From Acidobacteriaceae bacterium (GTDB lineage Bacteria; Acidobacteriota; Terriglobia; Terriglobales; Acidobacteriaceae), in NCBI GenBank assembly GCA_027323885.1, contig DAHVZT010000054.1, positions 1-64,000 on the forward strand: a stretch of 64,000 nt of DNA. The letters are read 5' to 3'. How positions within the stretch are numbered: position 1 is the first letter of the stretch; each line of letters starts with the position of its first letter. Below the pieces are notes generated by a model. The model saw nothing but the letters and a program-made list of their open reading frames with translations. It had not been told where the DNA came from and searched no databases. Positions 1-64,000 of the stretch are shown here, in pieces. Position numbers and translations under genes: made by a program.

Positions 1-1
1 G

Positions 2-589
2 GCCGCAAAGGTGGAGACGCGGCGGCTTACCGAGGCATACGAAAAAAGTGGCAAGCTGCCGCAGCAGACCGCTATCTTCGACAACAACGGCCCAATCAAG
101 CTATTCGCGGATACGAACTATGCAGCGATCCTGCATGGTGGGCAGGATGTGGGGCAGCCCACGCTTGCAGGTTATCTGCGATCCCACCTGGCGCAGCTCA
201 GGCCGAACGACTATTTCGCAACATTGGCGTTCATCCAGCGCGACCGGGAGCATGAGAAGACGTTGCAGGAACTGCGGCACGCCGTGCGCAATGGTAAAAA
301 GGTCGCGACATGCCTTGGATTCGGACCGCGATTCCTTCATTCCACCGGGCAGGATTACAAGGGAGGGCCGAACACTGGAGTGTTTCTTCAGGTGACGGCG
401 GACCACGCCGCGGACGTGGAGGTTCCGGGCCAAAAATATACATTTGGCGTCGTGATCGATGCGCAGGCTGCGGGAGACCTGAGCGTGTTACAGCAACGCG
501 GTCGACGCGCCCTGCGAGCGCATCTGGGAAAGGATGTGGCAGCCGGTTTGCGGCAATTGAGAGACGCGGTCAAAGAAGCAGTGAAGTAG
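2..589 (+). CDS. Bifunctional transaldolase/phosphoglucose isomerase, C-terminal part (5' truncated by window edge)
   Basis: Frame is open from base 2 (AAKVETRRLTEAYEKSG...); C-terminal PGI-like text 'IFDNNGPIKLFADTNYAAIL', 'GFGPRFLHSTGQDYKGGPNTGVFLQVT'. Confidence 0.8.
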   Translation, partial: AAKVETRRLTEAYEKSGKLPQQTAIFDNNGPIKLFADTNYAAILHGGQDVGQPTLAGYLRSHLAQLRPNDYFATLAFIQRDREHEKTLQELRHAVRNGKKVATCLGFGPRFLHSTGQDYKGGPNTGVFLQVTADHAADVEVPGQKYTFGVVIDAQAAGDLSVLQQRGRRALRAHLGKDVAAGLRQLRDAVKEAVK

Positions 590-788
590 GATTGCGGCGC
601 GCCCGCTCGTCCCAGCCATTTGGGCACGCCAACGGCCGGGTCGATTTCTCAGCTGCAATCAAAAATATTCACCGTCAATTCTTCGACGTTTCAATGGAAT
701 GCAAAGACGTGTCCCTAGGGTGGAAGGCGTTGCTACTGGCCTCTTTTCGAGGAGTTAGCAACGCCAGTCTTCCTGGAGGATGCATTCC

Positions 789-2819
789 ATGCCCAAAAAG
801 TTCAGTTCCCACGATTGGACTCTTAAATGCAGCGCAGCGTTTTTAGCTGGCCTGCAAGTGTTCGCGAGCTGTTCAATGGCCGCCTACGCGCAAGACAAAG
901 ACAATCAGCCCCGCACCCGCACGCCGATCAAGCACGTGATCGTCATCATCGGCGAGAACCGCTCCTTTGACCATATATTTGCCACCTATCAGCCGAAACG
1001 CGGCGAAAAGGTGGACAATCTTCTCTCCAAAGGCATTGTCAACCCGGATGGGACGCCGGGTCCGAATTACTCTCTTGCCATCCAATCCAAGGCCGTCGAT
1101 TCCAGCCGCGACGGATACGAACAGAGCCCGATGCACAAGTCGGTGTACCCGTTGCTGCCGGTACCGTTGGCGGGCGGCCCCACAAAACCCTGGATTTCCA
1201 CCATCGCGGAAGCGATGAAACTTGAAAATGGATTGCCGGATTCCTACTACAAGTATTTGACGACTGGGGGAACTGGGCTGAAGGCCGGCACGCCAGATAC
1301 TCGCGTGCCGAACTATAACGATCTGCCGCCTGGGCCGTTTCAACTGACGCCAGGCATTCCTTACGATGCGTATGCAGCGAGTCCGGTGCATCGCTTCTAT
1401 CAGATGTGGCAGCAAACGGATTGCAACACAGACTACGCGACCGAGTGGAACCCGAGCGGATGCAAGTCCGATCTGTTTCCCTGGGTAGAAATAAGCGTGG
1501 GATCCAATGAGAATGGCAAGCCACGGCCCAGGCCTTTTACGGAAGAGACGACCGGTGAGGGGTCAGCTTCGATGGGCTTCTATAACGTCCAGCAGGGGGA
1601 CGCCCCTTACTTCACCTACCTGGCGAACACGTACGCGATGAGCGACAACTATCACCAGGGAGTGATGGGAGGAACCGGTCCGAATCACATCATGCTGGGT
1701 ACCGGTGACATGATCTGGTACAGCGATGGCCACGGTCAGCCGCAGCGACCGCCAGAGAACCGGATGGTTGCAGCCGGAACACCGAACGCCGGCGTTGTGA
1801 ACGAAATTGAAAACCCGAATGCCCAGCCGGGAACCAACAACTGGTGGATCCAGGATGGCTACGGCGGGGGTTCCTACGGTTCGGCTTCCTATGGCGGGGG
1901 CAGCTACAGCAACTGTTCCGACTCGGATGCGCCCGGCGTCGGCTCGATTCTGGATTATCTGAGTTCACTGCCGTATGAAGTGAATCCCAAGTGCGATCCC
2001 GGCCACTACTACTTGCTGAACAACTACAACCCAGGCTATTACGGCAACGGCCAGGTTGCTTCGACGGACACAAGCGCGGGCAACACGGTCTTCACGGTCC
2101 CTCCTTCGACGGTCCGCAACATTGGCGATGCGCTGCTGGAGAAGAACATTTCCTGGAAATACTACGGGGACCAGTGGAACGAATACAAAAACAATCCGGA
2201 CGGGAACTATGTGGATCCGGCGGACGAGTATTGCAACATCTGCAACTTCTTCCAGTATTCCACCTCGATCATGACCAACCCGGCGGTGGTCAGCGCGCAC
2301 CTGCAGGACACGGTGGATTTGTACCAGGACCTGCAGAAGGGGACGCTGCCGGCGGTCTCCTTCGTCAAGCCCAGCGGGTATGTCGACGGGCACCCAGCTT
2401 CGTCGAAGCTCGATCTGTTTGAAGGCTTCGTGCAGAAAATCGTCGATGGTGTGAAGGCCAATCCAAAGCTATGGCGGAGCACCGCAATCTTCATCACTGT
2501 GGATGAGGGCGGCGGATTCTACGACTCCGGATATATTCAGCCGCTCGATTACTTCGGCGATGGGACGCGCATCCCCATGATCGTCGTGTCGCGCTTTACC
2601 AAGCCGGGCCGCATTTCCCACCAGTACAACGACCATGTTTCTATCCTCAAGTTCATTGAGGCGAACTGGTATCTGGACCCGCTGACCAAACGCAGCCGCG
2701 ACAATCTGCCGAACCCTCGACAGGACGGCGTCAATCCCTATGTTCCTACCAACGGACCTGCGATTGGCGATCTGATGGACTTGTTCCAGTTCAATCAGGA
2801 CCACGACGGCAGGCAATAA
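789..2819 (+). CDS. Phosphoesterase family protein (phospholipase C / acid phosphatase-like), secreted
   Basis: 'IKHVIVIIGENRSFDHIFATYQP' motif of the phosphoesterase family; N-terminal signal peptide; GGAGGA RBS at 775-780, so ATG 789 is preferred over 780. Confidence 0.85.
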   Translation: MPKKFSSHDWTLKCSAAFLAGLQVFASCSMAAYAQDKDNQPRTRTPIKHVIVIIGENRSFDHIFATYQPKRGEKVDNLLSKGIVNPDGTPGPNYSLAIQSKAVDSSRDGYEQSPMHKSVYPLLPVPLAGGPTKPWISTIAEAMKLENGLPDSYYKYLTTGGTGLKAGTPDTRVPNYNDLPPGPFQLTPGIPYDAYAASPVHRFYQMWQQTDCNTDYATEWNPSGCKSDLFPWVEISVGSNENGKPRPRPFTEETTGEGSASMGFYNVQQGDAPYFTYLANTYAMSDNYHQGVMGGTGPNHIMLGTGDMIWYSDGHGQPQRPPENRMVAAGTPNAGVVNEIENPNAQPGTNNWWIQDGYGGGSYGSASYGGGSYSNCSDSDAPGVGSILDYLSSLPYEVNPKCDPGHYYLLNNYNPGYYGNGQVASTDTSAGNTVFTVPPSTVRNIGDALLEKNISWKYYGDQWNEYKNNPDGNYVDPADEYCNICNFFQYSTSIMTNPAVVSAHLQDTVDLYQDLQKGTLPAVSFVKPSGYVDGHPASSKLDLFEGFVQKIVDGVKANPKLWRSTAIFITVDEGGGFYDSGYIQPLDYFGDGTRIPMIVVSRFTKPGRISHQYNDHVSILKFIEANWYLDPLTKRSRDNLPNPRQDGVNPYVPTNGPAIGDLMDLFQFNQDHDGRQ

Positions 2820-2837
2820 AGCTGTATCTCTGCGAGA

Positions 2838-2870
2838 CCGGCGGCGAAAAACATTCGCCGCTGGTTTTTT
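2838..2870 (+). terminator. Intrinsic terminator after phosphoesterase gene
   Basis: CCGGCGGCGAA-AAACA-TTCGCCGCTGG followed by TTTTTT. Confidence 0.8.
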
Positions 2871-2944
2871 GAGTGCTTCCTGATTCGGTAGAAACTTTTT
2901 ACTGCGATTTGCGTCTGCTACTAGTGATTCAGCCTGGGGTGAGA

Positions 2945-4132
2945 ATGCTTCGCGTGGGGAGTGGCCGGAAAAGCTGGCGTACCGGATATCGGAACTTGAT
3001 TGGTGGGAGGTTGCAGGGACGACCGCTGCTATTTATCGCTTTGACCTCCGTTTTGCTGCTCGGCGGTGAACTGTCCGCGCAGAAATCGTCCGTGGCGGCG
3101 ATGCCATCGGCGGCGCAGCAGCAGATGGACAATAAAATTGCCGACGAGATCGACAAGAAGCTGATGGATTCCAATACTCTGCGTCCGCTGGACCTGGGCG
3201 TCTGGGTGCATAACGGCACGGCGACCTTGAGCGGAACGGTTCCCAATCAGGCCCTTCGCAGTGAGGCCGATGCGCTGGTGAACTCGGTTCCAGGCGTCAA
3301 GAAGGTGGACGACCAGCTCTCGATTGGCTCGGTCGCTGCCGTGGCGCCAGGATTCAATGCGGGACAACAGCGGCCAGCGGCTTCTGCTCGCCCAGCGAAC
3401 GCGGCCCTGTCGAACGGAATAAATGCCAACAGAAACTTGCCCGCCCAGAATCGCCCGCAGAGTGCGCCACCTCGCATGTATCAGCGGCCGGCTCCTCCGC
3501 TGCTCAGGATCCCAGCGCGAACCCCCTTGTACGTGCGAATGCTGCAAACCGTGGATAGCCACCATACCAAGCCGGGCACAGGATTTCGCGGCATTCTGGT
3601 GCGGGACGTTGCGCTTTCAAACGGCATCATCGCCATTCCACGCGGCGCTTACGTGGAAGGTACGGTGATCGACGCCCGGCCCCCTGGCCACCTGACCGGG
3701 CGGCCGCAGTTGGCGCTGCAACTCTCGAATGTGATTGTCGGGCGCACCAGTTATGTGCTCAGCAGCTACGTCTGGGCCCATCGCGGACCGGGCAAGGGCG
3801 CAGAGACCGCTTCTTCCGTTGCGGGTGGCGCGGGCCTGGGTGCGGTTTCGGGAGCGATCGCCGGAGGCGGTCCAGTCGCACTCCTCGGCGCAGCCATCGG
3901 CGGAATAGGCGGCGCCGGACTTTCCGCTCTGTCTTCCGGTCCGCATCTGGTGGTTCCGGCGGAAGCTGTCATCACGTTCCATTTGAACGCGCCGCTCACG
4001 GTACGTGAGCCCACTGCCGATGAAGTGCGTGCACTTGCGGCGAATTTGCCGGGCTATGGCTACCGTCGCCGTCGCTACCCGCCCATGCCGCCGCCGCTGC
4101 CGGGCGCTCCGCCGGGCGGCTATCCGTACTGA
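2945..4132 (+). CDS. BON-domain containing exported protein
   Basis: 'DKKLMDSNTLRPLDLGVWVHNGTATLSGTVPNQALRSEADALVNSVPGVKKVDDQL' is BON-like; signal peptide; Gly/Ala-rich middle and Pro-rich tail. Confidence 0.7.
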   Translation: MLRVGSGRKSWRTGYRNLIGGRLQGRPLLFIALTSVLLLGGELSAQKSSVAAMPSAAQQQMDNKIADEIDKKLMDSNTLRPLDLGVWVHNGTATLSGTVPNQALRSEADALVNSVPGVKKVDDQLSIGSVAAVAPGFNAGQQRPAASARPANAALSNGINANRNLPAQNRPQSAPPRMYQRPAPPLLRIPARTPLYVRMLQTVDSHHTKPGTGFRGILVRDVALSNGIIAIPRGAYVEGTVIDARPPGHLTGRPQLALQLSNVIVGRTSYVLSSYVWAHRGPGKGAETASSVAGGAGLGAVSGAIAGGGPVALLGAAIGGIGGAGLSALSSGPHLVVPAEAVITFHLNAPLTVREPTADEVRALAANLPGYGYRRRRYPPMPPPLPGAPPGGYPY

Positions 4133-4275
4133 GGGACAGCTCGCAGCCTGGCGGCTTCACTCAAAGCCGACGGGCTAATTTATACTGAGCAAAGCTGTGT
4201 CACTCGATCGGGTCCTGAGATCATAGCCAATTTCCGCTGGCGTTTCCGCGCCGCATCTAAGGTCGTCATCCGCAC

Positions 4276-6243
4276 ATGATTCGTTTTCTGCAGCAGGACA
4301 GTCGCATCACCAAATTTATTTTTATCGGCCTGATTTCCATCGTCGCAATTCTGATGGTGATCACGCTTGTACCCGGAATCTTCCAGGATGCGGGAGTCGG
4401 CGGCAACAGTTTCGCCACCGTGCACAGCGACAACCTTTTCGGCCGCTTTCTGGGTTCCTCCACAGACGTACCGATGGCCCAGGTGCAGCAGGTTGCGCAA
4501 CGGATGCAGCAGCAGCAGCACTATCCAGACTTCCTCCTGCCGTTTTTGATGCAGCGGGCTGGCCAGGCGCTGGTGCAGCGCGCCGTTCTGGTGGAGGAGG
4601 CAGGCAGGCTTGGACTGACGGTCACGGATGAAGACGTGCGGAATGAACTGACCCACGGGCCCTTCGCGCCGATGTTGTTTCCAGATGGAAAATTCATCGG
4701 GGAACAACGCTATGACGACTTCGTACAGAACAACTTCAACATGTCGCGGGCGGATTTTGAGACTCAGTTGAAGGAGGAAATTCTCATCAATCGGCTGGAG
4801 GCCCTGATTACAGGCGGGTTGAGTGTATCTCCGCAGGAAGTGCGTGCGGCGTACCTGAAACAGGCTACAAAAGTGAAGTTCGAATACGCGGTCCTCTCCG
4901 CGGCGGACCTGCGCAAGCAGATCAATCCCTCCGAGGCGGAACTGAAGGCTTATTTCCAGCAGAACTCCGCCCGGTATGCACACGCCATTCCGGAGACGCG
5001 CAAGGTGCAATATGTGGCGTTCAACTTTGGCCAGGTTCCCGGCGGGCCGCCGCAAATCACCGACGCGGACATTCAGCGGTACTACAACGAGCACCAGAAA
5101 GATTTCCAGGTCCCAGAAGAAGTGCGGGTGCGGCACATCCTAATCAAGGTTCCGCCGAAAGCGGACGCCAAGACAGTGAGTGCTGCGCAGGCCAAGGCGC
5201 AAGATATTTTGCAACAGCTTCAGCATGGCGCGAAATTTTCCGAGTTGGCTAAGAAGTATTCGGACGATCCGGGCAGTAAAGCACAGGGCGGGGAACTGGG
5301 CTTCATCCAGCACGGCGCCACCGTGCCGGAATTCGATAAGACGGCGTTTTCGCTCAAGCCAGGTCAGACCTCTGGAATCATCCGCACGCAGTTTGGATTC
5401 CATATTCTGCAGGTGGAAGAGAAGCAGCCTGCCCATGTAAAGCCGGTGGAAGAAGTCCACGATTTGATCAAGGCGAACCTGATGCAGCAGAAGCAGACCC
5501 AGATGGCCCAGGATTACGCAGCCAAGTTGCAGGCTGAAGCCCAGAAGAACGGGCTGGCGAAAACGGCGGAAGCCAATCACCTGCAGGTGACTACGACAGG
5601 AGAACTGCAGCAGGGCTCAGTTGTCCCCGGATTGGCGGACGGATCCCAGCTTCTGGCCCGTGCTTTCAAGACCAAGCCCGACGCCCCGCCCCAGAGCGTT
5701 TCCACGGGAGAGGGCTACGCCGTTTTTACCGTGTTGAAAGTCGTTCCAGCCCATGCGCCGACCTTCGACACATTCAAGCCCACAGTTTTGGAAGATTTCC
5801 GCAACAGCCAGATTGCCACTTTGCTGCGTAGCCGTACGCAGCAGTTGGCGATCAAAGCGAAAGAGGAAAACAGCCTGAAAAAAGCCGCGAAGGAAGTGGG
5901 CGCCACCGTCAAGACAAGTGACCTGGTTGACAGCACCGGCCAGGTGCCCGATCTGGGATCGATGGGTTCCGACGGCTCCGTCGCTTTCACTCTGCAGCCC
6001 GGACAATTCAGCGGCCCGATTGTGACGCAGCGAACCGGAATCGTGATGAAGTTGCTGGATAAACAGGCGCCCACGGAGGCGGAGATCCAAAAAAATCTGG
6101 ATACGACCCGCGATCAGATCGTCCAGCAGCGACGCGATGCCGCGTTCGCCGTCTTCGTTACATCCTTGCAGCAGCACTATATCCAGCGCGGTCTGATCCG
6201 CTACAGCAAACAAGCTGCGGCGCCTCCGCAGGTTGGGTTATAG
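4276..6243 (+). CDS. Peptidyl-prolyl cis-trans isomerase, PpiD/SurA-like (membrane-anchored parvulin)
   Basis: N-terminal TM segment, SurA_N-like region, parvulin domain 'RVRHILIKVPPKADAKT...FSELAKKYSDDPGSKAQGGELGFIQHG'. Confidence 0.88.
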   Translation: MIRFLQQDSRITKFIFIGLISIVAILMVITLVPGIFQDAGVGGNSFATVHSDNLFGRFLGSSTDVPMAQVQQVAQRMQQQQHYPDFLLPFLMQRAGQALVQRAVLVEEAGRLGLTVTDEDVRNELTHGPFAPMLFPDGKFIGEQRYDDFVQNNFNMSRADFETQLKEEILINRLEALITGGLSVSPQEVRAAYLKQATKVKFEYAVLSAADLRKQINPSEAELKAYFQQNSARYAHAIPETRKVQYVAFNFGQVPGGPPQITDADIQRYYNEHQKDFQVPEEVRVRHILIKVPPKADAKTVSAAQAKAQDILQQLQHGAKFSELAKKYSDDPGSKAQGGELGFIQHGATVPEFDKTAFSLKPGQTSGIIRTQFGFHILQVEEKQPAHVKPVEEVHDLIKANLMQQKQTQMAQDYAAKLQAEAQKNGLAKTAEANHLQVTTTGELQQGSVVPGLADGSQLLARAFKTKPDAPPQSVSTGEGYAVFTVLKVVPAHAPTFDTFKPTVLEDFRNSQIATLLRSRTQQLAIKAKEENSLKKAAKEVGATVKTSDLVDSTGQVPDLGSMGSDGSVAFTLQPGQFSGPIVTQRTGIVMKLLDKQAPTEAEIQKNLDTTRDQIVQQRRDAAFAVFVTSLQQHYIQRGLIRYSKQAAAPPQVGL

Positions 6244-6456
6244 CAAGTTCTTTCATGCGGACTGAGCAAAGAACGTCCCACGTTCACCTTCCCGGTCGGC
6301 ATCTAACCCAAACGGGCTGGATGCGAGTTCTGATTTCCTGAAGCAAAGTTCCTGGCGCCATTTTTTCCAGCACAGGTTCTTTGCTCCAGCGATGGCAGAC
6401 GAATGAACGGAACAGTCCGCATATTGAAAAGACAAGTTCTTTCATTTGGAGAGTGA

Positions 6457-7974
6457 ATGCTAACGGAACGCGCGTCGGGTATCCTGCTCCACGTGTCTTC
6501 GCTGCCCTCCCGTGGCGGAATAGGAGACCTGGGGCCAGCTGCCTACGCATTTGCCGATTTTCTGGCTGCCGCAAAGCAGCAATATTGGCAAGTGCTTCCA
6601 CTCAGCCCTACGGGATATGGAAACTCGCCCTACTCCGCGCTTTCGGCTTTTGCAGGCAATCCGCTCTTCATCAGCCTGGAGGTACTGGCCGCGCAGGGTT
6701 GGCTGGATGGCAGCAGCCTGGACGACCTGCCCGGCGCGGAGGGGCCAGCCGATTTCGAAGCGGCGGCGCGGCACAAGTATCCTCTTTTGCAGCGGGCAGC
6801 GGAGCGGTTTGCCGCCCATTCCGGCGGAGCATTGCGCAGCCGCTTCGAGCAATTCTGCGAGGAGAGCTCTTTCTGGCTTGATCCCTACGCCAGCTTTGCC
6901 GTTCTCCGGAGCATGTTCGCGGGAGCAAGCTGGTCGGAGTGGCCGCCAGAGTACGTGCAGCGGGATCCCGGTGCCATGGCGGCCTTTCGCGCGGAACATG
7001 GGCACGAGCGCCTGATGCAGAAAATCATCCAGTTCTTTTTCGATGAGCAGTGGCACGCGTTACGGGACTACTGCGGGGAACGAAAAATTGGGTTCATCGG
7101 CGACGCGGCCATCTTCGTGAATTACGATAGCTGCGACGTCTGGATGAATCCGGAAATCTTCGATCTTGACGAGCAGAAGAAATCGCTTCAGGTCTCCGGC
7201 GTTCCACCGGATTACTTCAGCCCTACCGGTCAAAAATGGGGCAACCCGCTTTACAGGTGGGACGTGCTGAAGCGGCGGAATTTCGATTGGTGGGAAGCGC
7301 GAATCCGGCGCGCCCTGTCTCTTTGCGATTTGCTGCGTCTGGATCACTTCCGGGGTTTTGAGGCCTACTGGTCGATTCCGGCGGAGGACGAAACGGCGGT
7401 CCGGGGTTCCTGGGTAAAAGCGCCTGGGATGCAGCTGTTTCAGCGCCTTCGCGCACAGCTTGGCGATCTTCCCCTCATCGCGGAAGATCTGGGATTGATC
7501 ACGCCGGAGGTGGAGAAACTGCGGACCAGTTGTGGTCTGCCCGGAATGAGAGTGATGCAGTTCGGCTTCAGCGGCCGTGGAGCCCACATCCACTTGCCGC
7601 ACCGCTGTGAAGAGAACATGGTCATCTACACGGGCACGCACGACAACGACACGACCATGGGATGGTGGCACACGGCCAGTGAGACAGAGCGCGCGGCGAT
7701 CGCGGCGTACCTGCATCCCGGAGATGATGGCGTCGTCTGGGCAATGATGCGAGGAGCTGCCGCATCCGTCGCACGCCTCTGCCTGTTTCCAATGCAGGAT
7801 CTGCTGCAATTGGGTGGTGAGGGGAGAATGAACACGCCGGCGCAATCGGTCGGGAACTGGACCTGGCGATATTCGTCCGATGCGCTGCAGCCATGGATTG
7901 CCGAAAAACTGGCTGCGCTGACGGAAGTGACGGATCGTGACGGCTGGGTAGAGCCGCACAACGAGAATCCGTAA
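6457..7974 (+). CDS. malQ: 4-alpha-glucanotransferase (GH77)
   Basis: 'RASGILLHVSSLPSRGGIGDLGPAAYAFADFLAAAKQQYWQVLPLSPTGYGNSPYS', 'DLLRLDHFRGFEAYW', 'LPLIAEDLGLITPEVEKLR', 'YTGTHDNDTTMGWW'. Confidence 0.95.
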   Translation: MLTERASGILLHVSSLPSRGGIGDLGPAAYAFADFLAAAKQQYWQVLPLSPTGYGNSPYSALSAFAGNPLFISLEVLAAQGWLDGSSLDDLPGAEGPADFEAAARHKYPLLQRAAERFAAHSGGALRSRFEQFCEESSFWLDPYASFAVLRSMFAGASWSEWPPEYVQRDPGAMAAFRAEHGHERLMQKIIQFFFDEQWHALRDYCGERKIGFIGDAAIFVNYDSCDVWMNPEIFDLDEQKKSLQVSGVPPDYFSPTGQKWGNPLYRWDVLKRRNFDWWEARIRRALSLCDLLRLDHFRGFEAYWSIPAEDETAVRGSWVKAPGMQLFQRLRAQLGDLPLIAEDLGLITPEVEKLRTSCGLPGMRVMQFGFSGRGAHIHLPHRCEENMVIYTGTHDNDTTMGWWHTASETERAAIAAYLHPGDDGVVWAMMRGAAASVARLCLFPMQDLLQLGGEGRMNTPAQSVGNWTWRYSSDALQPWIAEKLAALTEVTDRDGWVEPHNENP

Positions 7975-8038
7975 GCTCCATTCTGTCCGTGTGCTTTACG
8001 AGTATGCCTTCCGCACCGCAAAATAGATCGAGACCAAA

Positions 8039-8242
8039 ATGACTGAAGGAGAACCAATGCCGCTTTCTGGAGAAGCCATCCGCATGATGAACTACGCCGA
8101 CGACATCGGCACCACGCTGCGCCGTCTGCTGGTAGTGCTGCCATCTCTGGCGCCCGAAGAACGCCGCCGCGTGCGCGAGTATATGCTGAGCGTGGAACCG
8201 AAGGTCAGCGATGTCCTGGCGGCGCTGGAAGACAAGAAATAG
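8039..8242 (+). CDS. Small hypothetical protein (67 aa)
   Basis: Short ORF between malQ and a convergent gene; no family recognised. Confidence 0.5.
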   Translation: MTEGEPMPLSGEAIRMMNYADDIGTTLRRLLVVLPSLAPEERRRVREYMLSVEPKVSDVLAALEDKK

Positions 8243-8248
8243 GCCGGC

Positions 8249-10276
8249 TTACCGCGTGGCCTTTTCTGGGATGGAATAGGGCTGCTGCAGGTAGGTCCGC
8301 GCGAAATCGAGTGCTCCGCCGGTGTTATCGCCGGTCTGCAATGCTTCGCGATATTCGTTTATGGCCCGCTCTCTCTGGCCGGAGGCATCGAAAACATTGC
8401 CAAGCTGGAGATCGCTCCAGACCTCTATCCATTTTGGAATCCCGTCTCCGCGCAACGCCGCGCGAAAAGCGTCTGCGGCTGCCTGAAAGTTTCTTTGCCG
8501 GAAATACACTTCTCCCAGCCGATAACTCGCCAGTGAGCTGTTGTTGTTGATTGCAAGAGCTCGCTGATAATCGCGAATTGCGTGGGCCTCATCCCCGCGC
8601 AACAGCCGCTGCTGACCGCGCAGGATTTGAACGCGAACCTGCATGTCCGGGCTGTCGCGTAGTAACCAGTGCTGCGGGTCAAGCGATACTTTTTTGGGCA
8701 TTCCAAAGCTGTCGATGACGAACTGGGTATGCGGTCCGACGACTTCGACGCGCTGCGTCACCGGGTTTCCCTCAGTCTCGATCCGCATTTCCACCGGCAT
8801 CCGGAACAGATCCAGATTTTGTTCGATCGTTCCGAGCGTGCGAAATCCTTGATTGTTCCCCAGGCGATAGGTCGTCCATCTGGCCTGCAGGCGCGGGGCT
8901 CCGGTGCTTTCAATCCATTGCCAAAAAAATGGCCGCAAGTTCTGGCGAGAGGCGGATTCGGCTGCTCTTTGCAACTGTGCGGATGAAATGGTTTTTGCTG
9001 CCTGCGACAGAATGTCTTGCAGCGTGGATGCGAAAGCAGCGTCCCCGATCTGCCATTGCAGCATGCGGAAGATCATAGCGCCCTTGTCGTAGGTCATCCA
9101 TTCAAATTCCGGCGAGAAAACCGCACGGCGGCCTGCATCGCGCAGTGGAATGGTGTCATAGGCCAGCGCGGCGGCGGAAGTGTCGAGTACGGCCTGCCGC
9201 ACGGCGGCTGCTCCTGATGAGCTTTGCAGAAAACTCAGCTCAGCATAGCGGCACATGCCATTCGTGATCCATGCATCGCCTAAGGTTGACGGGCTGACTC
9301 GTTCACCCCACCACTGGTGAGCAATCGTGTTCACCAGCAGCCGCGGCGGTTCATCCTGCATGTGGGCCGCGGAAATGAGCGCGAGCTCTGGAGCGGAATA
9401 TGCGGGCAAAGAGCCATCCGGCAGCTCGACGATGTTCAACGCTTCGGAATCCAGCGGGCCAAATTTTGCGCGCAGAAAGTTGTATATGCGAGAAGCCGTC
9501 GCAGCGTAGGATTGCCCGTCGAATTTCATTTTGCCTGTGTCAGGCTGCTGGATGAGATAGAGGCGCACCTTGGAGTCTGGGCCTGCTACGTGCGGCTGAG
9601 TAAAATTTCCAGCGAGCACGGTTCCTGGGAATCCCGGGTGTGCCCAGTCAAAATCAAAAACTTTGCGGCCTTCGCCGTCCCGATGCGGGGCGCCAGTTGG
9701 CCGACTGCCCAGCACTTCTTCCGCGGGAACATGGATATGCATGGTCGCGGTGAACCGATCGGTGTTGTCGCCGGCGGTTGGAAACCACTGCGCTGGGTAC
9801 AGGAGATAGCTAACCGGATTTCCTACGAATGCAAGCTGCGGAGAGGCAGGATTTGGGTGCGCGGGAGAATCGAGGGTACCCCTGTAGCGAAATGTCCAGG
9901 TTATGGAGTCACCCGCGTGCAGTGGCGTCGCGGGTGTCACGCGAAGGACGTTTTCTTCCGCCATCGATCCGAGATCGCCGGAAGAGCTGCGCGTCGCCTC
10001 AAGGATGTTGCCACTCTCATCGGTAATTTCCGCCACGGCCAGTGCGGGGTTCAACTCAAACGAGACGGTCTTTGCATTTTCTAAAGCGGTAAAGGTAACG
10101 GTTGTCTCCGCCTTCAGCACGTGTCGAGCCGGATCCAGCGCCGCATCAATGCGGTAATGCTGGATGCGAATGGGCTGCGCGGGTTGTGAGGTTTGCCCGT
10201 ATAGAACCGGAGCTGCGTAAACAAAGAGCAGAATCGCGAATGCCCGCAACGGACGTTCGCAGAAATGGGCTGTCAT
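8249..10276 (-). CDS. M1-peptidase-like protein with C-terminal TPR repeats, probably catalytically dead
   Basis: M1-like layout (beta-rich N domain, 'IAHQWWG', 'YDKGAMIFRML') and TPR-like C-terminus. Start at MTAHFCERP (10276) avoids overlap with lpxB. Confidence 0.75.
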   Translation of the reverse strand: MTAHFCERPLRAFAILLFVYAAPVLYGQTSQPAQPIRIQHYRIDAALDPARHVLKAETTVTFTALENAKTVSFELNPALAVAEITDESGNILEATRSSSGDLGSMAEENVLRVTPATPLHAGDSITWTFRYRGTLDSPAHPNPASPQLAFVGNPVSYLLYPAQWFPTAGDNTDRFTATMHIHVPAEEVLGSRPTGAPHRDGEGRKVFDFDWAHPGFPGTVLAGNFTQPHVAGPDSKVRLYLIQQPDTGKMKFDGQSYAATASRIYNFLRAKFGPLDSEALNIVELPDGSLPAYSAPELALISAAHMQDEPPRLLVNTIAHQWWGERVSPSTLGDAWITNGMCRYAELSFLQSSSGAAAVRQAVLDTSAAALAYDTIPLRDAGRRAVFSPEFEWMTYDKGAMIFRMLQWQIGDAAFASTLQDILSQAAKTISSAQLQRAAESASRQNLRPFFWQWIESTGAPRLQARWTTYRLGNNQGFRTLGTIEQNLDLFRMPVEMRIETEGNPVTQRVEVVGPHTQFVIDSFGMPKKVSLDPQHWLLRDSPDMQVRVQILRGQQRLLRGDEAHAIRDYQRALAINNNSSLASYRLGEVYFRQRNFQAAADAFRAALRGDGIPKWIEVWSDLQLGNVFDASGQRERAINEYREALQTGDNTGGALDFARTYLQQPYSIPEKATR

Positions 10277-10283
10277 TCCGGCA

Positions 10284-11420
10284 TTACCGCACAGCTTCCG
10301 GAGAATTTCGCGCGCCGGCCAACTGCAAAACGCAGTCAGCCACCCGGGCGATGGTGTTGGTGGCTTTGGGGCGCCCCGTCTCGATCGAGCCAGAGTCTTC
10401 CCGGACGGTGAGCTCGGCGCGCAATTCAAGGAGATCCTGCCGCATTTGCGTTCGAAGCGGTCCTTCCTCAAGAAGCGGCTGCAGCGCGGCGACCACATTG
10501 GTTGCGGTAAATTCATCTTGAATCAGCTCGGGGACGATACGCTGGCCCGCAATCAGGTTCACCATTGCTACGTGCGGCAGGGTTATCAGCCGCCGGGCCA
10601 CGGCGTAGCTAAGAGTCGATAACCGATACACCACGATAAAGGGATTTCCTATCAGAGCGGCCTCCACCGTCGCGGTGCCGCTGGCAACGATGCTTGCCCG
10701 CGCATGGAACAGAGTGGCACGGGCATCCTCCACAACGTGAATGGGAACGCTGCCGCATTGGGCCACAGTGTTCCGCACCCATGCCGGGGGAAGCGTCGCA
10801 GCCACTGGCAATATGTATTCGTAGCGATTGCCCAGCTTGGTCGCAGCGGCCATCATCCCGGGCAGGTTGAGGCCAACTTCCTTTGGGCGGCTGCCGGGCA
10901 GCAGACCGATCCATGGTTTGCCGGGGTCCAGTGCAAAACGTGCTGCAAACTCCTCTCGCGTTACCGCCGGCTGCGGGAGTTCGGCAAGGGGATGGCCGAC
11001 AAACTCCGCATCCACTCCGCGCCCCCGGTAGTATGTTTCTTCAAAGGGGAAAATGACGAGCATCCTGGTTATCCGGTCTTGCACCCATCGGATGCGGTGC
11101 TTTTTCCATGCCCACAGCTGCGGACTCACGAAGTAAACCACAGGGATGCTCATTTTCTTCAGTTCGCGCGCCAGGCGAAAATTCACATCGGGGAAGTCGA
11201 TCAACACGGCGACATCGGGTTTGCGGGCGCGGATACTTCGCACCAGGCCGCGATACTCTCCGTAAATGCGCGGCAGATGCTGGATGACTTCCGTGATGCC
11301 CATGACGGCGATATCTTCAGCCCGGGCGACGCGTTCGCATCCTGCGGCTTCCATGGCCTGACCCCCGAGGCCGAAGAACTGCGCATCCGGCAAACGGGTG
11401 CGCAGTTCTTCGATCAGCAT
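10284..11420 (-). CDS. lpxB: Lipid-A-disaccharide synthase (ORF from first ATG; true N-terminus probably extends upstream)
   Basis: 'FGLGGQAMEAAGCERVA', 'DFPDVNFRLARELKKMSIPVVYFVSPQLWAWKKHRI', 'GLLPGSRPKEV'. In-frame codons upstream of the ATG read 'IFISAGEASGERYGA', the conserved LpxB N-terminus. Confidence 0.92.
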   Translation of the reverse strand: MLIEELRTRLPDAQFFGLGGQAMEAAGCERVARAEDIAVMGITEVIQHLPRIYGEYRGLVRSIRARKPDVAVLIDFPDVNFRLARELKKMSIPVVYFVSPQLWAWKKHRIRWVQDRITRMLVIFPFEETYYRGRGVDAEFVGHPLAELPQPAVTREEFAARFALDPGKPWIGLLPGSRPKEVGLNLPGMMAAATKLGNRYEYILPVAATLPPAWVRNTVAQCGSVPIHVVEDARATLFHARASIVASGTATVEAALIGNPFIVVYRLSTLSYAVARRLITLPHVAMVNLIAGQRIVPELIQDEFTATNVVAALQPLLEEGPLRTQMRQDLLELRAELTVREDSGSIETGRPKATNTIARVADCVLQLAGARNSPEAVR

Positions 11421-11495
11421 AGCCCCGTAGCGCTCGCCGCTCGCTTCGCCGGCGGAAATGAATATGCTTGAAATGACGGAGTTCCTGAGACCCTT

Positions 11496-13436
11496 TCAAT
11501 CGGCCGTAAACGCCAGGGCGTCGCCCTGGGTGACCTTTGTTTCGGGCATTTCCTGGTCTTTATATTGCAGCCGGTACAGCTTCCAATAGAGCCCTCGCTG
11601 TGCCAGCAACTGCTGGTGTGTGCCAATTTCCCGCAATTGGCCCTTATGCATCACCAGGATCTGGTTGGCTGTTTGGATCGTGGACAGCCGGTGTGCGACA
11701 ACCACGGATGTGCGGCCCGTGACCAGACGGGTGAGGGCGGAACGTACGCGCATCTCTGTTTCCGTATCGACGCTGGAAGTAGCTTCATCGAGAATCAGAA
11801 TCCTGGGATTGTGCGCCAATGCCCGGGCAAAGTTGATAAGTTGCTTCTGGCCTGTGGAAAGTGTGCTGCCGCGCTCGCGGACCGGCTCGTTGAATCCACC
11901 AGGCAGGGACCGGATGTAATCGCCAACGTTGACCTGATCGGCTGCGTCCTCTATCTCCTGATCGGTTATGCGCTCGGTGCCTAGCCTTATATTGCTGGCG
12001 ATGGAACCGGTGAATAGCACGGGGTCCTGCAGTACAACGGCAAAACGGCGGCGCAGTTCCTGAAGGTCCCACTCGCGCACGTCCACGCCCTCGATCAGAA
12101 CCGCTCCACGCTGCACGTCGTAAAACCGGAGCATCAGGCTGCTCAATGTGGTTTTGCCCGCGCCAGTATGTCCCACGATGGCCGCTGTCTCTCCCGCGGG
12201 CACGGTGAAGCTTACATCCCTCAGCACCCACTCGATATTTTCATTCTGCGGCGTGCTGGTTTCCCGCAGGCGCGCGTGCGTAGCTTCGTCGAGTCGCTGG
12301 TAGGTGAACCAGACATTGCGAAACTCAATGCGGCCTGAGCCATCGCCCGTGCGTGGGTGTTCCGGCGACACAATATCCGGCTCTGTGTCGAGCAGCCTGA
12401 AGACGCGTTCGCTCGCCGCCATGGCCGCCTGCAGAATGTTGTATTTGTCGCTCAGGTCCTGAATGGGACGAAAGAAGCGCTGCGAATACTGGATGAAGGC
12501 GACCAGCACGCCCAGGGTGACCGCACCGCGCAGCACCCCTCGGCCGCCAATCCAGATGATGATCGCCACGGCAAGCGAACTGAGAATTTCTACCGCCGGA
12601 TAGTAGAGCGCATACGCCATAATGGCGTCTTTGAACGCCTTCATGTGCTGACGATTGACCTTTTCAAAATCCTGAAAGGCGCGCTCCTCGCGATTGAAAA
12701 GCTGCACCACGCTCATGCCGCTGACATGCTCCTGCAGATAGGCATTGATCCACGCGATTGCGGTGCGAATGCGGCGGTAGGATTCGCGAACGTACTTGCG
12801 AAAGATTTGCGTCCCCAGCAGGATAAAGGGAATCACGGAGAAGGCGAGCAGCGCCAGCCACCAGTTCATGCGCAGCATTACAAATACAATTCCGGCGAGC
12901 ACCAGCACGTCTTCGAAAATCGAGACGACGCCGGAGGTAAACATTTCATTCAGCGCATCCACATCGCTGGTAACGCGCGTGACCAGGCGTCCTGTCGGAT
13001 TGCGGTCGAAGAAAGCAACCTGCATGCGCTGAATGTGCCGGAAGATCTGGCTGCGCAGGTCATACATGACCTTCTGCCCGGTCCACTGCATCAGGTATGT
13101 CTGCACAAACTCCAGGAAATAACTGAATACCAGAGAACCCAGATAAATCCCAGCGATTTCACTGATGCCGGTGATCGCGTTGCTGCTCAAATAGCGCGAC
13201 AGCAGGGAATGGTGCGTCGCCCCGCGCTGCGACATGTAAAGATCGATGGCAACCTTCGTCAGGTAAGGACCCAGAACATCCGAAAAGGCTTTGAGCAGAA
13301 TGGCGACAAGCGAGACGCCGACCTGCAGCCGGTATGGCCGCAAATAGGTCAGCAGCCTCCGCATCAGCCGGCCGTCATAGGCCTTACCGACTACATCGTC
13401 TTCATGCTGTTGGGCGTTCTGCTTTTCGTCTGCCAT
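11496..13436 (-). CDS. ABC transporter, fused permease/ATPase (MsbA-like exporter)
   Basis: TM domain plus Walker A 'GHTGAGKTTL', signature 'LSTGQKQL', Walker B 'ILILDEATSSVD'. Confidence 0.92.
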   Translation of the reverse strand: MADEKQNAQQHEDDVVGKAYDGRLMRRLLTYLRPYRLQVGVSLVAILLKAFSDVLGPYLTKVAIDLYMSQRGATHHSLLSRYLSSNAITGISEIAGIYLGSLVFSYFLEFVQTYLMQWTGQKVMYDLRSQIFRHIQRMQVAFFDRNPTGRLVTRVTSDVDALNEMFTSGVVSIFEDVLVLAGIVFVMLRMNWWLALLAFSVIPFILLGTQIFRKYVRESYRRIRTAIAWINAYLQEHVSGMSVVQLFNREERAFQDFEKVNRQHMKAFKDAIMAYALYYPAVEILSSLAVAIIIWIGGRGVLRGAVTLGVLVAFIQYSQRFFRPIQDLSDKYNILQAAMAASERVFRLLDTEPDIVSPEHPRTGDGSGRIEFRNVWFTYQRLDEATHARLRETSTPQNENIEWVLRDVSFTVPAGETAAIVGHTGAGKTTLSSLMLRFYDVQRGAVLIEGVDVREWDLQELRRRFAVVLQDPVLFTGSIASNIRLGTERITDQEIEDAADQVNVGDYIRSLPGGFNEPVRERGSTLSTGQKQLINFARALAHNPRILILDEATSSVDTETEMRVRSALTRLVTGRTSVVVAHRLSTIQTANQILVMHKGQLREIGTHQQLLAQRGLYWKLYRLQYKDQEMPETKVTQGDALAFTAD

Positions 13437-13502
13437 GCGACACTGCTATTGTACGAACTTTCGCGCAAATCTCCGCCGCAGCGGACATTTAGAGCAACCC
13501 TC

Positions 13503-14726
13503 ATGCCGGATACGCTCGGAATTTATATCTCCATCCCGTTCTGCCGCGCCAAGTGCAGCTATTGCAACTTTGCTTCAGGCGTGTTCGGCGGCGAGCGCAT
13601 GTCAGCCTATGTGGATCGCCTGACAGCCGAAATCCGCGAGACTCACCAGCGCACCGATTTCTGCATGGTATTGCCGCGGATCGTCGACAGCGTCTATTTC
13701 GGCGGAGGCACACCCAGCCTGCTCTCTTCCGAACAGATGCAGCAGATCGTGCGCGCGCTGCAGGAAGTTTTCCAGGTGGATCCGCGAGCAGAAGTGGCGC
13801 TGGAGTGTGCGCCCGGCCAATTGCAGGACGATCTTCTGCGGTCGCTGCCGGATTTGGGTTTCAATCGGGTGAGCCTTGGCGTGCAGTCGTTCCTCGACCG
13901 CGAAGCCGCTGCCGTGGGACGTCTGCATACCCGTGCCGCCACGTTGCTGGAAATTGCCCGTCTTCGCGGCGCTGGGATCAACGACATCAATGTGGACTTG
14001 ATTGCGGGCCTTCCGCACCAGACGGAAGCAAGCTGGCGTGAGTCACTGGACGTGGCAATCTCGACCGGTGTCCCGCATTTGAGCGTCTACATGCTGGACG
14101 TGGACGAGGATTCCCGGTTGGGCCGCGAAATGCTGGCTGGTGGCACGCGCTATGGGGTGGGTCTGGTTCCGCGCGAAGAGCGGATTGCCGCCATGTACAA
14201 CGAGGCGTGCGAGCGATTTACCAGGGAAGGCATTGCGCAATATGAAATCTCCAACTTTGCGCGTGTTGGCCACCAGTCCAGACATAACCTGAAGTATTGG
14301 ACACGTCAGCCCTATCTCGGATTCGGTCTGGATGCGCATTCCTTTCTCTTCGTGCCAGATGGCACTGCGGTACGCTTTGGCAACACCGACAATCTGGACC
14401 GATACATGGCGGGACCCGCTGAGGAAGTGCGGACCGCCATCTCCGCAACGGCAGCGGCCGAGGAAGCGTGGTTTCTTGGCCTGCGCCTGGCCACGGGAGT
14501 GTCGCTGGTCGAACTGGAAAAGAAGATTGGCCCTGCCGCCATGCGAGCTTTTTGGCCGATTGTTGCGGAATGCGAACAGGAGAGATTGCTGGAACGCACT
14601 GCCACGCACGTGCGGCTGACGAACCACGGAAGGCTGTTCGCGAACGATGTCTTCGAACGCTTTCTGGGAGTTGTTCGCGAAGAAGATTTGTCGCACGAAT
14701 TTATGGAACAGGGAGCACTGGTTTGA
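13503..14726 (+). CDS. hemW: HemW / coproporphyrinogen III oxidase-like radical SAM protein
   Basis: '[19 protein letters not shown]' radical SAM CxxxCxxC, '[10 protein letters not shown]', '[20 protein letters not shown]'. Start at ATG 13503 rather than the 12357 ORF start. Confidence 0.93.
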
Positions 14727-15799
14727 GCACCACGATTGCGGAGCATGAAGCCGTTTTACACCGGAACGCGACGGGAACAATCGATCTGCGCAGCGACACC
14801 GTCACCAGGCCGACGGCGGCGATGCGGGCCGCTATGGCATCGGCTGAAGTCGGAGACGACGTGTATGGCGAAGATCCCACCGTCAATAGCCTGGAGCGCC
14901 GGGCGGCGGAAATTTTCGGCCGTGAGGCGGCGATTTTCGTCCCCACGGGAACGATGGCAAATCAGATCGCCATTCGTCTGCACACGCAGCACGGGCAGGA
15001 AGTGATCTGTGAAGCGCGCTCGCACATTGTGGATTGGGAAATGGCCATGTTGTCCGCGTTCTCTGGATGCATGCCGCGCACCATTGCGGGGGAGCGCGGT
15101 GTGCTCACGTGGAAGCAGATCAAGGCGGCCATTGCGCCAGGCATTTATTACCGCGCGCAGACCGGACTGATTTCGCTCGAAAACACGCACAACATGGCCG
15201 GTGGAACCGTCACGCCGCTGGACGTGCTGGAAGAAATCTGGGCTGGCGCCCGGGATGCAGGTCTTCCCACCCATCTTGACGGCGCCCGCTTGTTCAATGC
15301 CGCAGCCTATCTCCAGACCACCGTTGCGGAACTGTCGCGCGGTTTCGACACGGTCATGTTCTGCCTCTCGAAAGGCCTATGCGCGCCTGCCGGCTCCATG
15401 CTGGTAGGCACGCAAAAGCAGATCGACAAAGCACGGGTCTTCCGCAAGGCGCTTGGCGGCGGCATGCGGCAGGCAGGAGTTCTTGCCGCCGCGGGACTGC
15501 TCGCGCTCGACACCATGACGGAGCGGCTGGCAGAGGATCACGCCAACGCGCGATACCTGGCGGAATCGCTGGCCAAAGTCCCAGGCCTGTTCGTCGATCT
15601 CGCCAGCGTGCAGACCAACATCGTTATCTTTCAAATCACACGTGGCCAGGGGGCTCTGGACCTGGTTGCCGGGTTGAAACGGCGCGGCGTCCTTTGTGGA
15701 AACCTGGGACCGGCTGCCGTCCGGCTTGTCACCCATCGCGATGTGAATCGCGAGCAATGCGAGCAGGCGGTTGCGCAGATTCTTGCAGAGCTGGCCTAA
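14723..15799 (+). CDS. ltaE: Low-specificity L-threonine aldolase
   Basis: '[36 protein letters not shown]', '[13 protein letters not shown]', '[12 protein letters not shown]', PLP-lysine region '[15 protein letters not shown]'. TTG start overlaps the hemW TGA. Confidence 0.9.
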
Positions 15800-15961
15800 G
15801 ATGGCCCGATCCTCTTCCAGAATCGGAATTTCACGTGACCGTCATGCAGCCTTCATCGTATTTTTGCAGGATATTTGCACGATTGCGATACTCTGATGCT
15901 CTGCAGAAATGCGCTGCCGGAAATGTTCAGACGGCCAGGCATCCGAGAGAGGAAATTCGCT

Positions 15962-16660
15962 GTGAGTCAGACGATTTTTGTTCTAGAGGATGATCAGGAC
16001 ATCTCCCGCCTGGTGCAGCACAACCTGGAGATCGCGGGGTTTTCCGTGCGCACCTATGTCAGTCCCCTGGCCGTGCTCGGAGATGCCGAGCGAAAAGCGC
16101 CCGACCTTTTTCTGCTGGACATTATGGTTCCCGGCGGCGACGGCCTGGATCTATGCCGCCGTATCCGCAAAAATCCTGGTCTGGCCATCAGGCCAGTCAT
16201 CTTTCTAACCGCTCGCACCAGTGAGAGCGATCGCGTGCTGGGCCTGGAACTCGGCGCGGACGATTACATCTCCAAACCGTTTTCTCCGCGCGAACTGGTC
16301 GCCCGCATTAAAGCCGTTCTGCGGCGGTTTGAGCGTCCCGCGGCCCCTATGGCTTTACATTTCGACCAGGTGGAGATTGACTCCAGCGCCATGCAATTGC
16401 GGGTCAACGGGCAACTGGCGGCCACCACCGCAACGGAATTTCGCCTGCTGGAATATCTGGCGCGCCATCCCGGACGTGTCTTCAGCCGCGACCAGTTGCT
16501 GGACGCCGTCTGGGGAGATGCCCGCTTTGTCACGCCGCGTTCTGTAGATGTTTACGTGCGCCGCATCCGGGAAAAGATTGAATCGGACCCGGAAGATCCG
16601 CAATATCTCAAGACGGTGCGCGGGGCAGGTTACCGCTTCGAAATGCCAAAGTCTTTGTAG
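15962..16660 (+). CDS. OmpR/PhoB-family response regulator
   Basis: Receiver 'FVLEDDQDIS...LFLLDIMVPGGDGLDLCR' and winged helix 'FRLLEYLARHPGRVFSRDQLLDAVWG'; GTG start 15962. Confidence 0.93.
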   Translation: MSQTIFVLEDDQDISRLVQHNLEIAGFSVRTYVSPLAVLGDAERKAPDLFLLDIMVPGGDGLDLCRRIRKNPGLAIRPVIFLTARTSESDRVLGLELGADDYISKPFSPRELVARIKAVLRRFERPAAPMALHFDQVEIDSSAMQLRVNGQLAATTATEFRLLEYLARHPGRVFSRDQLLDAVWGDARFVTPRSVDVYVRRIREKIESDPEDPQYLKTVRGAGYRFEMPKSL

Positions 16661-16691
16661 CGAACCGCGCGCATATCGGGAACGGATTGGC

Positions 16692-18161
16692 ATGACGCAA
16701 AGAGTGTTCTTCAAGCTGCTGAGTGCAATGGTTCTGGTCTTGCTCGTGGCGGCGGGAATCCTCGACCTCTCTCAGCAGCACATGCTGCAGTCGTATTTGC
16801 AGGCGCAGATCGCCCATGGCCTGCATGATCCTGCGCAATTGCTCGCGATTCGAAACACATTGTCTGTTGTTCGCCGCAGCCTGTTGTGGGCTACGCTGCT
16901 GGGGCTTGTCCTGGCGAGCCTGGTGGCGGCGCTGCTTGCTCACGGCGTGGCTCGCCGCCTGGCGCGCATTGTGGAGTTCGCTCACCGTCTTGCCGCAGGC
17001 GATTTTGGCGCGCGCATTCATGAGAGGGCGGGAGATGAAATCGCCGCCGTGGCCAACGCCCTAGACGCTACCGCCGTGCGTGTCGAAGTCGTTTTCCGCG
17101 CGCTGGAGGATAGCCGGAAGGAAATGGAAACCGTGCTCGACAGCATGGAGGAGGCCGTGATTGCAGTGGACTCGCAAAGCCGCATTCACTGGACGAACAA
17201 AGTGATGGAGCGGCTCGCCGGAGGCGCCATCCAGCCGGGGAATGCGCTGGTGCAGACGGTGCGCGACCCTGATCTTCTGAACTGCGTGGGCCAGGCGCTG
17301 CGTCAGCGCACCACCGCCAAAGCAAGAGCGCGCGCAGTAGTTCCAGGACGCATCTTCGAAGTGAGCGCCGCTCCCATGCTGGGGGGCAGCGCGGTCGTCG
17401 TCCTGCACGACATCACCGAGATCGATCGCGTGGAGAGGACCCGCCGCGACTTCATCGCGAACATCTCGCATGAGCTGCGTACTCCGCTGACGTCAATTTC
17501 CGGCTATGCGGAGACGATGCTGGAGCAACATTCTGGAGCCCCGTCTCAGGACCGGGAATTTCTCTCCATCATCTGCCGCAATGCAGCGCGGATGAATCGA
17601 CTTACGGAAGACCTCCTTGCGCTGGCCCGCATCGAGTCCGGGGAGTACAAGCTGAAGTTGAGGCCGACAGACGCCGACGCACTGATTGACGAGGCGGCTG
17701 CTGTGCTGACAGGTTCTCTGATGGACCGGAATTTTGTGCTGGAAAGAGGTGAGCCCGTCCGCGCCATGGTTATCGCGGACTCCGACGCCATCCTGCAGGT
17801 CCTTTCCAATCTGCTGGAAAACGCAGTGAAATATGGCGGGAATCGCGTGGTTGCCGGCGCGCGGCGAGTTCACGGAGCAGTCGAGTTTTTTGTGAAGGAC
17901 TTTGGCGCCGGCATCCCGTCCGAGCACCTTGGTCGAATCTTCGAACGTTTTTATCGCGTCGATAAAGGGCGCTCGCTGGAATCGGGCGGTACGGGGCTGG
18001 GCCTATCGATCGTTAAGCACATTATCCTGGCGCACGGCGGCACGGTTCGCGCAGAAAGCGAATTGAACCGGGGCAGCACGTTCTTCTTTACGCTGCCGCT
18101 CGCGCCAGAGAATCCTTCGAGCGACGAGACGGACGCACTCAAGGATCATCAGGAGGTCTGA
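16692..18161 (+). CDS. Sensor histidine kinase (PhoR-like, HAMP, PAS, HisKA, HATPase)
   Basis: Two N-terminal TMs, 'RRDFIANISHELRTPLTSISGYAETML', 'GGTGLGLSIVKHI'. Confidence 0.93.
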   Translation: MTQRVFFKLLSAMVLVLLVAAGILDLSQQHMLQSYLQAQIAHGLHDPAQLLAIRNTLSVVRRSLLWATLLGLVLASLVAALLAHGVARRLARIVEFAHRLAAGDFGARIHERAGDEIAAVANALDATAVRVEVVFRALEDSRKEMETVLDSMEEAVIAVDSQSRIHWTNKVMERLAGGAIQPGNALVQTVRDPDLLNCVGQALRQRTTAKARARAVVPGRIFEVSAAPMLGGSAVVVLHDITEIDRVERTRRDFIANISHELRTPLTSISGYAETMLEQHSGAPSQDREFLSIICRNAARMNRLTEDLLALARIESGEYKLKLRPTDADALIDEAAAVLTGSLMDRNFVLERGEPVRAMVIADSDAILQVLSNLLENAVKYGGNRVVAGARRVHGAVEFFVKDFGAGIPSEHLGRIFERFYRVDKGRSLESGGTGLGLSIVKHIILAHGGTVRAESELNRGSTFFFTLPLAPENPSSDETDALKDHQEV

Positions 18162-18772
18162 TCGCCTTTCAGCAAGTCTTCCGGATGGTCCAGGTCCCAC
18201 TCTCCTTCAGGAAAATCGATCGGATACGTGCTTTCGCTGTGGCGCAAAATTGCTCGCGCACCATGATCGCCTGTCAGCGTCAGCATTGCGGGAAACATTC
18301 GGCGCGGCAACACAACCGGAACACCGTCGCGCCCCCCATAGCGCGACACAATCGGCAGTTCGGGCGAAACAACGTGGGCCGCCAGCAGCTTCCGCAAATG
18401 CTCCGCCGAAAGTGCGGGTTGATCGCAAACCATCACCAGCGCTCCGGAGCACACAGCGCAGGCTTCCATCGCCGCGCGCACTCCGGTGCGCAGAGAACTG
18501 GCCATCCCTTCCTCCCACTCTGAATTGAGCAGCACTTTGCAGCGGCCGAGTTGAACATTGCGCTCAATTTCTTCCGCGTGCGCGCCAAGGATCACAAAAA
18601 CAGGCTCAGCGCCTGCCTCCAAGGCCAGCCGCACGGCACGTTCAAGCAATTTTTCTTGTTGCGCGCCGTGCAGCGTCAAAAGTTGCTTTGGCTGACCCAG
18701 CCTCCGGGACGCGCCTGCCGCGAGTACGATGGCTGGGGTCGGGTGCTCGTCAGCGGATCCCGGATTCGGCAT
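18149..18772 (-). CDS. MocA/MobA-like molybdenum cofactor nucleotidyltransferase family protein
   Basis: 'AIVLAAGASRRLGQPKQLL', 'VMVCDQPAL', 'GDHGARAIL'. Confidence 0.88.
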   Translation of the reverse strand: MPNPGSADEHPTPAIVLAAGASRRLGQPKQLLTLHGAQQEKLLERAVRLALEAGAEPVFVILGAHAEEIERNVQLGRCKVLLNSEWEEGMASSLRTGVRAAMEACAVCSGALVMVCDQPALSAEHLRKLLAAHVVSPELPIVSRYGGRDGVPVVLPRRMFPAMLTLTGDHGARAILRHSESTYPIDFPEGEWDLDHPEDLLKGDQTS

Positions 18773-19994
18773 GAGACGGGCTCACAGCATCCGAAAGAAA
18801 TTCGTCCGCAGGTTGGTCCAGCGGGCATTGCGTCGGAACATAGGGCCGCTCAGGAGCGGCGCTCATGTCAATGGCAGGCGTCGAGCGCAATGCGATTGGC
18901 TTGCGGTGCATCACAGATTGAATCTCAGCCATGATCGAAAGAGCGACTGCCTGCGGGCTGTCGCCGCCCAGGTCCAGACCGATGGGCGCATGAACGCGGC
19001 TCAGGCACTGCTCGGGCGTCCAATTCAATGCCTCTGCTACTTCCTTCAGCAGGAGCTGACTGCGATGACGCGCACCGAGGAGACCTACATACGATAATTC
19101 GAGCGGCAGCAACCGCTCCAGCAGATTGCGATCCTGCTCAAAGCTGTGGGTCAGGATTGCGATCGCGTCCTCCGCGGTCAAATGCAGATCATTGAAGTTG
19201 CTGATATCCCGGCGAAGCGCCAGCACCTGGTCGGCCTGCGGGAAGCGGCCCGCCTGCGCCAGCCACGCCCGCCCATCCGCTACCGCAACACGCCAGCCCA
19301 GAAGGTGCGCCATCTGCACCAGCGGATGTACGTCATCTCCTGCTCCGAAAATCACCAGGCGCGGGGGCGGAAGGATTGCTTCGACGTAGATGTTACGTAG
19401 CTCGCCGTTCAGACGGGCAGAGATCAACTCGGTTTTCGTGGAACTGGTTGCCAGGTGGATGAGCAGTTCTTTCGTAGCGGCATCGCAATTCCTGCTTACA
19501 AATACCGGCTCGGAGAGGCTGCGATTTTCAGGGATATTTCTGTCCAAAATTACCCTGGCAAGGTTCTGGCCCGCACTCGCGCCGCTGGGCAGCAGAGTCA
19601 CCGCGCTGAAAGCAGCGCCCTTTTCGGCGGCTTCGAGCGCGGTGAGCAGGGCCTGTGCTTCAGGAAGAGCTACCGGCTCCAACAGCAGGTCAAGCACGCC
19701 GCCGCAGCCCAGACCATAGGGCATCTCGCGGATCTCCTCCGGAGCGTCCTGATCGTACATCGTGGAATACCGTTCGAGCGCCGCGCCATGCCGGGTGATC
19801 CAGGACGCCTTGCGCGCCACCTCACCCTCCAGACATCCTCCGCTGATGGAGCCTGCATAGGACGTGGGCTGAATGTACATCCGCGCGCCCGGCCGGCGAT
19901 AGGAGGAGCCTTGGACACTGATGAGCGTGGCCAGCACTGCGGACGCGTCCTCACCCTTGCGCCACAACCCCAGAATTTCTCTACGCTCTGCCAT
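18750..19994 (-). CDS. XdhC/CoxI family protein
   Basis: 'SYRRPGARMYIQPTSYAGSISGGCLEGEV' and Rossmann 'RLVIFGAGDDVHPLVQMAHLLGW', 'YVGLLGARHRSQLLL', 'HAPIGLDLGGDSPQAVALSI'. Confidence 0.92.
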   Translation of the reverse strand: MAERREILGLWRKGEDASAVLATLISVQGSSYRRPGARMYIQPTSYAGSISGGCLEGEVARKASWITRHGAALERYSTMYDQDAPEEIREMPYGLGCGGVLDLLLEPVALPEAQALLTALEAAEKGAAFSAVTLLPSGASAGQNLARVILDRNIPENRSLSEPVFVSRNCDAATKELLIHLATSSTKTELISARLNGELRNIYVEAILPPPRLVIFGAGDDVHPLVQMAHLLGWRVAVADGRAWLAQAGRFPQADQVLALRRDISNFNDLHLTAEDAIAILTHSFEQDRNLLERLLPLELSYVGLLGARHRSQLLLKEVAEALNWTPEQCLSRVHAPIGLDLGGDSPQAVALSIMAEIQSVMHRKPIALRSTPAIDMSAAPERPYVPTQCPLDQPADEFLSDAVSPSHAESGIR

Positions 19995-20117
19995 GCTTGC
20001 AGTCCCTTAGCTCGATCGGAGTTACCAGCGAACAAACTTACAAACTTATGATAAATCTTTGAGCGCAGCAGAAGCGCCGGTATCTTCCGTGGTATGCAGG
20101 ATTAAAATAGAAGCTAT

Positions 20118-20990
20118 ATGGGAAATACTGTCAAGACCGCGTTTTTGCTTACTTTGCTCACTCTGTTGTTGATCTGGATTGGTGGTCACTTTGAGGGCCG
20201 CAATGGGCTGATCTTTGGATTCCTTCTTGCTGCCGGTATGAACTTCTTCACTTACTTCTATTCCGACAAGCTGGCGTTGAAGATGTATCGCGCGCAGCCT
20301 GTCACACGGGAACAACTGCCGCGCGCCTATGAAGTGGTGGAGCGGATGACGCAGCGCATGGGCCTTCCCATGCCCAAGATGTACATTCTGCCGACGCAAT
20401 CGCCCAATGCTTTTGCGACCGGCCGCAACCCCAAGCACGCCTCTGTCGCCATGACGGAAGGGATTCTGCAGCTACTGAACGACGAAGAGTTGGAAGGCGT
20501 GCTGGCCCATGAGTTGGGCCATGTACAGAACCGGGACATCCTGACCAGCACCATCGCGGCGACATTGGCCGGAGCCATCACGCTGATTGCGCGCATGGGT
20601 TATTGGGCTGCGCTGTTTGGCGGCTATGGCGGCGGCCGCGGAGAACGCAGCGATCGCGGTGGCGGGGGAATCAGCTCACTCCTGATGCTGTTTCTCGCGC
20701 CCGTTGCCGCCATGCTGATCCAGTTCGCCGTCTCACGCTCCAGAGAATATGAGGCCGACGCGACCGGAGCGCGCACCACGGGGAACCCTTACGCACTGGC
20801 GAGCGCGCTGGAAAAGATCGACGCCTATTCAAAACGGATTCCCATGGTCGCCTCTCCGTCCAGCGCGCATTTATTCATCGCGCAGCCTTTGGTGGGCGCC
20901 AGCATGTTCGCCAATCTTTTTTCCACGCATCCTCCCATGGCCAAGCGCATCGAACGTTTAATTGGACGCAAGTCCGTCAGCGGCATTTGA
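20118..20990 (+). CDS. htpX: Zinc metalloprotease HtpX (M48)
   Basis: 'LEGVLAHELGHVQNRDI' HExxH, 'FATGRNPKHASVAMTEGIL', 'SREYEADATGA'. Confidence 0.95.
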   Translation: MGNTVKTAFLLTLLTLLLIWIGGHFEGRNGLIFGFLLAAGMNFFTYFYSDKLALKMYRAQPVTREQLPRAYEVVERMTQRMGLPMPKMYILPTQSPNAFATGRNPKHASVAMTEGILQLLNDEELEGVLAHELGHVQNRDILTSTIAATLAGAITLIARMGYWAALFGGYGGGRGERSDRGGGGISSLLMLFLAPVAAMLIQFAVSRSREYEADATGARTTGNPYALASALEKIDAYSKRIPMVASPSSAHLFIAQPLVGASMFANLFSTHPPMAKRIERLIGRKSVSGI

Positions 20991-21058
20991 AACGATCATT
21001 TTTTTCATCGAAGCTGCTAATCCGGAAAGGAAGCCGCTCCGCGGCTGGCACGACACTC

Positions 21059-21568
21059 ATGCGAACTTTCGTCCGCAGCCTGATTTCGATTTGTCTGGCC
21101 GTCTGGATAGGCGGCCTGCTGTTCTTCGCGGCTGTGCTGGCTCCGGTCGCCTTCGGAAGCATCATGCCGATGTTGCCCGACCCGGCGTTCGGCATTCACG
21201 TCGCCGGCACGATGGTGCGAATCGCGCTTTTGCGCCTGCATAGTATCGGCCTTGCATGCGGAGTGGGGCTGCTGATCCTGACCATCATCGAGCGCATCAC
21301 CCGCATGACACACCGCTCCATTGCGCCTCAGCTTTTGCTGCTGGCCGCAATGCTTGGCCTCACCGCGTATTCCCAGTTCTCCATCATTCCTCGTATGGAC
21401 GCGCTGCGTATCCAGGCCGGCACGGAGATCGACAATCCCGCTTCCGCCAGTCCGGAGCGTGCGGGTTTCAATCGCCTGCACAATCTCTCCACCAATCTGG
21501 AAGGATTGGTGCTGGTGTGCGGTCTGGGCTTGATCGTGCTGTACGCACGGCCAGAATCAACCGTGTAA
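21059..21568 (+). CDS. Small integral membrane protein (DUF4149/TMEM205-like)
   Basis: Four hydrophobic segments: 'LISICLAVWIGGLLFFAAVLAPVAF' etc. Start at ATG 21059 preferred. Confidence 0.6.
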   Translation: MRTFVRSLISICLAVWIGGLLFFAAVLAPVAFGSIMPMLPDPAFGIHVAGTMVRIALLRLHSIGLACGVGLLILTIIERITRMTHRSIAPQLLLLAAMLGLTAYSQFSIIPRMDALRIQAGTEIDNPASASPERAGFNRLHNLSTNLEGLVLVCGLGLIVLYARPESTV

Positions 21569-21654
21569 CACACCGGGCACGTATCATCTAGGCTGGTGCA
21601 GGGAACTGGAAATTCCAGCGAAACTGCCAAGCCAATTCTCTCTACAGGACAAGC

Positions 21655-22740
21655 ATGAAGACCGGAATCATCGGCCTGCCACAGGTAGGCAAGACGTCGT
21701 TGTTCAAGATTTTGACCAAGGCCAGGCTGGAAGACCGCGGCTACTCCAACCCGAAGGAAGTTCATCTCGGCGTGGCGCGCGTCCCGGACGATCGCCTGGA
21801 AAAGCTGGCTGCACTTTACCAGCCGAAGAGGACCATCTTCGCTTCGATCGAATACGCGGACGTGGGGGCCATCGGCCAGGAGGCTCTCAAAGAAACGAGC
21901 CTGCTGACCAGCCTGCGCAACGTAGACGCGCTGATCCACGTGCTCCGCGTCTTTGAGGATCCATCGGTCCCCCTCACCTCGCCCATTGACCCCCTCAAGG
22001 AGGTCCAGGAAGTTGAGTTCGATCTGATGCTGAGCGATCTGACTCAGATCGAAAAGCGCATGGAGCGTCTGGAGAAGGATTTGAAGAAGATGCGCTCGCC
22101 GGAACTGGAGGCGGAACACGCCCTGTTGACGCGCGCCAAGCCCCACCTGGAAGCTGAGCAGCCGCTGCGGGCCATGGAAATGACGGCCGAAGAGAAGAAG
22201 CTGATCCGCGGCTACATGTTTCTCAGCCAAAAGCCCGTGCTCTACGTACTGAATATCTCTGAGAGCACCACCCTCGGCGCGGACCTGGAAGCCGCAGTCG
22301 AGAAGTATGGCCTGGTAAAGCTCGCGTCCCGTCCCGGAACTGGGGCCACGGCGATCTGCGGCAAGGTGGAAGCCGAACTGGCGGAAATGCCGGACGAAGA
22401 GGCTGAGGAGTTTCTCTCAAGTTATGGCCTGGTCGAAAGCGGTCTTCGCCGGTTGATCCGGAAAAGCTATGAGTTGCAGGGACTGGTCTCGTTCTTTACT
22501 GTGGGCGAGGACGAATGCCGCGCCTGGACGATTCCCGCCAATTCGCGGGCGCAGCAGGCCGCCGGAGCTATCCACACCGATCTGGAGAAACATTTTATTC
22601 GCGCCGAAACCATCCACTGGGACACCCTGCTGGCGGCCGGGTCGGAGGCTGCTGCCCGCGCCCAGGGAACACTGCGACTGGAAGGCAAAGACTACATCGT
22701 GCAGGACGGGGACGTGATGCACATCCGTCATAGTGGATAG
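21655..22740 (+). CDS. ychF: YchF/OLA1-family GTPase/ATPase
   Basis: 'GIIGLPQVGKTSLFKILT', C-terminal TGS-like 'LVSFFTVGEDECRAWTIPANSRAQQAAGAIHTDLEKHFIRAE'. Confidence 0.93.
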   Translation: MKTGIIGLPQVGKTSLFKILTKARLEDRGYSNPKEVHLGVARVPDDRLEKLAALYQPKRTIFASIEYADVGAIGQEALKETSLLTSLRNVDALIHVLRVFEDPSVPLTSPIDPLKEVQEVEFDLMLSDLTQIEKRMERLEKDLKKMRSPELEAEHALLTRAKPHLEAEQPLRAMEMTAEEKKLIRGYMFLSQKPVLYVLNISESTTLGADLEAAVEKYGLVKLASRPGTGATAICGKVEAELAEMPDEEAEEFLSSYGLVESGLRRLIRKSYELQGLVSFFTVGEDECRAWTIPANSRAQQAAGAIHTDLEKHFIRAETIHWDTLLAAGSEAAARAQGTLRLEGKDYIVQDGDVMHIRHSG

Positions 22741-22745
22741 TCGCC

Positions 22746-23495
22746 TTGTTGACTCGATTGCTATGTGCGACCATCGCTCCACCTTTTGGCCTGGTGCTGC
22801 TGCTGGGGCTCGTTGCCGGGCTGGCCGATGTTGCCGGTGGATTGCTGCTGCTGCGCGTGCGTGCCGAACGCTTTCTCCACGGTTTTGTCGCTTTCGGCGC
22901 AGGCTTTCTCATTAGCGTTGCGCTGGTGGAAATGCTGCCGGAGAGTCTGCATGCTTCCCCGGCTTTGGGTCCATTGTGGATCCTGGCCGGGTTCTGCGGC
23001 GTGCATTTCCTTGAGCACACGCTGGTCGCGCACTTTCATTTCGGAGAGGAAACGCACCCTGGCGAATTTCTTCAGAGGTCGACGGCCTACTCGGTCACGT
23101 TCGGCCTGGCCGCGCATACGTTTTTTGACGGGATTGCCATTGCCAGCGGCTTTGCATTCTCCGGAGGGCTTGGATGGCTCATTTTTACAGGCGTGCTGCT
23201 GCATAAGTTGCCGGAAGGCTTTACTGTGGGCAGTGTGATGCTGGCGAGCGGACGCAGTGCTCGCGCCGCTTTTTCCGCGGCATGCGCGCTCGGCGCGGCT
23301 ACAGTGGCAGGCGTCGGCGCCATCCATGCCTTTCCCCATTTGGCCGCGGTCGGCCTGCCGCTTTCCGCTGGAGTAGCTTTCTATGTTTCCGCGACGGACT
23401 TGTTGCCGGAAGTCAACCGGGCCCACGGGACTCGATATCGGCTATTATTCTTCGTTGGCGTAGGATCGTTTTTGCTGGCGCAGCATCTCGTTTAA
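22746..23495 (+). CDS. ZIP family metal transporter
   Basis: 'HTFFDGIAIASGFAF', 'HKLPEGFTVGSVML', multiple TMs. Confidence 0.85.
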   Translation: MLTRLLCATIAPPFGLVLLLGLVAGLADVAGGLLLLRVRAERFLHGFVAFGAGFLISVALVEMLPESLHASPALGPLWILAGFCGVHFLEHTLVAHFHFGEETHPGEFLQRSTAYSVTFGLAAHTFFDGIAIASGFAFSGGLGWLIFTGVLLHKLPEGFTVGSVMLASGRSARAAFSAACALGAATVAGVGAIHAFPHLAAVGLPLSAGVAFYVSATDLLPEVNRAHGTRYRLLFFVGVGSFLLAQHLV

Positions 23496-23519
23496 ATGCG
23501 AACAGGAAGGCAAGGGAGC

Positions 23520-24308
23520 ATGGAGCCGCGGGGATACGCGCTGGTTACCGGCGCCAGCTACGGGATCGGCGAGGAATTCGCGTGGCAACTTGGGGAACGC
23601 GGCTGGTCCCTAGTGCTGGTGGCCCGCTCCCAGGAGCGGCTTGCCAAGCTGCGCGAGGAGGTAATGAACCGGCACGGCCAGGTGGACGTGGTGTGCGCGG
23701 TTCTCGACCTGAGCCGCCCGGGCGCTGCTCTGGAACTGTTCCAGAAAACCCAGCAGGCGAATCTTGAGATCAATTTGCTGGTCAACAACGCTGGTTTCGG
23801 CGCGTTTGGGGAATTTTCCGCCAATCCGCTGGAACGGCAACGGCAGATGATTGACCTGAACGTCGGCGCGCTTGTGGAGTTGTCGCACCTTTATCTGCAG
23901 CCGATGAAGGAGCGGGGAACCGGCGCCATTGTGAATGTAGCCTCCATTGCGGGCTATGTTCCGCTGCCGTACAACGCCGTGTATGGCGCAACCAAAGCCT
24001 TTGTTCTCAGCTTTTCTCACGCGCTGTATCAGGAAGCGCGCCCGTACGGCATTCAGGTTCTGGCCGTAAATCCCGGAAAAACCGAAACCAGGTTCTTCGA
24101 GACTGCCAACATGGACATTTCGAAGGACGGCGGACAAAGGCAGACTGCGGCGCAGGTCGTGAAGGAAGCGCTGTCGGCTTTGGATCGAGGAAAAACTTCG
24201 GTCATTACAGGGTTGGGGAACCGGATGTTGCTGCGCCTGGCTCACTTTATCCCGCGAGCCTGGATTGCGGCGGTCGTCGCGAAAAGGGCGCGCCAATCCA
24301 GGAGATGA
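23520..24308 (+). CDS. Short-chain dehydrogenase/reductase
   Basis: 'ALVTGASYGIGEEFAWQL', 'NNAGFG', 'YNAVYGATKAF'. Confidence 0.92.
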   Translation: MEPRGYALVTGASYGIGEEFAWQLGERGWSLVLVARSQERLAKLREEVMNRHGQVDVVCAVLDLSRPGAALELFQKTQQANLEINLLVNNAGFGAFGEFSANPLERQRQMIDLNVGALVELSHLYLQPMKERGTGAIVNVASIAGYVPLPYNAVYGATKAFVLSFSHALYQEARPYGIQVLAVNPGKTETRFFETANMDISKDGGQRQTAAQVVKEALSALDRGKTSVITGLGNRMLLRLAHFIPRAWIAAVVAKRARQSRR

Positions 24309-24507
24309 TCCCGTGGGGTTACACCTTGTATAAGGATTGGACAGAATTCTGCATCAAACACCGGGCATCTGTTCCGGTAAGTGCCGCGAATCCAGCTAGT
24401 TACCGCTGCGCTTACGATAATGCTTGACTTAGGCATCACAAAGGCGCGAAATAGCATCAATCGTTCTGTGGCCGAATTGTGCGAGAAGATAGTCGAGAAG
24501 ACAATCT

Positions 24508-24864
24508 GTGATCTTAGTCGTTGACGACAATCCAGTGCAGGCGCTGACGCGAACTGCGATCCTCTCTCGCGCCGGGCATGCCGTTTCCGCCGTGTATTCA
24601 GCAGAGGATGCATTCCATGCACTGGACTCGGATCAGGCCCACAAAATTGGCCTGGTGATTACCGATCACATCATGCCAGGCGAGTCGGGCTCGCATTTTA
24701 TCCAGCTTTTATGGCAGCGGCGACCGGGGCTGAAGGTTCTGGTCCTAAGCGGGTTGGCTGAGGCCGAGGCCGAATATGAAGGGCTGGACATCACCTTCCG
24801 GGCCAAGCCCATCATGCCGGAAGAACTGATCTCCCTGGTGAAGGATCTTTGCTGCGAAGCCTGA
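24508..24864 (+). CDS. Stand-alone response regulator receiver domain
   Basis: 'ILVVDDNPVQALT...GLVITDHIMPGESG...KVLVLSG...FRAKPIMPEELI'. Confidence 0.85.
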   Translation: MILVVDDNPVQALTRTAILSRAGHAVSAVYSAEDAFHALDSDQAHKIGLVITDHIMPGESGSHFIQLLWQRRPGLKVLVLSGLAEAEAEYEGLDITFRAKPIMPEELISLVKDLCCEA

Positions 24865-24933
24865 CCTCCGCAGCGGGCGTGCAAGGCCCGTTCACGATCC
24901 ATTCGCAATCGGGCCTGGTTTTGGCGAACCCAT

Positions 24934-25806
24934 CTATTTCGGCCAGATTGGGCTGGCCTGTTTGACGTCCCAGATCGGGCCGCCGTCGAAAAGTGGACCC
25001 CGCAGCCGCACGAACGCAGGCGCTCGTCCTTCGACAACCCACACACGGACATCTTTGGGCTGCTTGCCGACAACTGGCGCAATCGCACCTTCAATTCCTG
25101 GTATTTCGGTCCTTATGACGTAGCGGACCGCCTCATGACGAGCGCCACCCACGGAGAACGTATCCGTGCCATGCGGCTCCAGGGAGAATTGCACGATCTT
25201 CGGCTTAGGTGTAGCGGCTAAATAGGACACTTTCGTTTGTGAAACGTTTGGATTCAGGTTGGTCAGCAAAGTGAGCACCATCCCATTGGACAGGTCCTCT
25301 GGAAGCTCCATGTGGTAGGTTTTCGAGCCGGTCTCCGGGCTGCCTTTCCCATGATCGAAAGTCCGGACGGTCACCTGACCTTTGGGAACATTGATCAGGA
25401 CATCCATAGGGTGCAGGTATTGCGGCCCCTTTTGCAGATGGTGATCGCTGATCAGCTTGAACTTTCCATCTTCGGAAAACACAGTCGTGTCATCGTCGAT
25501 CGAGCCATCCTTAAAGCGAAACACTAAGCTGGAAGTGACGATATTCCCACGGACCGTGATTCTCGAATCTCCCGTTGCGAGCTGCCTTCCGTCTGTGTCG
25601 CGCAACAGGAGAAAGCCATGGCTGGTCCCGACCGGGTGCTCGACCGGGACCAGTTCCGAGTTCAGTGGGCGCGCCGGCCAAAATAGAGCAAAGAACAAGA
25701 GCAAAGCGGAGAAAGCTTGCGTTGCGGTCGATCTACAGCGGAGGCTGCGGAAAAGCCGGGGAAGGCAAGGATAGGTCAACGGCTGGTCGCTGCTCGAGAC
25801 ATTCAC
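24934..25806 (-). CDS. Hypothetical exported protein
   Basis: Signal-like 'QAFSALLLFFALFWPARPLNS' then beta-rich domain; GTG start 25806 preferred over the long ORF start. Confidence 0.55.
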   Translation of the reverse strand: MNVSSSDQPLTYPCLPRLFRSLRCRSTATQAFSALLLFFALFWPARPLNSELVPVEHPVGTSHGFLLLRDTDGRQLATGDSRITVRGNIVTSSLVFRFKDGSIDDDTTVFSEDGKFKLISDHHLQKGPQYLHPMDVLINVPKGQVTVRTFDHGKGSPETGSKTYHMELPEDLSNGMVLTLLTNLNPNVSQTKVSYLAATPKPKIVQFSLEPHGTDTFSVGGARHEAVRYVIRTEIPGIEGAIAPVVGKQPKDVRVWVVEGRAPAFVRLRGPLFDGGPIWDVKQASPIWPK

Positions 25807-26047
25807 GGTAACATTCCTTAATTGTGCTGGTATATACAACGCGCGGATGCTGCGGAAGAACGCGAGGATCCTGCTTAGCTGTGAAGAGAAGACTGGCTCA
25901 CTGGTTGTATGGCCCGGCATAGGCAGTTTCCGGCAGCGGCGCGGTAGTTTGAAATAGTATGGCGTCCGGCGTATCCTACGATAGATGAGTTTGTCCTGAG
26001 TTTGTCCTGGGCAGCCTATGGCAGAACAGGCCGGGGCGGGAGAAATG

Positions 26048-26069
26048 AGTGGGCGCAAGCCCACTTTTT
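26048..26069 (+). terminator. Terminator-like hairpin in the rimP-nusA-infB leader
   Basis: AGTGGGC-GCAA-GCCCACT followed by a T run, about 50 nt before rimP. Confidence 0.65.
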
Positions 26070-26117
26070 GTTTGCTGCTGTTGGAGCGCCGGGAACTCGT
26101 GTCTGAACTGATCTTAG

Positions 26118-26705
26118 GTGCGTCCGGTGGCGGTGGAAATCGACAAAATTCGGGCTTTGGCGGATCGCGTGGCGGCATCTCACGGACTGGCGGTTGTGGA
26201 AGTCCAATTTGCAGGTGCCGCAAAACAGAGGTGCCTTCGGATCTTCATAGAAAAGGACGCGAAGACGCGGGCCGCGCTTGCAGCGCCGGACGAAACCGCG
26301 GGACTCAAGCTGCCGGAGCATGTTTCTGTGGATCAACTGGCAGGCACCACAGTGGAAGATTGCCAGGCCTTCAGCGACGACTTTGGGACGGTTCTGGATG
26401 TAGAAGATTTGATTCCGGGGCAGGAATACACGCTGGAGGTATCCTCGCCAGGGCTGGATCGCAAATTGTATTTGCACGAGGATTACGTGCGGTTTACTGG
26501 AAGTATGGTGAAAGTGCGAACGATTCAGCCGGTCAACGGCAATTCGCATTGGCAGGGACGCATCGCGAATGTGGGCGCGGATGTGCTGGAATTGGATTTG
26601 AGCACTGCAGGCAAGCGGAAAAGCAAGACTGAGAAGCGGACAGAAGCAAAGATATCGATCGCTTTTTCGAACATATCGAAAGCGAATCTGGTCCCGGAAA
26701 TCTGA
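26118..26705 (+). CDS. rimP: Ribosome maturation factor RimP
   Basis: 'YTLEVSSPGLDRKLY', 'VEDCQAFSDDFGTVLDVED'; followed by nusA and infB. Confidence 0.93.
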   Translation: MRPVAVEIDKIRALADRVAASHGLAVVEVQFAGAAKQRCLRIFIEKDAKTRAALAAPDETAGLKLPEHVSVDQLAGTTVEDCQAFSDDFGTVLDVEDLIPGQEYTLEVSSPGLDRKLYLHEDYVRFTGSMVKVRTIQPVNGNSHWQGRIANVGADVLELDLSTAGKRKSKTEKRTEAKISIAFSNISKANLVPEI

Positions 26706-26840
26706 GATAAATCGCAATTCAAGTCGCAATCGATGGTCTTTGCATGATTCGCAGCCGTGGCCCTGAGCGGCGCACGAAGCAGAAACCCGGAAAGCGACAA
26801 ACCTTATTGGGCCGCGAAGGCCGAGACGAGCAGAGAAGAC

Positions 26841-28541
26841 ATGGCAAGCCCTCTTTACGACACGATAGAAGTTTTGAGCAGAGAAAAAGGCATCGATCCG
26901 CAGATTGTAGTCTCAGCGGTGGAGGATGCTATCGCTCTGGCAACGCGCAAGTATTACAAAACCCAGGAGAACATGCGCGGTGAACTGGACCGGGAATCCG
27001 GTGAGATTCGCGCCTATGCGTACAAGACGGTGGTGGAAACGCCGGAACTCCTGGAAGATCCCTTGAACCAGATCAACCTGGAAGACGCTCGCGCGATCGC
27101 GCCGGATGTCGAGCCGGGAGCTGAGCTCCGCTATTACAAGCCCACGGATGTTCTGGGACGGATTGCGGCGCAGATGGCCAAGCAGATCATTTTCCAGAAG
27201 GTCCGGGAGGCGGAGCGCGATACCGTGTTCAATGAATACGCGCACCGCGTAGGCGAGGTGTTGAACGCCACGGTGAAAAGAATTGAAGGCCAGGATATTG
27301 TGTTCGATATCGGCAAGGCCGAAGCAAAGATGCCAAAGCGGGAACAATCCCGGCTGGAGCAGTTTGCTGTGGGTGAGCGGGTACGGGTGGTGCTGCTGCG
27401 CGTGGATCGCAATGCCCGCGGGCCCCAGGTAATCGTATCCCGTGCGGCCAAGGAACTGGTGCAGAACCTGTTTCAGAGTGAGGTTCCCGAAATCTACGAC
27501 AACACGGTCGAGATCCGCGCGATTGCCCGGGAAGCGGGGGAGCGCACCAAGATCGCTGTTGTTTCCCGCGATAAAGATGTAGATCCGGTCGGCGCGTGCG
27601 TGGGCATGAAGGGAATGCGTGTGCAATCGATCATCCGGGAGTTGCGCGGCGAGAAGATCGACATCATCGAATACAGCGAGGAGATCACAACCTTTGCGGA
27701 GAAGGCCCTGCAGCCCGCCAAGGTGAGTCGCGTCAGCATCGCGGACCTGAGTGACAAGCAGATTGAAGTGATCGTCGATGACACGCAGCTTTCTCTTGCG
27801 ATCGGCAAAAAAGGCCAGAATGTTCGTCTTGCGGCCAAGCTGCTCGGCTGGAAGATCGATATCAAGAGCGAAGAAGAAAAGCGTCAGGAAGTTGAGCAGC
27901 AGATGCAGGCAATGGCCGGCCCGGTCACTACCCCGATCGAGCAGGTTGCGGAACTGGGCGAAGCCACGATTCAGAAGCTGGTTGCCGCTGGAATTACCAC
28001 AGTGGAAGGTCTGGCAGATATGACTCCGGAGGAACTTGAAGAAGTTCCGGGGATAGGAGAAAAGACTTTGGAGAAAATCGGAACTGCGGTTCGCCACTAC
28101 TTTGCGCAGATCGATAAACAGGCGGACGTCGGCCCGATGGGTGCCCCGAGTTCGGCGGAAGAGGATGCCAACGAGGCTGCCATGGATCGCGTCGCGGCTG
28201 CGGGAATGAATCCGGAAGCCTCGCTTACGTCCGAAGAGGATGCGGCGATCCAGGGCGCTCCCGAAGCGGCGATGGAAACGGGCGGTGATTCTACGCGCGA
28301 GGTGGCGAACCTGGAACCGGAAGACGCGATTGCCCAGGGTTCTTACGGCGCAGGGGGTAATGAAGTCGAGGACGCACGGGAGCAGGGCGAGGAAGATCTG
28401 GGCGATGAAGGTGAGAATTTGTCGCAGAGCTTCCTGAAGCAGGCGACGGCGACTGAGGACACGGATTCTCCTGTTTCCATTGAAGCTCCGAACGCGCACG
28501 AGCCAGCGCTTGACCGGTGGGAAGAAAAAGAAAAGCCCTGA
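26841..28541 (+). CDS. nusA: Transcription termination/antitermination factor NusA
   Basis: 'PLYDTIEVLSREKGIDPQIVVSAVEDAI', S1/KH 'CVGMKGMRVQSIIRELRGEKIDIIEYS', 'LAIGKKGQNVRLAAKLLGWKIDIKSEEE', C-terminal HhH and acidic tail. Confidence 0.96.
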   Translation: MASPLYDTIEVLSREKGIDPQIVVSAVEDAIALATRKYYKTQENMRGELDRESGEIRAYAYKTVVETPELLEDPLNQINLEDARAIAPDVEPGAELRYYKPTDVLGRIAAQMAKQIIFQKVREAERDTVFNEYAHRVGEVLNATVKRIEGQDIVFDIGKAEAKMPKREQSRLEQFAVGERVRVVLLRVDRNARGPQVIVSRAAKELVQNLFQSEVPEIYDNTVEIRAIAREAGERTKIAVVSRDKDVDPVGACVGMKGMRVQSIIRELRGEKIDIIEYSEEITTFAEKALQPAKVSRVSIADLSDKQIEVIVDDTQLSLAIGKKGQNVRLAAKLLGWKIDIKSEEEKRQEVEQQMQAMAGPVTTPIEQVAELGEATIQKLVAAGITTVEGLADMTPEELEEVPGIGEKTLEKIGTAVRHYFAQIDKQADVGPMGAPSSAEEDANEAAMDRVAAAGMNPEASLTSEEDAAIQGAPEAAMETGGDSTREVANLEPEDAIAQGSYGAGGNEVEDAREQGEEDLGDEGENLSQSFLKQATATEDTDSPVSIEAPNAHEPALDRWEEKEKP

Positions 28542-28683
28542 TCGAAGGCAGCAGTCCCGGTGGCCAGGGCGAATATTCGACGCCCCCGGGGGCTTTCAGC
28601 GGATAATGGTAGTAGACGCACAACGGTCGCAAGCTATGAGGCTGACGATGAGCAGTTAAAGTTTGGGAAGGCGAAAGAGGCGG

Positions 28684-31600
28684 ATGAGTAAAGTTCGTAT
28701 CAACGATCTAGCGCGCGAGCTAGAAGTAAAGAGTAAAGTGATCCTCGATCTTCTCCCGGAAGTTGGCGTGACGGAAAAGAAAACGCACTCCAGCTCGGTG
28801 GAGGACGACGAAGCCGTACGCGTGCGGGCGGCGCTCAGCCGTGGCGGCAAGCATCCGTCAGGGAGCTCCACGAAAGCTGCGGGAAATGGCCAGCAGCCCA
28901 AAATCGACCTTTCGAATATTTCCAGACCCGGCGACGTTATGCGGGCGATTCAGCAGCGGAGAGAGGAACAGGAGAATCGCAGGGCGACTCCGCCGCCAGC
29001 GAAGCCGGTCGAGCAGAACCGCGCCGCAACTCCGCCAGCGGTCAGCTCCAAACCGAAAGGGACCGCGGCTCCCGCGCCAGGGAAGGCCCCTGCCCCCGTT
29101 TCCGCTTCCAGTGCGCAGAATGCGCCTGCGCCCCCTCCGCGAAAGATCGTTGTTCCTCAGCCGCGGCAGGCCCCGCAGATTGTTTCCGCGCCGCCACCGG
29201 CAGCTCCGGCGATCGCATCACGCGCGCCGTCCGGACCCGTGATCGTGCGCGCTCCGCAGACGGGCAACGGCCCAGCGGCGGCAAGCCCGGCCGCCACTCC
29301 GGTAAAGCCAAGCGTATCCGAGCAAAAGCCCGTGGTGGTTGCTCCAGCAGCGGTGACAGCGAAAGCTCCCGTTCAGGCTGCGCCGCCGCCCGCCCCTGTT
29401 CTGCCGGTCGTGGAAGCACCGCCGGAGCCCTCCACTCCGGTCCAAGTTGAGAGCACCTCGCCTTCGAATGCTCCAGCCGCGCAGGCTGTTGCGGAGGCAC
29501 CCGTTTCCGAGACATCTCCTCCTGCTGTTGCGGCCGCTCCGGCGCCTCCGGCAAAACGCGTCATCATGCCGCAGACCGGCCCCCGTCCCGTATACAAGGC
29601 CCACCCCGGCGCGGCGCAAACGCTGGGAGGTATGCAACGGGGCAAGCCAATCTTTGAGCGTCCACGGCCGCAAGGTGCGGGAGGATCAGGGACTGCCAAT
29701 GCTGCCGGAGGACCATCTTTCGGTGCGCGACCTGGTTCCAGCCCTGGCGGGCTGAGACGTCCCATGCATCCCACGCGCCAACATCCTACCGGCGCGCCGG
29801 GTGCGCGGCCAGGGATGGGAGCACGCCCTGGATTCGGTGCTCCGCGGCCCGGTGTTGGTGGCGCGCCAGGAATGGCAGCTCCTCCTCCTGCCGGAGCAGC
29901 GGACCGTCCGTCCCGCGGACACCAGCAGCGTCGTGGCGGGAACAACCGGTACGAAAAATCCAAAGAGGGTCCGATGAAGGGAATGGTTGCGCCGCGTCTT
30001 GGCGCAGCCGTCGTTCCCAGCGGCCCGGTGCCGATCACCCGCAAGATTACGGTGACGGATGGCGTGAGCGTCAAGGACCTGGCGGAAAAGCTCGAACTCC
30101 GCGCCAAGGACCTGATCGCCACACTGCTGCAGCGTGGCGTATTCGTCACGGTCAACCAGTCGCTCGACACCGAACTCATCAAAGAAGTATCACGCCAGTT
30201 CGGGGCGGAAGCTACGGTCATCACCTTTGAAGATGAGATGGCGAATGAGGCGCTTGAACATCTGTTGACGCAGGAGACGACGGAAGAGCTGGAAGTCACA
30301 CGTCCTCCGGTGGTGACGATCATGGGCCACGTCGACCATGGCAAAACTTCTCTGCTCGACGCAATCCGCGAGACCGAAGTGGCAGCGGGCGAAGCTGGTG
30401 GAATTACGCAGCACATCGGAGCCTACAAGGTTCGCATCAGCAAGGAAGATTCTCCAGCTTTCGGGCGCGAGATCGTCTTTCTCGACACGCCAGGTCATGA
30501 GGCGTTCACCCGTATGCGTGCGCGCGGCGCGAAGGTCACCGACATCGTTGTGATCGTAGTGGCGGCCGACGATGGGGTGATGCCGCAGACTGTGGAGGCG
30601 ATCGACCACGCCAGGGCGGCGAATGTGCCGATCATCGTGGCAGTGAACAAGATTGACAAGCCCGGCGCGCAGCCCGATCGCGTGAAGCAGCAACTGGGAG
30701 ACCGCGGACTGGTGCCCGAGGCCTGGGGCGGCAATACAGTTTTCGTGGAAGTCTCTGCTAAAAAGCACATCAATCTCGACCTGCTGCTGGAAATGATCTG
30801 CCTGGTTGCGGATGTTGGAACCTTGCGTGCCTCTCCGGATCGTCCGGCGCTGGGCACAGTGATCGAATCCAAGCTGGATCGCGGTCGTGGTGCGGTATCA
30901 ACCGTACTGGTGCAAAACGGAACCTTGCGTCTTGGCGACACCTTTGTGGTAGGCAACACATTTGGCAAGGTGCGCGCGATGTTCGACGATCGCGGTCGCG
31001 CCATTGCAGAGGCGGGTCCTTCAACTCCTGTTGAGATTCTGGGACTGGAAAGCATTCCGGATGCTGGCGATGTCTTCACGGTCGTCGCCGATCGAGATAA
31101 GGCCAAGAGCGTCGCGCAATATCGCAAGATGAAAGAACGCGAATCTCAACTTGCGAAATCCTCGCGTGTCTCGCTTGAAGGGCTTGCCGAGCAAATCAAA
31201 CAGGCGGGCGTCAAGGAATTGCCGATCATTCTGAAGGGCGACGTGCAGGGTTCGGTGGAAGTCCTGGCCGAATCCATGCCACGACTCTCGACCGAAAAAG
31301 TCCGGGTCAAGGTCATCCATACGGGCGTGGGTGCCATTACAGAAAGCGACATTCTGCTTGCGTCGGCATCGAACGCCATTATCATCGGCTTCAATGTGCG
31401 GCCGGAGCGCAAAGCTGCGGAATTGGCGACACAGGAAGGCGTAGACATTCGTCTGCATTCGATCATTTATGAACTGCAGGACGAAATGCGAAAGGCTATG
31501 CTGGGCCTGCTGGAAGCCACGATCAAGGAAAATTATCTTGGGCGCGCCGAAGTTGCCAACGTGTTCAGGATTCCTAAAGTGGGCGCGGTGGCAGGCTGCC

Positions 31601-31869
31601 GCGTGACGGACGGAATGTTCCGGCGCGATTCGGAAGTTCGAGTTTTGCGGGATTCTGTGCAGGTCTACAAAGGAAAGCTTGCTTCCCTCAAGCGGTTTAA
31701 GGACGATGTCAGCGAGGTTCGTAATGGAATGGAGTGTGGCATCAGCATAGCGAACTTTAATGACATAAAGGTCGGCGATGTCATTGAGGCATTTACCGCG
31801 GAGAAGATTGCCGCGGACATAGGCACGGCGCTGGTGGATTCCGCAGGGAATGCGATGACGACCGCGTAA
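28684..31869 (+). CDS. infB: Translation initiation factor IF-2
   Basis: '[19 protein letters not shown]', '[18 protein letters not shown]', '[18 protein letters not shown]'; long Pro/Ala-rich N-terminal linker. Confidence 0.97.
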
Positions 31870-31888
31870 GCGGAACATCATTATGGTT

Positions 31889-31926
31889 AAAACAAAATGG
31901 CTCGCCACACCGAGCCATTTTGTTTT
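31889..31926. terminator. Bidirectional-type terminator after infB
   Basis: Perfect 16-bp inverted repeat AAAACAAAATGGCTCG-CCACAC-CGAGCCATTTTGTTTT. Confidence 0.9.
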
Positions 31927-31979
31927 GTGGAAATGATTCTTTCTGGTGCAGGACGTTTCTTCTGGGCCAGGATGTTCCA

Positions 31980-33572
31980 GTGGAGGCAAATATCGGCAGC
32001 CGTCCCGATGAAGCGAAGAAGAATCGGAAGCTCTATGTTGCGCTGATTTTCTTGTCGCTCGTATGCGTTGGGTGTGGCATTGCTGTCCAGTACGCTATCC
32101 ACCATGCCCAGCCGATTTTGCGGGCGCGCGTCGTCCAAACGCTCGCCACGCGATTCCAGAGTGTGGTGCATCTGGGAGATTTCAACGTTTCCGTGTATCA
32201 CGGTCTGGATGTCGAGGGCAAAGATCTCACGATCCAATCCACGCTTTACCCGGCTCTTCCGCCGCAGATTGCAATTGCGTCCTTCCATTTTCACGCGCAA
32301 CTTCTCGATCTGTTTCGTTCCCCGATGCATATCAGCTCCGCGGAGATAGGCGGTCTGGTGGTGAGAGTTCCGCCCAGGGCGTCGCGCGCTGCAATGCGGA
32401 AGTCGCAAAAGGGCCGGCCCAAAATCAAGATCATCGTCGACCGCATTTTCTGTAAGAGCGCCCTTCTGCTGATCATGCCGGAGGACACGCAAAAGAAGCC
32501 GCTAAAATTCCGCATCGATACGTTGACATTGCAGCGCGCAGGGAAGCACCAGGCAATGCACTTTCGAGCAAATCTGGTGAATCCCAGGCCGGTTGGAATC
32601 ATCCAGACGGAGGGAAACTTTGGCCCGTGGGCAGATGAGGAACCGGGAAATACGCCGATCGACGGCGCGTACTCATTCACGCATGCAGACCTGAGCACGA
32701 CGAAGGGAATCAAAGGGACGCTTTCCTCTACCGGGAACTTCAAGGGAAAACTCGATGCGGTCACTGTGGATGGGACGACAGACACGCCGAACTTCAGCCT
32801 GAATGTGAGCGGGCATCCGGTGGCGCTGCACACCCAATTTCACGCCATTGTGAACGGCACCAATGGCAACACCTATCTACAGCCTGTTCATGGGCACTTC
32901 CTCAATACGGAGTTGGTAGCGACCGGATATGTGGTTCACGCGCAGCATAGAAAAGGCCACAACATTCACCTTGTGGTCCAGATCGACCACGGCAGAGTAG
33001 AAGACCTTCTGTACCTCGGGGTGAAGACAGAGCCCCCGGTGCTTTTTGGTGCTCTGCGCCTGCACACGCACTTTGATTTGCCCGCAGGCAGGCAGTCCGT
33101 CATACGCAAGTTGCGGCTGCGGGGTACGTATACGGCGGACCATGTTGTTTTCACCAACCCTCAGATTCAAAAGCGGCTGGTTGAACTAAGCTTGCGCAGT
33201 CAGGGGCATGCAGCGGATGCCCGGCGTCTATCGCAAGCGGTCATCTCAAAGCAGAATCCGCTTGCCAGGATTCCCTCCGGTTTGCATGGAGATTTTCTCG
33301 TCGTGGACCGGAAGCTGACGATACCGCGGCTCGTCTGCAACATTCCCGGCGCGGAAATCAACTTGTCGGGAACATACACTCTGGATGGGAGGGTGTTCAA
33401 CTTTAAAGGGAATGCCCGTATGGACGCGCCGGTCTCCAGGATCGTGGGAGGCTGGAAAGGAGCGCTCATGAAACCGATCGATCCAATTTTCGCGCGGCAT
33501 GGAGCGAAGACGGAGATCCCGATTACGATTACGGGGACCAGCACAAAGCCGCGATTAGGACTGAAGCTTTGA
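31980..33572 (+). CDS. AsmA-like / membrane-anchored hypothetical protein
   Basis: Single N-terminal TM then long beta-rich repeat-like region ('HLGDFNVSVYHGLDVEGKDLTIQ'). Confidence 0.5.
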   Translation: MEANIGSRPDEAKKNRKLYVALIFLSLVCVGCGIAVQYAIHHAQPILRARVVQTLATRFQSVVHLGDFNVSVYHGLDVEGKDLTIQSTLYPALPPQIAIASFHFHAQLLDLFRSPMHISSAEIGGLVVRVPPRASRAAMRKSQKGRPKIKIIVDRIFCKSALLLIMPEDTQKKPLKFRIDTLTLQRAGKHQAMHFRANLVNPRPVGIIQTEGNFGPWADEEPGNTPIDGAYSFTHADLSTTKGIKGTLSSTGNFKGKLDAVTVDGTTDTPNFSLNVSGHPVALHTQFHAIVNGTNGNTYLQPVHGHFLNTELVATGYVVHAQHRKGHNIHLVVQIDHGRVEDLLYLGVKTEPPVLFGALRLHTHFDLPAGRQSVIRKLRLRGTYTADHVVFTNPQIQKRLVELSLRSQGHAADARRLSQAVISKQNPLARIPSGLHGDFLVVDRKLTIPRLVCNIPGAEINLSGTYTLDGRVFNFKGNARMDAPVSRIVGGWKGALMKPIDPIFARHGAKTEIPITITGTSTKPRLGLKL

Positions 33573-33592
33573 GGAAGAAGCTTCTCGTGGCA

Positions 33593-35518
33593 TTACTGAA
33601 TCATGATTTCGGTCAACCTGATGAGAGGTTGTTTTATGCCTGGTCCGCGCAATTCTAACTTGACCGAGTGAATCCCTCTGGAAACCGCTTCGCCATCTAA
33701 ACGGAACTTAACCGCAGCGAGATAGCCTGGCGCTGAATCTATGGTGAGCCGCGTTTGCTGCTCAGACTCGATTCGTCCAGCGTGATCGAGCAGTTCAAAT
33801 GTGGGATGCCATGCGTCCAGGCTTCCTTTGTCCACTTTGCCGGACAGGTAAATGCGGACCAAAGCCCGCAGAACATCGTCCTTCCTGTAGAAAAGCAGAG
33901 GGTTGGGTTCCAGGAGGCAATTGGTTTCAAGCAACGGATCCTTAACCGCATCCGTGGGCGTCTCGGTGGAGGCGTGTAGATGGGGGCCCCGGCTGCGGAG
34001 ACCGTTCATGGATTGCGACTTGTCCTGTATGGAGCGGCGACAATTCACCCCCGTGACCAAGGTGCTCGCCTGTACATCCGCAGCGGCCGGTCTTGGAACC
34101 TTCGTTTCTGTCACGGCGGAAGCCAGCAATGTTCCAGCGCCGTCTGCCACGGCGATTTTCCAACGATACGCGCCTGGAGATAACTTGTTGTCACGTTCCC
34201 AGGAAGCAAACCTTCCATTCCACGACAACGTCAGCTTGTGACTCAACACGACAAAGCCTGAATTTGCCCGCTCCACCCTTTCCACAACGATCAATTTGCG
34301 CGGTGCTTCGCCATCTCCGGTCCAGACCAGTGCGCAACTAAACGGCAGCACTGCTGCCATGCCGTTTTTCTCCGGAAAATAATCAATGTGCTGGGCAATT
34401 CTGAGATCCGGGGATGCGACCGGGTGGTCCAATGCATCCAGGAGTGGGCGAGGCACTCCCGCGCTCGCTGTCTCGACTGCTGTTTGCGACCTGGAAGAGG
34501 GATCAGGCAATGGTTGCAGTACTACGGCCTTGAGATTCCGATTAAGTATCCGGACTTTCACTTTAAGGGAGGAGTCGTCCAGGTTATCTGGTCTTATATG
34601 GAACTTCAGGACGTAGCTCTTATCGCGGTCCGCGATAATCTGGCCAAACAAGTCTTTCAAACTGTTCGCATATCCGGCGCCAGTCAAGCCGGAGCTCTGC
34701 ATCATGCCGGAAATCGGCGTTCCGGCCAGGGCAGTATTCAGGCCGCTCCCAGCCGGTCCCACATAAGCGGGTCCGGTGGTATTGGCTAGATACACTTGTG
34801 CGCCTGCGCGCTCAGCGGCTCCCACCAGATCGCTCGGATCGGTTTGCATCAGGGAATATTCAAGTAGGCCGTAAACAGGCTCCAATTGAGGATCGAATGC
34901 AACGACGATTCTGCGCCCGGGAAGGAATTGCATCCTGGAGATGGAATTCCTTGCATCCTCTAGCCAGTTTCCTCCGAGATCGGCACTGGGTTCGAGCGGC
35001 TGGACTGTCTTTCTGCTCGCCTCAAGCCCGGCCAATAAGGCACCTTTGTCGCGTGTGAACGCCGTCTGCTTTGCGTTGGAATCGAATATGGAAATATCCC
35101 ACGGCAGACGTCCCTGTCCGTCTGCTTCCTGTTTGGAGAAATACCGTATGGCATCTTCCGTCGCCATGTTGTGCAGAAGTGGCTGGTTAGGCGGCAGCAC
35201 GAGCAGAATGTGATCTGCGCAGTCGTGTTTGCACGATCGTCCTTCCTCGTTCCAAGGACGCTCGATCTTCGCCTTCGCAGGTATCCCATCCACCAACAGA
35301 GTGAAGTCTTTTTCTGTGAATTCCCGCGGCGCGGTTCCGGACCTTGTGCTTACAAACAGCGGCAGGAGCATGGTCGAAGCGATGTGGGGCCCAGCAGGAG
35401 GAAGGAGATTTTGGTCAGAATACCCTGGCGTCCTGGGTGTTCGGTTCTCTTGCGCCAAGACCAAAGCGGTTCCGGCGATACAGAGCGCGAGCCACTGCGC
35501 ATTGCGAAACCGCTGCAT
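33593..35518 (-). CDS. VWFA-related domain protein (Acidobacteria-type)
   Basis: 'STMLLPLFVSTRSGTAPREFTEKDFTLLVDGIPAKAKIERPW' and downstream VWA-like region. Confidence 0.7.
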   Translation of the reverse strand: MQRFRNAQWLALCIAGTALVLAQENRTPRTPGYSDQNLLPPAGPHIASTMLLPLFVSTRSGTAPREFTEKDFTLLVDGIPAKAKIERPWNEEGRSCKHDCADHILLVLPPNQPLLHNMATEDAIRYFSKQEADGQGRLPWDISIFDSNAKQTAFTRDKGALLAGLEASRKTVQPLEPSADLGGNWLEDARNSISRMQFLPGRRIVVAFDPQLEPVYGLLEYSLMQTDPSDLVGAAERAGAQVYLANTTGPAYVGPAGSGLNTALAGTPISGMMQSSGLTGAGYANSLKDLFGQIIADRDKSYVLKFHIRPDNLDDSSLKVKVRILNRNLKAVVLQPLPDPSSRSQTAVETASAGVPRPLLDALDHPVASPDLRIAQHIDYFPEKNGMAAVLPFSCALVWTGDGEAPRKLIVVERVERANSGFVVLSHKLTLSWNGRFASWERDNKLSPGAYRWKIAVADGAGTLLASAVTETKVPRPAAADVQASTLVTGVNCRRSIQDKSQSMNGLRSRGPHLHASTETPTDAVKDPLLETNCLLEPNPLLFYRKDDVLRALVRIYLSGKVDKGSLDAWHPTFELLDHAGRIESEQQTRLTIDSAPGYLAAVKFRLDGEAVSRGIHSVKLELRGPGIKQPLIRLTEIMIQ

Positions 35519-35601
35519 AGATAGATATCCTACGGCCGCATTTTACCGGTTCAATTTCCGTGCAGATCTTTCCGTTCAAATATGGCGAAGCAGGCCCGCT
35601 G

Positions 35602-36978
35602 CTAGCGTCCGGAGCGCAGGTTGGCCAGTGAACCCATCAAACGACGCTGCGCGCCTACGCCTTTGCCAATGCTTTTGAAGACCTTGCGCATCTGGACGTA
35701 TTGACGGAGAAGCTGGTTCACTTCCTGCACGCTGGTTCCCGAGCCGCGCGCGATGCGTTTGCGGCGGCTGCCGGAGATCAGTTCGTGATTATGCCGCTCC
35801 GCATTTGTCATGGAGTTGATGATGGCCTCCACGCGGGTGAACTGGTTTTCATCTACATTGCCGGCGGCCTGCTGCAATCCCTGGAACGGACCGACGGAAG
35901 GCAGCATCTTCAGGATGCTCTGCATGGAGCCCATTTTCTTGATCTGCCGCAGCTGCTCGCGGAAATCATCCAGAGAAAATCCGTCGCCGCTTAATGCCTT
36001 CTTCGCGAACTCCTCGGACTTCTTCTTGTCGAGTGTCTCTTCCGCTCGTTCGATGAGCGTCATGATGTCGCCCATGCCGAGGATGCGGCTTACGATCCGG
36101 TCCGGATGGAACGGTTCAAAGGCGTCCGGCTTTTCGCCCATGCCTATAAACTTGATCGGCTGGCCCGTCACCTGGCGAATGGAAAGTGCCGCGCCACCCC
36201 GCGCGTCGCCGTCCATTTTGGTCAGCACAATGCCCGTCAGGGCGAGGCGGTCGTGGAATTCCTTGGCGGAACGGACGGCGTCCTGGCCGGTCATGGCGTC
36301 TGCGATGAAGAGAATTTCCTGCGGATTCAGGAGCGACTTCAACCGGGCCATTTCGTCCATCAGGCCCGCATCGATGTGCAGGCGTCCGGCGGTATCGACA
36401 ATCATCACATCGCAGCCGGAAGTGACGGCCTCGCGACGAGCTTCTTTGGCGAGCCGCTCGACCAGCGGAGTGCCCGCAGCCTCGCCCTTCAGGTCGCCTT
36501 CATATAAATTGGCGCCGATCGTTTTGGCGACCACCTTCAACTGCTCGCGGGCCGCAGGACGATAGACGTCGACTGAAACCAACAGCGGACGATGACCGCC
36601 CTTTTTCAGCCATGCCGCCAGCTTGCCGGAGGTGGTCGTTTTGCCAGAGCCCTGGAGCCCGGCCATCAGGATCACCGTCGGGGGCTGTGAAGCAAATTTG
36701 AAGCGAGCCGTGTCGGTACCGAGCATCGCGACCATCTCATCGCGTACGATTTTGATGACCTGCTCGGTGGGCGAAAGCGCGCTGAGTACGTCCTGGCCCA
36801 GGGCCTTCGCCCGGATGTGCTCGATCAATTCCTTGACGACGTTCAGGTTGACGTCAGCCTCAAGCAGCGCGACACGAATTTCCTTGAGCGCTTCGCCGAT
36901 ATTTTCCTCGGTTACGGTGCCCTGGCCGCGCAGGTTCTTAAAGGTCCGCTGGAGTTTTTCTGAAAGGTTTTCGAACAT
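35602..36978 (-). CDS. ffh: Signal recognition particle protein Ffh
   Basis: 'MFENLSEKLQRTFKNLRGQGTVTEENI', 'GLQGSGKTTTSGKLAAWL', 'DTAGRLHIDAGLMDEMARL', M domain 'GSRRKRIARGSGTSVQEVNQLLRQY'. Confidence 0.97.
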   Translation of the reverse strand: MFENLSEKLQRTFKNLRGQGTVTEENIGEALKEIRVALLEADVNLNVVKELIEHIRAKALGQDVLSALSPTEQVIKIVRDEMVAMLGTDTARFKFASQPPTVILMAGLQGSGKTTTSGKLAAWLKKGGHRPLLVSVDVYRPAAREQLKVVAKTIGANLYEGDLKGEAAGTPLVERLAKEARREAVTSGCDVMIVDTAGRLHIDAGLMDEMARLKSLLNPQEILFIADAMTGQDAVRSAKEFHDRLALTGIVLTKMDGDARGGAALSIRQVTGQPIKFIGMGEKPDAFEPFHPDRIVSRILGMGDIMTLIERAEETLDKKKSEEFAKKALSGDGFSLDDFREQLRQIKKMGSMQSILKMLPSVGPFQGLQQAAGNVDENQFTRVEAIINSMTNAERHNHELISGSRRKRIARGSGTSVQEVNQLLRQYVQMRKVFKSIGKGVGAQRRLMGSLANLRSGR

Positions 36979-37161
36979 AGGTCAGAGCTTAGTGTAACAA
37001 GGACGGCGGCCCGCGCGGGTAGGCGTCCTTGCGTAACAGGGCAGCCCAGCCAAGTGCGGCGCGCCCCGCCAAGGCCAGAGGATTCTCATACTATGGAAGC
37101 TGTGCACTTTAGATATCAGGCAATCCTCGTGGCGTGAGCGGGAAATCCGAAAGGCGTTGCA

Positions 37162-38721
37162 ATGAGAATGAGCAGGCGCAGTCTGTTGTCCGGGGCCGTT
37201 GTTACGGGGGCCGCAACCTGTCTCGCTGCGCGTACCGGCTTCATTCTCGCGCTGGCGACGCCGCCGCGTCCCGATCTGGCGAAGGACCCGAGGCGTCCGC
37301 AGTTTCATTTGCTCCCGGCAGCCAACTGGATGAATGATCCCAATGCACCGATTTATTGGAACGGCAGCTACCACATGTTCTACCAATACAATCCCAACGG
37401 CGCGTTCTGGGGCGACATGCACTGGGCACACGCTGTAAGTCCGGACATGGTGCATTGGACACATCTTCCTTTGGCTCTATCGCCAACGCCGGGAGGTCCG
37501 GACGCAGGCGGATGCTTCTCGGGGACGGCCGTTGTACAAGACGGCGTGGTCACCGCGCTCTATACCGGTGTTGTATCTGTTCCGGAGGAGCAAGCGACAT
37601 TGCGCGACGGCCAACATTCTTTTCAAGAGTCTCAATGTCTGGCCACATCTGTGGATCCGCAACTGCGATCATGGTCCAAGCTGCCCAAACCTGTGATTGC
37701 CGCACCGCCCGCTGGCATGAAAGTCACTGGGTTCAGAGATCCTTCTCCGTGGCGTTCTGGAGACTGGTGGTATCTGGCGGTCGGATCCGGCATTCCCAAG
37801 AAAGGCGGAGCCGTTCTTCTCTATCGATCCAGGGATCTCCGCAACTGGGAATATCTGCACGTTCTGGCGAGCGGTCCAGGGAAACATATCGAGACTGCCA
37901 ACCAGGTCGATTCCGGCGATATGTGGGAGTGCCCGGATTTTTTCCTACTGGACGGCAAGCATGTGTTGATTTATTCGACTGCGGGAAAGTGCTGCTGGGA
38001 AAGCGGGGAACTGGACCCTAAGGAAATGGTGTTCCATCCCACGCTCAGCGGAATCCTTGATCATGGGTCCTTCTACGCTCCTAAGACCCAGCTCGACAAG
38101 TCGGGACAGCGCATTCTTTGGGGCTGGATTCCGGAGACGCGTCCGTTGGAGGAGTATCGCGCAGCAGGCTGGGCCGGAATGATGTCGTTGCCCCGCGTGC
38201 TCAACGTAAACAGCACAGGCAGCTTGTCCATGCGCGTCAATCCTGACGTTGGAATTCTCCGGAGGAACGAACAGGTTTTCGTACTGGGCAACGATGAGGG
38301 AAAGAACCGGAGAGCAATCGATCGCCTGCGATTGCATGGGTGTTGCGGCGAAATCATTTGCTCGTTTGCAGTCGGCCAGGAGCCATTTGGCTTGACTCAG
38401 CTGTTTGCGCCAGCAAGCGCGGAGAAAAACGAACTGATTTCCATTCAGTCCGATGCGGCCCATCCTGGCCATGTGTTGGTCGACGGCAAACCGATTCCGA
38501 TTCATGTTGATCGTCATGGCCAACTTCATCTGCAAATGTACGTCGATGGATCCGTGATTGAGCTGATGGTGAATCAGCAGGCAGCATACACGAAGAGGTT
38601 CTATTATCCCGGACCGAGCTCCCCTGAGATCGCGCTGCGCGTTGAGGGCAAAACGGCAAACATCGCCAAGTTGGCTCTGTGGCAATTCGCGCCTATTTCG
38701 CCGAACCGGTTGACCACGTAA
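37162..38721 (+). CDS. Glycoside hydrolase family 32 (levanase/invertase-like), Tat-type signal
   Basis: 'MSRRSLLSGAVVTGAA' N-terminus; 'WMNDPNAPIYWNGSYHMFYQYNP', 'FRDPSPW', 'MWECPDFF'. Confidence 0.9.
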   Translation: MRMSRRSLLSGAVVTGAATCLAARTGFILALATPPRPDLAKDPRRPQFHLLPAANWMNDPNAPIYWNGSYHMFYQYNPNGAFWGDMHWAHAVSPDMVHWTHLPLALSPTPGGPDAGGCFSGTAVVQDGVVTALYTGVVSVPEEQATLRDGQHSFQESQCLATSVDPQLRSWSKLPKPVIAAPPAGMKVTGFRDPSPWRSGDWWYLAVGSGIPKKGGAVLLYRSRDLRNWEYLHVLASGPGKHIETANQVDSGDMWECPDFFLLDGKHVLIYSTAGKCCWESGELDPKEMVFHPTLSGILDHGSFYAPKTQLDKSGQRILWGWIPETRPLEEYRAAGWAGMMSLPRVLNVNSTGSLSMRVNPDVGILRRNEQVFVLGNDEGKNRRAIDRLRLHGCCGEIICSFAVGQEPFGLTQLFAPASAEKNELISIQSDAAHPGHVLVDGKPIPIHVDRHGQLHLQMYVDGSVIELMVNQQAAYTKRFYYPGPSSPEIALRVEGKTANIAKLALWQFAPISPNRLTT

Positions 38722-38754
38722 CGCGCAGCTAAGTTCTGGCGGTGCTGTTTCCGA

Positions 38755-39441
38755 TCAAGACTGAAGATGAATCCCGCATTCCAGCTTTTTTCCGCCCCAG
38801 CGGCCTGCGCGTGGATTGTTCGGGTCGGCAGATGGCTGCGTACACGGTTCGCAACCGATACTGCGATAGCCACGGTCATAGAGCGGGAGATGCGGGATCG
38901 CATGCGCCGTCATGTAGTCCCAGACCTGCTGCCAGTTCCACTCCGCCAGGGGACTGATTTTTTGCAGAACTTTTCCTCCGGGCAATGTATGTGCTTCAAC
39001 TTTTTTCAGGTTGGCCCGGGTTGGGGATTGTTCCCTGCGTAATCCGGTAAACCAGATGTCATAGTGCTCAAGAGAACGGAACAGCGGGGCGACTTTCCGC
39101 GTCTGGCAACATTGCGTGGGTTCGACAAGATAAAGCTTGCCAAAAGAGCCTTCATGCTGCGAGACCGTAGTTTCCGGGAGTATGTTTTTCAGATTGATCG
39201 ACCATTCGGCCACCATCCGGTCCCGATAGGCGTATGTTTCTGCGAAATGGTAACCCGTGTCGAGAAAAATCACAGGAATTTCCGGTGCCCGCCGCCGCAG
39301 CAGATGCAGCACGACCATGTCTTCCGCCTGCAGGCTGCTGGTCAGGCAAGCAGGAGCGCCGCTAGACTGGGAAAAAACTTCGTCCACAACTGCTTCGGCA
39401 CTGTACGGCTCGAACTGCTCCGCAATCTTCTGAAGATTCAT
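38755..39441 (-). CDS. cysH: Assimilatory adenylyl-sulfate (APS) reductase, Fe-S type
   Basis: 'EIPVIFLDTGYHFAETYAYRDRM', 'TQCCQTRKVAPL' plus 'GCEPCTQP' (Fe-S ligand CC...CxxC pattern) and catalytic 'ECGIHLQ'. Confidence 0.92.
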   Translation of the reverse strand: MNLQKIAEQFEPYSAEAVVDEVFSQSSGAPACLTSSLQAEDMVVLHLLRRRAPEIPVIFLDTGYHFAETYAYRDRMVAEWSINLKNILPETTVSQHEGSFGKLYLVEPTQCCQTRKVAPLFRSLEHYDIWFTGLRREQSPTRANLKKVEAHTLPGGKVLQKISPLAEWNWQQVWDYMTAHAIPHLPLYDRGYRSIGCEPCTQPSADPNNPRAGRWGGKKLECGIHLQS

Positions 39442-41111
39442 CAGCGTTCCTCACCTTCGCCTGCATACAGAATTTTTTCTAAAGCTTCTGCCAGCTTTTC
39501 GGCCGCAGTGGGGCTTTCGTCGACTTCGATCCAGCGGTCGCGTCCAAGAAATTGCTGAATTTCATATTCGATGTTCGGAGTGAGAGCATCCCGTGAGCAC
39601 ACAGCAACCAGGCCAGCTTGCTGCGCCACGCGAACCGCACTCGGAATCCCGGGACCTGTAATGTGAGGATCGTCCAAGGAGATATAAGGAATGTGGCGAT
39701 CCCGCAGTTCGGCCATGACGAGAGCGCTCCACCGGCTCGATGCTGGCGTCAGCACGAGCGGGTAATTATGAACGGCTCGGTTCCGCGACTCGCTGCCCAG
39801 GTCACGCTCCAGCATGACAGCGCCGACAGTGGCGTTGGTTACCGCGTCGATCAATATCATGCTGCCCAATGCACGATTCACGGCGTAGCGATCGAACAGC
39901 AGCGGGAGGTTGGAACTGAAATCCACCGAACCGATGTCGTTCATCTCCAACTGTGCAGCGGGGAGTTCTGCGAGTGTATGCATGTCAACCCGGGACCGGA
40001 TGGCGGTCGCTTGCACACGCACTGTGCGGGTTGTATGTTTTGCGATGTAGATGCGGCCCTTCTGCAGTGGCTCTTCATGAAGCCAGATCACCTTGCCGCC
40101 AAAGGTGCGTGACAAATGGGGCGGTGTTTCAGGAGAGACCAGCATGTCACCACGACTCAGATCGATTTCATCTTCCAACTGAATCGTTACCGGCATAGGG
40201 GCGAATGCTTCTGTCAGCTTTCCATCGTAGGTCACGATAGAAGCTACGCGTGTGCGTATTCCTGATGGAAGGGCCAGAACTTCATCGCCGGTTCGCAGAA
40301 CACCACGCGCGACCTGCCCGGCAAAGCCGCGAAAACTTGCGTCCGGCCGCAGGACCATCTGAACAGGAAATCGCAAATGGGCCTGATCGCCATCCTCGCC
40401 GTGGGAAAGTCTGTCCAGTGGAACAGTCTCCAGATGCTCGAGCAACGTGGGGCCGTCATACCACAGCGTGCGAGCGCTGCGTGTGACGATGTTATCCCCC
40501 TTCAATGCGCTGATCGGAATGATTTGCACGCTGCGCAACCCAAGCTGGTTGGCCAATACGTGGAAATCGGCGCTGATTTTCCGGTAGGTGGAGGGATCAT
40601 AGTCCACCGTGTCCATTTTGTTGATCGCGACAACCACATGCGGAATACCCAGCAACGCTGCAATCGAGGCGTGGCGGCGCGATTGCGCCAGCAGACCTTT
40701 GCCCGCATCCACCAACACGATTGCCAGGTCCGCAGTTGACGCGCCGGTAGCCATATTGCGCGTGTACTGCTCATGCCCCGGCGTGTCGGCAATGATGAAC
40801 TTTCTGCGTGATGTGGAGAAGTATCGATAGGCCACATCGATCGTGATGCCTTGTTCTCGTTCTGCCCGCAGCCCGTCGGTCAGGAGAGAAAAGTCGATTG
40901 GCCCTGCTGCGCGATTCACCTTGCTCTGCCGGATGGAAGCCAACTGATCTTCGTATACAGTCTTCGTGTCGTGCAGGAGCCGCCCGATCAGCGTCGATTT
41001 TCCGTCATCCACGCTGCCTGCCGTGGTGAAGCGAAGCATCTCACGCTCAAGATGTTCATCCAGGAAGTTCTGGAATGTGGCAGAAGTTCCTGAGCCGGTG
41101 GTAGTCGCCAT
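39441..41111 (-). CDS. cysN: Sulfate adenylyltransferase subunit 1 with C-terminal extension
   Basis: 'LRFTTAGSVDDGKSTLIGRLLHDTKTVYEDQLASI', 'IADTPGHEQYTRNMATGAS', 'VVAINKMDTVDYD'. Start overlaps the cysD stop (TAATG); stop overlaps the cysH start (TGATG). Confidence 0.95.
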   Translation of the reverse strand: MATTTGSGTSATFQNFLDEHLEREMLRFTTAGSVDDGKSTLIGRLLHDTKTVYEDQLASIRQSKVNRAAGPIDFSLLTDGLRAEREQGITIDVAYRYFSTSRRKFIIADTPGHEQYTRNMATGASTADLAIVLVDAGKGLLAQSRRHASIAALLGIPHVVVAINKMDTVDYDPSTYRKISADFHVLANQLGLRSVQIIPISALKGDNIVTRSARTLWYDGPTLLEHLETVPLDRLSHGEDGDQAHLRFPVQMVLRPDASFRGFAGQVARGVLRTGDEVLALPSGIRTRVASIVTYDGKLTEAFAPMPVTIQLEDEIDLSRGDMLVSPETPPHLSRTFGGKVIWLHEEPLQKGRIYIAKHTTRTVRVQATAIRSRVDMHTLAELPAAQLEMNDIGSVDFSSNLPLLFDRYAVNRALGSMILIDAVTNATVGAVMLERDLGSESRNRAVHNYPLVLTPASSRWSALVMAELRDRHIPYISLDDPHITGPGIPSAVRVAQQAGLVAVCSRDALTPNIEYEIQQFLGRDRWIEVDESPTAAEKLAEALEKILYAGEGEER

Positions 41112-42061
41112 TAAAAATATCCCTCTCTCTTCTTCACTTCCATGGATCCTTCTTCGTCGTGATCGATCACGCGATTTTCCCGTTCGGAACGCCGGAACGC
41201 GATCAGTTCCTGAATGATTTTCGGCACTGTATCGGCGTCGGAGCGAATAGCGCCTGTGCATGGCATGCAGCCCAAAGACCGCATGCGGCACTGGATGCGC
41301 TGGATGGATTCGCCGGGCAAAAGGGGAGTCTCGTCGTATTTCAGAATGATCGACTGGCCTCGCACAACTGCCTCGCGCTCTTGCGCAAGATAGAGCGGCA
41401 CCAATGGAATCTGTTCGGCATAGATGTAGAGCCAGATGTCGAGTTCAGTCCAGTTCGACAGCGGAAATACGCGTATGCTTTCTCCTTTGCGCAGGCGGGA
41501 ATTGTAGAGGTTCCACAACTCCGGACGCTGATTTTTAGGGTCCCACTGCCCGGCCGGATCTCGAAAGGAATAGATGCGTTCTTTGGCACGCGACTTTTCT
41601 TCATCGCGGCGAGCGCCCCCGAACGCGGCATTGAACCCACCGGATTCCAGCGCATCCAGCAAAGCGCGGGTCTTCAACAATCCACAGCAGTTTTGTGTAC
41701 CCAGCGCGAAGGGGTTCGCACCCTCATCGAGTGCTTTCCGGTTCTGATGCACGATCAGCTTTGCTCCTATGTCGCGCGCGAAGGCGTCACGGAAAGCAAT
41801 CATCTCGGGAAATTTGTAACTGGTGTCGATATGCAGCAGCGGAAAAGGAATCTTGCCTGGATAAAACGCCTTTTGCGCGAGACGCATCAGCACTGAGGAG
41901 TCTTTTCCGATGGAATAGAGCATCACCGGGTTGGAAAACTCCGCCACAGCTTCCCGAAAGATAAAAATGCTCTCTGCCTCCAACGCCTGAAGATGATTCA
42001 GTACGCGTCGCGATATTAGCGGGGGTTGGCAGCTTGAGTCGACAGAGATTGCTGTATTCAT
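41111..42061 (-). CDS. cysD: Sulfate adenylyltransferase subunit 2
   Basis: '[49 protein letters not shown]', '[26 protein letters not shown]'. Start at MNTAISV (42061). Confidence 0.95.
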
Positions 42062-42078
42062 CGGAAGAATTTCTCCTG

Positions 42079-42117
42079 AAAAATAAAAACCCACGGACTG
42101 GATTTCCAGTGCGTGGG
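42079..42117 (-). terminator. Intrinsic terminator (attenuator) in the cysDNH leader
   Basis: Minus strand: CCCACGCACTGG-AAAT-CCAGTCCGTGGG then GTTTTTATTTTTC, 18 nt before cysD; 12-bp stem with one mismatch. Confidence 0.9.
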
Positions 42118-42150
42118 CTGATGTGAATGTGACCTTAGGTTAGTGAAGGG

Positions 42151-42234
42151 TCAATCAGGCTTCCCACGCTGGCTGCGCATACACATGTCGAGCGACATGC
42201 AACACATGCAACGCATTTGTCCGCGCAGGGCCAT
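42151..42234 (-). CDS. Cys/Met-rich leader peptide of the cysDNH operon: MALRGQMRCMCCMSLDMCMRSQRGKPD*
   Basis: Direct translation; 4 Cys and 6 Met in 27 codons; sits between the promoter and the attenuator. Confidence 0.75.
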   Translation of the reverse strand: MALRGQMRCMCCMSLDMCMRSQRGKPD

Positions 42235-42246
42235 AGGAATTCATTG

Positions 42247-42275
42247 AATATACGGGTTAGTTCCGAAGAATGCAA
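42247..42275 (-). promoter_or_regulatory. Sigma70-like promoter for the cysDNH leader
   Basis: Minus strand TTGCAT-N17-TATATT; predicted start a few nt before the leader ATG. Confidence 0.6.
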
Positions 42276-42324
42276 ATTTCTTTCGCGAATCGAGAGTATT
42301 GCGCCAACTAAATTGCCGAATGAA

Positions 42325-42353
42325 TTGACTTTTTGTAAGCGAGCCGATAACGT
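42325..42353 (+). promoter_or_regulatory. Sigma70-like promoter for the sulfite reductase leader
   Basis: TTGACT-N17-TAACGT; position +1 (7-8 nt after the -10) falls on or next to the leader ATG at 42361. Confidence 0.7.
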
Positions 42354-42360
42354 ACGACTT

Positions 42361-42438
42361 ATGAAGTTCCACACAATGACGTCGAGCATGTGTTGCATGT
42401 GTATGTGTTCCATGCGACTGCGACGGTCTTTTGTGTGA
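42361..42438 (+). CDS. Cys/Met-rich leader peptide of the sulfite reductase operon: MKFHTMTSSMCCMCMCSMRLRRSFV*
   Basis: Direct translation; contains ATG TGT TGC ATG TGT ATG TGT; predicted leaderless; followed by the attenuator. Confidence 0.8.
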   Translation: MKFHTMTSSMCCMCMCSMRLRRSFV

Positions 42439-42471
42439 GCCAGCGACTTAAGTAACAACTCAGCACACCCA

Positions 42472-42516
42472 AGCACCCGCCGCGGATTCTCTGCAGCGGG
42501 TGCTTTTTTATTTTTT
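42472..42516 (+). terminator. Intrinsic terminator (attenuator) upstream of the sulfite reductase gene
   Basis: AGCACCCGC...GCGGGTGCT then TTTTTATTTTTT, followed by GAGGAG RBS and ATG 42535. Confidence 0.92.
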
Positions 42517-42534
42517 GTAAATGCGAGGAGCGCG

Positions 42535-44214
42535 ATGAGCGAAGCAATAGCATCACCCCCTTTGAAAGAAACCAAAACCCAGCGGACAGAACGTCTCAAG
42601 CTCGAAAAGAATCCCTGGGAGGCATTCAATGAAGTGCGTGAGTTTGCGCTGTCCGGTCGCGGCGCCGTATTGCCAGCGTGGGCGAGCCTGTACTTCAAGT
42701 GGTGGGGCATCTACACCCAGGGAGACGGTGTGGGCGCAATCGGCGGCTCGGGCGGGGAAGGAAAGATGTCGGAATATTTTATGATCCGAATCGCCATTCC
42801 CAACGGCATTCTTACTTCCGCGCAATTGCGCGTAATCGCCCGGCTCGCGAAGCAGTACGGACGCAATCTTGCGGACATCACGGTGCGCCAGGCCATCCAA
42901 CTGCACTGGCTTACCATCGAGTCGCTGCCGGAAATCGTCGACGAGCTGGCCGCGGTTGGTCTTTCTCCCAAGGGTGCATGCGGAGACGTAGTTCGCAATG
43001 TTACAGGCTGCCCGCTCGCTGGCTTGGCTGCCGATGAGATCATCGATGCTTCGCCGCTGGCTCTCAAAATTGTTGGCGCTCTTGCGGGTAACTCGGCGTT
43101 CTACAATCTTCCTCGCAAGTTCAAGATCTCCGTCACCGGCTGTTCGGACTGGTGTTCGTATCCGGAGATCAATGACATTGGACTGACCGCGGTCCAACGT
43201 GGACCGGAGATTGGGTACATCGTACGCGTTGGGGGAGGGTTGTCTGCGGACCCGCACCTTGCTGTCAAGCTGGATGCATTTGTTCCTCCCGAGCAGGCCG
43301 TGCCTGTTGTGCGCACGATCGCAGAAATTTTTCGCGATCAAAAAGGACTGCGTGAGAGCCGGGATCGGGCCAGGCTCAAACACCTTTTCCTGCGCGAGGG
43401 GTGGACGGCGCAATCTTTCCTTTCGGAAATCGAGGCGCGGTTGCATCATCGCTTCGATTCTGCTCCGGAAGAGAAGTTACCGCGCGACCTGCACCGCGAC
43501 CACGTCGGAGTCTATGCGCAAAAAGAACGCGGTCTGCACTATGTCGGCGCGTCTGTATTGCGCGGCAGGCTATCCGGCGAGCAGCTCGAAGCGGCTGCCG
43601 ATCTTGCGGAGCGCTTCGGCTCTGGAGATTTGCGCACCACGGTCATGCAAAACCTTCTCTTTGTGAACATCGCAGCTTCGAAGTCTGCCGAACTGGTGCG
43701 GGAATTGAGAGCGATCGATTTACCCGTAGACGGAACCTCCTTCTGGAGAGGTACGGTGGCCTGCACTGGAACAGAGTTCTGCAAACTGGCTATTACGGAA
43801 ACGAAGGGGTTTGGCCGCTGGCTGGTTGAGGAGATGGAGACGCGCCTTCCACAGTTCGATCAGCAGTTAAAACTCAACATTACGGGATGCCCCAATAGCT
43901 GCGGACAGTATTGGATCGCGGACATTGGGATTGAGGGCAAGAAGATCAAGCACCAGGGCAAGCTGGTGGACGCGTTCCAATTTGCCGTAGGCGGTGCTGT
44001 TGGAGAGTTCGCAAACATTGCCCGTCCGTTGGGGTATCGTTGCCTTTCCACCGATGTTCCAGATGCGATTGAACGCCTGTTACGTAGTTATCTCAACAAC
44101 CGATCCGGGAACGAGAACCTTCGCGCCTATTTCTCAAGACATTCCGACGAGGAATTGCGCGGCCAGCTTTCCGGAGCTTTTATTGCGCAGGAACAGAACG
44201 CGGTGACCGTATGA
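42535..44214 (+). CDS. Ferredoxin-dependent sulfite/nitrite reductase (siroheme, 4Fe-4S); assimilatory sulfite reductase by context
   Basis: 'RNVTGCPLAG', 'TGCSDWCSYPEINDIGL', 'CTGTEFCKLAITETKGF', 'NITGCPNSCGQYWIADIG' (CX5C + CX3C cluster ligands). Confidence 0.93.
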   Translation: MSEAIASPPLKETKTQRTERLKLEKNPWEAFNEVREFALSGRGAVLPAWASLYFKWWGIYTQGDGVGAIGGSGGEGKMSEYFMIRIAIPNGILTSAQLRVIARLAKQYGRNLADITVRQAIQLHWLTIESLPEIVDELAAVGLSPKGACGDVVRNVTGCPLAGLAADEIIDASPLALKIVGALAGNSAFYNLPRKFKISVTGCSDWCSYPEINDIGLTAVQRGPEIGYIVRVGGGLSADPHLAVKLDAFVPPEQAVPVVRTIAEIFRDQKGLRESRDRARLKHLFLREGWTAQSFLSEIEARLHHRFDSAPEEKLPRDLHRDHVGVYAQKERGLHYVGASVLRGRLSGEQLEAAADLAERFGSGDLRTTVMQNLLFVNIAASKSAELVRELRAIDLPVDGTSFWRGTVACTGTEFCKLAITETKGFGRWLVEEMETRLPQFDQQLKLNITGCPNSCGQYWIADIGIEGKKIKHQGKLVDAFQFAVGGAVGEFANIARPLGYRCLSTDVPDAIERLLRSYLNNRSGNENLRAYFSRHSDEELRGQLSGAFIAQEQNAVTV

Positions 44215-44849
44215 GCTTATTTCCAGCTTTCCTGAAACTCTCTGGACGCGCATGCCTGGTGATCGGCGCGGGACAGGTTGCCCTTTCCAAGGTTGACAGC
44301 CTGATGCGTGCCGGGGCGGACGTGCATGTTGTTTCGCCCAAAGCCCTGCCGGAAATTGAAGAACTGGCACGCGAGGGAGCACTGCGCTGGACCCGGAGAA
44401 AGTATGAAGTGGGAGATGTTCCCGGCTCATTTCTTGTGATCGCCGCGACGGACAATGTAGAGGTGAACCACTGCGTTTATCGGGATGCCGCGAGTCGCGG
44501 GATTCTTTGCAATGTTGTCGATGATCCGCCGTACTGCGATTTCTATTTTCCTTCTGTGGTGGAGCGAGGCCCTTTACAGATTGCAGTTTCTACTGAGGGA
44601 GAAAGCCCTGCCGTCGCGCAGCGCATGCGCCGCGAGCTGGACGCGGCATTGCCACCGGACCTAGGTCCATGGGTTCAGGAGATGGGCCGCCTTCGGCGTG
44701 AGGTTCGGACCGAGCATCCCCCATGCGAAAATCGCACCAGGCTTCTGCATACCCTGGCCCAACGGCCGTTGTGTGAACTGGAGCATTGCCCTACACGTCA
44801 GTTCGCGCGTAAAGCCAATGACGTGGCGTGTTCAGCGAGCGCAGTGTAA
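44211..44849 (+). CDS. Siroheme synthase, precorrin-2 dehydrogenase/ferrochelatase part (CysG N-terminal/Met8-like)
   Basis: 'ACLVIGAGQVALSKVDSLMRAGADVHVVSP', 'NVVDDPPYCDFYFPSVVERGPLQIAVSTEGESPAVAQRMRREL'; ATGA overlap with the upstream gene. Confidence 0.92.
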   Translation: MSLFPAFLKLSGRACLVIGAGQVALSKVDSLMRAGADVHVVSPKALPEIEELAREGALRWTRRKYEVGDVPGSFLVIAATDNVEVNHCVYRDAASRGILCNVVDDPPYCDFYFPSVVERGPLQIAVSTEGESPAVAQRMRRELDAALPPDLGPWVQEMGRLRREVRTEHPPCENRTRLLHTLAQRPLCELEHCPTRQFARKANDVACSASAV

Positions 44850-45059
44850 GCGATACAGACGCGCCGGTAGACTGAACGACCCGGCGCGCAAGCCGCTGCT
44901 GAAGTATCAAAGTTCCCCGGCGGCATGCAACGCTGCGCCGACGCCAAACAGCGGCGTGTTTCATCGCTAAGCACCCGCGGCACTTCCTAACCTGTGGACA
45001 AAGAGCAGATTCGGACAATAAGATGAGAATTCGTTATTTCTGCGTCATCCTACGATCCA

Positions 45060-46112
45060 ATGAGAGCCGTGCCCTCACATGCCACGCTGACAGATGTCGC
45101 ACGAGAGGCGCGTGTTGGGACAACTACGGTATCGCGCGTCATCAATGGCGGTGAGCGAGTCAGCCCCGCAACTCTGGAGCGGGTCCAAAAGGTAATTCAG
45201 AGGCTTGGCTATCAGCCAAATCACGCTGCGCGAATCTTGAAAGGGGAAAGCACGAGAACGCTTGGCCTGATCGTTCCAAGTGTTGCTGACTCCTTCTTTT
45301 CTACCTGTGCGGAGGCGGCGCAAAAAGTCTCACGATTGCATCATTTCCTTTTGATCGTAACTTCCTCGAATAATCACGGTCCTACGGAGTTGGAGAATCT
45401 CAACGTTCTGATTCAGCACCGAGTGGACGGTGTGCTGATCGCTCCGGCTGTTTCCCACAACAAAGAACTGGTCGAGGTTCTCAAGAGGACTGCAATCCCC
45501 GTTGTCTCGTTCGATCGCCCAATTTATAACTCGTCAGTTCCCAGCGTGGTCAGCAATAACTACAAAGGCGCCTGGGAGGCGACTCGCCATCTGCTTTCGC
45601 ATGGCTACAAGCGTATTATCTGTTTTGGGTTTAAAGGAGAAGATTCTCTTTACACGATCAAGGAGCGGATTCGCGGCTATCGGCAGGCGATAAAAGAGGC
45701 GAAGCTTACTGCTGAAGTCGATATGTCGATCTCGGATTGCGAGTCTGCGGAATTGGCGGTCAGGACCCATCTCCAGGGGCCAAACCCTCCGGATGCTATT
45801 TTCGCCCTCAAAAATCTGGCTACCATTTATACCTGCGAAGCCTTGCAGAAGATGGATATTCCTGTCCCTGCGACAATCGCTCTAATTGGATTCGATGATT
45901 TTGAGCTCGCTTCAACCCTGAATCCATCCATTACAGTTGTGAAACAGCAGATTGAGCAGATTGGCGAAGTTGCTACAACATTGCTGTTTGAGCAGGTGAA
46001 GGCCAGGAAGAAATCGGGCGTACGAGGGTCGCAGAACGAACGCAACTCCGAGACAACGAGACTGGAAACGGAATTGATTCTGCGTAATTCATGCGGTTGC
46101 GGAAGACGCTGA
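45060..46112 (+). CDS. LacI-family transcriptional regulator
   Basis: 'ATLTDVAREARVGTTTVSRVINGGERVSPATLERVQKVIQRLGYQPNHAARILKG'. Confidence 0.94.
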   Translation: MRAVPSHATLTDVAREARVGTTTVSRVINGGERVSPATLERVQKVIQRLGYQPNHAARILKGESTRTLGLIVPSVADSFFSTCAEAAQKVSRLHHFLLIVTSSNNHGPTELENLNVLIQHRVDGVLIAPAVSHNKELVEVLKRTAIPVVSFDRPIYNSSVPSVVSNNYKGAWEATRHLLSHGYKRIICFGFKGEDSLYTIKERIRGYRQAIKEAKLTAEVDMSISDCESAELAVRTHLQGPNPPDAIFALKNLATIYTCEALQKMDIPVPATIALIGFDDFELASTLNPSITVVKQQIEQIGEVATTLLFEQVKARKKSGVRGSQNERNSETTRLETELILRNSCGCGRR

Positions 46113-46153
46113 AAACATGCGGCGGGCAAAAAGATACGTTGGACAATCGTTGC

Positions 46154-46181
46154 TTGACAACGTTGTTGTGCGCTCTATAAA
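46154..46181 (+). promoter_or_regulatory. Consensus sigma70 promoter upstream of the first GH38 gene
   Basis: TTGACA-N16-TATAAA. Confidence 0.75.
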
Positions 46182-46201
46182 TTAGCAGCATTTGAGCCCT
46201 A

Positions 46202-46217
46202 ATGGAAACGTTTCCAT
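46202..46217. promoter_or_regulatory. LacI-type operator
   Basis: Perfect 16-bp palindrome ATGGAAACGTTTCCAT just downstream of the promoter and next to the lacI-like gene. Confidence 0.8.
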
Positions 46218-46389
46218 GAGCCGCTTGTCCTGGGATCATTGTGCTGGCCAGAAATCGAAACTGTGTGCTCCTGCTTCCAAGGTGAGAATCAAGAGTCACA
46301 GAAACCAACCAGCCGCAACTAGAAACTATTCTGACCCGCCAGTTTCACGTAATTGGATTGTGACAAACTTAGTTCCTGTGGAGTGTCCT

Positions 46390-49300
46390 ATGAATCTCAA
46401 CCGTAAGTCCTTGCGAACAGTAATCCTGATAGCGAGCGCATTTTGTTTCTCGGCGCAAGCAGGAACTCTCGGCGCGCAAACCGGAACCCCCAAGCCCTAC
46501 GTTTTTTCCGGTCAGGCAAAGGCGGCGCTCGATCGGCTCGCTTTGTTCCAGGCCATCCCGGCGGACACCTGGCAGTATCACGCCGGAGACATAGCGCACG
46601 GAGAACGTCCAGACCTGGACACGAGCGGGTGGCAGACGGTTCATCTTCCTTTTACCGCACCGCGCGGAGCTGTTTGGTTCCGGCGCACCGTGGAAGTTCC
46701 CAAGACGCTCCACGGTTATGACATTACGGGCGCGCAGATCTGGTTCCAGATGAATATCGATGCAAATGGTTCGGTGCCCGTCATCCTGTATTACAACGGG
46801 CAGAGGGTTGCGCTGGGCGAGGATCTGGAAAAACAGCCGCTTTTCAGCGATGCAAAGCCTGGGGACAAGATTCTGGTCGCTGTGAAAATGCTGGTGACCC
46901 AGGATACAAAGCGCTTTCGCAGGGCCGATCTTCCTGTGGTTTTTTCCGGCAACCGGCCCAATCCTGAAGACCTGCGCAAGGAATTAATCTCCGCGGCGGA
47001 TTTGTTGCCCGCAATTACCACCGATCCCAACTCGCTGGCTTCGCAGGAAAAAACGCTGGACCACGCCGCAGCGTCGATTAACTTGTCGGCCCTGGATGCC
47101 GGGAACCAGGCGGGATTTGATGCATCCTTGCAGCAGGCGCAATCGAAGCTGGAATCCCTTCGTCCGATTCTGCAGAAATACAGCGTGCACATGACAGGAA
47201 ACGCGCATATCGATGCGGCGTGGCTGTGGCCATGGACGGAGACGGTGGACGTGGTGAAACGCACGTTTTCCTCTGCCTTACAGTTGATGAACGAATATCC
47301 GGATTACACCTATTCCCAGTCGGCGGCGCAGTACTACGAATGGATGCAGCAAAAATATCCCAGCATTTTTCAGCAAATCCAGCAGCGTGTGAAGGAAGGC
47401 CGGTGGGAAATCGTTGGGGGCATGTGGGTCGAGCCGGATCTGAACCTGCCCGACGGTGAGTCCCAGGTGCGGCAGATTCTTGTGGGCAAGCGTTATTTTC
47501 AGAAGAACTTTGGCGTCGATGTGCGCGTCGGCTGGAATCCGGATTCATTCGGTTATAACTGGCAGTTGCCGCAGATCTACAAAAAGTCCGGCATCGACTA
47601 TTTCGTTACCCAGAAGATGACGTGGAACGACACGAACAAGCTGCCGCTCAAGCTCTTCTGGTGGCAGTCTCCTGATGGCAGTCGCGTACTGACCTACTTT
47701 CCGCATGATTACGTGAACCAGATTGAGCCAGCGCGTATGGCCCGCGATCTGGCAACAGCCATTGAGATGAACCCCGGCCAAAACGAGATGATGCACCTTT
47801 ATGGCATTGGCGACCACGGAGGCGGACCCACGCGCGACATGCTCGACAGCGGCGTGCGCTGGATGGAGCCGAACAAGGTTTTCCCGCATCTGGAATTCGG
47901 GGTGTCTCAGAATTTCTTCAATACCATGGCCCAGCGGATCGAGAAGAGCGGCAGCCCGGTATGGAATTACGCAACGCTGGCCGCCGGCAATACGGCCCTT
48001 CCGCCACCACCGGAGGGAAAGATCAGTCTGCCCGTCTGGAACGATGAGCTGTACCTGGAATTCCATCGCGGCGTGTACACCACCCAGGCAAAACATAAAT
48101 GGAATTTACGGCACAGCAGCGAATGGCTACTGAACGCCGAAAAATATTCTTCTCTGGCCTGGCTGGGCGGCGCGGCCTATCCCGGCGATAAGCTCACGGA
48201 AGGCTGGAAGCTTGTTTCCTTCAACGGCTTCCACGACTTGGCCGCGGGCTCTGGGATTGGCGTCATCTATAAGGACGCGCAAAAACAATTCGACGTAGTC
48301 CATTGGACCGCAAACGATGCAACGCGGCGGGCCCTGCGCGACATTGACAGCCAGATTGACACAACAGGTAAAGGAGACGCGAAAACGGGCGTGCCGATCA
48401 TCGTATGGAATACGATGAGCTGGGGACGCACGGATGTGGTGAAAGTACAAGTTCAGATGCCGCAGCCGACCCCCAACGGCATTTCGGTTCTGGATGCCAA
48501 TGGCAATGTAGTTCCCGCGCAGGTCCTTTCGCACGATCCGGCTTCCAATAGCTACCATCTCCTGTTGGAACCCAGGCAGGTTCCCTCCGTCGGTTATACC
48601 GTGCTGCACGCAATTGCGGGCAAGCGTTCTTTGCAAACGGATCTGAAGACCAGCGGCGTGACCATGGAAAACGAGTTTCTCCGCGTTGTCGTGAATCCTA
48701 CGAACGGTTGTATCGATAGCCTGTATGACAAGCAAGCGCATTTTGAAAGCATCGCGGCTGGACAATGCGGCAACATGTTGCAGGCATTTGTGGATACACC
48801 CAAGGAGTATGACGCGTGGAACATCAATCCCAATTTTGCGGAGCACGGCACGAACCTGACCATGGCGGATAGCGTTCAGCTCGTCGAACACGGTCCAGTC
48901 CGTAGTATCGTTCGGGTTACCCGGCATTGGGACAAATCCACCTTCATCCAGAACATCGTGCTGTATGCGGGAATGCAGCGCGTGGACGTGGTGAATGATG
49001 TGGACTGGCATGAGACGCACATCCTGCTTAAGGCGGCGTTTCCGCTGGCGGCAACTGCCCCGAAGGCAACCTTCGAAATTCCGTATGGAACGATTGAGCG
49101 GCCGACGACACGCAATAATTCCATCGAGAAGGCTAAGTTCGAAGTTCCGGCGCAGCGCTGGGCCGATCTGGGCGATGGCCAGCATGGGTTCAGCCTCATC
49201 AACGATTCCAAGTACGGCTACGATGTGAAGGGGAATGTATTGCGCTTGTCGCTGCTGCGCTCTCCAGTGTGGCCCGATCCGGATGCCGATCGCGGTCCTC

Positions 49301-49734
49301 AGCACTTTCGTTATTCGCTGTATCCACACGCCGGGACCTGGAAGCAAGCCGATACGGTCCTGCATGGGTACGCTTTCAACTACAGGCTGCACGCGATGCA
49401 GACGCAGCAGCATGATGGCGAACTGCCCTCAACGCACTCGTTTGTGACCGTTCATCCCAGCAACCTGGTGCTGACCGCAATGAAGAAGAGCGAAGACGGA
49501 GACTCACTCATCCTGCGCTTTTACGAGTGGGCCGGAAGGAAAACAGACGCGAGAATCCAGGTTCCTGCTGGTGCGAGCGCGGCGGTCACAACCAACCTGA
49601 TGGAGCACGCCAATGGACTTCCGGTTCCGGTTGCGGGCAACCAGATGACTGTGCCAGTGGGCCCATATTCCATCAATACTGTACGCGTGGAGTACGGCAA
49701 TCGCGGGGCCGGTTTTTGGCAGGCACAAAAATAA
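46390..49734 (+). CDS. GH38 alpha-mannosidase (secreted), paralog 1
   Basis: 'GNAHIDAAWLWPWTETVDVVKRTF', 'RVGWNPDSFGYNWQLPQIYKKSGIDYFVTQKMTWND'; start at ATG 46390 with signal peptide. Confidence 0.9.
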   Translation: MNLNRKSLRTVILIASAFCFSAQAGTLGAQTGTPKPYVFSGQAKAALDRLALFQAIPADTWQYHAGDIAHGERPDLDTSGWQTVHLPFTAPRGAVWFRRTVEVPKTLHGYDITGAQIWFQMNIDANGSVPVILYYNGQRVALGEDLEKQPLFSDAKPGDKILVAVKMLVTQDTKRFRRADLPVVFSGNRPNPEDLRKELISAADLLPAITTDPNSLASQEKTLDHAAASINLSALDAGNQAGFDASLQQAQSKLESLRPILQKYSVHMTGNAHIDAAWLWPWTETVDVVKRTFSSALQLMNEYPDYTYSQSAAQYYEWMQQKYPSIFQQIQQRVKEGRWEIVGGMWVEPDLNLPDGESQVRQILVGKRYFQKNFGVDVRVGWNPDSFGYNWQLPQIYKKSGIDYFVTQKMTWNDTNKLPLKLFWWQSPDGSRVLTYFPHDYVNQIEPARMARDLATAIEMNPGQNEMMHLYGIGDHGGGPTRDMLDSGVRWMEPNKVFPHLEFGVSQNFFNTMAQRIEKSGSPVWNYATLAAGNTALPPPPEGKISLPVWNDELYLEFHRGVYTTQAKHKWNLRHSSEWLLNAEKYSSLAWLGGAAYPGDKLTEGWKLVSFNGFHDLAAGSGIGVIYKDAQKQFDVVHWTANDATRRALRDIDSQIDTTGKGDAKTGVPIIVWNTMSWGRTDVVKVQVQMPQPTPNGISVLDANGNVVPAQVLSHDPASNSYHLLLEPRQVPSVGYTVLHAIAGKRSLQTDLKTSGVTMENEFLRVVVNPTNGCIDSLYDKQAHFESIAAGQCGNMLQAFVDTPKEYDAWNINPNFAEHGTNLTMADSVQLVEHGPVRSIVRVTRHWDKSTFIQNIVLYAGMQRVDVVNDVDWHETHILLKAAFPLAATAPKATFEIPYGTIERPTTRNNSIEKAKFEVPAQRWADLGDGQHGFSLINDSKYGYDVKGNVLRLSLLRSPVWPDPDADRGPQHFRYSLYPHAGTWKQADTVLHGYAFNYRLHAMQTQQHDGELPSTHSFVTVHPSNLVLTAMKKSEDGDSLILRFYEWAGRKTDARIQVPAGASAAVTTNLMEHANGLPVPVAGNQMTVPVGPYSINTVRVEYGNRGAGFWQAQK

Positions 49735-49803
49735 CAGCCGGTCCGGAATACGAGGGCAACGCTACTAACCAGAAGCCTCTGCAACGGAGAGCGACGATTC
49801 AGG

Positions 49804-51645
49804 TCAGCGATTCCGCAGGGGCTTTGTACCGCCAACTCCTGTACCCTCTTTCAGGGTGATCAACTGGCCGGCGATGACACCCTTGAACACTTCCGTGGAG
49901 CCACTGGGCCAGCGCACTTCAATGCGGTCCACAGCCCGTAGGCTTCCAAGTCCAAAGTGCAATTGGAAAGCATTGCTGGAGTCGAAGCTCGAGCCGCTCC
50001 GCAGCTCGCCTACCCACCTGTGAGCGCCTGCGTACACCACGACGCGAGCACCTATCGCATCCCGATTGGACGAGGTTCCGACCAGGCGTATTTCCAGCCA
50101 ATGGTTTTCATTCTGCGCGAGGTTCACCAGAAGCATCGGCTGTTGATTCATGTTATTCACCACCGCTTCAAGGCGTCCATCGAGCCACAGGTCGCCAATC
50201 GCAAGTCCGCGGCTCGATGCAGGAACGGTAATACCGGGCCCTGACTTGTTCGAAATATCCTGGAATTTGCCAGCAACGTTGTGGTACAGAACGCGCGGCT
50301 CCTGGTAGGTCGAGCCTGTCTTCCCGCTATCCACCTGCGGATAGACATGCCCATTGACCAGCAAAAGGTCTAACCAACCATCGTTGTCGATGTCCATGAA
50401 CATTGTTCCCCAGCCAAGGTACTGCCGATTGAGGCTGAGGCCGGCCTGATACGTTGCGTCTGAGAAGCTGCCATCACCATTGTTCCGGTAGAGTGTGGAG
50501 GTGTCGTCGGAAAAATTGGTTTTGAAGATATCGAGACGTCCGTCGTTGTCATAATCGCCGATGGTCGATCCCATCCCAGCCTGTTCGCGGCCATCTCCGT
50601 CGTAGGCCACTCCCGCATCCGGAGCGACGTCGGTAAATGTGCCGTCGTGGTTATTGTGGTACAGAATGGAGGGTGTCGAATCGCATGCTATATAAACGTC
50701 AGGCCAGCCATCGTCGTCATAATCCAACGTGGAGACGCTAAAGCAGTAGTGTCCTGTCGTTTTTTGAATGCCGCTAGATTTGCTTACATCCTCGAATTTC
50801 CCGCCACCCAGGTTGTGATACAGAATATTGGGAGAGCTCGGCAGGCCACGCGGACCACAAAAAACCGGCATCTCTTTCCACGTGCAGAAAGGTGCCTGGC
50901 CGGGCCCTGGGGTGTTCTGCCGATCGAACTGCACATAATTTGAAACGATAAGATCAAGCTTCCCATCTCTGTCGTAATCGACGAATGCGCATCCGGTTCC
51001 CCATTCCTTTCCGCTGCCGGCCACGCCCGACTCCTGAGCGACCTCTTTGAAGGTTCCGTTTCCCTGGTTGTGGTAAAGGTGGTTCTTGCCGTAGCTGGTT
51101 ACGTACAGGTCTTCATAGCCGTCATTGTCGTAATCTCCCACGCATACTCCCTGTCCCCATCCAGAACTGAGCAGGCCGGCCCGCGCCGTAACATCTGTAA
51201 AGGTTCCATCGTGGTTGTTATGGAATAAGCGGTCGGTTGGGGCATCATTCCCGCGCGGCGGAGAATCCGGAAGGACGCTGCCGTTGACCAGGAAAATGTC
51301 GGGCCAGCCGTCGTTGTCATAATCAAAAACGGCGACCCCACTGCCTGTGGACTCCAGGATGTATCGCTTGGAATGAACGTCCCCGTTGGTGTCGAGAGCA
51401 TGAAGACCCGCCTTGTCGGCAACATCGATGAACCATGCCGGTCCGGCATGGTCCTTGGTTGGCGGGTAAACGGAAATCTTCGATGTGGAGTCTGGGGATG
51501 CTTTGGTGCCGGACTTATCGGGAGTCTGCGCGCCGATAAGCATGGGCAGGCACAGTAGAATCGCCGTTGCAATCGGATGGAAAGGAGCGACGAGGTATCT
51601 TCTCAAGCTGCCCCCAGCACCGCGGATTGAAGGCGAACATCCCAC
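49804..51645 (-). CDS. FG-GAP/VCBS repeat protein with ASPIC/UnbV domain (CRTAC1-like)
   Basis: Repeated 'DYDNDGWPDIF/DLY' motifs and C-terminal 'GARVVVYAGAHRWVGELRSGSSFDSSNAFQLHFGLGSLRAVDRIEVRWPSG'. Confidence 0.88.
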   Translation of the reverse strand: MGCSPSIRGAGGSLRRYLVAPFHPIATAILLCLPMLIGAQTPDKSGTKASPDSTSKISVYPPTKDHAGPAWFIDVADKAGLHALDTNGDVHSKRYILESTGSGVAVFDYDNDGWPDIFLVNGSVLPDSPPRGNDAPTDRLFHNNHDGTFTDVTARAGLLSSGWGQGVCVGDYDNDGYEDLYVTSYGKNHLYHNQGNGTFKEVAQESGVAGSGKEWGTGCAFVDYDRDGKLDLIVSNYVQFDRQNTPGPGQAPFCTWKEMPVFCGPRGLPSSPNILYHNLGGGKFEDVSKSSGIQKTTGHYCFSVSTLDYDDDGWPDVYIACDSTPSILYHNNHDGTFTDVAPDAGVAYDGDGREQAGMGSTIGDYDNDGRLDIFKTNFSDDTSTLYRNNGDGSFSDATYQAGLSLNRQYLGWGTMFMDIDNDGWLDLLLVNGHVYPQVDSGKTGSTYQEPRVLYHNVAGKFQDISNKSGPGITVPASSRGLAIGDLWLDGRLEAVVNNMNQQPMLLVNLAQNENHWLEIRLVGTSSNRDAIGARVVVYAGAHRWVGELRSGSSFDSSNAFQLHFGLGSLRAVDRIEVRWPSGSTEVFKGVIAGQLITLKEGTGVGGTKPLRNR

Positions 51646-51666
51646 AGTCGAATTTGGCCCCCGGAA

Positions 51667-52683
51667 TTAATGCGGACTATCCGGATTTGGCGTTTCATCT
51701 GTATCGGTGGATTTCGATCCATTCAGGGCCGCGCAGGCCGCAAATTCCTTCTTAGCCATGTCCTCATTCTTCTCTTCGTGATAGACCCTCCCCAGCTGGA
51801 AATGCAGGGCGGACACGCTGGGCGCCAGCAGTACAGCTTTCTCCAACTCCGATTGAGCTTTGCGCAACATGTGCATTTTTTCATAAGCGCGGCCAAGCTG
51901 CTCGCGCGCTTTAGGATTCTGAGGAGCCAATTCCACAGCTTTTTGCAAATAGGGAATCGCCTGCGCATTTTGGCCGTCCCGTGCCAGCAGGATTCCGAGA
52001 TTCAGATATGGCTGAGGATCAGGAAGCGACAGCTCAGTTTCCCATTGGATCGCGGTTACATAAGCATGCTGCGCTCTAGCATCGTCCGCTAAGCCTTCGT
52101 AGGACAAACCTAAATTGCTTTCGGCGCGAACATTCTTCGGATCGAGCTGAAGGCACTTGCGGAAGGCGTCGATCGCTTCCTGAAAACGATTTTCGTTATA
52201 TTTTGTCCGCCCAAGCAGATACCAGCCCAGTGCATCGCCAGGGTTCCATTGCGTGGCCATGGTGAGCCATTTATCGGCGTCGCTGTAATCGTGGAGGTAA
52301 ACGTAGTCAGCCGCCACGACCAGCAAATCGCTGGCGCTTGGTGGGTGGAACCGCGCGCCGGTTGTATATTCCGCAAGCGAACGCGTAGGTTTATGTTCCG
52401 CGTTCAGAATATAACCCAGCAGGAAGTGGCCCTCGGCAGAGTCTGGGCTCTTCGCAAGGTATGCGCGCACTGTTTGCTCGGCCTTGGTAAGCTCCTTCTG
52501 GGCTACCTGCGCGCGGGCATCCTGCAGGCTGTCTTGGCAATTCGCAGGAGTAGGGGGAGCGAGCAGAAGAAAGACCCAGAGAACAGCCAGGCGCGTGGCC
52601 CAACTGATACTTGAATTGGTACGGGCCAACCGGATAAGAGCGCGCTGCGGTTCAGGATGATGGCGCAATTGCGTACTTCGCAT
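51667..52683 (-). CDS. TPR-repeat protein
   Basis: Tandem TPR text ('PDSAEGHFLLGYILNAEH', 'AIDAFRKCLQLDPKNVRAESNLGLSYEG'). Confidence 0.85.
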   Translation of the reverse strand: MRSTQLRHHPEPQRALIRLARTNSSISWATRLAVLWVFLLLAPPTPANCQDSLQDARAQVAQKELTKAEQTVRAYLAKSPDSAEGHFLLGYILNAEHKPTRSLAEYTTGARFHPPSASDLLVVAADYVYLHDYSDADKWLTMATQWNPGDALGWYLLGRTKYNENRFQEAIDAFRKCLQLDPKNVRAESNLGLSYEGLADDARAQHAYVTAIQWETELSLPDPQPYLNLGILLARDGQNAQAIPYLQKAVELAPQNPKAREQLGRAYEKMHMLRKAQSELEKAVLLAPSVSALHFQLGRVYHEEKNEDMAKKEFAACAALNGSKSTDTDETPNPDSPH

Positions 52684-52792
52684 AGGCTACAACTGGGGAA
52701 CGGGGTCGGTTCTCGGTCCAGTATATCGCGCACCCGCTGCCTGCCTGGTCCGATCCAGCAGCGACGTTGAACTTCATCCTGGCCGCAAAAGG

Positions 52793-52825
52793 CAATGGCC
52801 GGAGGAGATTTTCCACCGGCCATTG
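52793..52825 (-). terminator. Inverted repeat downstream of the TonB receptor gene, probable terminator
   Basis: CAATGGCCGG ... CCGGCCATTG, perfect 10-bp arms. Confidence 0.55.
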
Positions 52826-52840
52826 TTCCCGCCGCTAGGT

Positions 52841-55800
52841 TTAGAACTCCAGCCGGAAGGTAGCCTGACCTTGCCGGTTGGAGTTGGCTTGGCCTAGATT
52901 CGTTATCTGACCAAAGGTTGAATCGCTCGCGTTGGTGTCGGGACCGTTCAACTGCACTCGGTTCAATATGTTGAAGTAATCCACTCGCAAGGTAATAAGT
53001 ACCTTGTCGGTCAGGTGAAAATATTTCATCGCGTCGACATTCTCGTTGTAGTAGGCAGGATTTCGAAGCGAAGGATAGTTCCGCACAGCATTGCCCAGTG
53101 CAAACGGGGCCGTCAAAGCGAAGGCGTTGGTAGTGAACTGGACGGGCTGCGTTTTCAGTTTTCCGGTGAAATAGGCGATCGAACGGTTATAGCTGAAGGT
53201 TTTTCTCTTAACGCCCGGAACAACGTTGGGGCGATCGAACCCGTTTCCAAGTGGATTGTAGTTGTCATAGGCTCCAAACGGTGTACCGCCGTCGTAGTTG
53301 GCAATGACACCTACCTGCCATCCTCCGGCGATCTGACCCAAAATGCCCTTGGAGTTTAGATACTTCTGTCCCGGTCCGATCGGCAGTTCATAGGTCCCAA
53401 CCAGGTTGACCAGATATTTCTGGTCCAGGCCGGAAACGGTGAACTCCGCTTTCTGGTTGTATTTGTTTTCCGGCAGACTTGCGAACGAGGAAAACCCGCT
53501 GTCCACGTTTGACATATTACGCGACAAAGTCAGATCGGCCAGGTAGCTGATGCCATTGGTAAACCGTTTTTCCGCCTGTACCTGCAGCGCGTTATAGGAC
53601 GTGCTGCCAGCCAGGTCGAAGTTGTTCATGACCGTTGAATACTGGGGATAGGTGGACAACGCCTGGAGCACAGTAGCGGAGGAACCGAACTGACTCAAGA
53701 ACTCGGGATATGGGTTCTTGATACCTGCAGCCACCGCACCTGGAGAGTTCACCAGAGCCCCGAGAAGTGGACCGTATCTCAACACGGACGGATTGGGCTG
53801 GTTCGGAGGGTTCAACTGGGACGGCAGGTGGACATCATGATTGCCGACGTACGCAATGGTGATGAACATGTTCCAGGGAAGCTGCCGCTGTACGCTCGCA
53901 TTCCACGATTCGTTATAAGGGGCCATCCCATCTTTCTTGGGATTGAAGGAATGGATGACGTTTCCGTTTCCGATTGAAGGACTAAAGGGCACCGGCGGCG
54001 GATCGGGCATGGGATGGGTATCCCAATCCCCATAACCGGGAACGTTGGTCGCGGTGGAGTTGCGGTGGAATTCTCCGTTCAGCAGGTTGCCGTAGTTGAC
54101 CGCGACTTTGCTCGTTCCATACTCATAAGCGCCGCCGTCCAGGAAGTCGAGATAGAATCCGCCCTGCACGACCGTCTTGTTATTCACCATGTAGGAGAAG
54201 CCGAGTCTGGGTCCGATATGGGCCCAGTGGATATCGGCACGCGTGAGCCCGGCACAGCCAACGCAATGCCCGAACTTCGTGGCGCCGCCCGGCAGATTGC
54301 CCGCTCCAGGGTCTGGGGCGGTGGGATCGAGATAAACGATCTGGTTGTGGTTCTCGGTGAAGGGAACCATGATGTCCCAGCGCAGTCCGACGTTCGCGGT
54401 GAGCCGGTTGTTGACTTTGATGTCGTCCTGAATGTAAGGCGACAAGTCCGCATTGCGGAGCTTCAACTCATTTGCGAAGACGCGAACTCCGGAGTCCACC
54501 TGTCCCAGAAGGAAGCTGGCGAAGGAACTTCCGTAAGTGCCGAAGTTCGGATCGGTTGTATCCGGGGTCGAGGTTGTGCGCTGGGTAAAGTTGAAAGTAC
54601 CACCGCACTGTTGACACTCATTATCGTCTTGATAGGTGCGACGGAACTCGCCACCAATGTTGAATGTGTTGCGTCCCTTGGTCCATAGCCAGTTGTTCAC
54701 GATCGCAATGCCGAGTTTACGGTTGATGGACTGGATCCAGCCGCCTGCAGTTCCCCAGTTGGTATCTGCATTCTGTCCGTCGAAGGTTACGTTCGGGAAA
54801 ATGACGCTATTGATCACTCCGGGGAAGTTGACGCCCTTGCGCGCATCGAACTGATTGTTGATTTCCCCAATCCAGTCTGCGCCAGCCGTCATCACGAGGT
54901 TCTGCCGCACCGTTTTAACGTAATTGAGCAGGAATCCGGAACCGATATAGGGCAGCGTCTTCTCGCTCTGCAACTCATTGCTCGGCGCGACGATAGGTGC
55001 GTAGTCGAACCCTGACGTTGTGCGGGTATCGCGCCACTGGCTCCAATGGATGCTCTGAGAGCTGCTGAGGTTATGGTCCAGCGTGTAGCCCCAGAGAAGT
55101 TGATTGATCGGCAGGGAAGTGACGGCTGGAGATTTGTTGCTTTGCAGCCCGTGGACCACCCCTGCGCGGTCCGGATTGGGAATCAGCGGCAGGATGGACC
55201 TGGCCAGCGTGCTGAAGCGATTGAACGGAATGATATTGCCGGGGAAGGGCTTGCCGGTTAAGGGATCGAAGATTGGGATTTGCTTGCCGGTGGAATCCAC
55301 GAAGCTGCTGAAATCTCCCCCCTTCATCGCAGGTGTCGGCACAGTTCCGATCGCGGTCTGCGCGATGTTCTGCTTGAATTTGTCTAAGCTGAACAGGAAG
55401 AAGGTCTTGTCCTTTCCGTTATAGAGCTTTGGGAAGACAACTGGTCCGCTCACCGTAAAGCCATAGTCGTTTTGCTGGTCCACCGGCGGAATCGGTCTGC
55501 CTTTTGAGTCGAAGTTGGTGGGGAAAAATCCGCTGGAATCAAACAATTGATTGCGCAGGATTTCGAAGCCGTCGGCATGGAGATGGTTCGTTCCGGAAGC
55601 CATGTTGTAAGTGACGGCGCCCTGGGCCAGGCCGAACTGCGCGGAGAAGGTTGACCGGTCCACGCGGAATTCATTCACCATTTCATACGGAGGATTGAAG
55701 TTGGTCTGGTACCCCTGCGTCTCAGGTTGCGGGACGGGAATACCGTTGAACTGAATTTCACTCTCAAAATTCACGCCGCCATTTATGTTTTTAGCAAAGG

Positions 55801-56374
55801 TATTTCCTTGAACGCCCGGCGCGAGAAAGACAAACGAGTCAATCTGGCGGGCCATGCCATTGATTTCGATTGGGGCGGTCTTGACCAGTTCCGGCTCGAG
55901 AGTTGTCCCAATTTCCGGCTGCTCGGTGTTCAGGGAAACCGCGCTTGCCGCGACCTGAACTGTTTGACTGGTGGTGCCGGGAGCCAATTGGAAGTTGACA
56001 GTGGATTGCTTCGCGATTTCCACCGTCACGCCGGTTTGGACGCCTTTTTTAAAGCCGCTCGCTTCTACGCTGACATCGTAATGGCCCGGATTAAGCGCGG
56101 TGATGGTGTAGGTGCCGACCGAGGACGTGACTGCATGAGAGGAGACGTGGGTGGACAGGTCTGTGGCTGTCACATTGGCGCCTGCGACACTGGCTCCCGC
56201 ACTGTCCGTTACGGTGCCGTTTACGCCGCCTACGGCCTGGGCGCCGAGCCTGAGGGTGGGCAGTGAGAGGAACACGCACAGAATCAGAAACGGTGTGTAG
56301 CGTCCGACTCTGCTCATCCAAGCATTGTTCGATTTACCCAAGATTCCGATCATTTTTCGCCTCCGAAAGTCCAA
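52841..56374 (-). CDS. TonB-dependent receptor with N-terminal carboxypeptidase-like regulatory domain
   Basis: 'GGVNGTVTDSAGASVAGANVTATDLSTHVSSHAVTSSVGTYTITALNPGHYDVSVEASGFKK'; large outer-membrane barrel; C-terminal '...QATFRLEF'. Confidence 0.92.
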   Translation of the reverse strand: MDFRRRKMIGILGKSNNAWMSRVGRYTPFLILCVFLSLPTLRLGAQAVGGVNGTVTDSAGASVAGANVTATDLSTHVSSHAVTSSVGTYTITALNPGHYDVSVEASGFKKGVQTGVTVEIAKQSTVNFQLAPGTTSQTVQVAASAVSLNTEQPEIGTTLEPELVKTAPIEINGMARQIDSFVFLAPGVQGNTFAKNINGGVNFESEIQFNGIPVPQPETQGYQTNFNPPYEMVNEFRVDRSTFSAQFGLAQGAVTYNMASGTNHLHADGFEILRNQLFDSSGFFPTNFDSKGRPIPPVDQQNDYGFTVSGPVVFPKLYNGKDKTFFLFSLDKFKQNIAQTAIGTVPTPAMKGGDFSSFVDSTGKQIPIFDPLTGKPFPGNIIPFNRFSTLARSILPLIPNPDRAGVVHGLQSNKSPAVTSLPINQLLWGYTLDHNLSSSQSIHWSQWRDTRTTSGFDYAPIVAPSNELQSEKTLPYIGSGFLLNYVKTVRQNLVMTAGADWIGEINNQFDARKGVNFPGVINSVIFPNVTFDGQNADTNWGTAGGWIQSINRKLGIAIVNNWLWTKGRNTFNIGGEFRRTYQDDNECQQCGGTFNFTQRTTSTPDTTDPNFGTYGSSFASFLLGQVDSGVRVFANELKLRNADLSPYIQDDIKVNNRLTANVGLRWDIMVPFTENHNQIVYLDPTAPDPGAGNLPGGATKFGHCVGCAGLTRADIHWAHIGPRLGFSYMVNNKTVVQGGFYLDFLDGGAYEYGTSKVAVNYGNLLNGEFHRNSTATNVPGYGDWDTHPMPDPPPVPFSPSIGNGNVIHSFNPKKDGMAPYNESWNASVQRQLPWNMFITIAYVGNHDVHLPSQLNPPNQPNPSVLRYGPLLGALVNSPGAVAAGIKNPYPEFLSQFGSSATVLQALSTYPQYSTVMNNFDLAGSTSYNALQVQAEKRFTNGISYLADLTLSRNMSNVDSGFSSFASLPENKYNQKAEFTVSGLDQKYLVNLVGTYELPIGPGQKYLNSKGILGQIAGGWQVGVIANYDGGTPFGAYDNYNPLGNGFDRPNVVPGVKRKTFSYNRSIAYFTGKLKTQPVQFTTNAFALTAPFALGNAVRNYPSLRNPAYYNENVDAMKYFHLTDKVLITLRVDYFNILNRVQLNGPDTNASDSTFGQITNLGQANSNRQGQATFRLEF

Positions 56375-56420
56375 ATGAGTGTAGCGTCGCTAGAATCGAG
56401 TTTTTATGAACCCGTGATGT

Positions 56421-56435
56421 ATGGAAACGTTCCCA
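56421..56435. promoter_or_regulatory. Second LacI-type operator, upstream of the TonB receptor gene
   Basis: ATGGAAACGTTCCCA, near-identical to the 46202 operator. Confidence 0.6.
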
Positions 56436-56735
56436 CGTTGGGAGCGAACACAGCCCCGAAACGCTCTAGGAGAGGAAAGGTATTAAACATCCATATCCGT
56501 TGTCAAGGTATTTTTAAAAGTCTCCGCGCAAAGACATTCGCGCTCTCTGGGCCGCATGAACGATCGTCCGGTGCACGAGTTCCGGGAAGCCGAATGCTCC
56601 GGTTGCATCTCGCAGGAGAAGTTCGCGCATTCTGAACGGAAACGGCTGGATTTTCATGGCGGCCGTGCGCTTGAAAATGTCGAGACGGCATCCGGATTCA
56701 ACGGCACCCGAGCGTCGCACTATAATCAGGCCGAT

Positions 56736-57926
56736 ATGGAGATCAGAAGAGCGCAATCCTTAAAAGGCCGCATGGCCGTCATTCTGTGCGTCCTTGTAGG
56801 GATCGCCCGCTTGTCCACCCTGTATGGTGCCGGCCAAACCTCGGCCGTCAGTCCGGCGGTCCAGCAACTCTATGCAGAGGCGCAATCTGCTCAGGCAAAC
56901 GGCGATCGTGCAACCGCAATCTTGAAATACAAGGCGATGTTGAAGTTGGCGCCTCGATTGGCCGCGGCATATAACAATCTGGGAATGCTGTATTACCAGC
57001 AGCAGGAGTTTCCAGAAGCTGCAGCCGTTCTCGAGAAAGGCTTGAAAATCAATCCGCACATGACTTCCGCGGAGGCTTTGCTGGGCTCCGCATATTTCGA
57101 GATGGGCGAATATGAAAAGGCGAAGTTACCGCTGGAATCAGCAGTCAAGGGCAATATCAAAGACGATTTTGCGCGCATGCTTCTTGCCCGCGACCTGGTG
57201 AACATTCATGACTACGAGGGCGCAGTGACGCAATTGCGTACACTGATTGCTCACAACCCCAAAAACCAACAGGCCTGGTATTTGCTGGGCAACGCATACC
57301 TTCAGCTTTCCGAGCAATCTTTGGCCAAGGTGAGCGAGATCGACCCAAATTCTTTTCTGTCTCAGGAAATTGCGGGAGAGATCATGCAGAGCATGGGGAA
57401 CACAGATGGAGCGCTGGGTGCGTTCAGCAAAGCTGTCAAGGCCGCACCCACGGAACCAGGAACTCATGAACACCTGGCCAACGAATTCTGGACGCTGGGG
57501 AAGTGGACTTCCGCACGCAAGGAGTTTCAGGCGGAACTCGTCAACGATCCAAATAACTGCGAGGCGCGCTGGAAGATGGCAAACAGCCTGCTCGCCCTGC
57601 ATGGCTCGCCGGAAGAGGCGATCGCAGAATTGGATGGCGCGATCCATCGCTGTCCGACTTTGATGCAGGCCCGTGTAGACCGGGCCCGCGCGCTCCTTCT
57701 TGAAGGCAAACCCGCTGAGGCCGTGCCCGATCTGATGACGGCCGAGAAAGCCAGTCCGGAGGAACCCTCCATCCATTTCCTGCTTGCAAATGCCTATCGT
57801 GCGCAGGGCCGAACTGCGGACGCGCACAACGAGATGCAGATCTATGGCAAGCTCAAGGATGATGCGATGGCTCAGGAATCCAAACGTGCGATGGAAGACG
57901 AGAAGATCAAGAACGAAGCCCATTAG
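56736..57926 (+). CDS. TPR-repeat protein
   Basis: Multiple TPRs ('AAAYNNLGMLYYQQQEFPEAAAVLEKGLKINP'); start at ATG 56736. Confidence 0.82.
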   Translation: MEIRRAQSLKGRMAVILCVLVGIARLSTLYGAGQTSAVSPAVQQLYAEAQSAQANGDRATAILKYKAMLKLAPRLAAAYNNLGMLYYQQQEFPEAAAVLEKGLKINPHMTSAEALLGSAYFEMGEYEKAKLPLESAVKGNIKDDFARMLLARDLVNIHDYEGAVTQLRTLIAHNPKNQQAWYLLGNAYLQLSEQSLAKVSEIDPNSFLSQEIAGEIMQSMGNTDGALGAFSKAVKAAPTEPGTHEHLANEFWTLGKWTSARKEFQAELVNDPNNCEARWKMANSLLALHGSPEEAIAELDGAIHRCPTLMQARVDRARALLLEGKPAEAVPDLMTAEKASPEEPSIHFLLANAYRAQGRTADAHNEMQIYGKLKDDAMAQESKRAMEDEKIKNEAH

Positions 57927-58115
57927 CGGAAACCTTCATTTGTTCCCCACCATTTAGTCGCTGAATAAGGGCCTCTCGGCACTTCGCGATGGTAAGGTTC
58001 CCATTCGCGTTTTTCGTGCTATATAATTCGCCCGATGCAGTCAAAGCACGCCTCTCCGTCCCGCATTGCGGAGATGCCATCCCTGTGGATGCAGAAAGCT
58101 TATAGGAGCCCTGCC

Positions 58116-61100
58116 GTGTTCATCCGAGTCCTGCGCACCAGATCGCTACGCCGTAGTCTCCAAGCTGTCGCCCTCCTGCTGCCGGTTCTGCTCTCCGTCA
58201 CGATACTTTCCGCGCAGCAGTTTGGCAGATTCGCGCCGCAGCAAACGGCGGCTGCTTTGAAATCGCTCTCCAGCAATTCGCAAACTGTCATCGAGAGACT
58301 CTCGAAGTTCAGCTCTCTTCCTTTGAATACCTGGCGCTATCACACAGGAGACGTGCAGAACGGGCAGTCCGAGTCTCTGGACGATTCTTCCTGGAAACAG
58401 ATCCAGACGCCATATCGAACGGATACTACTGATGTGGTGTGGCTGAGAAAGCGCATAGAAGTTCCGAAAACGCTGGAGGGCTACGACCTCACAGGCGCTC
58501 GTATTTCTATTCAATCCTGGGGACGCAGCGGAGTCATCGTTTACTTCAACGGTCGACGCGTCGCCCAGGGGGAACACATGGAGCCGATCGTTTTATTCGA
58601 CTCCGCAAAGCCTGGTCAGACCGTGCTGGTGGCCGTCAGAATCGACAAAAGTGAGCGGCCGAAGACAATACCGCCCGGCCGCATGCACATTGAGTTTGCT
58701 CCGAACCGGCCCAATCCGGGAGATATGTACACCGAGTTCGTTTCTGCGGCACTCCTTATTCCGAGCGTTTCCAGCAATGTGTCCGCGGACAAAGCAACGC
58801 TGGAAAAAGCGATCGGCGACGTCAATTTGCAGGCCCTGGATGGGAGCCATCAGCAGCAATTTGACGATTCCCTCCGCAAGGCGCAAGCCGATCTGGAACC
58901 ACTTAAACCTACATTGCACCAGGCGACCTTCCACCTGACCGGGAATTCGCATATTGACGCAGCCTGGCTATGGCCCTGGACGGAAACGGTCGACGTAGTA
59001 AGACGCACCTTTGGAACTGCGCTCCAATTGATGAACGAATACCCGACCTACACCTACACCCAATCTGCCGCGCAGTACAACCAGTGGATGGCTGATAAAT
59101 ATCCCGACATGAATGCGGAAATCAAGAAGCGCATTCAGGAAGGCCGGTGGGAAGTAGTCGGTGGCATGTGGGTTGAACCAGACCTGAACCTGCCAGACGG
59201 TGAGTCGCAGGTGAGGGAACTGCTGATCGGAAAGCAGACCTTCAAGCGGCTGTATGGCGTGGATGTTCGCATCGGATGGAACCCGGACTCCTTCGGGTAC
59301 AACTGGCAGCTACCTCAAATTTATAAAAGATCCGGCATCGACTATTTCGTCACCCAGAAGATGTCGTGGAATGACACAAACCAACTTCCGTTGAAGCTGT
59401 TTTGGTGGGAGTCTCCCGATGGAAGCAAGGTGCTGACATATTTTCCCAACGGATATGGAAATAGCACATTGAATCCTGTGCGGCTCTCGAATGATCTGGT
59501 CAAAGCAAGAACACTCGCGCCTGGCATGTTGCAGATGATGGACCTGTATGGGGTAGGCGATCATGGAGGCGGCCCGACACGTACCGTGCTCGATGAGGGC
59601 TTGCACTGGATGCAGCCCGACAATGTCGTACCTCAAATGAAATTTGGAATTGCCCAGACGTTTTTCAGTGACATTGAGAAGAAAATTGCTCCGGAATCCC
59701 CGACCTGGAACTATGCTTCCACCGCAAAAGGAAACTCCGCACTTCCCGCGCCGCCCGCGGGCAGAGTCACCATTCCCACCTGGAAAGACGAGTTGTATCT
59801 GGAGTACCACCGCGGAGTCTACACGACACAATCGCACCACAAGCGGAACATGCGCCAGAGTGAGGAATGGGTCCTGAACGCCGAGAAATTGTCCTCGCTT
59901 GCATGGCTGGACGGGCTCTCCTACCCGGCGGCCCAGTTAACGGACGCATGGAAGCAAGTGGTGTTCAATCAGTTCCATGATCTCGCCGCAGGATCAGGGA
60001 TCGGCATCATCTACCAGGATGCGCAGCGCGACTATAATCAGGTGCGCTGGGCCACGAATGAGGCATCTGCCAAGGCGCTGCAGACCCTCCAGTCTCGAAT
60101 CGACACTCGCGCTGCCGGTTCTGTTCCCGTCATCGTGTTCAACCCGCTAGGATGGAAACGCTCCGGAACTCTCAACGTCAGCGTTGAAATGCCGAGTGCC
60201 GCTCCAGCCGGGGTGTCCGTGCTGGACGCGCACAATCGCGTGGTGCCTTCGGAAGTGGTTTCAACCGACAAGCAGACGAACACATTCCACCTGTTGGTTC
60301 AGGCATCGGATGTGCCATCGCTTGGCTATCAGGTATTGCACGTCATCCCCGGCAAAAAACCGTTTGCAACTGACCTCAAGGCCAACGGAATGACGCTTGA
60401 AAATGCCAAGCTCAAGGTGACCGTAGATCCTCATACCGGGTGTATTACAAGTCTCTACAACAAAGCCGCGAACTTCGAAGCCCTGGCTCCCCATAGCTGT
60501 GGAAACCAATTGATTGCATTTGAGGACAAGCCGAAGGCTTTTGACGCCTGGAACCTGAACCCAGAGTATGAAAAGACATTTACAAATCTCGATATGGCTG
60601 ATTCCGTAAAGCTAGTGGAGAATGGGCCACTGCGCGCTGTCATAAGGGTCAGCAGAACATGGCAAAGTTCGCACTTCGTGCAGGACATTACGCTCTACCG
60701 TGGGGCCGACGAAGTGGATGTCACGAACGATATCGACTGGCACGAGACGCATGTTCTTCTCAAGGCATCTTTTCCGCTGGCCGCCTCCAGCGGTATGGCG
60801 ACTTATGAGATTCCCTACGGAACCATTCAGCGGCCTACCACGCGCAACAATAGCTGGGAAAAAGCCAAATTTGAAGTACCGGCGCTGCGTTGGGCGGACC
60901 TCGGCGACGAGCAGCATGGATTCAGTTTGATCAATGAGTCAAAGTATGGATACAACACCGTTGGAAACGTGATGCGTCTATCGTTGCTTCGTGCCACGGT
61001 TTCACCTGATCCGAATGCGGACCGCGGGCACCATCACTTCAGCTATGCTCTTTACCCCCATGGTGGAAATTGGAAAACGGCGCTCACTGTGCGGCACGGA

Positions 61101-61445
61101 TATGAGTACAACTACAAACTTATGGCTCAACAGGTGGAAGCGCATTCAGGATCGATGCCGTTGGAGTATTCCTTTGCCGGTCTGCAGCCAACCAACGTCG
61201 TTCTAACGGCCATGAAAAAAGCGGAAAATTCCAACAGTCTTATTCTTCGTTTTTACGAATGGGCAGGCAATACCGGAAGCGTGACGGTGCATCTGCCAAA
61301 AGGAGCGATATCGGCTCAACAGACGAACTTGATGGAGCAGCCACAAGGACCTGCGTTGCAAGTGACCAACGGTGATTCCGTAGAGGTGCCAGTCCACCCC
61401 TATGAAATTGTGACCGTTCGCGCAGATTACCCGCAATCCCACTGA
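58116..61445 (+). CDS. GH38 alpha-mannosidase (secreted), paralog 2
   Basis: 'GNSHIDAAWLWPWTETVDVVRRTF', 'RIGWNPDSFGYNWQLPQIYKRSGIDYFVTQKMSWND'; GTG 58116 has AGGAG RBS and signal peptide (longer ORF begins 58035). Confidence 0.88.
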   Translation: MFIRVLRTRSLRRSLQAVALLLPVLLSVTILSAQQFGRFAPQQTAAALKSLSSNSQTVIERLSKFSSLPLNTWRYHTGDVQNGQSESLDDSSWKQIQTPYRTDTTDVVWLRKRIEVPKTLEGYDLTGARISIQSWGRSGVIVYFNGRRVAQGEHMEPIVLFDSAKPGQTVLVAVRIDKSERPKTIPPGRMHIEFAPNRPNPGDMYTEFVSAALLIPSVSSNVSADKATLEKAIGDVNLQALDGSHQQQFDDSLRKAQADLEPLKPTLHQATFHLTGNSHIDAAWLWPWTETVDVVRRTFGTALQLMNEYPTYTYTQSAAQYNQWMADKYPDMNAEIKKRIQEGRWEVVGGMWVEPDLNLPDGESQVRELLIGKQTFKRLYGVDVRIGWNPDSFGYNWQLPQIYKRSGIDYFVTQKMSWNDTNQLPLKLFWWESPDGSKVLTYFPNGYGNSTLNPVRLSNDLVKARTLAPGMLQMMDLYGVGDHGGGPTRTVLDEGLHWMQPDNVVPQMKFGIAQTFFSDIEKKIAPESPTWNYASTAKGNSALPAPPAGRVTIPTWKDELYLEYHRGVYTTQSHHKRNMRQSEEWVLNAEKLSSLAWLDGLSYPAAQLTDAWKQVVFNQFHDLAAGSGIGIIYQDAQRDYNQVRWATNEASAKALQTLQSRIDTRAAGSVPVIVFNPLGWKRSGTLNVSVEMPSAAPAGVSVLDAHNRVVPSEVVSTDKQTNTFHLLVQASDVPSLGYQVLHVIPGKKPFATDLKANGMTLENAKLKVTVDPHTGCITSLYNKAANFEALAPHSCGNQLIAFEDKPKAFDAWNLNPEYEKTFTNLDMADSVKLVENGPLRAVIRVSRTWQSSHFVQDITLYRGADEVDVTNDIDWHETHVLLKASFPLAASSGMATYEIPYGTIQRPTTRNNSWEKAKFEVPALRWADLGDEQHGFSLINESKYGYNTVGNVMRLSLLRATVSPDPNADRGHHHFSYALYPHGGNWKTALTVRHGYEYNYKLMAQQVEAHSGSMPLEYSFAGLQPTNVVLTAMKKAENSNSLILRFYEWAGNTGSVTVHLPKGAISAQQTNLMEQPQGPALQVTNGDSVEVPVHPYEIVTVRADYPQSH

Positions 61446-61600
61446 GGTGTTTCGTCTGTTCGAGCACCCGAAATGCGCAAACTGGGCTGACCGGTGGGCA
61501 TTGAGCCGAAGGCAAGCTGCGGCGATGTACGATGGAGAATACCGGCTCACCAAAGCGCATTTCGGAATGCGGCAATTGACTCTTTAACCCGGAAGTTACC

Positions 61601-63307
61601 GTGCTCCATTCCTTATCCAAGTTTGCGCAAGCATGCCTTGTGTTTGCGCTAAGTACCATCGGCCACGCATCGGCCATCGACACAGTGCGCGGGGCGGATC
61701 ATGCGTGTGCGCAGTGCCACAAAGGAATCTACCGAAGTTACATCGAGACTACGATGGCAAACGCCAGCGGCCCGGCAATCAATGCTGCGGTCCCGGGAGC
61801 GTTTACCCAGGCCTCGTCCGGAATAACCTATCGGATAAAGATAGAGAACGGAAATGTACTTCTTACATACAAGCGCGCCGGCAACCCGTCGCTTTCCGGG
61901 CAATACAGGCTGCAATATTTCTTCGGCTCAGGACGCCAAGGTACATCCTTCATTTACTCCCGAGACGATTATCTGTTTGAAGCTCCTCTGAGTTATTACG
62001 CAGCCAAATCCAGCTATGATCTTCGCCCCGGTTATCTCCAGGCGAAAGAGATGCCATCGGCGCTGCCATTGAACTCGCAATGCCTCATCTGCCACATGAG
62101 CGGCGTCCGGAAGGAAGACTCAGGCACCGTCAACCACTACAGCGGCCCTCCATTTCTCCATGGCGGTATCACCTGCGAGGCTTGTCATGGCGACACGACC
62201 GCACATGTGCTCCACCATGGTAAGGGAGGCCTATTGGTGCTTTCCAAGCTCGGTCCCTTGGAGCGGGATTCAATCTGCTTGAGATGTCATCTGGAATCTG
62301 AGACGTCCGTTGCTCGACGGGGTAAAAGCCTATTGGATTTCAAATCTGGAGATCGCCTGTCGGACGACGTTTCATACTTCATCTATACAGGAGAGCAGGG
62401 AAGTACAGGCCGCGCCGTTAGCCAGGTAGAAGCCTTGGCGATGAGTGAATGCAAGCGAAGTAGCGGAGGGCGCATGTCATGTACGACTTGTCACGATCCT
62501 CACTCCACGCCAGCACCCTCTGAGCGAAGTTCATATTACAGGGCGAAATGTCTGGCCTGCCATTCTCAGCCACTGTTTGCATCTTCGCACTACAGCAATG
62601 TTCCCGACTGCACCATCTGCCACATGCCAAAGTCCTCCACCTCGGACATCCCGCACGCACAGGTTACGGACCACCGCATTCTGCGCACACAGCAGGAGGG
62701 CGAGCATGCCCCGGAAGCCCAACCAGCAGACCATGACAGAACGCTTATGCCAGTACCTGGAATAGGCGAACGACCGTCCGTTCGAAGCTTCGGGCTTGCC
62801 TTTTATAAAGTAGGCCTGAAGGGCGATCCTGATGCGATGAAGAACGCCTGGGATTTGCTTCAGAAAGCATTGCAAGGCAACCCAAACGACAGCGAAGTTC
62901 TTTCCGCATTGGGCTTCATAGCGCGGTTGAGGGGAGACGTTACGCAATCGGCGGAGTTTCTGGAGAAAGGCTACCAAGTCGATCCGGCAAATGTTTACGT
63001 AGCGAACGACGTTGGCGTTTTACTTGCTTCTTCGGGCAAGCTGAATCAGGCTGAAATCGTGTGGAAGGAGCTTTTTGCCCGCAATCAGGACCTAGTGGAT
63101 TTGGGTGACAATCTGGCTCTATTACAGTGCCAACTGGGAGAGAAATCGGCTGCAAGTGAAACCCTTCAGAGGGTGCTTCAATTTAGTCCAGACCACCAGG
63201 CAACTCGACAGCTTCTCGCCAGGATTCAATCGGGAGACAAGCGGTGCATCTCGAGTAACGCCAGCCACGGTGAGATCCCGGCTCCGACTGAAAACCACGT
63301 TCAGTAA
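61601..63307 (+). CDS. Multiheme c-type cytochrome (7 CxxCH) with C-terminal TPR region
   Basis: CAQCH, CLICH, CEACH, CLRCH, CTTCH, CLACH, CTICH; signal peptide; TPR-like C-terminus. Confidence 0.85.
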   Translation: MLHSLSKFAQACLVFALSTIGHASAIDTVRGADHACAQCHKGIYRSYIETTMANASGPAINAAVPGAFTQASSGITYRIKIENGNVLLTYKRAGNPSLSGQYRLQYFFGSGRQGTSFIYSRDDYLFEAPLSYYAAKSSYDLRPGYLQAKEMPSALPLNSQCLICHMSGVRKEDSGTVNHYSGPPFLHGGITCEACHGDTTAHVLHHGKGGLLVLSKLGPLERDSICLRCHLESETSVARRGKSLLDFKSGDRLSDDVSYFIYTGEQGSTGRAVSQVEALAMSECKRSSGGRMSCTTCHDPHSTPAPSERSSYYRAKCLACHSQPLFASSHYSNVPDCTICHMPKSSTSDIPHAQVTDHRILRTQQEGEHAPEAQPADHDRTLMPVPGIGERPSVRSFGLAFYKVGLKGDPDAMKNAWDLLQKALQGNPNDSEVLSALGFIARLRGDVTQSAEFLEKGYQVDPANVYVANDVGVLLASSGKLNQAEIVWKELFARNQDLVDLGDNLALLQCQLGEKSAASETLQRVLQFSPDHQATRQLLARIQSGDKRCISSNASHGEIPAPTENHVQ

Positions 63308-63805
63308 CTTTTGCCCGAGCATTGCACAAGCAATGCGGACCGATCGATCGCCACTCGCAAGCTTCGGCAGCGCGATTTGATCTGAGGCATGGAGTTGCGT
63401 GCTGACGGTCGGCGCTGAGAGTAAGCGATGCAATGAGTGAAATGCACCGGAACGGCTGAGGCGAATCTCTTCCGTATGTGGACGTGACAAGCCAGAAGCG
63501 AGCCCTGGCTTGCCCGGGCCTTGAGAACGATTACTTGCTGCCTTGCTGCTTTGAGCTTCCCTGTGCTTTTTGCGTTCCGCCCACCGCTTGCGCATCGCTT
63601 CCGCAATCCGTTTGCGCCCTTCCGGCGAAAGACGGCGTTTACGTGTGGAGGGGTGGGCAACGTGGCTTGCAGCCGCCTTATGTGCGGCTGCAGCTTTGGG
63701 GCGTCCGGGTCCACGTTTCGAGCCCGTCCCGGCTAGCACAGCGCGTGCTTGCTGCAGTCGTTCGATTTCTGCGTCGATTACTTCAATTACGTGATCGAAA
63801 TCCAC
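63122..63805 (-). CDS. Small basic DNA-binding-like protein (AT-hook-like RGPGRPK); C-terminal part doubtful
   Basis: 'MDFDHVIEVIDAEIERLQQARAVLAGTGSKRGPGRPKAAAAHK...RKRRLSPEGRKRIAEAMRKRWAERKK'; ORF then runs antisense into the cytochrome gene. Confidence 0.5.
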   Translation of the reverse strand: MDFDHVIEVIDAEIERLQQARAVLAGTGSKRGPGRPKAAAAHKAAASHVAHPSTRKRRLSPEGRKRIAEAMRKRWAERKKHREAQSSKAASNRSQGPGKPGLASGLSRPHTEEIRLSRSGAFHSLHRLLSAPTVSTQLHASDQIALPKLASGDRSVRIACAMLGQKLLNVVFSRSRDLTVAGVTRDAPLVSRLNPGEKLSSCLVVWTKLKHPLKGFTCSRFLSQLAL

Positions 63806-63917
63806 AATTCCTCCTGGAGTTATCAGCTCATCCTAACCGATCAGCTATGCACGGTAAATGCAGTAGGACGAATAGCTGACTCTTTCACCATACATAACTA
63901 TTAGAGGTAAGCGCAAA

Positions 63918-64000
63918 TGACCGCTCTCGAACAATGGGCACCAAAAAAGATCCTCGAGCTTATAAAGGTGGATCATTGGAGGATTCCACTGCACGACTTA
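63918..64000 (+). CDS. Start of an unidentified CDS truncated by window edge (MTALEQWAPKKILELIKVDHWRIPLHDL...)
   Basis: Open frame from ATG to window end; no family recognised. Confidence 0.35.

Follow-up and report, generated by a model that had tools for sequence, protein, structure and literature searches.

A short cysteine-rich open reading frame lies between a predicted promoter and the sulfate assimilation genes cysD, cysN and cysH on the minus strand of the window (the whole 64-kb stretch of DNA analysed here), and a second one precedes a divergent operon that likely begins with sir. The question raised by this arrangement is whether transcription of the genes is governed by translation of the ORF ahead of them and, if so, which amino acid is sensed.

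The cysD and sir leaders of the window

The minus-strand elements, in order of transcription, are as follows.

42247–42275, minus: predicted sigma-70-type promoter, read directly as TTGCAT (42275–42270), a 17-nt spacer and TATATT (42252–42247)
42151–42234, minus: leader ORF of 27 codons, MALRGQMRCMCCMSLDMCMRSQRGKPD and a stop, read directly and predicted to be near-leaderless; orthologues in genomes G002 (L003) and G021 (L004)
42181–42210, minus: Cys codons 9, 11, 12 and 18 (TGC, TGT, TGC, TGT), the predicted sensor, from Cys conservation in relatives and cluster enrichment
42163–42172, minus: putative antiterminator arm CCAGCGTGGG at the end of the leader ORF, from its pairing with the terminator 5' arm
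42090–42117, minus: intrinsic terminator hairpin, CCCACGCACTGG (42117–42106), AAAT, CCAGTCCGTGGG (42101–42090), from sequence and folding
42079–42089, minus: U tract of this terminator, TTTTTATTTTT, read directly
41111–42061, minus: cysD, sulfate adenylyltransferase subunit 2, ATG at 42061 (NCBIfam CysD, 440.8 bits, cut-off 396.6)
39441–41111, minus: cysN, sulfate adenylyltransferase subunit 1, a GTPase (NCBIfam CysN, 562.9 bits, cut-off 336.1)
38755–39441, minus: cysH, APS/PAPS reductase (NCBIfam PRK02090, 249.6 bits, cut-off 154)

A first-pass annotation had described a promoter, a near-leaderless ORF, a terminator and a 10-bp antiterminator with a 2-nt bulge, all of which were found where it placed them by direct reading, and its assignment of the downstream genes as cysD-cysN-cysH is borne out by NCBIfam matches above the cut-offs. 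The TATATT box is separated by 12 nt from the ATG of the leader ORF (42234, minus strand), and the 5' UTR predicted from this promoter reading is about 5–7 nt long. In the proposed antiterminator, CCAGCGTGGG pairs with CCCACGCACTGG as CCAG/CTGG plus CGTGGG/CCCACG, a duplex of −17.7 kcal/mol (z = −2.0, P = 0.04 against shuffles); the terminator hairpin has −19.8 kcal/mol. A generic promoter/terminator scan picked up the −10 box and missed the terminator, because of the rules of the scan and not because a terminator is absent. Taken alone, the window cysD leader is a modest case and suggestive only, with P = 0.09 for its Cys cluster against dinucleotide shuffles; it is the comparative tests described below that lift it far beyond chance.

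Downstream, cysD has an AGGAG Shine-Dalgarno sequence (42077–42073, minus strand), and the start of cysN overlaps the stop of cysD. CysN carries about 115 C-terminal residues past the end of the CysN profile (39441–39790, minus strand) that have no Pfam or NCBIfam match of their own, possibly the remnant of a fused APS-kinase-like domain. CysH (38755–39441) has CC and CxxC motifs of the sort usual in APS reductases that carry an iron-sulfur cluster; a reductase of this type would suit a pathway lacking APS kinase. A large ORF (37162–38721, plus strand) converges on the end of cysH and by eye resembles a glycoside hydrolase of the levanase/fructosidase type.

The divergent leader and its operon are arranged as follows.

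42325–42353, plus: candidate promoter, read by eye as TTGACT, 17 nt, TAACGT
42361–42438, plus: divergent leader ORF, MKFHTMTSSMCCMCMCSMRLRRSFV and a stop, ahead of sir, from sequence and from relatives L113, L114 and L115
42471–42505, plus: intrinsic terminator hairpin of the sir leader, −25.6 kcal/mol, followed by a T-rich tract, from folding and sequence
42535–44214, plus: likely sir, a NirA-type sulfite/nitrite reductase haemoprotein, from family matches under the equivalog cut-offs
44211–44849, plus: sirohaem synthase of the CysG N-terminal type (precorrin-2 dehydrogenase), from a family match

The identification of the NirA-type gene at 42535–44214 as sir is likely but not certain. The leader ORF can also be read from an ATG that makes it shorter; the start at 42361 is likely the correct one, because the leader of G021 starts at the matching position. 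The candidate promoter stops 7 nt ahead of this start, and was not picked by the promoter scan, which was run with the shorter reading. Antiterminator pairing in the window's sir leader is weak, no better than in shuffles, and the relatives L113–L115 pair better. In four genomes (G001, G005, G007 and G008) sir lies directly behind cysH, and in these there is a cysD leader and none before sir, so that the attenuator appears to go with the promoter rather than with the gene.

Cysteine-rich leaders in the Terriglobia

Upstream regions of cysD from 61 relatives and, in addition, from named genomes, and of sir from relatives, were searched for Cys-cluster ORFs, defined as those with at least four Cys in nine residues. 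In raw counts, which overstate independence because the genomes are related (clustered tests are given where possible), such ORFs precede 20 of 45 acidobacterial cysD genes, where shuffles predict 0.3, and 14 of 28 sir genes, where they predict 0.2; among non-acidobacterial cysD genes 1 of 62 has one, and the 73 opposite strands have none. Just one of 57 upstream regions of cysS and cysK from the same genomes reached this density. Cys leaders ahead of these two genes were dismissed, as there was no consistent pattern, only isolated Cys-containing ORFs (e.g., L176). Many of the more distant cysD genes, including several in distant Terriglobia, have no leader ORF at all.

From the Terriglobia, 46 leaders ahead of cysD or sir were curated, picked by Cys content and position. 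The Cys cluster is retained across this set, and most other residues are variable. Cys makes up 20.6% of leader residues, a figure conditional on the Cys-based choice (the pairing, codon-use and promoter tests are not), and Met 6.8%, compared to 1.0 and 2.0% in the window genes. Among leader Cys codons the TGT:TGC ratio is 169:74 (70% TGT), as against 56:143 (72% TGC) in the window genes (odds ratio 5.8, P = 2.6e-18); with the window genes as the only background, this comparison is indicative for the other genomes. The excess gives the impression that selection in the sensor has favoured the codon that is used less. Of 45 leaders, 23 (0.5 expected) have immediately ahead of their ATG a promoter that matches the consensus at 9 or more of 12 bases, and in leaders with a recognisable promoter the −10 box stops 5–14 nt ahead of the ATG. 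Since the predicted promoters adjoin the ATG, the leaders would be near-leaderless, going by these predicted start sites. Two leaders upstream of cysD (L020 and L045) form a distinct subtype, with a common leader tail, NIFDGCT, near-identical DNA after it, and a weak U tract.

The first-pass annotation had called the window leader a Cys/Met leader, and only the first half of that name has held up. All 46 leaders have at least three Cys, and at least three internal Met are found in 11 of them, with no internal Met in eight. When close relatives are aligned, 87% of Cys positions are retained, as against 70% for Met and 62% for other residues, and the difference between Cys and Met is significant (P = 6e-5). 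A leader sensing methionine besides cysteine would account for the richness of both window peptides in both residues and for the excess of Met over the window genes, but not for the Leu, Thr or Val that stands in place of Met between the Cys codons of the G005–G008 group, nor for the poorer conservation of Met, and is improbable. Because Cys is kept more than Met and Met is sparse in most leaders, the sensed residue is most likely cysteine alone, as judged from these sequences.

Antiterminator pairing and the proposed mechanism

The best partner of the terminator 5' arm was profiled along the leaders of 29 independent clusters. The peak lies 13–24 nt short of the stop codon's end; in 22 of the 29 clusters the best partner falls within the zone from −30 to −4, compared to an expected 26% (P = 3e-8). 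The first-pass annotation had put forward covariation across relatives as a check on the antiterminator, and here its proposal did well: with one representative per cluster, each leader's own antiterminator/terminator pairs sum to −434.9 kcal/mol, against −364.6 ± 13.7 when permuted (P = 5e-5). By this comparison the predicted antiterminator arm changes together with the terminator, and the pairing is lineage-specific, with examples as different as CGTGGG/CCCACG in the window, GAGGTGGG/CCCACCTC in G038, and ACTGGCG..GGG/CCCACCGCCAGT in G033. Most homologous loci keep both the ORF and the pairing; exceptions on either count are G021 (L004), whose antiterminator pairs no more strongly than shuffled sequences do, and several distant cysD genes that have no leader.

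The effect of a ribosome footprint on folding was modelled in 44 partly related leaders with partial transcripts, because equilibrium folding of the full leader fails to separate the ribosome states. In this model the terminator 5' arm is paired upstream with a mean probability of 0.65 when the footprint is on the first Cys codon, vs. 0.41 when it is on the stop codon; when the average of the first and last Cys positions is compared with the stop, the Wilcoxon test gives P = 8e-5 over the same 44 partly related leaders. The corresponding values for the window cysD leader are 0.73 and 0.42. The earlier proposal that a ribosome stalled on the Cys codons would leave the arm free, and one at the stop codon would cover it, thus agrees with the modelled footprints as well as with the position of the arm. 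Folded to equilibrium, the RNA forms the terminator in almost all ribosome states, with a termination probability of at least 0.75 in the window. Since it dominates the completed RNA, the switch would have to be kinetic and decided during transcription, as in known attenuators. In the window model, antiterminator occupancy is equal without a ribosome and with a stalled one, and a protector hairpin is therefore not clear there. The full-leader fold does pair the antiterminator arm with the 5' end, an arrangement that the partial-transcript model does not favour in the window.

The layout of a classical translation-coupled attenuator, as first annotated, is thus recognisable in the window and in its relatives: the ORF, the position of the promoter, the terminator, the conservation of Cys and the covarying antiterminator arm are all there in the sequence and its comparison. 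We infer from them translation of the leader ORF, ribosome stalling, termination and its relief, and consider ribosome-mediated transcription attenuation sensing Cys-tRNA to be the probable explanation of the leader, at roughly 0.85. From the promoter at 42275–42247 a transcript would begin a few bases ahead of the leader ATG, and a ribosome would translate the 27-codon Cys-rich ORF as RNA polymerase moves on through the leader. When Cys-tRNA is plentiful, the ribosome would reach the stop codon and cover much of 42172–42163, the terminator at 42117–42090 would form, and transcription would stop before cysD. With scarce Cys-tRNA, the ribosome would stall in the Cys cluster, the antiterminator arm would pair with the terminator 5' arm before the 3' arm is made, and the polymerase would read into cysD-cysN-cysH. 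An independent copy of the attenuator would control the divergent sir-cysG operon, so that the two halves of sulfate reduction would both be cysteine-responsive with no need of a dedicated regulator protein.

Translational or polarity-based control as in mycobacteria, with the ORF governing ribosome access or Rho and the hairpin incidental, has some precedent, in that actinobacterial cys operons have terminator-free Cys leaders ahead of them (PMC1262725; Canestrari 2020, cited in PMC9031893). Near-leaderless starts like those of mycobacteria would fit it, as would the cysD leaders of Terriglobus albidus and Edaphobacter lichenicola (L032 and L050), which are without a clear terminator. In nearly all of the curated leaders, however, a terminator with a U tract stands between leader and gene, and the end of the ORF varies in step with this terminator, which leaves this kind of control with a small probability.

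The two divergent leaders also share repeated GCATGT/ACATGC words (TGCATGTGTTGCATGT-like, in mirror orientation in the window), which might be operators for a DNA-binding regulator, with the Cys codons a by-product. In relatives, however, the Cys residues persist although the DNA words that encode them are quite unlike these (runs of TGTTGTTGC, for example), and the opposite strand has no Cys excess; operators of this kind are very unlikely. Cys-rich peptides are able to bind metals, and the leader peptide might be a small protein acting in trans. That it would be is no more credible than the operators, given that the length, order and flanking residues of the peptides vary widely, that none has a Pfam match, and that a cis-acting role is indicated by where the leader lies and by the covariation of the antiterminator. 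If a known riboswitch or T-box were present, it would explain a leader with a terminator, but this has next to no probability here, as no Rfam family reaches its gathering score within the whole 64-kb window, and a permissive Rfam search of 42040–42560 returned just one spurious plastid match (E = 0.23). The window contains no tRNA gene.

Possible extent of the regulon and relation to known attenuators

Cys-tRNA attenuation may reach beyond cysteine synthesis. A search of 38 genomes for a terminator plus the Cys-codon pattern returned mostly the cysD and sir leaders already known, and new sites including a peroxiredoxin leader (L161); MSTLIRLLCCCCCCCSPSRRCD with a stop and a terminator is found ahead of a Prx6-type (1-Cys) peroxiredoxin gene (NCBIfam PRK13189). 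Cys-cluster ORFs of this kind, some with a terminator, precede Prx6-type peroxiredoxin genes in several genomes (L237 of G038:C24, L238–L248, L252 and L254). No peroxiredoxin copy was found in the incomplete genome of the window organism. LsfA, a related 1-Cys peroxiredoxin of Pseudomonas, is induced over 45-fold in sulfur-starved cells (PMC12581299), in keeping with cysteine starvation as the signal for these leaders. Together this suggests 1-Cys peroxiredoxin as a third target of the Cys attenuator. One other site, L158, was rejected as a Cys leader: neither a sensible leader nor a fitting downstream gene is present, and a tRNA-Cys gene adjoins it.

The broadest reading, for which the odds seem about even, is that the Terriglobia have a sulfur-starvation regulon run by Cys-tRNA attenuation instead of a CysB-like regulator, in which near-leaderless Cys-rich ORFs with their own terminators control cysD-cysN-cysH, sir-cysG and 1-Cys peroxiredoxin, and in which the device follows promoters, not genes, and has an origin separate from that of the Cys leaders of Actinobacteria and Rhodobacterales. 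It would offer a specific account, open to experimental test, of how cysteine controls sulfate assimilation in a phylum that is dominant in soil. If true, it would make a third lineage with Cys codons as the sensor, here on assimilation operons and with an intrinsic terminator, and the peroxiredoxin link would widen the regulon past cysteine synthesis. Experiments should be feasible, since sir leaders with Cys clusters are present in the cultivable relatives Terriglobus albidus, Granulicella sp. dw_53 and Edaphobacter lichenicola (now Tunturiibacter). In a 2010 terminator survey, almost no predicted acidobacterial attenuator had an associated function (PMC2965389). A literature search, mostly outside subscription journals, turned up no published Cys attenuator in Acidobacteriota or before cysD or sir.

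The enterobacterial trp, his and leu attenuators combine a leader ORF rich in codons for the product with an intrinsic terminator and a competing antiterminator. The leaders described here resemble them in having codons for the pathway product in the ORF, an intrinsic terminator, and the 5' arm of the putative antiterminator at the end of the ORF. Unlike them, they would sense Cys, precede sulfate assimilation genes and belong to Acidobacteriota; in addition, the start codon is almost at the predicted 5' end of the transcript, and a 1:2 protector hairpin is not clearly present.

Cys codons have been proposed as sensors in two other groups. In Actinobacteria, Cys-rich leader ORFs without a conserved terminator have been predicted before cys operons (Seliverstov 2005, PMC1262725), and leaderless polycysteine ORFs of mycobacteria are cysteine-responsive attenuators at the level of translation (Canestrari 2020, as summarised in PMC9031893). 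These share with the present leaders a short Cys-rich ORF, leaderless or nearly so (by predicted starts here), before sulfur or cysteine operons, a likeness of layout. They differ from them in the terminator and covarying antiterminator found here, and because of the terminator the window leader is not assigned to the mycobacterial type. The uORFC-8-2 motif of the Rhodobacterales, a tandem-Cys ORF with an intrinsic terminator, found only ahead of cysS and predicted to act by Cys-tRNA attenuation (PMC8632094), is similar in its short Cys ORF followed by an intrinsic terminator. The genes are different, however: here they are cysD, sir and 1-Cys peroxiredoxin, and cysS is without a consistent Cys leader in the genomes searched. 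Because its downstream gene is cysD or sir and not cysS, the leader is not counted as a member of that motif. In all, it would work like a classical attenuator, with a layout that is known, in a phylum and on target genes that are apparently new.
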